Origin: Actinomycetota bacterium
GTDB lineage: Bacteria; Actinomycetota; Actinomycetes; Nanopelagicales; Nanopelagicaceae
Reading direction: 5' to 3'
DNA: 32,443 nt
NCBI GenBank assembly: GCA_005789205.1
Contig: SXYM01000076.1
Coordinates: forward strand, 1-32,443
This document shows, one piece after another, positions 1-32,443 of the stretch. Every line of letters starts with the position of its first letter. Within the stretch, counting starts at the first letter, position 1. The notes beneath the pieces were generated by a model. It ran no database searches. It saw only the letters and a program-made list of their open reading frames with translations, and was not told where the DNA came from. A program made the position numbers and the translations under genes.

Positions 1-1
1 C

Positions 2-499
2 CCACGCCTTATTGAGCCATCACTTGCTGGAGGGGCCTTACTTGATCTTGGAATCTATCCAAACTCTTTTGCGCATATGATTTTAGGAGTTCCACAATCG
101 ATAACCTCCACCGCAGTCTTCACCGACAAAGGTGTTGATGCGCAAAGCTCAATGATTTTTGATTACTCCAACGGAGCACAAGCCGTACTCAATACGACAA
201 TGATTGTGCAGACACCTTGCACGGCAGTTATTGCAGGGCTCAATGGATACTTAGAAGTTAACCGAACCTTCTATAACCCAACATCTATGCGCCTCACACT
301 CTTTGATGGAACCATTACCGACTATCCATCTGATTACAAAGGCCATGGATTGCGCGAACAAGCAGTTGAATTTGCCCGCGTTGTGAAGAGCGGAGCCAAG
401 GAATCACCGATTCTCACAGGGGCAGACACTATTGCGATTATGGAGATTATGGATACCGTGCGCTCTCAAATCGGGTTGAAATACCCATTTGAGAATTAA
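2..499 (+). CDS. Gfo/Idh/MocA family oxidoreductase, C-terminal part (cut by window start)
   Basis: The reading frame is open back to base 2, 25 codons before the ATG used in the ORF track, so the 5' end lies outside the window. The upstream codons give GGALLDLGIYPNSFAHM, the glycine-rich LDLGIYP segment typical of the C-terminal substrate/dimer domain of Gfo/Idh/MocA dehydrogenases related to dimeric dihydrodiol or xylose dehydrogenase. The remainder (SMIFDYSNGAQAVL, LEVNRTFYNP, HGLREQAVEFARVVKSG) fits the beta-sheet and final helix of that domain. The family oxidises or reduces sugars and polyols with NAD(P). The Rossmann half with the nucleotide site is not visible, so the substrate cannot be said. 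The stop shares the tetranucleotide TTAA with the stop of the convergent ROK kinase, which could hint at sugar metabolism but is only proximity. Confidence 0.85.
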   Translation, partial: PRLIEPSLAGGALLDLGIYPNSFAHMILGVPQSITSTAVFTDKGVDAQSSMIFDYSNGAQAVLNTTMIVQTPCTAVIAGLNGYLEVNRTFYNPTSMRLTLFDGTITDYPSDYKGHGLREQAVEFARVVKSGAKESPILTGADTIAIMEIMDTVRSQIGLKYPFEN

Positions 500-1440
500 C
501 TTCTAGCTAAATCAGCTACTCCAACAAGACCTGCTTCATTGCCTAACTGAGCCGCAATAATCTGAGGATAAGGATGCTTGCCAGCAAATGGCATATTGCG
601 CTCCAGTGATTCACGCGTTGGCTTAAGAAGAATCTCACCTGCTTCAATTACTCCCCCACCAATAACAACACAGGCAGGATCTAAAAGAACAGAGAGAGAT
701 GCAATACCAGCGCCTAACCACTGGCCAGTTGTATTAAAAGCAGCCAATGCCACGGGGTCACCAGCGCGGGCAGCATCAGTAATAGCTTGACCTGTCAGTC
801 CTGCAACAGTTCCATCGCCGCGCGAGAGCAGGTTACGTGCAACTTCAGGACTGGCGTTGATTGCTTCTCGCGCATGGCGCAGTAATGCATTTCCTGATGC
901 ATATTGCTCGAAACAACCACGAGCACCACAGCCACAGATGTGTCCTTCTGGAACTACGCGCATATGCCCAAACTCTGCTGCAATTCCAAAAGCACCTCGG
1001 TAGAGAGCACCGTTAACAACAATACCTCCACCAATTCCAGTTCCAACTGTGAGCATCATCATGTGATCTTGATTCTTGCCTGCACCAAACTTTGCTTCAC
1101 CCCATGCTGCTGCATTTGCATCATTTTCAAGGACAACCGGAAGTCCGATGAGTTTGGTGAGTTGATTATCTAAATCAACACCATTCCAGTCGGCAATGTT
1201 GGGGGTTGCCAACATGGTCTTTCGATCAGAGGAAACAAAACCTGCAGCAGAAACTCCAACAGATGCGACTGAGTGTTGTGCGAGTAATTCTCTTGCGACA
1301 TCAGCAATTGTCTGAGTTAGCGCAATTCCACCTTGACGAGGCGTGTCTTTTCTTGCAGTAGTGAGAACTTTTCCAGCTTCATCAACAACGCCGCCCAGAA
1401 CCTTAGTTCCGCCAACATCGATACCAATTGTTAATGACAT
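496..1440 (-). CDS. ROK family sugar kinase, probably glucokinase
   Basis: The 314-residue protein has the full ROK plan. The phosphate-binding loop DVGGTK is at residues 8-13, ENDANAAAWGE near 105-115 holds the catalytic aspartate (about D107), GTGIGGG is at 133-139, EFGH is near 156-159, and the zinc site HICGCGARGC at 167-176 gives the conserved CxCGxxGC cysteines. These are what ATP-dependent bacterial glucokinases of the ROK group carry. Lack of any N-terminal helix-turn-helix argues against a ROK repressor. It would phosphorylate glucose (or a related hexose or amino sugar) in the cytoplasm at the entry to glycolysis. It lies 9 bases downstream of the SRPBCC gene on the same strand and is probably co-transcribed with it from that gene's leaderless promoter. 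Glucose specificity is inferred from family and length. Confidence 0.88.
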   Translation of the reverse strand: MSLTIGIDVGGTKVLGGVVDEAGKVLTTARKDTPRQGGIALTQTIADVARELLAQHSVASVGVSAAGFVSSDRKTMLATPNIADWNGVDLDNQLTKLIGLPVVLENDANAAAWGEAKFGAGKNQDHMMMLTVGTGIGGGIVVNGALYRGAFGIAAEFGHMRVVPEGHICGCGARGCFEQYASGNALLRHAREAINASPEVARNLLSRGDGTVAGLTGQAITDAARAGDPVALAAFNTTGQWLGAGIASLSVLLDPACVVIGGGVIEAGEILLKPTRESLERNMPFAGKHPYPQIIAAQLGNEAGLVGVADLARS

Positions 1441-1449
1441 TAAGTTTGA

Positions 1450-1887
1450 TTAAGCTTCTAGCGCAGTTTTAAGTTGTGCAAGTGCTTGATCAATTGTTGC
1501 CTTCTCAGCCTTTTGACGCATCATGGCTGGGATTGGCATTGAAAGTGAAACTCCCAATTGATATGTAACTTGGGTCGTATCTTCATCGATTGCCTTAATG
1601 GAATAAGAACCATCCATTCCGGTAAGAAGATCTGCATCATCGAGTGAGAAAGAAAGTTGCCCCGGAGCCTGGCTCCAGTCATAATCTAAAATCACGCGAT
1701 CTTTCATCATTCCTGCGTCAATAGTCATTTTTACCTTAGTGGCCCGGCCTTGGTCATCACGTTCAACGACCTCGCTGGACTTAATCGCACTCGACCAGGT
1801 TGGGTATTGGTCAAGGGCAAAAAGGGCTCCTTGGACATCTGCTAATGGGGCATCGATCGTGATTGTTGAACTGCTCAAATCGCTCAT
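1450..1887 (-). CDS. SRPBCC (START/polyketide cyclase-like) family protein
   Basis: This is a 145-residue single-domain protein. It starts with STITIDAPLADVQGALFALDQYPTWSSAIKSSEV, the first strand and helix of SRPBCC-fold proteins (I-D-A-P pattern followed by the Y-P-x-W motif). Alternating strands follow (KVKMTIDAGMMKDRVILDYDW, GSYSIKAIDEDTTQVTYQL), and a long C-terminal helix closes the hydrophobic cavity. Members bind lipids or other hydrophobic ligands, and the ligand is unknown here. A related protein sits next to the fadD15-type ligase in Mycobacterium (the Rv2185c region, from memory), so the divergent neighbour fadD suggests a lipid-related role. A TAACCT hexamer lies 6 bases before the ATG, so the transcript is probably leaderless and continues into the ROK kinase. 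Confidence 0.85.
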   Translation of the reverse strand: MSDLSSSTITIDAPLADVQGALFALDQYPTWSSAIKSSEVVERDDQGRATKVKMTIDAGMMKDRVILDYDWSQAPGQLSFSLDDADLLTGMDGSYSIKAIDEDTTQVTYQLGVSLSMPIPAMMRQKAEKATIDQALAQLKTALEA

Positions 1888-1893
1888 GGGACA

Positions 1894-1899
1894 AGGTTA
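1894..1899 (-). promoter_or_regulatory. Candidate -10 box (leaderless) for SRPBCC-ROK operon
   Basis: On the minus strand TAACCT is followed by 6 bases and then the ATG at 1887. There is no Shine-Dalgarno sequence between, so transcription would begin at or next to the start codon. No convincing -35 was seen. Confidence 0.5.
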
Positions 1900-1928
1900 C
1901 CCTCTTCCGCATTTCATATTCCTCACGC

Positions 1929-1934
1929 TAGCGT
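1929..1934 (+). promoter_or_regulatory. Candidate -10 box (leaderless) for the acyl-CoA synthetase gene
   Basis: TAGCGT is followed by TAGCCCC (7 bases) and the ATG at 1942. Spacing and lack of a ribosome binding site match the other leaderless starts in this window. Confidence 0.5.
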
Positions 1935-1941
1935 TAGCCCC

Positions 1942-3732
1942 ATGAATGAAGTCACAACACCTGCCCTCGTCCCTTCAGCTACTGCTGGCAATCTGACAAA
2001 CCTGATTGCTGAACGCGCCTGGTTTGAGCCAGAGCGCATCACCATGTCTCGCCCACTCGGCGATGGATGGCAAAGTGTCACTGCCCGTGAAGTTGACGAG
2101 GAGGTACGAGCAACTGCCAAAGGCTTAATCGCTGCAGGTATTCAAATCGGTGATCGTGTGGCAATCATGGCCCGTACTCGTTATGAGTGGACCATACTTG
2201 ATTTTGCTATTTGGTATGCAGGAGCTGTCGTAGTCCCAATCTATGACACATCATCTGCAGAACAGATCGATTGGATTCTTAACGACTCTTCTACTGTTGG
2301 CATCATTGTTGAAACTCCAGCACTGCGTGAATTAGTCCAAACAGTTCGACCTGCACACACTAAGCATGTCTGGGTGATGACTGAGGATGTTCTTACAGTG
2401 CTTCGCAATTCGGGTGCTCAAGTATCAGATGATGAAATTGAACGTCGTCGTGCAGCACTTGGCCCAGATACTTTGGCAACACTTATCTACACATCAGGTA
2501 CAACTGGAAAGCCAAAGGGTGTTTCACTCACACATGGCAACTTCTTAGCTGAGTGCGGAAATGTTGTGCAAGGTGCAAGTGATCTATTCCTTAAGCCAGG
2601 CGGATCAACTTTGCTTTTCTTGCCTGTTGCTCACGTCTTTGGCCGTATGGTTCAAATTGGTGCAATTAACTCAGGTCTACACCTTGCGCACTGCAGTGAC
2701 CCACTTGGACGTCTACCAATTGATCTAGCTTCCTTTAAGCCAACATTCGTTTTGGCAGTTCCACGTATTTTCGAAAAGATTTATAACGGAGCTGAAGCTC
2801 GCGCTGAAGCTGCAGGTAAGGGAAAGATTTTTAGAAAAGCAGCAGATGTAGCAATCGCTTACTCTGAGGCCTTGGATAAAAAGAGAATCTCTCCTATCCT
2901 TAAACTCAAGCATGGCCTCTTTGACAAGTTGGTCTACTCAAAGATTCGTGCGGGTATGGGTGGACGCGTTGAAGCTGCAATCTCTGGTGGTGCCCCGCTA
3001 GGAGTGCGTTTAGGCCACTTCTATCGTGGTGCCGGCGTAACAATTTTAGAAGGCTACGGTTTAACTGAAACAACTGCTGGTGCAACATTAAACTTAACCG
3101 GTGCACACCGCGTTGGTTCCGTTGGTCGTCCAATCCCAGGCACTTCAATCAAGATTGCTGAAGATGGCGAAGTTCTTATCCGTGGCGCAATTGTTATGCG
3201 TGGGTACTGGCAAAACGATGCTGCAAACGCTGAGGTTTTCGATTCTGAAGGTTGGTTTAAGTCAGGTGACTTAGGAAAGCTCGATGAAGAAGGCTTCCTC
3301 TACATAGTCGGTCGTAAAAAAGAACTTATTGTTACTGCAGGTGGAAAGAATGTTGCCCCTGCTGTCCTAGAAGATCGCTTACGGGCTCATCCACTGGTCA
3401 GCCAGTGCTTGGTCGTTGGTGATAATCAACCATTCATTGCAGCGCTTGTAACTATTGATCAGGATGCACTTAAGGGTTGGGTAACAAATCACAAGAAGGA
3501 AGGTGCCTCAATGGCTGACCTTGCTAATGATCCTGATTTGATTGCTGTTATCCAAACTGCAGTTGATGATGCAAATAAGGCCGTGAGCAAAGCTGAATCA
3601 ATCCGCAAGTTCACTATTCTTACAACAGATTTCACAATCGCTGGTGGACACTTAACTCAGAAGCTCTCTATTAAGCGACACGTCGTTGCGAAGGAATTCG
3701 CAAAGGAGATTGATCAGCTCTTCACAAAGTAA
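1942..3732 (+). CDS. fadD: Long-chain fatty acid-CoA ligase (AMP-forming, FadD15-like)
   Basis: The 596-residue protein belongs to the ANL superfamily and activates fatty acids to acyl-AMP and then acyl-CoA. Visible core motifs are the phosphate loop YTSGTTGKPKG at 183-193, GYGLTET at 371-377, the adenylate/hinge block GDLGKLDEEGFLYIVGRKKELI near 442-463, and the C-terminal GGHLTQKLSIKR whose lysine is the usual adenylation residue. Length and the extended middle section fit the long-chain acyl-CoA synthetase type rather than acetyl-CoA synthetase. Together with the fadA/fadB pair further right, it would feed beta-oxidation or acyl transfer to lipids. The start is supported by the leaderless -10 box just upstream. 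Two-component genes follow after only 4 bases, so this unit may be one transcript. A similar fadD-pimB neighbourhood is known in Mycobacterium. Confidence 0.93.
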   Translation: MNEVTTPALVPSATAGNLTNLIAERAWFEPERITMSRPLGDGWQSVTAREVDEEVRATAKGLIAAGIQIGDRVAIMARTRYEWTILDFAIWYAGAVVVPIYDTSSAEQIDWILNDSSTVGIIVETPALRELVQTVRPAHTKHVWVMTEDVLTVLRNSGAQVSDDEIERRRAALGPDTLATLIYTSGTTGKPKGVSLTHGNFLAECGNVVQGASDLFLKPGGSTLLFLPVAHVFGRMVQIGAINSGLHLAHCSDPLGRLPIDLASFKPTFVLAVPRIFEKIYNGAEARAEAAGKGKIFRKAADVAIAYSEALDKKRISPILKLKHGLFDKLVYSKIRAGMGGRVEAAISGGAPLGVRLGHFYRGAGVTILEGYGLTETTAGATLNLTGAHRVGSVGRPIPGTSIKIAEDGEVLIRGAIVMRGYWQNDAANAEVFDSEGWFKSGDLGKLDEEGFLYIVGRKKELIVTAGGKNVAPAVLEDRLRAHPLVSQCLVVGDNQPFIAALVTIDQDALKGWVTNHKKEGASMADLANDPDLIAVIQTAVDDANKAVSKAESIRKFTILTTDFTIAGGHLTQKLSIKRHVVAKEFAKEIDQLFTK

Positions 3733-3736
3733 CTAT

Positions 3737-4219
3737 GTGAGCCTTACACAGCGAATAAAACTCGCACAAGAGCTCCACGATGGCATAGCCCAAGATCTCG
3801 TGGGGTTAGGCTATGGGTTAGATTCTTTGTTGTTTCAAGAGGATGATGAGACTAAGCGTACTGCTTTGCGATCTGTGCGCTTTGATATCAACACATTGAT
3901 AGAGAAAGTTCGTAGCGAAATTCTCGAACTTCGCACAGAGCACAATGACCAAGAACTCCTTAGTTCTCAACCAGAATTTACTTATGAACTCAATAGAGTT
4001 TTTAGTGAAATCATCAACAATGTGACTGAGCATTCGCATGCGACTCGTCTGGATGTAATTTTCACTGATAATGGAATTGGTGGAGCTTCAGAGGTTGAGA
4101 ATCATTATGGAATGGCAGGAATATCTGAGCGAATTATGGCTTTGGGTGGTCATGTAGATATCCACTCTGATTTCACCGGTACTAATGTTGCAATTTCATT
4201 GGACCTGCTGACTCCATGA
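3737..4219 (+). CDS. Minimal soluble histidine kinase (HisKA_3 plus shortened HATPase)
   Basis: I choose the GTG at 3737 (160 residues). The ORF track's TTG at 3686 would overlap fadD by 47 bases. LAQELHDGIAQDLVGLG is a clear HisKA_3 H-box, with the phospho-accepting histidine at about 14, followed by the second dimerisation helix. The ATPase part shows an N-box (SEIINNVTEHSHAT, about 90-103), DNGIGG (111-116) and GMAGISERIMALGG (125-138). Between N-box and DNGIG there are only about 7 residues (RLDVIFT), where DesK-type kinases have a beta hairpin of roughly 16-19. About 9-10 residues, one strand of the sheet, therefore seem missing. No membrane segment or sensor domain exists. It overlaps the response regulator by ATGA, so the two form a coupled pair. 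Kinase activity is uncertain. It could act mainly as a phosphatase or be stimulated by a partner. Confidence 0.8.
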   Translation: MSLTQRIKLAQELHDGIAQDLVGLGYGLDSLLFQEDDETKRTALRSVRFDINTLIEKVRSEILELRTEHNDQELLSSQPEFTYELNRVFSEIINNVTEHSHATRLDVIFTDNGIGGASEVENHYGMAGISERIMALGGHVDIHSDFTGTNVAISLDLLTP

Positions 4220-4824
4220 GCAGATTGTTGATAGTTGATGATCATGCCCTTGTGCGTGAGGGTTTAAAGCGCGCACTTACCCATGAAGGCTTTAGTGAGA
4301 TTACAGAGGCTTCATCTGTTCTTGAGGCCCGCGCCTCTATCGCAGCATTACAACCCGATGTTGTGACAATCGATATAAATCTTCCAGATGGTAGTGGCTT
4401 TGAGTTAGTGAGCTGGATAAGAGGCATCTCCCAAGAAATTGGAGTTATTGTTTTAACGCTTAATGATCATGAGAATTATATACGCGCTGCCATGAAAGCA
4501 GGTGCTAGTGCCTTCGTATGTAAATCTGAACCCATTCCTACTCTAGTAGCTGCAATTAAACATAGCGTTGTTTCTCCACTTGGCTTTAGTGCCAAGGGAT
4601 TGGATAAAGTTTTTAAAAATACTCACAACCTTCTTACAGCCCGAGAATTTGATCTCTTGTCTCAATTAGAACTCGGTCAAACAACTGCGCAAATTTCTAA
4701 GAGTTTATTCATAAGTCCGGCGACCGTTAAAACACATCTAGCATCAATCTATAGAAAGTTAGAAGTAACTAACAGAACTGCGGCAATTCATGCCATGCAC
4801 GAGAAGGGATTATCTGGCAAGTAG
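4216..4824 (+). CDS. NarL/LuxR-type response regulator
   Basis: This is a 202-residue two-domain regulator. The receiver domain (about 1-118) has the acidic pair D8/D9, the phosphorylation site D53 in TIDINLPDGSG, switch residue T81 (VIVLTLND) and K103 (FVCKSEP), so it is intact. The C-terminal domain (about 138-196) is a GerE/LuxR helix-turn-helix: LLTAREFDLLSQLELGQTT, then ISKSLFISPATVKTHLASIY, and a final dimer helix. Phosphorylation presumably comes from the overlapping small kinase (ATGA overlap). Targets cannot be read from the sequence. Neighbours suggest envelope or lipid functions, which is a guess. Its last 15 bases overlap the convergent mannosyltransferase gene, with no terminator visible between them. 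Confidence 0.92.
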   Translation: MSRLLIVDDHALVREGLKRALTHEGFSEITEASSVLEARASIAALQPDVVTIDINLPDGSGFELVSWIRGISQEIGVIVLTLNDHENYIRAAMKAGASAFVCKSEPIPTLVAAIKHSVVSPLGFSAKGLDKVFKNTHNLLTAREFDLLSQLELGQTTAQISKSLFISPATVKTHLASIYRKLEVTNRTAAIHAMHEKGLSGK

Positions 4825-5961
4825 TTGGGAAAACTTGCTGCCCCAAATCTCCCAATTCCATTCTTTTTCAATCCAGGCTCGGCCTGCGCTACCCATATCC
4901 CGACGCAGTTTTTCATCACGTAAAAGTTGAATCACTCTGTTTGCTATTAACTCTGTCTTAGTTCCATCAACGACAAAACCTGTTACACCTTCTATAACCG
5001 CATCAGGTGCTCCCCCAGATGCACCTGCAATTACTGGTAGACCGCATGCACTTGCTTCCAGATACACAATTCCTAAGCCTTCTACCTCTAATCCACCAAA
5101 GCGCGATCTTGATGGCATCGCAAAGATATCGCCCACACAGATATAACCCGGTAAATCTTTATATTGAATACGGCCAATGAAGCTCACACTCTGTTCTAGC
5201 GAATGTTTCATCACTAGTTTTTCCAAGTGAGCCCTATACGGACCTTCACCGACAAGCAAAAGGTGAGCTTCTGGGACTTGAGTAAGGATCTGTGGCATTG
5301 ATTCGATGAGAAAATCCTGACCTTTGCGGTGCACAAGTCTGCCCACACTGACAATGACTTTCTTCTCACGTAGTCCCAGGGATTGTCGCAGGGATTTTGC
5401 ATCTACTTCCTTGAAATGATCAGCATCAATGCCTGGAGCAATTTTCTGCATAACTGATGCACTCTTCAATGTGAGAGCTTTGGAAATTGCCGTTCGAGTA
5501 AAATCGCCAAGATACGTTAGTGAATCAGTAGTGGATCCAATGCGTCGCAAAATTAAGTTGAATGGAAAAACCTTGGCCCACCAGACTTCATGTCCATGCG
5601 TAAGTGCAACTATTCGTAGTGCTCCGGCTTTGCGCAAAGTTGAAGACATCCAACCCAAAGGCGCAGCTGCTCCAAATGCCACGGTTTTAATACCTTGCTG
5701 GCTAACAATTCTGGCCACCGCGCGACTTATCCGTGGAGTCGGTAATAATATTTTTGCTTTATCTCTAATGACTTCAACACCAAAATTACGCAGCCATTGG
5801 GCGTCATAGTGCGCAGTTTCCTCTTGCGCTGAGGTGTAAACAATGATGCTCGACTTTGGTAATCGTTCAATCAAACCAATGATGAAGGTTTCTATGCCTC
5901 CAGCCCGTGGGCCAAAATCATTAGTTACGAATAGAGTTTTATTAGAAACGGCGTGCTCCAA
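4810..5961 (-). CDS. pimB: GT4 glycosyltransferase, PimB-like phosphatidylinositol monomannoside mannosyltransferase
   Basis: The 383-residue GT-B enzyme has an N-terminal acceptor domain beginning TLFVTNDFGPRAGGIETF (8-25) and FGAAAPLGW and ALTHGHEVWWAK (119-130). Its GDP-mannose domain has VSVGRLVHRKGQDFLIESMP (205-223), LLVGEGPYR and the GT4 EX7E-type segment EVEGLGIVYLEASACGLPV (292-310). The THGHEVWWA and RFGGLEVEGLGIVYLEA signatures are what I associate with actinobacterial PimB', which adds the second mannose to phosphatidylinositol monomannoside on the inner membrane face. The start is a TTG at 5961, overlapping the last 20 bases of the NlpC gene, and no better start lies downstream before the first strand. 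Clustering with fadD and an NlpC/P60 gene resembles the mycobacterial pimB' locus. Another GT4 mannosyl- or glucosyltransferase specificity is possible. Confidence 0.83.
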   Translation of the reverse strand: MEHAVSNKTLFVTNDFGPRAGGIETFIIGLIERLPKSSIIVYTSAQEETAHYDAQWLRNFGVEVIRDKAKILLPTPRISRAVARIVSQQGIKTVAFGAAAPLGWMSSTLRKAGALRIVALTHGHEVWWAKVFPFNLILRRIGSTTDSLTYLGDFTRTAISKALTLKSASVMQKIAPGIDADHFKEVDAKSLRQSLGLREKKVIVSVGRLVHRKGQDFLIESMPQILTQVPEAHLLLVGEGPYRAHLEKLVMKHSLEQSVSFIGRIQYKDLPGYICVGDIFAMPSRSRFGGLEVEGLGIVYLEASACGLPVIAGASGGAPDAVIEGVTGFVVDGTKTELIANRVIQLLRDEKLRRDMGSAGRAWIEKEWNWEIWGSKFSQLLAR

Positions 5962-6946
5962 CTAAAGGTTTTCTTCCAAGAGAACCACTTGTTGTGATTT
6001 TCACACGTGAACCTGAGCGCGGTGCGTGCACCATCTTTCCGCCGCCGATATACATTCCAACGTGTGAAACTGGACGACCATAAAATAGTAGGTCACCCGG
6101 CTTTAGAGACTTAATTGAGACTTGCTTACCCAAGCGCGATTGGGCAGCAGATGAATGTGGAAGTGAAACTCCTGCTGCCTGGTAGGCTCGCATCGTTAAA
6201 CCAGAACAATCCCAAGTTACTAAACCTGCTGCACCAAATACGTAGCGATCGCCTATTTGCTTGAGCGCATATTTAATTGCAATTCCAGCGCGACCTGAAA
6301 TTCCCGTAAGCGCCCGAGCTGCGGCCTGTGAATCGGCTTGATCTGCATCCTCTTGTTCAGCAGCTAATTTTGCCAAACGCTCTCGCTCGGCTTTGGTTAG
6401 TTTGGAAAGCAAAGCCTCAGCCTCTGCCAGTTTCTCTTGGGCTATTGCAGATTGGGCTTTAAATTTCTTTTCAGCTGCAACTACCAGTGCCAACTTGTCG
6501 TTAACAGTCAGAGTTGTTGCACTTAAGCGCTGTTGTGCCGCTTCATATTTTCGCAGTTGGGCAGATTTGCGTCTGCTAATTGCATCTAGAGCACCGGCTG
6601 AAGACAAATACAGAGTGGGATCAGAAGAAAAGAGAAGTTCAAGTGATTGACCGAGTCCCCCTGCCTTGTATTGCTCGATTGCAATAGTTCCTAAAGATTT
6701 TTGAAGCGCTGAAAGTGTTTCTCCCTGGACAGCAGCTTTAGCTTTGATGCCGTTGAGTGTGCGCGTAAGGGCAATTAACTTCACTTTCGCTTCCTGAGCG
6801 CCCTCAGCTGCCGTGGTTGCTTCTTCTTCTAGATATCGCACCTTTGCCTGAATCTCGGCCAGTGATGGAGCCGCGTTGGCAGGAGCCATTAAGCCAACTG
6901 CCATGGCCAAAGCCACGAGTGCGCAAGGAAGAATGCGGCGATACAT
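5942..6946 (-). CDS. Secreted NlpC/P60 peptidoglycan endopeptidase with coiled-coil N-terminus
   Basis: This is a 334-residue exported protein. A Sec signal peptide (MYRRILP, hydrophobic stretch to about 20, APANA-AP cleavage near 25) leads into two long charged alanine-rich helices (about 27-95 and 125-205) that should form a coiled coil like those of RipA/RipC. The catalytic NlpC/P60 domain occupies about 218-334. The nucleophile is C247 (TWDCSGLTMRAYQAAGV), with histidines in SHVGMYIGGG (H295) and VHAPRSG (H307). The family cleaves the D-Glu to diamino-acid bond in peptidoglycan stem peptides, as needed for cell separation. The coiled coil in this family usually controls access or recruits FtsX-type partners, which is inference here. 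A TAGCCT -10 box lies 6 bases before the ATG, and the gene is probably co-transcribed with pimB. Confidence 0.93.
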   Translation of the reverse strand: MYRRILPCALVALAMAVGLMAPANAAPSLAEIQAKVRYLEEEATTAAEGAQEAKVKLIALTRTLNGIKAKAAVQGETLSALQKSLGTIAIEQYKAGGLGQSLELLFSSDPTLYLSSAGALDAISRRKSAQLRKYEAAQQRLSATTLTVNDKLALVVAAEKKFKAQSAIAQEKLAEAEALLSKLTKAERERLAKLAAEQEDADQADSQAAARALTGISGRAGIAIKYALKQIGDRYVFGAAGLVTWDCSGLTMRAYQAAGVSLPHSSAAQSRLGKQVSIKSLKPGDLLFYGRPVSHVGMYIGGGKMVHAPRSGSRVKITTSGSLGRKPLVGARRF

Positions 6947-6952
6947 GGTTTA

Positions 6953-6958
6953 AGGCTA
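6953..6958 (-). promoter_or_regulatory. Candidate -10 box (leaderless) for NlpC/P60-pimB operon
   Basis: On the minus strand TAGCCT is followed by 6 bases and the ATG at 6946, with no Shine-Dalgarno sequence. Confidence 0.45.
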
Positions 6959-7025
6959 ACGAGGTTTATTGCGACATCTCAACTTATGAGCGTGACTTAC
7001 GCCTGAGAATTTTCAAAGAATCTGC

Positions 7026-7031
7026 AATAGT
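7026..7031 (+). promoter_or_regulatory. Weak candidate -10 box for the RibD-C-like gene
   Basis: AATAGT is followed by 7 bases and the ATG at 7039. It keeps the A at position 2 and T at position 6 but lacks the first T, so it is the weakest of the set. It still helps choose this start. Confidence 0.3.
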
Positions 7032-7038
7032 AGGGCAA

Positions 7039-7530
7039 ATGAGCACAGTTGCATCGCTGGTGGTCGGGCGAGATGGGTCCACATCAAAAGATAAGAGCTC
7101 TAATGGAGTTTCATCCGATGCCGATCGAAAAGCTTTTCTAGCAAGGCGACGCAAAGTCGATTGCATACTAATTGGTGGAAATACTGCTCGCCATGAGCCT
7201 TACAAGCAGAGCCCAGTGCCTTTAGTAATTGTTTCGCGATCAACAATTAATCCAGTTGTTGGCAATGATTTATCACATTTATGGAACATGTCTCCTGCAG
7301 ATGCCTTAGCAAAAGCTAAATCACAGTTTGGTGTAAGAATTTTAGTAGAAGCAGGAACATCAATTATTTTTGAACTAATTGATCAAGGTTTAATCGATCA
7401 ACTAGAGCTCAGTGTTACACCAGTAACCGGTGGTGATGATCCTATTGATTGGCAAGCTCTCCTCAATAGATTTGAGAACCACACCCACACTAATGTTGAT
7501 GGCACTGATTTCTATATTGCCCGTAACTAG
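7039..7530 (+). CDS. RibD C-terminal / dihydrofolate reductase-like domain protein
   Basis: I start at ATG 7039 (163 residues) because the ORF-track start at 6817 lies inside the NlpC gene, and no ATG, GTG or TTG occurs in frame between 6947 and 7038. The sequence follows the RibD_C/DHFR-like fold: first strand MSTVASLVVGRDGSTS, then SSDADRKAFLARRRKVDCILIGGNTARHE with the conserved GGxTxR nucleotide-binding turn, LVIVSRS, and VEAGTSIIFELIDQGLIDQLELSVTPV near the C-terminus. Family members reduce a pyrimidine or pterin-like substrate with NADPH. A fused deaminase domain is absent. At 163 residues it is shorter than the usual 200-230 and lacks the leading segment before strand one, so either the start is non-canonical (for instance CTG 7003) or the protein is a trimmed version. 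It ends in CTAG shared with the convergent permease gene. Confidence 0.72.
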   Translation: MSTVASLVVGRDGSTSKDKSSNGVSSDADRKAFLARRRKVDCILIGGNTARHEPYKQSPVPLVIVSRSTINPVVGNDLSHLWNMSPADALAKAKSQFGVRILVEAGTSIIFELIDQGLIDQLELSVTPVTGGDDPIDWQALLNRFENHTHTNVDGTDFYIARN

Positions 7531-8366
7531 AAAGCAGAAATAAGCGCCACGCCTGCAACAGCTAAGGCAATTCCGATGTATTGAACCCTCTGTAAACGCT
7601 CGCGCAAGAACTTAAATGCGAGAAGCGCAGTTACTATTGGAAAGAGCGAGCCCAAAACCATCGCAATTGAAACTAAGCCCTTAGTACATGCAATGCCTAG
7701 CAACACATTAGCTAAGAAATCTGCGATACCGATGAAAATAAGTGATGGGTATTCTTTTTTGGTAAACCCACCCATTGTTCGGAATTTAAGGGCTAAGGCG
7801 ATGGTTACAAAGAAAGTTGCCCCACGCATTGAAACCATTGTCATGAGTGCACTTGACTGCGCACCAATCGACATTGAGGTTAATGCTGTTCCAAATCCAA
7901 GTGCTGCACCTATCGCTAGAAGTAAAGGCTTTAGAGGAAGACCTTGGGAGAGCTCTGGACCACTGGCACAAAAAACTCCCACCAAAGCTAGTACTACACC
8001 GATGGAAGTAATTGTTGAAAGTTTGTCACCGCTAATCAATGCATACGTTAAAGGGACAATTGCTCCCATAGAACTAATTGGTGAGACTACGCCCATTCTG
8101 CCCGTTGATAAACCTGCATAAAGACAAAACAATCCAAAGTAACCAAACAATCCAGCAATAATTCCAGGGACTAAATATCCCCCGGATCCAAGTGCCTGTG
8201 CATCCCAAGCACCAAAAGCAAGCATTACAACTAGGCCAAAAACTAAACCAAGAACTTGTGTGAATCCGAGTACTGCCAAAGGCGCATGCTTTTTACTTAG
8301 ACGACCACCTTCAAAATCTGAAGTTCCCCACAAGATGCTTGAAAGAATTGCGAGTATTGAGGCCAT
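7527..8366 (-). CDS. EamA/DMT superfamily permease
   Basis: I start at ATG 8366 (279 residues: MASILAILSSILWGTSDFEGG). The ORF track runs 15 codons further upstream, but a TATCCT -10 box sits exactly 7 bases before 8366 and the extra residues look nonfamily. The protein is almost wholly hydrophobic, with about ten predicted membrane segments in two EamA halves. The first half starts ILSSILWGTSDFEGGRLSK and ends near GVFCASGPELS. The second has LGSLFPIVTALLAFKFLRERL, the typical proline/glutamate helix end of DMT proteins, and VAGVALISAF as last helix. Members export or import small metabolites (amino acids, nucleosides, drugs) at the inner membrane. The substrate cannot be predicted. It is convergent with the RibD-C-like gene, sharing the stop tetranucleotide CTAG, and divergent from DUF3000. 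Confidence 0.88.
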   Translation of the reverse strand: MASILAILSSILWGTSDFEGGRLSKKHAPLAVLGFTQVLGLVFGLVVMLAFGAWDAQALGSGGYLVPGIIAGLFGYFGLFCLYAGLSTGRMGVVSPISSMGAIVPLTYALISGDKLSTITSIGVVLALVGVFCASGPELSQGLPLKPLLLAIGAALGFGTALTSMSIGAQSSALMTMVSMRGATFFVTIALALKFRTMGGFTKKEYPSLIFIGIADFLANVLLGIACTKGLVSIAMVLGSLFPIVTALLAFKFLRERLQRVQYIGIALAVAGVALISAF

Positions 8367-8373
8367 ATGCACA

Positions 8374-8379
8374 AGGATA
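8374..8379 (-). promoter_or_regulatory. Candidate -10 box (leaderless) for DMT permease
   Basis: On the minus strand TATCCT is followed by TGTGCAT (7 bases) and the ATG at 8366. It decides the start against the longer ORF-track version. Confidence 0.5.
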
Positions 8380-8415
8380 CCGCCCTGCCTCCCATAAAAA
8401 GGACTCCTCACTGTT

Positions 8416-8421
8416 TATTCT
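8416..8421 (+). promoter_or_regulatory. Candidate -10 box (leaderless) for DUF3000-rnd operon
   Basis: TATTCT is followed by TAAGCA (6 bases) and the GTG at 8428. An in-frame TAA at 8422-8424 means no earlier start is possible. Confidence 0.5.
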
Positions 8422-8427
8422 TAAGCA

Positions 8428-9006
8428 GTGGATGCCAAAGGATTTGAAGATTTAGTCAACTCCTTACGCACAATTACACCGCGTGCTGAAATTGTTTTAG
8501 AAGAGGTTCCAGCCCCACAACAACTAGCTACGTATTCTTTCGCATTTTCAGCCGATGTCAGTAATGGCCTACTAGGCGATGACGAAGATGAAATAGCTTC
8601 AGGCCGCTTTGTCTTATTACATGAGCCTGGTGGACAAGACACCTGGGAAGGTGAATTTCGTTGCGTAACTTTCGTTCGTGCAGATGTTGATCCAGTAATG
8701 CAACAGGATCCACTTCTGCCAGAGGTTGGCTGGAGTTGGTTTCTAGAAGCGCTAGAAAGTGAAAAGTGTGCACTTGCTGCACCAAGTGGAACTGTCACAC
8801 GCGTATCAAGTGCCTCTTTCGGAAAACTATCCCCACGAAATGATGAATCAGAAATTGAGATTCGCGCCTCTTGGACACCAGCAATAACTGATCCCATTGA
8901 AATCATGAAACACATCGCAGGATGGTGTCGCTTGATTACTGATGTCGCTGGTCTCGAACCGATTCCTGATGGTGTTTCAACTATTTCATCTGCCAGACGT
9001 CGTTAA
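8428..9006 (+). CDS. DUF3000 family protein
   Basis: The 192-residue cytoplasmic protein begins at GTG 8428, the first possible start after an in-frame stop. The N-terminal pattern FEDLVNSLRTITPRAEIVLEEVPAPQQLATYSFAFSADV matches the opening of the actinobacterial DUF3000 family as I know it (the Rv2680 type). The middle holds FVLLHEPGGQDTWEGEFRCVTFVRAD, and the late WSWFLEALE block and LITDVAGLEPIPDGVSTISS tail are also family-like. Function is unknown. No membrane segment or known catalytic motif is visible. It lies 8 bases upstream of RNase D, the same order as in Mycobacterium (Rv2680-Rv2681), which makes a role linked to RNA metabolism conceivable but unproven. Confidence 0.85.
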   Translation: MDAKGFEDLVNSLRTITPRAEIVLEEVPAPQQLATYSFAFSADVSNGLLGDDEDEIASGRFVLLHEPGGQDTWEGEFRCVTFVRADVDPVMQQDPLLPEVGWSWFLEALESEKCALAAPSGTVTRVSSASFGKLSPRNDESEIEIRASWTPAITDPIEIMKHIAGWCRLITDVAGLEPIPDGVSTISSARRR

Positions 9007-9014
9007 GCCCGCTG

Positions 9015-10304
9015 ATGTCTGAAGAGGTAACTGCAACTCCACTGCTCACTCCTGCCGGTGGTACTCCTGCTGTTATAGATGATGAGACATCTTTTAGGTC
9101 AGTATTAGAACAATTGGCAAGGGGAAGCGGTCCATTTGCCGTTGATGCCGAAAGAGCCTCAGGTTTTCGTTATAGCGCACGTGCATATCTGATTCAAATT
9201 AAGCGCGCCAATGGTGGATTACATCTCATAGACCCAATCCCCTTCGGTCCAGCTCACCCACTGATACTTGAGCTCAATAATCTTCTTAATACCGATGAAG
9301 TAATTCTCCATGCCAGCACACAGGATCTACCATGTCTTCGAGAATTAGGAATCAACCCAAAGCGATTATTTGATACTGAATTAGGGGGGCGAATAGCAGG
9401 CCTACCACGTGTTGGTCTTGGCCCACTTTTGGAATCTTTGATGGGTGTTTCTCTTGCAAAAGAACACAGTGCCGCAGACTGGTCTGTGCGCCCACTGCCT
9501 CAAGACTGGCTGACATATGCAGCACTAGATGTTGAACTTCTTGTGGAACTGCGCGATAAAGTTGAAGCACTATTAATTGAAACCAAAAAAGACTCTTGGG
9601 CCAAAGAAGAGTTTGCTTCAATACTTTTAGCGCCGCCACCACCACCTCGTGTGGATCCTTGGCGTAGAACTTCTGGAATGCACAAAATTAAGCGAAGAGA
9701 TCAATTAGCAATTATTCGTGAACTCTGGATTACACGAGATGAGATTGCAAAGTCACTAGACATTGCGGCTGGAAAGCTACTCAATGATTCAGCAATAGTT
9801 GAAATTGCACTTAATCCAGTTACAACTAAAAAAGAGTTTGAGAAAGTTTTACGCCCTCTTGGACTTCGGGCTCGTTGGCTAGAGAATCTGAAAGCGTGGC
9901 TAGATGCTGTGGCACGCGCAGTTGCTCTTGAAGAAAAAGACTGGCCAACACTTCGCACTAATGCAGATACTTTGCCGCCGATTAAACTGTGGAGAGATAA
10001 GTTCCCAGAAAAATACGCGCCACTTTCTCATGCACGAGCTCGCATAGAAATCATTGCTCAAGAAAACAACATTCCGGTGGAAAACCTAATCACCCCCGAG
10101 CTGGTCCGCCGAATTTGTTGGGCTCCCCCAGCACCATCAACTTCTGAATCCTCTCCAGAGATTGTCAGGGAGCATTTGCTCTCACTCGGTGCCAGACAAT
10201 GGCAGGTGGATCTGGTCTTAGAGGCCATTACGACGTCGCTGCTGGAGCGAGAGGCGCTTCCCACGCCTGAAGCTGTGCCAGAAACCACACCTGAAGAAGC
10301 CTGA
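9015..10304 (+). CDS. rnd: Ribonuclease D (DEDDy 3'-5' exonuclease with HRDC domain)
   Basis: This is a 429-residue enzyme for 3' trimming of tRNA and other stable RNAs. All four metal ligands of the DEDDy exonuclease are present: D44 and E46 in FAVDAERASGFRYSARAYLIQI, D104 in LHASTQDLPCLRELG, and Y168/D172 in WLTYAALDVELLVELRDKV. The segment at about 222-300 (HKIKRRDQLAIIRELWITRDEIAKSLD) is an HRDC domain. The remaining C-terminal portion resembles the second HRDC-like domain of RNase D and ends in an acidic proline-rich tail. It is probably translated from the DUF3000 transcript, 8 bases downstream of that gene. An 11-bp inverted repeat starts in its stop codon. Confidence 0.93.
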   Translation: MSEEVTATPLLTPAGGTPAVIDDETSFRSVLEQLARGSGPFAVDAERASGFRYSARAYLIQIKRANGGLHLIDPIPFGPAHPLILELNNLLNTDEVILHASTQDLPCLRELGINPKRLFDTELGGRIAGLPRVGLGPLLESLMGVSLAKEHSAADWSVRPLPQDWLTYAALDVELLVELRDKVEALLIETKKDSWAKEEFASILLAPPPPPRVDPWRRTSGMHKIKRRDQLAIIRELWITRDEIAKSLDIAAGKLLNDSAIVEIALNPVTTKKEFEKVLRPLGLRARWLENLKAWLDAVARAVALEEKDWPTLRTNADTLPPIKLWRDKFPEKYAPLSHARARIEIIAQENNIPVENLITPELVRRICWAPPAPSTSESSPEIVREHLLSLGARQWQVDLVLEAITTSLLEREALPTPEAVPETTPEEA

Positions 10305-10331
10305 ATTACGCAACATAAGAGTTGCGTAATT
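10304..10331. repeat. Perfect 11-bp inverted repeat between rnd and the FTR1 gene (operator or hairpin)
   Basis: AATTACGCAAC, loop ATAAGA, GTTGCGTAATT: 11 pairs without mismatch. No T-run follows (TACCCCCC instead), so it is a poor intrinsic terminator. The right arm contains TTGCGT (10322-10327), 17 bases upstream of the TAGATT -10 box for FTR1, so the palindrome covers the -35 position and may be a repressor site. Either role remains possible. Confidence 0.7.
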
Positions 10332-10344
10332 ACCCCCCACCCTC

Positions 10345-10350
10345 TAGATT
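10345..10350 (+). promoter_or_regulatory. Candidate -10 box (leaderless) for the FTR1 iron permease gene
   Basis: TAGATT is followed by TTCCCCC (7 bases) and ATG 10358. A TTGCGT -35-like element lies 17 bases upstream. This is the best -35/-10 pair among the leaderless starts of the window. Confidence 0.55.
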
Positions 10351-10357
10351 TTCCCCC

Positions 10358-11176
10358 ATGTTGAGCACATTTGTCATCGCCCTTCGTGAAGGACTTGAAG
10401 CAGCGCTGATCATTGGCATTTTGGTCGCCTACATTCTAAAAACCGACCGCAGACATTTGTTAGCCCCATTGTGGAGTGGAGTAGCAGCAGCCATTGTCGG
10501 AAGTATCGGACTTGGACTAGTTCTTTCTAAAACTTCTGAGGAGTTAACTGAACGTGCTGAGAAGCTCTTTGTAGGAACAACATCTTTCCTTGCTGTGGCA
10601 CTTGTTACTTGGATGGTATTTTGGATGAAGCGCACCGCTCGCACTTTAAGGGCAGATCTACATGGCAAGGTTGATGCGGCTTTGCGCACAGGCCCTCTAG
10701 CCCTTGCTGGGGCAGCGTTTTTCGCTGTTATTCGTGAAGGTCTAGAAACTTCACTCTTTGTTTATTCAAACTTCAATACCGTTGCTGATACACGAAGTTC
10801 TGCACTGGGATTAATTCTTGGTTTTGCAGTTGCAATCTCCCTTGGATATTTGATTTTCAAATCTGCAATCAAACTCGACTTGAGCAAATTCTTCCGCTAC
10901 ACCGGAGTTGCTCTCGTTGTCGTTGCAGCAGGAGTTCTCTCATATGGAGTTCATGAGTTCCAAGAGCTCGGCTGGCTGCCTGGTGGAGAGTCATATGCCT
11001 GGGATGTTTCAAACCTGATTCCTAAGGACTCACTGCTTGGGGCAACACTGGGTGGCCTTGTGGGCTTTGATAACACAACTTCATGGCTTCAACTAGGAAT
11101 CTGGACGATCTATCTCACCACTGTCCTTGGGGCCTATCTCTCAAAGCCTCGGGCGCGTGCGCTAACGCCAGCCTGA
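10358..11176 (+). CDS. efeU: FTR1/EfeU family high-affinity iron permease
   Basis: I start at ATG 10358 (272 residues). The ORF-track start at 10322 is inside the palindrome and adds a non-membrane leader. The FTR1 signature REGLE occurs twice: LREGLEAALIIG at 10-21 and VIREGLETSLFVYSNF near 125-139. These glutamates bind and translocate iron in this family. About seven membrane helices are visible, with a conserved-looking VHEFQELGWLP loop and a final helix WTIYLTTVLGAYL. It should import iron through the cytoplasmic membrane. The usual partners EfeO and EfeB (or a cytochrome/oxidase partner) are not in the window, so it either works alone or with unlinked partners. The promoter has the palindromic element described separately, which may mean metal- or redox-responsive control. 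Confidence 0.9.
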   Translation: MLSTFVIALREGLEAALIIGILVAYILKTDRRHLLAPLWSGVAAAIVGSIGLGLVLSKTSEELTERAEKLFVGTTSFLAVALVTWMVFWMKRTARTLRADLHGKVDAALRTGPLALAGAAFFAVIREGLETSLFVYSNFNTVADTRSSALGLILGFAVAISLGYLIFKSAIKLDLSKFFRYTGVALVVVAAGVLSYGVHEFQELGWLPGGESYAWDVSNLIPKDSLLGATLGGLVGFDNTTSWLQLGIWTIYLTTVLGAYLSKPRARALTPA

Positions 11177-11180
11177 GCGC

Positions 11181-11209
11181 TGTCACAAATCCTTACTGGC
11201 GGGTAACAT
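11181..11209 (+). promoter_or_regulatory. Candidate promoter for the fadA-fadB operon
   Basis: TGTCAC (11181-11186), 17-base spacer, TAACAT (11204-11209). The predicted start near 11216 gives a leader of roughly 27 bases with an AAAGGA ribosome binding site at 11233, so unlike most genes here this one would be leadered. Confidence 0.4.
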
Positions 11210-11242
11210 AACCGCTATATCCACCCCTAGTAAAGGATCACT

Positions 11243-12433
11243 ATGTCTCGCTCAGTTGTCTTAGTCGATGCCGTTCGTACCCCTTTTGGAAAAGCAGGGG
11301 GGATGTATGCAGGTACACGTGCCGATGATTTGATGGTGCGCGCAATTCGCGGACTCTTAGATAGAAATCCAAATGTTGACCATAGTGCAGTAGATGATGT
11401 TGCCATCGCCGCTGCAACACAAACAGGTGATCAGGGAATGAACATCGGCCGCAGTGCCACTCTCCTAGCAGGATTACCAAACACTGTTCCTGGCTATTCA
11501 ATTGATCGCTGGTGTGCAGGTGCATTAACCGCAGTAACAACAATTGCAGGCGCCATTGCTTTTGGCTCAAACGATATTGCTATTGCCGGCGGCGTGGAAC
11601 ATATGGGAAATCATCCAATGGGTGAACTCATGGATCCTAATCCTCGCTATTTAGCTGAAAAACTAGTTGAACAAGATGCTCTTGCAATGGGTGCAACCGC
11701 TGAAAGATTGCACGATCGTTTTCCAACTATTACAAAAGAGCGCGCAGATAGATATGCACTAAACTCACAACTCAAAACAACTAAGGCATATGAAGCTGGT
11801 TTGATTCAGCGAGATCTCATCCCTATGGCTGCACGTAGTGCAGAGTTGGGTTGGACAATTGCAACAGTTGATGAAGCACCTCGCCCAACTACAACGATGG
11901 AAGGTCTATCAGGTTTAAAGACTCCCTTTCGTCCAGCAGGTCGAGTCACTGCCGGTAACTCTTCTGGATTAAATGATGGAGCAACTGCGGCGCTTCTTGC
12001 AAGTGAAGACAAAGCAATAGAGTTAGGTCTAAGCATTAAGGCGCGATTGGTTACATACGCATTTGCTGGAGTGGAACCTGAAGTAATGGGATTCGGTCCA
12101 GTTCCTTCAACTATTAAAGCTCTTGCACAAGCAGGGTTGAGTATTGAAGATATTGGACTCTTTGAGATTAATGAAGCCTTTGCAGTGCAGGTGCTAGCTT
12201 TTCTTGAGCACTTTGGAATTGCCGATGATGACGCCCGCGTTAATCCATTTGGTGGAGCAATTGCAGTTGGGCACCCACTTGCATCATCTGGCGTTCGCCT
12301 TATGCTCAATCTAGCGAGATCTTTTGAAGCCCACCCAGAGGTGCGCTATGGCTTAACAACTATGTGTATCGGTCTTGGTATGGGTGGCTCTGTTATTTGG
12401 GAAAACCCACACTTTAATGGTCAGGTGAAATAA
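11243..12433 (+). CDS. fadA: Acetyl-CoA C-acyltransferase (thiolase)
   Basis: This is a 396-residue thiolase. The nucleophilic cysteine is C91 in SIDRWCAGALTAV, and the second half supplies NEAFAVQV, the catalytic histidine in NPFGGAIAVGHPLASSG and the second cysteine in TMCIGLGMGGSV. It opens VVLVDAVRTPFGKAGG, typical of the family. It would cleave 3-ketoacyl-CoA with CoA in beta-oxidation, releasing acetyl-CoA. The stop codon is immediately followed by the ATG of the FadB-type gene, a standard fadA-fadB pair, so degradative function is more likely than acetoacetyl-CoA synthesis. An AAAGGA sequence 7-10 bases upstream supports the ATG at 11243. The acyl-CoA synthetase at 1942 could supply substrates. 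Confidence 0.93.
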   Translation: MSRSVVLVDAVRTPFGKAGGMYAGTRADDLMVRAIRGLLDRNPNVDHSAVDDVAIAAATQTGDQGMNIGRSATLLAGLPNTVPGYSIDRWCAGALTAVTTIAGAIAFGSNDIAIAGGVEHMGNHPMGELMDPNPRYLAEKLVEQDALAMGATAERLHDRFPTITKERADRYALNSQLKTTKAYEAGLIQRDLIPMAARSAELGWTIATVDEAPRPTTTMEGLSGLKTPFRPAGRVTAGNSSGLNDGATAALLASEDKAIELGLSIKARLVTYAFAGVEPEVMGFGPVPSTIKALAQAGLSIEDIGLFEINEAFAVQVLAFLEHFGIADDDARVNPFGGAIAVGHPLASSGVRLMLNLARSFEAHPEVRYGLTTMCIGLGMGGSVIWENPHFNGQVK

Positions 12434-14542
12434 ATGAGCGTAGATATCAAACTTCCAGAAGGTGCACCAGAAGAGGTTGTCACTCAAGCTCTTGTCCGAC
12501 AAGTTGATTTAAGCGCCTTCGGTGCCAAAGGCGTCTTAGCTCTGATTACTTTAGATAACTCACTAGATCATAATCGCCCCAATACTTTTGGCCCACAGTC
12601 TCTATTTGCATTAGATGCAGCAATTACGGCAGCTACTGCGCTCAATCCAGCTGCAATTGCGCTGACTGGTAAGCCTTTTATTTTTGCTGCAGGAGCTGAT
12701 TTATCTGCGCTCGCATTTATTACAACCCGAGAGCAATCACTTGGTATCGGAAAATTGGGTCATGATGTCTTTCGCCGCTTAGGTGAATCAAAAATTCCAA
12801 CATTTGCTTTCATCAACGGTTTGGCACTTGGTGGCGGACTTGAAGTTGGACTTCACTGCCACTACCGCACACTTGCCTCCACAGCATTTACTGCTTTGCC
12901 TGAAGTATTCCTTGGCCTAGTTCCTGGTTGGGGCGGTGCAACTATTTTGCCTAAGTTAATTGGACCCGAGCGCGCTGTTCAAGTAATCATGTTAAATGCT
13001 CTCAATAACAACACCATGATGAAAGCTAAAGATGCTTTCAAGCTTGGTGTTGTCGATGCTGTGTATGAACCTTCTGATTTCCTAGAGCGTTCCATTGCAT
13101 TTGCAGCAAATGTTCTCAATGGAACAACTAAAGTTGAGCGCAAGGACTACAGCCAAGATTCAGCATGGGAAAGCGCCCTTGCAACTGGAAAAGCTGCTGC
13201 ACTTAAGAAGTACGGCGGAGCCGAAATAGCATCACCAATGAAGGCTCTTGAACTCATCAGCGCAGCTAAGAGCAACACATTAAGTGCTGGCTTTGATGCT
13301 GAAGATTTAGCTCTAGCTGATTTAACAATGAGTGATCCGCTGCGTGCATCTCTCTATGCCTTCAATGTCATTCAAAAGAAGCGCAAGAAAGTAGAAGGTG
13401 CCCCAAAACCAGCTCTTGCTCGTAAGGTGGGCAAAGTAGGAGTTGTTGGCGCAGGACTCATGGCATCACAACTAGCACTACTTCTTCTCCGTAATCTCAA
13501 GTGCCCGATTGTTATGACAGATATTGATCAAGAGCGTGCCGATAAGGGTGTAGCCTGGGTTAAAAATGAGTTGGCTAAATTAGTTGAGAAGAAGCGCATG
13601 AGCGCTGAATCTGCAGCTCGTTTGTCTCTTCTTATTTCAGGATCATCTGATCAAAATACGTTCGCTGGATGCGACTTTATTATTGAAGCAATCTTCGAAG
13701 AACTATCTCTCAAGCAAGAACTCTTCAAGAAGCTTGAAACAATGGTTTCCCCTGAGTGCGTATTGGCGACAAACACCTCATCACTTTCAGTTGAGCGCAT
13801 GAGTGAAGGACTTAAGAATCCTGAGCGAGTCGTGGGATTCCACTTCTTTAATCCAGTCGCCGTCATGCCTTTGCTTGAAGTTGCACGAACAAGTAAGACT
13901 GATGATGCAACTACGGCAACGGCAATCTCTGTGGGTAAAGAACTCAAGAAGACCATGATCATCTGCAAAGATGCACCTGGCTTTGTTGTTAATCGCTTGT
14001 TAACTCGCTTTATGGGCGAAATCACTGATGCTGTAGATGAAGGCACATCACCAGAGGTTGCCGATAACGCTATGCGTTCTATTGGTTTCCCAATGTCACC
14101 ATTCCAACTTCTAGACCTAGTTGGTCCAGGAGTTGCATTACACGTATCTGAAACCTTGCATGCAAATCTTGGTGATCGCTACCGTATTTCACCAACCATG
14201 GCTGCAATGGTGAAAGAAGGCGTTCGAAACTTCTATGTTAAAAATGAAGATGGAAGTTATGGCGCAAATCCAGCCGCCCTAGCTCTTATTCATAAAGGAG
14301 ATTCGCCATCAACGGCTGAGCAAGTTCGCAGCCGCGCACTAACCGCACTTGCCGTTGAAGCGCGAATGATGCTTGATGAAGGTGTTGTTTCAACTGCCGC
14401 TGAGATTGATCTTTGCATGTTGATGGGCGCAGGCTGGCCAATGCATCTAGGTGGAATATTGCCGTACTTGGATCGTGAGGGTATTAGCGAGTCTGCTTGC
14501 GGTCAGCGTTTTCATCCGAAGGGAGTTGCATCTCTTCCTTAA
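12434..14542 (+). CDS. fadB: FadB-type multifunctional enzyme: enoyl-CoA hydratase / 3-hydroxyacyl-CoA dehydrogenase
   Basis: The 702-residue fusion has a crotonase domain (about 1-300) and a 3-hydroxyacyl-CoA dehydrogenase (about 330-700). The crotonase part shows the oxyanion segment [10 protein letters not shown], then [18 protein letters not shown] and [14 protein letters not shown], which carry the two catalytic glutamates. The dehydrogenase has the NAD-binding [23 protein letters not shown], the catalytic histidine in [13 protein letters not shown], and the double C-terminal helical domain ([30 protein letters not shown]). It converts enoyl-CoA to 3-ketoacyl-CoA for the adjacent thiolase. 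There is no spacer between the genes, and AGGTG at the end of fadA serves as ribosome binding site. Its last 59 bases overlap the convergent aconitase gene. Confidence 0.93.
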
Positions 14543-17189
14543 GAGAGCTTAAGAGCGAGCGAAGAACGTACTGCATAATTCCACCGTGGCGGTAGTAATC
14601 GGCTTCTCCTGGAGTATCTATGCGCACAGTTGCAACAAAGCTCTTGCTTCCAGCACTCACTGTCAGCTCCTTTGGAACTCCCCCAGTATTGAGTGCTGTG
14701 ATGCCGCTGATTGAGAATTCTTCCTCACCTGTAATGCCAAGAGACTGAGCACTAGCGCCATTTTTAAATTGAAGAGGTAGGACTCCCATTCCAATCAAGT
14801 TGGAACGGTGAATGCGTTCAAAGCTTTCAGCGATTACTGCGCGCACTCCAAGTAGTGCAGTTCCCTTAGCAGCCCAGTCACGTGAAGAACCAGAGCCGTA
14901 TTCCTTACCTGCCAAGATAACTAAGGGTATTCCAGCGTTTTGATAAGCAACTGATGCATCATAAATCGTTGATTGTTTTCCATCAGTTGCAAAGTTGCGC
15001 GTGAAGCCACCTTCAACGCCATCTAGTAACAAATTCTTCAGACGAATGTTGGCAAAAGTTCCACGAATCATTACTTCGTGATTTCCTCGGCGAGAGCCAT
15101 AAGAGTTGAAATCTTTACGATCAATTCCATGCTCAGCTAAGTACTTACCTGCTGGTGAATCAGCTTTGATGTTTCCTGCAGGTGAGATGTGATCAGTTGT
15201 TACTGAATCCCCAAGAACAGCCAAGACGCGCGCACCAGAGATATCTACAACCGGAGTGGGCGTTTTTGGCATTCCATCAAAGTACGGAGGCTTTCTCACA
15301 TAGGTAGAGTTAGGATCCCACTCAAAAACTTTTCCAACTGGTGTGGCCAATGACTTCCAGCGGTGATCTCCATCAAAAACTGAAGCATAATCTTTTGTAA
15401 ACATGGCAGATGAAATTGAAGAGTCAATAACAGATTGAATTTCAGCTGGTGTTGGCCAGATATCGGCTAGGTAGACATCTTTACCGTTTTGATCTTGCCC
15501 CAGAGAGTCTCTCTCAAAGTCATGATCCATCGTTCCCGCAATTGCATATGCCACAACCAATGGCGGTGAAGCTAAGTAGTTCATCTTCACATCAGGACTA
15601 ATGCGGCCTTCAAAATTTCGGTTACCAGACAGGACTGCGGTGACTGCTAAATCTGAGTCATTGACGGCCTTACTAATTTCAATAGGTAGTGGACCTGAGT
15701 TGCCAATACAGGTTACGCAACCGTAACCAACTAAGTGGAAACCCAATGCTTGCATGTATTTAGTTAAATCAGCACGGTCATAGTAATCAGTTACAACTTT
15801 TGAGCCTGGAGCAAGAGTTGTTTTGACCCAAGGCTTTGATTTCAAACCTTTTTCAACGGCCTTTTTTGCTAGAAGTGCCGCACCAATCATTACCGATGGA
15901 TTTGATGTGTTGGTGCACGATGTAATGGATGCAATCACAACATCTCCATTTTTCACACGCGTAGACCCTGCCTTTACCTCGTCGCTAGATGTTTTGTCTG
16001 AGAAGTAAGTAGGTAAAATCTTTTCAAAAGCTAACTTTGAATCACTTAGAGAGATGCGATCTTGTGGACGCTTAGGTCCAGCAATAGATGGCACCACCGT
16101 AGAGAGATCTAACTCAACTTGCTCAGAAAAACGTGGCTCAACTGATGGGTCATGCCAAAGTCCTTGCCTCTTTGCATACTGCTCAACCAATGCAACTTGA
16201 TCATCACTTCGCCCAGTTAGGCGCAAGTATCGCAAAGCTTCTTCATCGATAGGAAAAATTGCACATGTTGATCCGTACTCAGGACTCATGTTTCCAATAG
16301 TTGTCCGATTAGCCATAGGGACTGAGACCACACCTGGGCCATAGAACTCGACAAACTTTCCAACAACACCGTGCTTGCGCAAGATTTCAGTAATTGTCAG
16401 GGCCATATCTGTTGCAGTAGTTCCAAGAGGAAGTTGACCGGTTAATTTAAATCCCACAACACGTGGGATGAGCATTGAAACTGGCTGACCAAGGAGCGCT
16501 GCCTCTGCCTCAATTCCACCAACACCCCACCCCAGAACTCCTAAGCCGTTAACCATCGTTGTGTGAGAATCTGTTCCAACAACGGTGTCTGGGTAAGCGC
16601 GTAAGACTCCACCAACTGTGCGAGTCATGACTACGCGAGCTAGGTACTCAATATTTACCTGGTGGACAATCCCAGTTCCTGGCGGCACTACCTTGAACTC
16701 ATCAAAGGCAGTTTGCCCCCAACGCAAAAAGCGATAACGCTCTTGGTTGCGCTCATACTCAATATCAGTATTTTGCTCAAAAGAATCTTTAGTTCCAAAA
16801 ACATCTGCAATCACTGAGTGATCAATTACTAACTCTGCTGGGGCAAGTGGGTTAACTTTTGATGGATCTCCGCCCAAATCCACAATTGCCTCACGCATTG
16901 TTGCGAGGTCCACAATGCAGGGCACACCTGTGAAGTCCTGCATGACTACGCGTGCAGGAGTGAACTGAATTTCAGTATCTGGTTCTGCTGCTGGATTCCA
17001 ATTAGCTAGAGCTTTGATGTGATCGGCTGTGATGTTTGCACCATCTTCTGTGCGAAGAAGATTCTCTAAAAGTACTTTCAGTGAGAATGGAAGGCTATTA
17101 GCGCCCTTGATGCCGGAGATATCGAAAATCTCATAACTCTTGCCCGCAACTTCTAGATTCTTCTTTGCGTTGAAAGAGTTCTTACTCAT
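14484..17189 (-). CDS. acnA: Aconitate hydratase A
   Basis: I use the ATG at 17189 (901 residues, [22 protein letters not shown]), the family-typical start. The ORF track adds 23 residues that reach into the spacer and the upstream gene. The [4Fe-4S] ligands are in TSCTNTSNP and [15 protein letters not shown]. Other signature blocks are [35 protein letters not shown] in the central domain, and the swivel domain [12 protein letters not shown]-like region followed by [15 protein letters not shown] with active-site serine and arginine. It isomerises citrate to isocitrate in the TCA cycle. The usual end is close to LRSLL. Here the protein runs about 20 residues further, [21 protein letters not shown], and this tail is encoded antisense to fadB. 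It lies 34 bases after the TRAM methyltransferase gene, probably in the same operon, with an AGGGGAG ribosome binding site. Confidence 0.93.
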
Positions 17190-17223
17190 CATCTCCCCTA
17201 ATAAATCCTCGCATTCTTGAGCG

Positions 17224-18438
17224 TCAAGATACCTTAGCGGGCTCAAAGCGCGCAACACATTCGATGTGATGTGTCATTGGAAAGAGATCAAAAGCTCTCA
17301 TTTTTACGAGTGAATATCCACGTTCCAAAAAGTAACCAGTATCACGCGCTAATGCCGCTGGATCACATGCCACATAGACAATTGTTCGTGGCTTGAGTCT
17401 GGCAATTTCGCTGACCACTATTTTTCCAGCACCGTCGCGGGGCGGGTCTAGAACTACAACATCTACCGAATTTATCCTTGGTAGGTGCGTGGCTACATCT
17501 CCAGTAATAACTCTAACATTTGTGTTTCCAGCAAAATTTTTAGAAGCATCAGAGGTTGCACTTTTGCTACCTTCGATGAGTTCAATTCTTCCCTCTAAAC
17601 CAACCAGGTCAATCAGCGCTGCGGCAAAAAGTCCAACACCTCCATAAAGATCCAAAACATGGTCGGCGTTCTTAACTCCAGCAAAATCTCGGACTACTTC
17701 GCTCAACACACTAGGAGCATTGACATGAGCTTGCCAAAAAGAGTTATTGCTAACTCCTAAAGTTTTATCCAAAACCTTTTCATGCAATATTGCTGGTCCT
17801 TCGCTTAAACGAGACTTGCTTTCTCCGCGAGTTGGCATAAGTGAAATAGAGCGTTCATCACTGTTAGAGGCAGCAATCTCAACTCGCATATCCCCTTTCC
17901 ACGTTCTGGCAGCTAATTCAGAAAATCCAATTTCCTTAGCGGCAACCAAACAATTAGAAACTGGGATCACTGTGTGACTTCGAGAGCCAATAAATCCAAG
18001 CTGTCCATTTTTATCAGTTGTTGAAGTGATTCGAGAGCGCCAACCAAGTTCTGGGCCAACACATTCAACTTCGACGGACATTTTCATCTTTGCAATACGT
18101 GCAAATTGCTCATTAATGACATCTGCTTTTAGTTTTCGTTGCCGCTCGATTGTGATGTGCTGAAAATCGCAACCTCCACACCCACTACGGTTTGAGTATT
18201 CACATGGAGCAACAACACGGTCACTAGATGCTTCTAAGGTTTCAATAACATCTGCGCGGTTGAAGGAACTTCCTACCGAAGTGATTTGGATACGGCACTT
18301 TTCGCCGGGAATGGCATGACGCACGAAAATCACGCAGCCTTCGTGTCGGGCAACAAAGTGGCCGCCGTGGGCAACCTTTTCTATCGTTACCTCAATAACT
18401 TCGCCGACCACAAGGGTTCTTTTCATAGTTGGTGCCAC
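17224..18438 (-). CDS. TRAM-domain class I SAM-dependent RNA (uracil-5) methyltransferase, TrmA/RlmD family
   Basis: The 404-residue enzyme begins with a TRAM RNA-binding domain (about 8-68, [35 protein letters not shown]). An iron-sulfur cysteine set follows (C79, C87, C90 in [14 protein letters not shown], with a fourth in PVSNCL), then a Rossmann SAM domain ([24 protein letters not shown]) and the catalytic cysteine in [12 protein letters not shown] with the base in MTHHIECV. Family members make 5-methyluridine in rRNA or tRNA, and the target here is unknown. GTG 18438 is chosen because TAAGGT ends 7 bases before it. ATG 18426 is the alternative. In Mycobacterium a homologue (Rv2689c) sits near ceoB/ceoC as here, but with an APC-type membrane protein between that is absent in this window. 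Confidence 0.9.
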
Positions 18439-18445
18439 GGAACTA

Positions 18446-18451
18446 ACCTTA
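18446..18451 (-). promoter_or_regulatory. Candidate -10 box (leaderless) for TRAM methyltransferase-acnA operon
   Basis: On the minus strand TAAGGT is followed by TAGTTCC (7 bases) and the GTG at 18438. It lies only 6 bp from the opposing -10 box of trkA. Confidence 0.5.
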
Positions 18452-18457
18452 TGGGTG

Positions 18458-18463
18458 TAAGTT
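18458..18463 (+). promoter_or_regulatory. Candidate -10 box (leaderless) for the trkA pair
   Basis: TAAGTT is followed by AATACAT (7 bases) and the ATG at 18471. There is no ribosome binding site and no -35 in the 32-bp divergent spacer. Confidence 0.5.
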
Positions 18464-18470
18464 AATACAT

Positions 18471-19139
18471 ATGCACGTAGTCATCATGGGATGCGGTCGA
18501 GTCGGCTCATCACTGGCCACTGATCTTGAAGCAGCTGGCCACACCGTTGCTGTCATTGACCAAGCACGTGAAGCTTTTCGCCGCTTGGGTCCAAACTTCA
18601 AAGGCAAAATAGTCACTGGTGTTGGCTTTGACCGAGATGTACTACGCGAAGCTGGAATTCAAGATGCCGATGCATTTGCGGCTGTTAGTAATGGTGATAA
18701 CTCAAATATTTTGGCCGCACGCGTTGCTCGAGAAACGTATGGAGTTCAAAACGTTGTAGCCCGCATTTATGATCCAGGTCGTGCTGAAATTTATCAGCGC
18801 TTAGGAATCCCGACTGTCGCGACAGTTCTTTGGGCAACAGATCAAATTTTGCGCAGATTGCTTCCAGAAGGTTCACGTTCTGAATGGCGCGATGCCAGTG
18901 GAACAGTTCAGCTGTGTGAAATGCACCCACACAATGATTGGTATGGGCGACAGATTCTGCTTATCGATGAGCTCACTCCGGCCCGCGTTGCATTTATTAC
19001 TCGCCTTGGCGTTGGCCTCATTCCTGACGAACACACCGTTTTGCAGCAAGGCGATCTGATACATGTGATGGTTGGCGATGAAGACATTGCTAAGACTGAA
19101 GAAATTCTTGCCAATACACCAGATGGAGAGGGTCAATGA
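18471..19139 (+). CDS. trkA: TrkA family RCK protein (first of a pair, CeoB-like)
   Basis: The 222-residue cytoplasmic protein has an N-terminal RCK/TrkA-N Rossmann domain (MHVVIMGCGRVGSSLATDLEAAGHTVAVIDQ, with the GxGxxG nucleotide loop and the acidic D at the end of strand two) and a C-terminal TrkA-C domain (about 150-222: ARVAFITRLGVGLIPDEHTVLQQGDLIHVMV). Such proteins bind NAD(H)/ATP or cyclic nucleotides and gate potassium transporters. Together with the second copy, overlapping by ATGA, it corresponds to mycobacterial CeoB/CeoC. No transporter subunit lies beside them in this window, so their membrane partner must be encoded elsewhere. Transcription probably starts at the ATG itself. 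Confidence 0.92.
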   Translation: MHVVIMGCGRVGSSLATDLEAAGHTVAVIDQAREAFRRLGPNFKGKIVTGVGFDRDVLREAGIQDADAFAAVSNGDNSNILAARVARETYGVQNVVARIYDPGRAEIYQRLGIPTVATVLWATDQILRRLLPEGSRSEWRDASGTVQLCEMHPHNDWYGRQILLIDELTPARVAFITRLGVGLIPDEHTVLQQGDLIHVMVGDEDIAKTEEILANTPDGEGQ

Positions 19140-19795
19140 GGGTTGCAATCGCTGGTGCAGGAAATGTGGGTCGAGCCATTGCGCGCGAAATTCTAGATAA
19201 CGGACACCAAGTTTTACTCATTGACAAAGATCCCAAAGCCCTGAAACTTGAGAGCGTCCCAGATGCTGAATGGTTGATGGCTGATGCCTGTGAGATTACA
19301 TCTTTAGATAATGCCCACCTCAATACATGCCAAGTTTTAGTTGCTGCAACAGGTGATGACAAAGCAAACTTAGTGACATCACTACTGGGCAAAACTGAGT
19401 ATGGCATTCCACGTGTTGTTGCCCGAATTAACCACCCAAAGAATGAATGGCTTTTTGACTCCTCTTGGGGTGTAGACGTAGCGGTATCAACTCCTCGCAT
19501 CATTGCAGCCCTTGTTGAAGAGGCTGTAAGTGTTGGTGATGTTGTTCGCTTGTTCTCATTTAAAAAGGGTCAAGCAAATCTTGTTGAGTTAACTCTTCCT
19601 GATGGATCTTCATGTATTGGTAAAACCGTAGAAGAGATTGAACTTCCAGAAGATGCGGCTCTAGCAGCAATTGTTCGAGATGGCCGTGTTATCACCGCCA
19701 AAGCCCATGATGTTTTTGCCGCTGGAGATGAGCTTCTATTTGTTGCTTCATCTGATGCCGAAGCCCGTATTAAATCTTGCTTTATAACTAGCTAG
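19136..19795 (+). CDS. TrkA family RCK protein (second of a pair, CeoC-like)
   Basis: This 219-residue protein repeats the plan of its neighbour: MRVAIAGAGNVGRAIAREILDNGHQVLLIDKD forms the nucleotide-binding start, LVAATGDDKANLVTSLL is the conserved helix turn, and VELTLPDGSSCIGKTVEEIELPEDAALAAIVRDGRV opens a TrkA-C domain. It overlaps the upstream gene by 4 bases (ATGA), implying translational coupling and a heteromeric gating ring. The two are paralogous but diverged, as expected for the actinobacterial pair. The stop lies in the palindrome CTAGCTAG shared with the stop of the convergent DUF3159 gene. Confidence 0.92.
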   Translation: MRVAIAGAGNVGRAIAREILDNGHQVLLIDKDPKALKLESVPDAEWLMADACEITSLDNAHLNTCQVLVAATGDDKANLVTSLLGKTEYGIPRVVARINHPKNEWLFDSSWGVDVAVSTPRIIAALVEEAVSVGDVVRLFSFKKGQANLVELTLPDGSSCIGKTVEEIELPEDAALAAIVRDGRVITAKAHDVFAAGDELLFVASSDAEARIKSCFITS

Positions 19796-20405
19796 ATTTA
19801 ATCACAGGCGGAGCAGTTTTAATCACTAACCAACTTGCGTAGGCTGTAGCAAAAAATAATGGATAACCCATAGCAAGATTGACTGTGCCAAGTAAATTTA
19901 CATTGCCGCTACGATAAATTGGATACTGGACTGCAATTCGTGAGAAGAACATGGCAACCCAAATCCAGCTAGCCCGTGTATAGACCTTCTTACGAGCTGG
20001 ATTTTTCCGCCATTCAAAGTTTTCACCTAGCAATGGGCCTAGAACAATTCCAAGTAGTGGCCACCCAACAAGATTTGCGACTAAATACGCAGTTCCATAT
20101 GCAAGATTTGTGAGTAGTTTAGGAATGTAAAAGTCAGATGCGTTTCCGGAACGATTAGCAAAATAAGCACATATCAAAACACCCAAAATACCAGAGACTG
20201 AATGCTGAATCGTATCTTTTTTGGCTAACCGTAAAATTGCTAAAAAAATTGAAAGGCTCAACGCGGCAATTATGGCTTCTCGTAGATTGTTTCTAAGATT
20301 AAAAGTCACAAGAAAAATTACCGCAGGCAGTCCCGAATCTATAAGCCCTTTCTTTCCTCCAAGAGCTTTAATTACAGTCTCTTTATCTTGATTATGTTCG
20401 CTCAT
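19788..20405 (-). CDS. DUF3159 family membrane protein
   Basis: This is a 205-residue integral membrane protein with about six hydrophobic segments (for example GLPAVIFLVTFNL, AIIAALSLSIFLAILRL, YLVANLVGWPLLGIVLGPLLG, YPLFFATAYASWLVI). The start MSEHNQDKETVIKALGGKKGLIDSGLP and the motif DFYIPKLLTNLAYGTAYLVANLVGWPLLG, followed by basic RKNPARKKVYTRASWIW, match the actinobacterial DUF3159 family (Rv2693c type). Function is not known. It overlaps dut by 4 bases (ATGA), so it is the last gene of the thioesterase-dut-DUF3159 operon, and it is convergent with the second trkA gene. The OB-fold gene that often sits next to it in other actinobacteria is absent. Confidence 0.87.
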   Translation of the reverse strand: MSEHNQDKETVIKALGGKKGLIDSGLPAVIFLVTFNLRNNLREAIIAALSLSIFLAILRLAKKDTIQHSVSGILGVLICAYFANRSGNASDFYIPKLLTNLAYGTAYLVANLVGWPLLGIVLGPLLGENFEWRKNPARKKVYTRASWIWVAMFFSRIAVQYPIYRSGNVNLLGTVNLAMGYPLFFATAYASWLVIKTAPPVIKSS

Positions 20406-20845
20406 GCCACACCAGTTGATCCAAAACCATCGTTACCTCGCCCAGATCCAGGTAGCTCTTCTACTTGGATGAACTGAGCTCTTTCAACTTGTTGAATAAC
20501 CAATTGGGCAATACGATCGCCCTTCTTAAATGAAACTGATTCCTTAGAATCATGATTAATCAAAATACAAGCAATTTCACCACGATAACCAGCATCTATG
20601 GTTCCAGGAGTGTTCACCAGTGTAACTCCGTGTTTAATTGCCAATCCAGATCGAGGATGCACTAGTGCCACATAGCCATTAGGAAGTGCGATTGATATGC
20701 CAGTTGGAATGAGTGCGCGCTCCCCTGGGGCCAAAGTGAAATCTTTTGTCGTTACTAAATCAGCTCCAGCATCGCCACCTTTTGCATAATGTGGAAGTGG
20801 AACCGAGGGATCCAAGCGCTTGATCAAAACTTTTAGTTGGCTCAT
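20402..20845 (-). CDS. dut: dUTP diphosphatase
   Basis: The 147-residue trimeric dUTPase has all five family motifs in order: AGADLVTT (I), HPRSGLAIKHGV (II), GTIDAGYRGEI (III) with the substrate-binding tyrosine and catalytic aspartate, GDRIAQLVIQ (IV) and GRGNDGFGSTG (V, closing the active site). It hydrolyses dUTP to dUMP and pyrophosphate, keeping uracil out of DNA and feeding thymidylate synthesis. The ATG follows the thioesterase stop with no gap, and the 3' end overlaps DUF3159. The position near DUF3093, DUF4193 and DUF3159 is the standard actinobacterial context for dut. Confidence 0.96.
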   Translation of the reverse strand: MSQLKVLIKRLDPSVPLPHYAKGGDAGADLVTTKDFTLAPGERALIPTGISIALPNGYVALVHPRSGLAIKHGVTLVNTPGTIDAGYRGEIACILINHDSKESVSFKKGDRIAQLVIQQVERAQFIQVEELPGSGRGNDGFGSTGVA

Positions 20846-21430
20846 CTATGGATTAATCTCAAAATCAGGATCAACAAATGCCAGAATCTCAGGACTCTTA
20901 GCTATGTGGTCTAAATACTCCTTAGGTGCATTGTTGAGGAAGTGATCCATTGGAACAATGACAAATAAAGCTGCCGCACGAACAGCCAGTGGACCATCTG
21001 GTGCGTCTAAGCGACCTTCAGCAGAGGAATAAACCTTGCGATTTACTTGACCAGTAATTTTGGCAGTGATGTGCAAAGTTGAACCCATAGGAACAGGTTT
21101 TAAGAAATCTGTTTCAAGACGGGCAGTAACCGCAGGCGCACGAAGTAACCACATTAACTTTCCAAGTGCTTCATCAAAGGCTAGTGAAAGTAATCCTCCA
21201 TGAGCTAAACCAGGTGCTCCTTGATGATTTTCAGTAACAGTAAATTGCGCAGTAATGTCAACGCCATCTCCGGAATAAGCAACAAGATGTAAACCAGTGG
21301 GATGGAGTTCACCACAACCAAAGCAGTGACCAAAATGTGAAGGAATCTTTGAACCAACTGGCGGAGCTTTTGGATGTCGCTCTGGAATGATGGCACCTTG
21401 GGGTGGCACGGTCGAAGCGATACGGCTCAT
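20846..21430 (-). CDS. PaaI/hotdog-fold acyl-CoA thioesterase-like protein
   Basis: This is a 194-residue protein with one 4HBT hotdog domain (about 55-165). The central helix is announced by GAPGLAHGGLLSLAFDEALGKLMW, whose HGG-x(n)-D/E pattern is the active-site segment of PaaI/YbgC-like thioesterases. The strands AVTARLETDFLKPVPMGSTLHITAKI and RKVYSSAEGRLDAPDGPLAVRAAALFVIVP follow. The N-terminal part has FGHCFGCGELHPTGLHL, a CxxCG-containing lead commonly seen in this actinobacterial subfamily. It probably hydrolyses an acyl-CoA, substrate unknown. It is the first gene of the dut-DUF3159 operon with a leaderless TACTCT promoter. I do not recall this gene at this place in mycobacteria, so it may be a lineage-specific insertion. 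Confidence 0.87.
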   Translation of the reverse strand: MSRIASTVPPQGAIIPERHPKAPPVGSKIPSHFGHCFGCGELHPTGLHLVAYSGDGVDITAQFTVTENHQGAPGLAHGGLLSLAFDEALGKLMWLLRAPAVTARLETDFLKPVPMGSTLHITAKITGQVNRKVYSSAEGRLDAPDGPLAVRAAALFVIVPMDHFLNNAPKEYLDHIAKSPEILAFVDPDFEINP

Positions 21431-21437
21431 GAAGCAA

Positions 21438-21443
21438 AGAGTA
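21438..21443 (-). promoter_or_regulatory. Candidate -10 box (leaderless) for thioesterase-dut-DUF3159 operon
   Basis: On the minus strand TACTCT is followed by TTGCTTC (7 bases) and the ATG at 21430. It lies 5 bp from the opposing -10 box of DUF3093. Confidence 0.5.
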
Positions 21444-21448
21444 TCCGA

Positions 21449-21454
21449 TAGCGT
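21449..21454 (+). promoter_or_regulatory. Candidate -10 box (leaderless) for DUF3093
   Basis: TAGCGT is followed by ATGACCT (7 bases) and the ATG at 21462. The hexamer is identical to that of the acyl-CoA synthetase gene. Confidence 0.5.
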
Positions 21455-21461
21455 ATGACCT

Positions 21462-21896
21462 ATGCGATACCGCGAAGTGATCCGTATGCCACTCTGGCTA
21501 CTCGCACTTATTTACTTCTTTTTTCTCTCCTTTGTTCTCTCAGTATGGGCTGCACTCGGAAACTCTGCAGCACTGGTTACCTTTCTTGCGCTCAGCGCCC
21601 TTTTGGTTTTGATTTCCATCCGCACGCGCTTAATAATCCAAGTTGATCACTCTGAACTCATGGTGGGCAAAGCTCATATTGAATTGAAATACATAGGACA
21701 GGTCACACAGTTAGACAGCGCAGAAATGAAAGCCATCAGATCGCGTGATGCAAATCCAATGGCCTTTTTAGCATTTAGATTTTGGTCATCAACTGGGGTG
21801 AAAGTAGAAGTTATTGATGATCGAGATGAAACGCCATACTGGTTAATTACTAGTAACAAGGCAAATCAACTGGCTAAAGCATTAAAAGAGAATTAA
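21462..21896 (+). CDS. DUF3093 family membrane protein
   Basis: The 144-residue protein has two adjacent hydrophobic segments at the N-terminus (PLWLLALIYFFFLSFVLSVW and SAALVTFLALSALLVLISI), joined by a short loop. A cytoplasmic-looking domain follows, with IQVDHSELMVGKAHIELKYIGQVTQLD, DANPMAFLAFRFWSSTGVKVEV and DDRDETPYWLITSNKANQLAKAL. This arrangement, including the PYWL(I/V)S/T-R/S-x(n)-L ending, is that of actinobacterial DUF3093 proteins (Rv2698 type), whose function is unknown. The ATG at 21462 is favoured over an overlapping alternative frame because a -10 box ends 7 bases upstream. The stop shares TTAA with the convergent DUF4193 gene. Confidence 0.87.
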   Translation: MRYREVIRMPLWLLALIYFFFLSFVLSVWAALGNSAALVTFLALSALLVLISIRTRLIIQVDHSELMVGKAHIELKYIGQVTQLDSAEMKAIRSRDANPMAFLAFRFWSSTGVKVEVIDDRDETPYWLITSNKANQLAKALKEN

Positions 21897-22189
21897 TTAC
21901 ACTCTTTACAAACAGCCTTGGCACCCTCGCCTTTTGCAAGCTGAGTGATGTGATGCACAAGGAAGCAGCGTGAACATGTAAATTCATCAACCTGCTTTGG
22001 TACAACTCGAACTGCTAATTCTTCACCTGATAAATCTGCACCAGGTAGCTCTAGACTTTCAGCAGCTTCTGCTTCATCAACATCGATCTGGCCGGATTGA
22101 GCATCGACACGTTTAGCTTTTAACTCTTCTAACGACTCTTCATGTAGTTCTTCATCTGTTTTTCTGGGTGTGTCGTAATCTGTTGCCAT
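21893..22189 (-). CDS. DUF4193 family small zinc-ribbon-like protein
   Basis: I start at ATG 22189 (98 residues), which gives the family-typical beginning MATDYDTPRKTDEELHEESLEELKAKR. The ORF track starts 19 codons earlier. GAGGTGAG upstream is a good ribosome binding site. An acidic linker is followed by LPGADLSGEELAVRVVPKQVDEFTCSRCFLVHHITQLA and a final CKEC, so two CxxC pairs with intervening histidines could bind zinc. Actinobacterial DUF4193 (Rv2699c type) is widely conserved next to DUF3093 and dut, and its role is not established. It lies 95 bases downstream of hflX on the same strand. Confidence 0.9.
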   Translation of the reverse strand: MATDYDTPRKTDEELHEESLEELKAKRVDAQSGQIDVDEAEAAESLELPGADLSGEELAVRVVPKQVDEFTCSRCFLVHHITQLAKGEGAKAVCKECN

Positions 22190-22284
22190 TGCTCTCACCT
22201 CGATTCCATACTTGACTAGTTCCTGCGGGCGCATCATGGCGCACATCAGCCTTTACTGTTGCTATAACGCTCGGCGTGTCGGGG

Positions 22285-23751
22285 TTATTCCCCCCTCACT
22301 TGCACCTTTTCTATCGCCGCAGCCAGCGTTGCATCGACCCGACCATGAATAGCAGTCCCACCCTCTTCATACACCTCAGAAAAGATTTCTCCACGCTCAT
22401 GAATCTCATGCACTAAGTCGCCTCGCTCATATGGAATCACTGCATTGATTTCAACTGATGGCTTTGGCAATGAACGCTCAATTGCATAAACCAGGCCCTC
22501 GATACCAAAGCCAGTTCTCACTGAAAATGCATAGCTATTTGGCTCTTTCCGCAAAATCTCCATGACGACGTCAGGATTAGCGACATCAACTTTGTTAATC
22601 GCGATAATTTCAGGGATATCTCCCCCGCCAATTTCTGCAATTACTTCGCGAACTGCGCGAATCTGTTCAAATGGATCTGGGTGAGATCCATCGACTACAT
22701 GCACAATGACATCAGATCCAGACACTTCTTCAAGTGTTGATTTAAAGGCGTCAATTAACTGGTGAGGTAGGTGTCGAACAAATCCCACCGTGTCACTTAA
22801 TGTGTATACACGACCATCACTAGTTTGCGATTTACGAACAGTTGGATCTAAGGTAGCAAAAAGTGCATTCTCAACAAGGACCCCCGCATCAGTGAGGCGA
22901 TTGAGCAGTGATGATTTCCCAGCATTGGTATATCCAGCAATAGCAACGGAGGGGATATTAAAACGCTTGCGCTCTTGTCGCTTGGTATCACGCGCGACCT
23001 TCATCTCAGCAATCTCTTTGCGCAACTTTGCCATCTTGTCACGGATTTTGCGGCGATCTGTTTCAATCTTTGTTTCACCTGGACCACGCCCGCCAATACC
23101 AGCACCACCAGCTGCGCGACCACCTGCTTGGCGTGAGAGTGAATCACCCCAACCACGTAGACGTGGTAATAAATATGCAATTTGTGCCAGCTCTACTTGC
23201 GCCTTACCTTCTTTGCTTTTAGCGTGTTGAGCGAAAATATCTAGAATCAAGGCGGTGCGATCCACAACTTTTACCTTGATTTTCTCCTCTAATTGTCGAA
23301 GTTGTGAAGGTGAGAGCTCTCCGTCACAAATCACGGTGTCAGCGCTAGTTGCAACAACAATCTGCTTGAGCTCTGCGACTTTTCCAGAACCAATGTAAGT
23401 GGCTGGATCTGCTTTATAGCGACGCTGAATAATTCCTTCCATGACTTCTGAACCCGCAGTTTCAGCCAATGCTTTAAGTTCTGCTAAAGAATTCTCAGCC
23501 ATCTCTGAAGTGCCCTCTGTCCACACACCCACTAAGACAACTTTTTCAAGTTGTAATTCACGATTTTCAACCTCAGTAATATCTTGGAGCTGTGTAGAAA
23601 AACCTTTTACGCGTCTTAACGAATGGCGCTCTGAAAGTTCCTGAGTTGGATCTACTAATTCATCCTCTTCGCTGGCGTCGTATTCAGCGGTAACTCGAGC
23701 GCTTTCAGCGAGTAGAGCTTCAAATTCATCATCGAAATCTTTCTCAGGCAA
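22285..23751 (-). CDS. hflX: Ribosome-associated GTPase HflX
   Basis: I choose the TTG at 23751 (488 residues, MPEKDFDDEFEALL), because GGAG lies 7 bases upstream and the overlap with dapF is then 8 bases. The ATG at 23775 is the ORF-track alternative. The N-terminal HflX domain (VVLVGVWTEG, LAETAGSEVMEGIIQRRYKADPATYIGSGKVAEL, VVDRTALILDIFAQHAKSKEGKAQVELAQIAYLLPRL) precedes the linker GGRGPGETKIETDRR. The G domain follows with GYTNAGKSSLLNRL (G1), DTVGFV (G3) and NKVD (G4). HflX binds stalled or hibernating 70S ribosomes and splits them. It is the last gene of the miaB-miaA-dapF-hflX operon. Confidence 0.95.
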   Translation of the reverse strand: MPEKDFDDEFEALLAESARVTAEYDASEEDELVDPTQELSERHSLRRVKGFSTQLQDITEVENRELQLEKVVLVGVWTEGTSEMAENSLAELKALAETAGSEVMEGIIQRRYKADPATYIGSGKVAELKQIVVATSADTVICDGELSPSQLRQLEEKIKVKVVDRTALILDIFAQHAKSKEGKAQVELAQIAYLLPRLRGWGDSLSRQAGGRAAGGAGIGGRGPGETKIETDRRKIRDKMAKLRKEIAEMKVARDTKRQERKRFNIPSVAIAGYTNAGKSSLLNRLTDAGVLVENALFATLDPTVRKSQTSDGRVYTLSDTVGFVRHLPHQLIDAFKSTLEEVSGSDVIVHVVDGSHPDPFEQIRAVREVIAEIGGGDIPEIIAINKVDVANPDVVMEILRKEPNSYAFSVRTGFGIEGLVYAIERSLPKPSVEINAVIPYERGDLVHEIHERGEIFSEVYEEGGTAIHGRVDATLAAAIEKVQVRGE

Positions 23752-24541
23752 GTAAAAACTCCGAAATATCCACATCTTTCACTAGAACTGCAGGGCCAAT
23801 TAATGTGGCGTTGGAGTGTGCGTCAATAGAAACTTCTAAACGTCCTCCTGGTGGATTGATAATCCAATGTGCTGGTAGCCGTTTCTTTGTATAAAGGGAT
23901 GCAGCAAGTGCTACAGCGCATGTGCCTGTGCCACAGGAGCGCGTTTCACCGCTTCCTCTTTCAAATACACGCATTGTTACTTCGTTGTCTCCCGTGATTT
24001 GAACAAACTCAACGTTAACACCTTCAGGATAAGTGTCCTTTGGTCTAACAATCGGAGCGTCATCGAGGGCACCTACCTGAGAAATGTCATCAACAAATAC
24101 AACTGCATGGGGATTACCAACATTAATGTTGTAGCCATTCCAAATATGTCCATTATTTGCTGCAGTTATTGCTATCTCTTCATCGGTAACCTTGCCCATG
24201 TTTACAGAGATATCGCCAACCATTGGTACGCGTAAATGCTTCATTCCATCACGTGTGTTAATCCCAAAAATACCCTCAGGTATATGGCCACGTTCTACCA
24301 AATATCTTGCCATCACTCTTATGCCATTTCCGCACATTTCTGCCAAAGAGCCGTCAGCGTTGCGGTAATCCATAAACCACTTCTCATCACGCTTAATAAT
24401 TCGTATTAATCCATCTGCACCAATTCCTGATTCGCGGTTACAAATCGCAGCGGTCTGGGCAGTAGTTATGGATTGTTCATTTTTTGGGTCAAAAACGAGA
24501 ACAAAGTCATTCTCAGTCCCGTGACCATACGTTGCAATCAT
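23744..24541 (-). CDS. dapF: Diaminopimelate epimerase
   Basis: I start at ATG 24541 (265 residues, MIATYGHGTENDFVLVFD), which is the conserved N-terminus and leaves 5 bases to the miaA stop. The ORF-track start would run 64 bases into miaA. Both catalytic cysteines are present: one in MCGNGIRVMARYL, the other in RSCGTGTCAVALA. Other family blocks are GADGLIRI, FVDDISQVG and NVEFVQI. It epimerises LL- to meso-diaminopimelate, the last step before lysine and the peptidoglycan cross-linking residue. The product is the substrate context for the NlpC/P60 hydrolase at 5942. An AGGA motif 4-5 bases before the ATG suits translation inside the operon. Confidence 0.95.
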   Translation of the reverse strand: MIATYGHGTENDFVLVFDPKNEQSITTAQTAAICNRESGIGADGLIRIIKRDEKWFMDYRNADGSLAEMCGNGIRVMARYLVERGHIPEGIFGINTRDGMKHLRVPMVGDISVNMGKVTDEEIAITAANNGHIWNGYNINVGNPHAVVFVDDISQVGALDDAPIVRPKDTYPEGVNVEFVQITGDNEVTMRVFERGSGETRSCGTGTCAVALAASLYTKKRLPAHWIINPPGGRLEVSIDAHSNATLIGPAVLVKDVDISEFLLA

Positions 24542-24546
24542 TATTC

Positions 24547-25452
24547 CTAGTTTATCTTCTCTAGATGTTTCAGTGCAGTTTCTAGACGAGGCTGGGCTTG
24601 TGATATCCACTTAATTCGAGCATCACGCGAAAACCAAGTCTCTTGACGACGGGCGTATTGGCGCGTGGCCCGTTTTGTGTCCTCTTTGGCTTCTTCCTCA
24701 CTCCATAACCCATTCTTCATAGCAATAAGTTGTGAATACCCCAAAGCTAACTGAGCTGTGCGCCCGAAAGTAATTCCATCTTTGAGTAACTGCTCAACTT
24801 CTTCAACAAAACCTAACTCCCACATGCGATCAACGCGTGCACTTATTCGCTCACTTAGATGATCTCGGTCCATTACTAATCCGAACTGGACTGCATTGGG
24901 ATAACGAGTGCTTGCCTCTCGTGGCAGATTAGCTGTGAATGGTTTACCAGTAATTGCGATTACTTCTAGAGCGCGAATTACTCGGCGAGAGTTAGCGCGA
25001 TCAATAGCTATGGCGGCTGCAGGATCGAGTTTTTCTAAGCGCTCAAACAGTGCATTCAACCCAATAGTTGCTAATTCAAGTTCTAATGATGCGCGCACTA
25101 CTGGGTCAGTATCTGGAAAGTTCAAATCGTCAAGAACTGCCTTTATATAGAGTCCTGTGCCACCAACTACAATCACATCCTTACCACGGCTATGGATTTC
25201 ACTTATTGCATTACGTGCTTGTTCTTGATACCAAGCAACCGTTGAATCCTGAGTGACTTTCAAAACATCGAGCATATGGTGAGTGATTCCTGCTCGCTCG
25301 CTCACGGGAAGTTTTGCGGTACCGATATCCATGCCTTTATAAATCTGCATCGAGTCAGCATTAATAATTTCAGCCCCTAAGTATTGAGCAAGTGAGATTG
25401 CTAAATCGCTCTTTCCGGTTGCAGTAGCCCCGCAAATAACAATCAACTTCAT
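24547..25452 (-). CDS. miaA: tRNA dimethylallyltransferase
   Basis: This is a 301-residue P-loop enzyme. [15 protein letters not shown] (8-22) is the nucleotide loop, [19 protein letters not shown] holds the catalytic aspartate and the DxxQ-type motif, and [13 protein letters not shown] and [16 protein letters not shown] are the conserved tRNA and substrate segments. [17 protein letters not shown] near the C-terminus binds the anticodon stem. It transfers dimethylallyl to N6 of A37 in tRNAs reading UNN codons. Its product is the substrate of the adjacent MiaB, with which it overlaps by 4 bases (ATGA). Confidence 0.96.
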
Positions 25453-26870
25453 ACTTTTAACGTCGGCATTCCTAGTAATGTCGCTGCACTCTTCTTTTCT
25501 GCAGTGCGTGCTGCATGAGCATCCCCACCGCGCGTAGCTCTCACTTTTACTGGATTTCCGATTAAATAGTGCGCTGAAGCTTGAGTAATAGATACCTCTA
25601 CTTCATCACCGGGGCGTGCTTCGATGCTGTTTGAGAAGTGAACTAATCTAAAATCCTCACTACGCCCAGTCATACGCGCCTGCGCTTCATCTCTGCGGCC
25701 CTCATAATCACCAACTAATACTTTAAATTCCTTGCCGACTGCTTCTTCATTTACAGAAAGAGATATTGCCTGTTGGTGATTATGCAAACGTGTATAGCGC
25801 TCACCAACAACTTCTGGCGAAACTTGATCGGGCATAGAAGCTGCCGGTGTTCCGGGGCGCTTTGAGTATTGATAGGTGTAGGCAGCTGCAAAACGTGCCT
25901 GCGTACAAAGATCCATTGTCGCCTGGAAATCACTTTCAGTCTCACCAGGGAAACCAACAATGATGTCAGTTGTAATTGCAGCATGTGGCATGGCAATACG
26001 GACTCGATCAATTATTCCTAAATATCTATCGGTTCTATATGAGCGACGCATAGCTTGCAAAATTGAATTAGAACCTGACTGAAGCGGCATATGAAGATGT
26101 GGCATGACATTGGCTGTTGTTGCCATAACTTCAATAACATCATCGGTGAAATCACGTGGGTGCGGAGACATAAAACGCACTCGTTCTAATCCATCAACTT
26201 TGCCACATTCTTGAAGTAAGTTGGCAAACGCACTTCTGTCGCCAAAATCAACTCCATAGGCGTTCACATTTTGACCCAGCAACGTAATTTCTATGACGCC
26301 TTGATCAACTAGCGTTCGAACTTCACTCAAAATATCGATTGCACTTCGATCTTTTTCAATACCACGCAAAGTTGGCACAATACAAAAAGTGCAGGTGTTA
26401 TTACACCCAACCGAAACGGATACCCAGGAAGAGAACGCTGATAAACGTCTTGCCGGAAGAGTTGATGGAAAATGCTCCAAAGATTCAAGAATTTCAATCT
26501 GAGATTCTTCTTCGATTCGAGCACGTTCAAGTAAGACCGGGAGTGAGCCAACATTGTGAGTTCCAAAGACCACATCGACATATGGTGCCTTTTTCAAAAT
26601 TGTTGCCTGATCTTTTTGAGCTAAGCATCCACCAACTGCAATCTGCATATTGGGGTTAGCTTTTTTAATGGGGGCTAAGAAAGACAAGTTTCCATATAAT
26701 TTGTTATCTGCATTTTCACGCACTGCACATGTATTGAAAACAACAATGTCTGCCTGTGTTCCCGGCTCGGCTGGAATAAAACCTGCCTCATCAAGTAATC
26801 CAGAAATACGCTCTGAATCATGCACATTCATCTGGCAGCCGTAAGTTTCGACGGCATAGGTGCGGTTCAT
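25449..26870 (-). CDS. miaB: tRNA-2-methylthio-N6-dimethylallyladenosine synthase
   Basis: The 473-residue radical-SAM methylthiotransferase has the N-terminal UPF0004 domain with three cysteines for the auxiliary cluster ([24 protein letters not shown]). The radical-SAM core has [11 protein letters not shown] (CxxxCxxC), and a C-terminal TRAM domain (about 375-440) binds RNA. It adds the 2-methylthio group to i6A37 made by MiaA. It leads a four-gene operon with miaA, dapF and hflX. A TACGAT -10 box lies 6 bases before the ATG in the 22-base gap after the class II amidotransferase gene, so the operon probably has its own leaderless promoter. Confidence 0.96.
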
Positions 26871-26876
26871 GCACCT

Positions 26877-26882
26877 ATCGTA
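26877..26882 (-). promoter_or_regulatory. Candidate -10 box (leaderless) for miaB operon
   Basis: On the minus strand TACGAT is followed by AGGTGC (6 bases) and the ATG at 26870. AGGT alone would be too close to serve as a Shine-Dalgarno site. Confidence 0.45.
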
Positions 26883-26892
26883 ATGGGGGAAA

Positions 26893-27633
26893 TTAGAGGT
26901 TGATTACGTCAATCTCAAAGGTTGAACGGTTCACGATGGCCGCATGGTGATTTTCTAAGGTGTGCCAGCCTGGTTGGTTCCATCCACTTGATGCAAAGAG
27001 AACCCCATCAGAGTTTTTCTTATACTTGATGACGTAATAGTCAGCAGGTGCCCAATCTGGTTTCTTTTCAGAATTGTGCTCACTACCAATAACAAAGCTC
27101 TCTTTGTTCATCAACATGAAGTTCAAAGATGTTGTCTTTCCATGTTCTTTGATAATAGCAACAGTTGTCTTGATTCCGTCAGCTAAACCTAGTTTCTCGA
27201 TCTGTGTCATCATCAGATAGAAATAGCGCTCACTATCAGTGTCACCAACAATTAACTTCTTGAATTTTTCATCAATGAAGTCAGAAAAAGAATCCGGAGG
27301 AAAAATAGATCCATTATGGATAAATGAGTAATCCCCATAAACAAATGGATGTGCATTGTTCTCACTAACTGATAAGCCCTTGGTTGCCCAACGAAGATGC
27401 AGTAGAGCACCATCGGCTGCATTGTCAGCAATCACTTTTTGAAAAGTTGCACTTTCGGCTGCAGCTTCAACTCTCTTCTCGAGCACTGCGTGTGTGTGCT
27501 GTCTATCATTTGTGGAGATTCCCCAGCCGTCGCAGTGGACAGATGACAGGGCGATAAATTCTTCAAAATCTTCACCCACTTGTGCGGGAAATGAGGATTC
27601 AGCCTGCGACACGTATCCCATAAGACGGCACAT
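26893..27633 (-). CDS. Class II (Ntn-type) glutamine amidotransferase, YafJ/EgtC-like
   Basis: I start at ATG 27633 (246 residues), giving [10 protein letters not shown]. In class II amidotransferases the cysteine directly after the initiator methionine becomes the N-terminal nucleophile, so this start is almost forced. The ORF track begins 33 codons too early. Further motifs are [37 protein letters not shown] and [13 protein letters not shown], the standard Gn-AT_II glutamine-site segments. No synthase domain is attached, so the enzyme stands alone, as EgtC (a gamma-glutamyl amide hydrolase) and YafJ do. It diverges from an amine permease and lies in a cluster with a gamma-glutamyl ligase, so hydrolysis of a gamma-glutamyl amide intermediate is a reasonable hypothesis. 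EgtA, B and D are not seen nearby. TAATCT at 27678-27683 (minus) is a possible -10 box. Confidence 0.88.
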
Positions 27634-27696
27634 TTTTGAGAAAATCCCTTCCATCTCGGTCACACTGTGGAGTAGAAAGATTACCCCAAATGGCTC

Positions 27697-27705
27697 AAGG
27701 AGGAG
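27697..27705 (+). promoter_or_regulatory. Strong Shine-Dalgarno sequence fixing a TTG start
   Basis: AAGGAGGAG is followed by AACATC (6 bases) and TTG 27712. It is the best ribosome binding site in the window and justifies the unusual start codon. Confidence 0.8.
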
Positions 27706-27711
27706 AACATC

Positions 27712-29247
27712 TTGGCACTTACAGACGAACAACGCTTAAATCAACTCGGTTATAAGCAAGAACTTAACCGAACATGGAGTTCGTTCTCGAACTTCGCGAT
27801 CTCATTCTCAATCATTTCAATTCTCGCAGGTTGTTTCACAACATTTGCTCAGGCTTGGAATAACGGAGGCCCAGTTGCAATTTCAATCGGATGGCCGCTG
27901 ATCTCACTTTTCATTTTGATTATCGGCTTTTGTATGTCAGAACTTGCTTCTGCATATCCAACATCAGGTGGTATTTACTGGTGGTCATCAAAGCTAGGTG
28001 GAGCAAGAGCTGGTTTCTACACCGGTTGGCTTAACCTAATTGGCCTAGTCTCTGTAACCGCATCTGTGGGTTACGGCGTGACTGGATTCCTAAACAACCT
28101 CATTGGCTTGTACTCACCTTCATATGCAACAAGCTTTATGGGTGGGGATTACATCAAGCAACAGTTCATGCTCTTCCTCATTGTTATTGCTTTTGCCACT
28201 TTGGTAAACGTTTATAGTGGTCCACTACTAGCTATGTTTAACAACATCTCAGTATGGTGGCACGTTTTCGGCGCTGCGCTCATTGTTGGAATTCTGGTAT
28301 TTGGTACAGATAAGCATCAATCACTCAACTGGATGTTTACCACACAAGTAAACAACTCGGGCTTTGGTGACAACGCTTACTGGTATTTTGTGCTTCCACT
28401 GGGATTCTTGCTCACTCAATACACAATTACTGGTTTTGATGCTTCAGCTCACTTGTCAGAGGAAACTCACAGCGCTCACTTAGCGGCTGCAAAGGGCATT
28501 TGGAAGTCAATTGCTTACTCCGCAATTGGTGGATATATCCTTTTGATGTCTTTCCTTTATGTTGCTACTAACACTGATTACATCAACTCATTTGATCCAG
28601 CTGTAAACCCTTACGGTGGCGGTTCAATCATTGCGTTGCTATACAGCGCACTAGGTGGAGGAGCATCATTCAAGTTAGTCATGCTCATCACTACAGTTGG
28701 TCAAATCTTCTGTGTTACAGCGTGCTTAACCTCTTGCTCACGCATGATGTTTGCATTCTCGCGCGACGGTGCTGTACCCGGAGGAAATCTCTGGAAGAAA
28801 GTAAACAAGCACCAGGTTCCAGCTAATGCAGTACTCGCATCTGCTGTTGCCGGAGTTGTATTGACACTTCCAGCTCTTTGGAAATCACCAACTGGTGCAC
28901 CAACAGCGTTTTATGCAGTCGTATCAGTTTGTGTGATTTCTCTTTACTTAGCTTTCTTAATTCCAATTTACCTACGCCTAAAGGCTGGTGATAAATTCAA
29001 AGTTGGTGAATGGAACCTTGGATCTAAGTACAAGTGGATGGGCACCATTGCAGTTGCCGAAATCGCAGTTATTTCGGTTTACTTTATTCTTCCATTCTCA
29101 CCAGCTGGTGTTCCGGGAAATGAAGGCTTCACTTGGACAGCAGTGAATTACGCACCGATTGTTACTGGCGGAGCGTTAGTCATTCTGTGGATCTGGTGGA
29201 ACCTATCTGCTAAGAAGTGGTACACAGGACCTCGAACAAACCTATAA
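27712..29247 (+). CDS. APC-superfamily amino acid/amine permease (ACT type)
   Basis: This is a 511-residue membrane protein with about 12 helices. The start TLNQLGYKQELNRTWSSFSNFAISFSIISILAG-like block (here RLNQLGYKQELNRTWSSF), CMSELASAYPTSGGIYWWSSKLGG and FYTGWLNLIGLVSVTAS are the signatures of the amino acid-choline transporter (ACT) branch of the APC superfamily, which includes yeast GABA/putrescine carrier Uga4. LTQYTITGFDASAHLSEETHSA is the conserved central segment. Substrate is probably an amino acid or amine, and the downstream gamma-glutamyl ligase and aldehyde dehydrogenase favour a polyamine or GABA-like amine. The TTG start has the strongest Shine-Dalgarno sequence in the window. 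A strong terminator directly follows, so the gene is its own transcription unit. Confidence 0.9.
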   Translation: MALTDEQRLNQLGYKQELNRTWSSFSNFAISFSIISILAGCFTTFAQAWNNGGPVAISIGWPLISLFILIIGFCMSELASAYPTSGGIYWWSSKLGGARAGFYTGWLNLIGLVSVTASVGYGVTGFLNNLIGLYSPSYATSFMGGDYIKQQFMLFLIVIAFATLVNVYSGPLLAMFNNISVWWHVFGAALIVGILVFGTDKHQSLNWMFTTQVNNSGFGDNAYWYFVLPLGFLLTQYTITGFDASAHLSEETHSAHLAAAKGIWKSIAYSAIGGYILLMSFLYVATNTDYINSFDPAVNPYGGGSIIALLYSALGGGASFKLVMLITTVGQIFCVTACLTSCSRMMFAFSRDGAVPGGNLWKKVNKHQVPANAVLASAVAGVVLTLPALWKSPTGAPTAFYAVVSVCVISLYLAFLIPIYLRLKAGDKFKVGEWNLGSKYKWMGTIAVAEIAVISVYFILPFSPAGVPGNEGFTWTAVNYAPIVTGGALVILWIWWNLSAKKWYTGPRTNL

Positions 29248-29265
29248 AACAGTTATAACTCTCAT

Positions 29266-29301
29266 AAATCCCCCCGCACACAAAGTGCGGGGGGATTTTT
29301 T
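29266..29301 (+). terminator. Strong intrinsic terminator after the amine permease
   Basis: AAATCCCCCCGCAC (29266-29279), loop ACAAA, GTGCGGGGGGATTT (29285-29298): a perfect 14-bp stem with a T-run at 29296-29301. It separates the permease from the downstream ligase gene, which has its own promoter at 29330. Confidence 0.93.
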
Positions 29302-29329
29302 AACCCTAGATTTTGCAGGCGTAAATCGT

Positions 29330-29335
29330 TAGGCT
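29330..29335 (+). promoter_or_regulatory. Candidate -10 box (leaderless) for the GS-like ligase gene
   Basis: TAGGCT is followed by ATCGGGC (7 bases) and the ATG at 29343. There is no ribosome binding site between, and the promoter sits directly behind the terminator. Confidence 0.5.
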
Positions 29336-29342
29336 ATCGGGC

Positions 29343-30701
29343 ATGACATCAATGACAATTGCTGATTTAACAGCCAAGATCAAGAGTGGTGAAGTAGATA
29401 CCGTCGTCGTAGCAATGACCGATATGCAGGGCCGCTTAACAGGTAAGCGCATCCACGGGGAGTTCTTTCTTGATGAAGTGCTTAAGCATGGCACTGAAGG
29501 GTGCAACTACCTTCTAGCAGTCGATGTTGATATGAATACCGTAGATGGGTATGAAATGTCTTCATGGGAGCGCGGCTATAGTGATTTCGCTTTGGTTCCA
29601 GATATGGACACCTTGCGCATGATTGATTGGCAAGAAGGTGCTGCACTTGTGTTAGCTGATGTGCAATGGCTAGATCACACAGATGTTGTGGCATCCCCTC
29701 GTCAGATCCTTCGCAGGCAAGTTAAAGCGCTCAAGGATGCTGGCATGGAAGCCATGTGTGGAACTGAGCTTGAGTTCGTCGTGTACAAAGACACATATGA
29801 GGAAGCTTGGAACAAGGGCTACAAGAACCTGATTCCTGTTAACCAATACAACGTTGACTATTCAATTTTAGGTGGATCACGCATTGAGCCTCTATTGCGC
29901 AGAATCCGTTTGTCTATGGCAAAAGCTGGAATGACTGTTGAATCCGTTAAGGGTGAATGTAACTTTGGGCAGCACGAAATTGCCTTTAAGTACTCTGATG
30001 CTCTATCAAATTGCGATAACCACGTCATTTATAAAAACGGTGCTAAAGAGATTGCGGCACAAGATGGCTATGCACTTACATTTATGGCTAAGCCAAATGA
30101 AAAAGAAGGTAACTCTTCACACATTCACCTTTCATTCCGTGGACTAGATGGCTCCATGGTGATGGCTGATGATTCAGATAAAGAGCAGGGTCTTAGCGAT
30201 CTTGGTCGCCAGTTCATTGCTGGACAGATTGCGCATATGCGCGAGATGTCTTTGCTCTTTGCACCAAACATCAACTCTTATAAGCGCTATGTTCCAGGCT
30301 CATTTGCTCCAACAGCTATCCGCTGGGGTCGCGATAACCGCACATGCGCCCTTCGTTTAGTAGGCAAGGGTGCAAGTCTTCGCCTTGAAAACCGTGTTGC
30401 AGGCGGAGATGTAAATCCCTACCTAGCTGTTTCTGGAATCATCGCCGCAGGCCTTGATGGAATTAGGAACAAGATGGTTCTAGAACCAGCTTTCACGGGA
30501 AATGCATACGCCTCAGACTCACAACGGGTTCCTTCATCAATGAATGAATCACTTGCGCTATGGGAGGGCTCTTCTTGGGTTAAGGAAACCTTTGGCGCTG
30601 AAGTCCAGGCACACTATGCAAATATGGCCAAGATTGAAATTGCTGCATACGGCAAGGCAATCACCGATTGGGAATTAGTCCGCAACTTCGAAAGGTTCTA
30701 A
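29343..30701 (+). CDS. Glutamine synthetase-like gamma-glutamyl ligase (PuuA/GlnA3-type)
   Basis: The 452-residue protein has the GS fold: a beta-grasp N-terminus (DTVVVAMTDMQGRLTGKRIHGEFF) and a catalytic domain with GTELEFVVYKD, ESVKGECNFGQHEIAF, SSHIHLSF (ATP/metal histidine), NSYKRYVPGSFAPTAIRWGRDNRT and SLRLENRVAGGDVNPYLA. The last two blocks read as in gamma-glutamylpolyamine or amine ligases (PuuA, Streptomyces GlnA3), not as in ammonia-assimilating GlnA, and the NLY-D/E-LP adenylylation site of housekeeping GS is not present. Predicted reaction: ATP-dependent gamma-glutamylation of putrescine, another polyamine or a monoamine. Context agrees: permease upstream, aldehyde dehydrogenase 6 bases downstream. 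Amine specificity is inference. Confidence 0.88.
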   Translation: MTSMTIADLTAKIKSGEVDTVVVAMTDMQGRLTGKRIHGEFFLDEVLKHGTEGCNYLLAVDVDMNTVDGYEMSSWERGYSDFALVPDMDTLRMIDWQEGAALVLADVQWLDHTDVVASPRQILRRQVKALKDAGMEAMCGTELEFVVYKDTYEEAWNKGYKNLIPVNQYNVDYSILGGSRIEPLLRRIRLSMAKAGMTVESVKGECNFGQHEIAFKYSDALSNCDNHVIYKNGAKEIAAQDGYALTFMAKPNEKEGNSSHIHLSFRGLDGSMVMADDSDKEQGLSDLGRQFIAGQIAHMREMSLLFAPNINSYKRYVPGSFAPTAIRWGRDNRTCALRLVGKGASLRLENRVAGGDVNPYLAVSGIIAAGLDGIRNKMVLEPAFTGNAYASDSQRVPSSMNESLALWEGSSWVKETFGAEVQAHYANMAKIEIAAYGKAITDWELVRNFERF

Positions 30702-30707
30702 ACAACC

Positions 30708-32066
30708 GTGTCCACTTCATACGATGTAATCAATCCTGCCACCGAACAAATCGTTAAGAATGTTCCGCACTTAGATTTGGAACAGACTGATGCAATTATT
30801 GCAAAGGCAGCTAAAGCTTTTGAAACTTGGAAAAATGTCACTCCTGGTGAGCGTGCTCGCTTACTTCGTGCCTTTTCCCAAGTTGTAACAGACCACCGTG
30901 AAGAGTTGGCGCAGTTAGAAATCACTAATGCTGGCCACACACGAGGCAATGCACTCTGGGAAGCAGACAACGTTGCAAATACGCTGATGTATTACTCAGC
31001 AGCACCAGAGCGCCTATTTGGTAAGCAAATTCCAGTTCCAGGCGGAATAGATATAACTTTCAAAGAGCCTTTAGGTGTTGTTGGAATCATTGTTCCTTGG
31101 AACTTCCCGATGCCAATTGCTGGTTGGGGCTTTGCACCAGCGCTAGCTGCTGGAAATACTGTCGTTCTAAAGCCAGCCGAATACACACCACTAACTGCTA
31201 TTCGCCTTGGCGAACTTGCATTGCTCGCCGGAATTCCTGAAGGTGTTCTCAACGTATTGCCTGGCAAGGGAAGTGTTGTTGGCAATCGCTTTGTTACACA
31301 TCCCCTAGTTCGAAAAGTTGGCTTCACAGGTTCAACTGAAGTTGGTAAGCAGATCATGGCTGGATGCGCCGATCAGGTGAAGCGCGTGACTCTTGAGCTT
31401 GGTGGCAAGAGCGCTAACATCATCTTTGCTGATGCAGACATTAAAAAAGCTGCAGCTGGGGCACCTGGCGCGGTCTTTGATAACGCTGGCCAAGATTGCT
31501 GTGCTCGTTCAAGAATCCTTGTGCAAAAGTCGGCATTCGATAAGTTCATGGAGCACTTCGAAGTCGCGGTTAAGAAGTTCCGCTGCGAAGATCCAAATCT
31601 AGCTACTGCTGAAATGGGACCACTGATTTCAAAGAAGCAGTTTGATGTTGTTGAGTCTTATCTTGACGACAAAATTGCTTTCCAAGGTTCAGCACCATCA
31701 GGGCCCGGATACTGGATGCCACCAACCGTCTTGCTCCCTAAAAACGCCCAAGCAAAATCATGGCGTGAAGAGATCTTCGGTCCAGTTGTTTCAATCTTAA
31801 CTTTTGAAGATGAAGCAGAAGGCATCAAGATGGCAAACGATAGCGAGTATGGATTATCCGGTTCTATCTGGACACGCGAAGTCGGAAAAGCTCTTCGTGT
31901 TTCCCGCGCGATTGAAACAGGCGCACTATCTGTAAATTCAAATTCTTCAGTGCGTTTCTGGACACCATTTGGTGGCTTTAAGCAGTCAGGCCTAGGACGT
32001 AGTTTAGGTCCAGATGCAGTTGATTCCTACACAGAGTTAAAAAACGTATTTATCTCTAACGACTAA
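30708..32066 (+). CDS. NAD(P)-dependent aldehyde dehydrogenase, probably (gamma-glutamyl-)aminoaldehyde oxidising
   Basis: The 452-residue ALDH starts at GTG 30708, 6 bases after the ligase gene, with AAAGG upstream. Motifs: the NAD-binding IVPWNFPMPIAGWGFAPALAAGNTVVLKPAEYTP, FTGSTEVGKQIM, the general base in LELGGKSANIIF, the nucleophile in NAGQDCCARSRI (two adjacent cysteines), and EEIFGPVVSI and PFGGFKQSGLGRSLG. It is shorter than the usual 475-495. The stretch between GPLISKKQFDVVESYLDD and GYWMPPTVL is only about 14 residues, whereas relatives carry roughly 25-30. In a gamma-glutamyl amine route it would oxidise the (gamma-glutamyl-)aminobutyraldehyde to the acid. Its stop abuts the convergent amidotransferase gene within TAATTA. 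Confidence 0.9.
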   Translation: MSTSYDVINPATEQIVKNVPHLDLEQTDAIIAKAAKAFETWKNVTPGERARLLRAFSQVVTDHREELAQLEITNAGHTRGNALWEADNVANTLMYYSAAPERLFGKQIPVPGGIDITFKEPLGVVGIIVPWNFPMPIAGWGFAPALAAGNTVVLKPAEYTPLTAIRLGELALLAGIPEGVLNVLPGKGSVVGNRFVTHPLVRKVGFTGSTEVGKQIMAGCADQVKRVTLELGGKSANIIFADADIKKAAAGAPGAVFDNAGQDCCARSRILVQKSAFDKFMEHFEVAVKKFRCEDPNLATAEMGPLISKKQFDVVESYLDDKIAFQGSAPSGPGYWMPPTVLLPKNAQAKSWREEIFGPVVSILTFEDEAEGIKMANDSEYGLSGSIWTREVGKALRVSRAIETGALSVNSNSSVRFWTPFGGFKQSGLGRSLGPDAVDSYTELKNVFISND

Positions 32067-32443
32067 TTAGATTGTGCGGATTGGCGCGGTTGCGATGCGA
32101 TCAAGAAATTGATCAACTAAATCGTAACCGCGCTGATTGCTTTCAGCCTCTAATTTTCTAGTTTCTGCACGTAGCTGATCTACAACCACTCCTTCAGATT
32201 CAACTTCGGCGCATCCACCTTCCATTGCCAACCACATATCCAAAACTTCAGAATCAATTTCTGGGTGAAACTGCAGGCCTAATGTGCGACCAAAGTGATA
32301 TGCCTGCGGACATAACTCAGTTCGGGCAATCTCTGTTGCCCCAGGTGGAACAGTGAAACGATCCCAGTGGTATTGAAACCAGGGACCTTTAGGAATCAAA
32401 GTCTCATCATCACTATCTGTTTCATACCAGCCAAGCTCTGCAC
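32067..32443 (-). CDS. Class I glutamine amidotransferase (GATase type 1), cut by window end
   Basis: The frame is open past the TTG at 32399 used by the ORF track to the window end (codons reading AELGWYETDSDDET precede it), so the N-terminal part with the cysteine nucleophile is outside. The visible C-terminal half reads LIPKGPWFQYHWDRFTVPPGATEIARTELCPQAYHFGRTLGLQFHPEID. The histidine and glutamate of HPE are the rest of the catalytic triad, and the HWDRF / PPGA pattern is that of free-standing GMP-synthase-like amidotransferases. Since no synthase partner is adjacent, it may hydrolyse a gamma-glutamyl bond, PuuD-like in role though the sequence is of a different subgroup from PuuD. It is convergent with the aldehyde dehydrogenase. 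Confidence 0.85.
   Translation of the reverse strand, partial: AELGWYETDSDDETLIPKGPWFQYHWDRFTVPPGATEIARTELCPQAYHFGRTLGLQFHPEIDSEVLDMWLAMEGGCAEVESEGVVVDQLRAETRKLEAESNQRGYDLVDQFLDRIATAPIRTI

Follow-up and report, generated by a model that had tools for sequence, protein, structure and literature searches.

The histidine kinase gene at positions 3737–4219 of the window (the whole stretch of DNA that was analyzed, 32,443 nucleotides) belongs to a group of short kinases in Candidatus Planktophila that carries two linked deletions in the ATP-binding (CA) domain, has a single origin, is held under purifying selection, and keeps its catalytic residues invariant. The Bergerat fold, shared by gyrase, Hsp90, MutL, and histidine kinases, is commonly regarded as a five-stranded unit that cannot be divided. 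A lineage of over 50 species in which two strands and a helix have gone and the catalytic residues have stayed bears on what this fold can spare; the resulting fold looks smaller than that of any solved relative found in this analysis. As long and short orthologues occur naturally at a single locus, the question of fold reduction is open to direct testing. These organisms are among the most abundant lake bacteria, with the trimmed protein as their sole HisKA_3 kinase.

The kinase gene and its conserved locus

The source genome of the window (76% complete, 1.07 Mb) belongs to the genus that includes Candidatus Planktophila versatilis. The open reading frame of the kinase starts with GTG, at a position in agreement with its orthologues, and encodes 160 residues. 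The features of the locus are as follows (positions of the window).

1942–3732, + strand: FadD11-like long-chain acyl-CoA ligase, a conserved partner; its stop lies 4 nt 5′ of the kinase start
3737–4219 (stop included), + strand: sensorless HisKA_3 histidine kinase of 160 aa with a compact CA domain (Pfam, orthologues)
3743–3955, + strand: DHp domain, helices of residues 3–34 and 38–73 (AlphaFold2, HisKA_3), with the H-box ELHDGIAQDL at 3770–3799 (H14, D15, and Q19)
3935–3988, + strand: site of deletion 1, from DHp helix 2 to the N-box helix; a helix and β1 of the long orthologues are missing
3968–4036, + strand: N-box helix, residues 78–100 (AlphaFold2), with E91, N95, and H99 invariant; the motif NNVTEHSHAT is at 4016–4045
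4043–4066, + strand: single β-strand TRLDVIFT and deletion 2 (11 residues), standing in for the β2–β3 hairpin (strand at 104–111 in the model)
4067–4081, + strand: G1 box DNGIG, with D111, G113, and G115 invariant
4109–4132, + strand: G2 box GMAGISER, with G125, G128, E131, and R132 invariant
4216–4824, + strand: NarL/DesR-type response regulator of 202 aa (Response_reg and GerE)
4810–5961, − strand: convergent glycosyltransferase-like gene (family name by inspection), the conserved edge of the locus

All four motifs lie in frame, and the coordinates given for them in an initial annotation, which had described a sensorless 160-residue kinase, were confirmed. HisKA_3 matches residues 6–68 of the window kinase well above the curated Pfam cut-off (36.1 bits versus 24; E = 1e-8), whereas HATPase_c stays below its own (15.2 bits versus 26.4; E = 0.03); the latter scores 26.2 for another short copy and 31.6 for a long one. 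Among the short orthologues, all 52 match HisKA_3 and all 52 give some HATPase_c match (best, 3.9e-7). By domain content, the protein is thus a HisKA_3 (DesK/NarX-type) kinase and, by fold, a reduced variant of one. A sensor or membrane input domain, usual though not strictly defining for HisKA_3 kinases, is absent, with no membrane segment in the protein (highest 19-residue Kyte–Doolittle mean, 0.77). This absence, also pointed out initially, is general, being shared with the long-form congeners and the sister genera.

The kinase stop and the regulator start overlap as ATGA (4216–4219), and the regulator retains D8, D9, D53, and K103, its phospho-accepting Asp and its Lys being invariant; the proposed translational coupling to an intact NarL-type regulator is therefore borne out. 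The acyl-CoA ligase is probably co-transcribed with the kinase, the gap between the two genes ranging from −11 to +30 nt within the genus. The order of ligase, kinase, regulator, and convergent glycosyltransferase is kept in the genus wherever the contig reaches far enough, and the locus is conserved in all 20 loci examined from other genera of the family. Judged from gene content, the conserved coupling to the ligase suggests that the two-component system may be tied to the lipid or acyl-CoA state. No hybrid kinase adjoins the locus, and the gene is the only HisKA_3 gene in each of the 14 genomes examined, 13 of which are near-complete. As a separate observation, the tight set of ligase, kinase, and regulator (1942–4824) is conserved throughout the family. 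A viral origin of the kinase was rejected, as no relatives of it were found in viral contigs.

Two size classes of the kinase and their origin

We surveyed 135 genomes of the genus, of which 121 gave a kinase match; of the 115 copies extracted, 112 were complete. The complete kinases fall into two classes, of 152–166 aa (n = 52) and 181–203 aa (n = 60), with none in between. From the N-box Asn to the DxG Asp, short copies have a spacing of 16 and long copies one of 27; from the phospho-accepting His to the N-box, the spacing is 79–83 versus 94–104 (mostly 103–104, and once 118; elsewhere up to 106 in long orthologues). Because both spacings are reduced in the short class, two linked deletions are indicated. 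In five copies, the automatic motif assignment hit the wrong Asn (His-to-Asn spacings of 16, 51, or 57), and the representative alignments show the same two patterns. The spacing of about seven residues noted initially between the N-box and DNGIG is exactly seven in the window kinase (R104–T110). The second deletion, which shortens the segment before the N-box by ~24 residues in every short copy, had been missed. The spacing from the DxG Asp to the G2 box is 14 in both forms.

The orthologue search that had been proposed shows the deletion to be conserved: 52 Ca. Planktophila species are trimmed alike, including closed genomes (G014, G067, and G143), and 60 congeners keep the full form at the same locus. 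No short form was found outside the genus among 395 genomes of the class (large genomes being scored for their best candidates only), nor outside the group among the loci kept from a scan of named genomes. Within the genus, a kinase match is absent from G004 (94% complete) and G133 (95% complete), by either loss or a contig gap.

The short/long label requires one change on each of three trees: one built from the neighboring ligase and glycosyltransferase with the kinase left out (SH-aLRT, 97), one from the columns shared by all the kinases (SH-aLRT, 99), and one from the regulator (SH-aLRT, 91). There is thus no need to invoke lateral transfer or several separate origins for the short form. 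Since the long copies share the spacing of 27 with the outgroup kinases, the short form is the derived one, and its occurrence in 52 species as a single derived clade marks a fixed evolutionary change rather than a local defect. Median dN/dS is 0.20 for the short and 0.18 for the long copies, and comparing the window copy with that of a close relative whose genome is closed gives 0.08. The 52 short rows, of 38–94% identity, are invariant at H14, D15, Q19, E91, N95, H99, D111, G113, G115, G125, G128, E131, R132, and G148, in line with the earlier statement that every nucleotide-contact motif survives. In both classes, conservation of the DHp domain exceeds that of the CA domain (0.70 versus 0.57 in the short and 0.68 versus 0.49 in the long copies).

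Predicted folds of the long and short forms

The AlphaFold2 model of a long orthologue (pLDDT, 83) comprises the DHp helices, a helix at 74–84, β1 at 90–95, the N-box helix at 102–123, β2 at 127–134, β3 at 138–145, a helix at 160–169, and β4 and β5; its CA domain has five strands and fits those of VraS and DesK at 2.3–2.9 Å. The model of the window kinase, of low confidence (pLDDT, 75.5; pTM, 0.38), contains the DHp helices, the N-box helix at 78–100, a strand at 104–111, a helix at 124–135, and two further strands. Thus, of the mixed five-stranded sheet and three helices of the GHKL/Bergerat fold, all five strands appear in the long model and three in the low-confidence short model, and from the comparison of the two, the missing elements are a helix, β1, and β2. 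The loss of one strand proposed initially is accordingly revised by both the spacings and the models to two strands and a helix, although a trimmed CA domain as such is supported. The CA domain of the short model does not superpose on that of DesK (9.9 Å over 85 columns), and no solved CA domain fitting it well was found. The tests made do not support the short form as a complete Bergerat-fold ATPase.

Residues 105, 107, and 109 are hydrophobic in 98–100% of the short rows, and residues 104, 106, 108, and 110 in 6–13%. This composition supports one continuous strand at 104–111; a mini-hairpin within the eight-residue stretch is unlikely in view of the strict alternation, which is unlike the copies of sister genera with an N-to-D spacing of 23, where polar turns are kept. 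In the usual fold, β2 leads the chain away from the N-box helix and β3 brings it back, so that the DxG motif ends near the start of β2. From strand geometry (3.3 Å per residue), a single eight-residue strand would instead set the DxG Asp ~23 Å from the start of β2, and at this separation the N-box helix could not simply keep its usual packing. Either the N-box helix would be re-docked or the neighboring protomer would provide the pairing strand. According to the description of DesK and ChpT, the floor of the nucleotide pocket is formed by β3, β4, and β5, and the pocket is closed by the lid and the central helix (PMC3433190). As these floor strands are retained, the part removed would lie away from the nucleotide.

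Bacillus subtilis DesK (PDB IDs: 3EHF, 3GIG, and 5IUJ) and the CA domain of VraS (4GT8) are the closest solved relatives by profile and, in the case of the long form, by fold as well; they have in common with the window kinase the HisKA_3-type DHp domain with HDxxxQ, the N-box, G1, and G2, and are likewise paired with a NarL/DesR-type regulator. Both have a sensor input and a five-stranded CA domain, whereas the short form has no input domain and three strands in its model; in the profile alignment, DesK carries an 11-residue insertion at the hairpin. The long orthologues (for example those of P. versatilis CP016774 and IMCC25003, and those of other genera) occupy the same locus and are sensorless with the same DHp domain and motifs, but keep β1 and the hairpin, the N-to-D spacing being 27 (some genera have 23). 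Full-length sensors such as NarX/NarQ, UhpB, MctS, and LiaS (NCBIfam) resemble the window kinase in the core profile, and it falls far below the cut-offs of their families. Spo0B is a sensorless phosphotransferase of similar size, made of a DHp domain and a degenerate CA domain whose nucleotide pocket is lost or closed. ChpT, a sensorless DHp–CA protein of similar size, also has its pocket lost or closed (PMC3433190), whereas the motifs are kept in the window kinase. A profile search brought up no solved structure that is compact in this way, and no described case of such a trimmed kinase was found in the open-licence literature.

Stepwise reduction and the proposed activity of the short form

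In another actinobacterial family, one locus (L291 of genome G059, 536–4764) contains a ligase, a 592-aa kinase, a regulator, and a glycosyltransferase, and probably represents the ancestral state of the stripped kinase. This kinase consists of a hydrophobic region, GAF, HisKA_3, and HATPase_c; together with a 542-aa kinase (L289), likewise from outside the Planktophila family, it has a catalytic core homologous to that of the window kinase and differs from it in the hydrophobic N-terminal region, the GAF domain, and the full CA domain (N-to-D spacing, 27). Given a membrane- and GAF-containing outgroup kinase at the same locus, the stripping appears to have been stepwise. The matched kinases in other genera of the Planktophila family are ~180–220 aa, and the N-to-D spacing is 23 in genera g32, g34, and g40. 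Several g34 copies, as well as G307, lack the DxG Asp or GxG, and ATP binding has probably been lost in g34, as far as its motifs tell. Because the CA domain degenerates further in these genera, kinase activity is not indispensable everywhere. The g34 kinases L270, L271, L277, L278, and L282 combine a degenerate G1 box with a retained HDGIAQ; in one example, SLENDGLTTHP, both the first Asp and GxG are gone. A kinase from the same locus in another genome (L267 of G318, 2511–3060, − strand) has a shorter hairpin, with an N-to-D spacing of 23, and its ATP lid is almost gone (DDGVGLFGVSEL).

We consider it rather probable that the short form is a working cytosolic HisKA_3 kinase/phosphatase on a compact fold, stripped in steps during genome reduction. 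A signaling protein would first have lost its membrane and GAF input region, family-wide; later, in a single event within a subclade of Ca. Planktophila, the helix, β1, and β2 of its ATP-binding domain would have followed. The central N-box helix and β3–β4–β5 would remain, along with all contact residues and a short lid. The catalytic residues, all kept in more than 50 species, give it the look of a working enzyme on a smaller fold, and the invariance of H14, D15, Q19, and the nucleotide-contact residues down to 38% identity makes an active bifunctional kinase/phosphatase the likeliest reading. The protein would dimerize through the DHp helices and hold ATP in a reduced β3–β4–β5 pocket; H14 would be phosphorylated and its phosphate passed to D53 of the co-translated regulator. 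The regulator may in turn be dephosphorylated with the use of Q19, the Gln of HDxxxQ being the phosphatase residue of HisKA_3 kinases (PMC5231405). Conceivably, a metabolite or a partner in the cytosol sets the balance of the two activities, perhaps with a tie to the acyl-CoA ligase of the operon.

The main rival, on account of the better conservation of DHp than CA in both classes and the loss of G1 in other genera, is a phosphatase-biased or phosphatase-only role, to which we attach a distinctly lower probability. The HDxxxQ DHp domain would dephosphorylate the regulator, which would receive its phosphate from another kinase or a small-molecule donor, and the trimmed CA domain would bind nucleotide weakly and act only as a conformational regulator. 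Besides the invariance of HDxxxQ and the sister genera that erode CA and lose the G1 Asp while keeping the H-box, this role would agree with the dispensability of the His for phosphatase activity in HisKA_3 kinases (PMC5231405) and with BumS, a known phosphatase-only sensor (PMC11796366). A CA domain free of ATP would, however, be expected to lose some nucleotide residues, as happened in the sister genera, and these are invariant in 52 diverged species.

Somewhat more doubtful still is a composite ATP site, in which the lone strand of each protomer would pair antiparallel with its counterpart across the dimer, with residue 107 on the two-fold axis. Each strand would serve as β2 for one site and β3 for the other, with the N-box from one chain and G1 and G2 from the other. 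Such an arrangement would account for one strand both leaving the N-box helix and ending in DxG; with 103 paired to 111′, residues 105, 107, and 109 of the two strands would share a face, which their composition permits, and no room would be left for β1, whose loss always accompanies that of the hairpin. Against this, simple edge trimming also predicts the loss of both outer strands, and the parity would match by chance in about one case in two.

A ChpT/Spo0B-like histidine phosphotransferase, with a dimeric DHp and a degenerate CA domain relaying phosphate without autophosphorylation, would fit the similar size and sensorless architecture and the DesK-like CA fold that ChpT has without autokinase activity (PMC3433190). 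It is nevertheless quite improbable: the lid of ChpT is replaced and its pocket closed, whereas here the N-box, G1, the lid length, and G2 are intact, with the D-to-G2 spacing equal to that of the long form, and the kinase adjoins one NarL-type regulator and no hybrid kinase. Finally, a local defect, assembly error, frameshift, or decaying pseudogene, which the low score of the window kinase against HATPase_c might suggest and to which full-hairpin orthologues in the same neighborhood had been expected to point, can be set aside, since those orthologues do exist (60 of them) but the trimming recurs in 52 species including closed genomes, with open frames, low dN/dS, and invariant motifs; the clean reading frame described initially is thereby upheld.

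Several MAGs in public records under the title Bifidobacterium breve or Streptomyces griseus (L161, L169, L181, L183, L187, L195, and L202) carry a Planktophila-type kinase and look like mislabeled lake MAGs.
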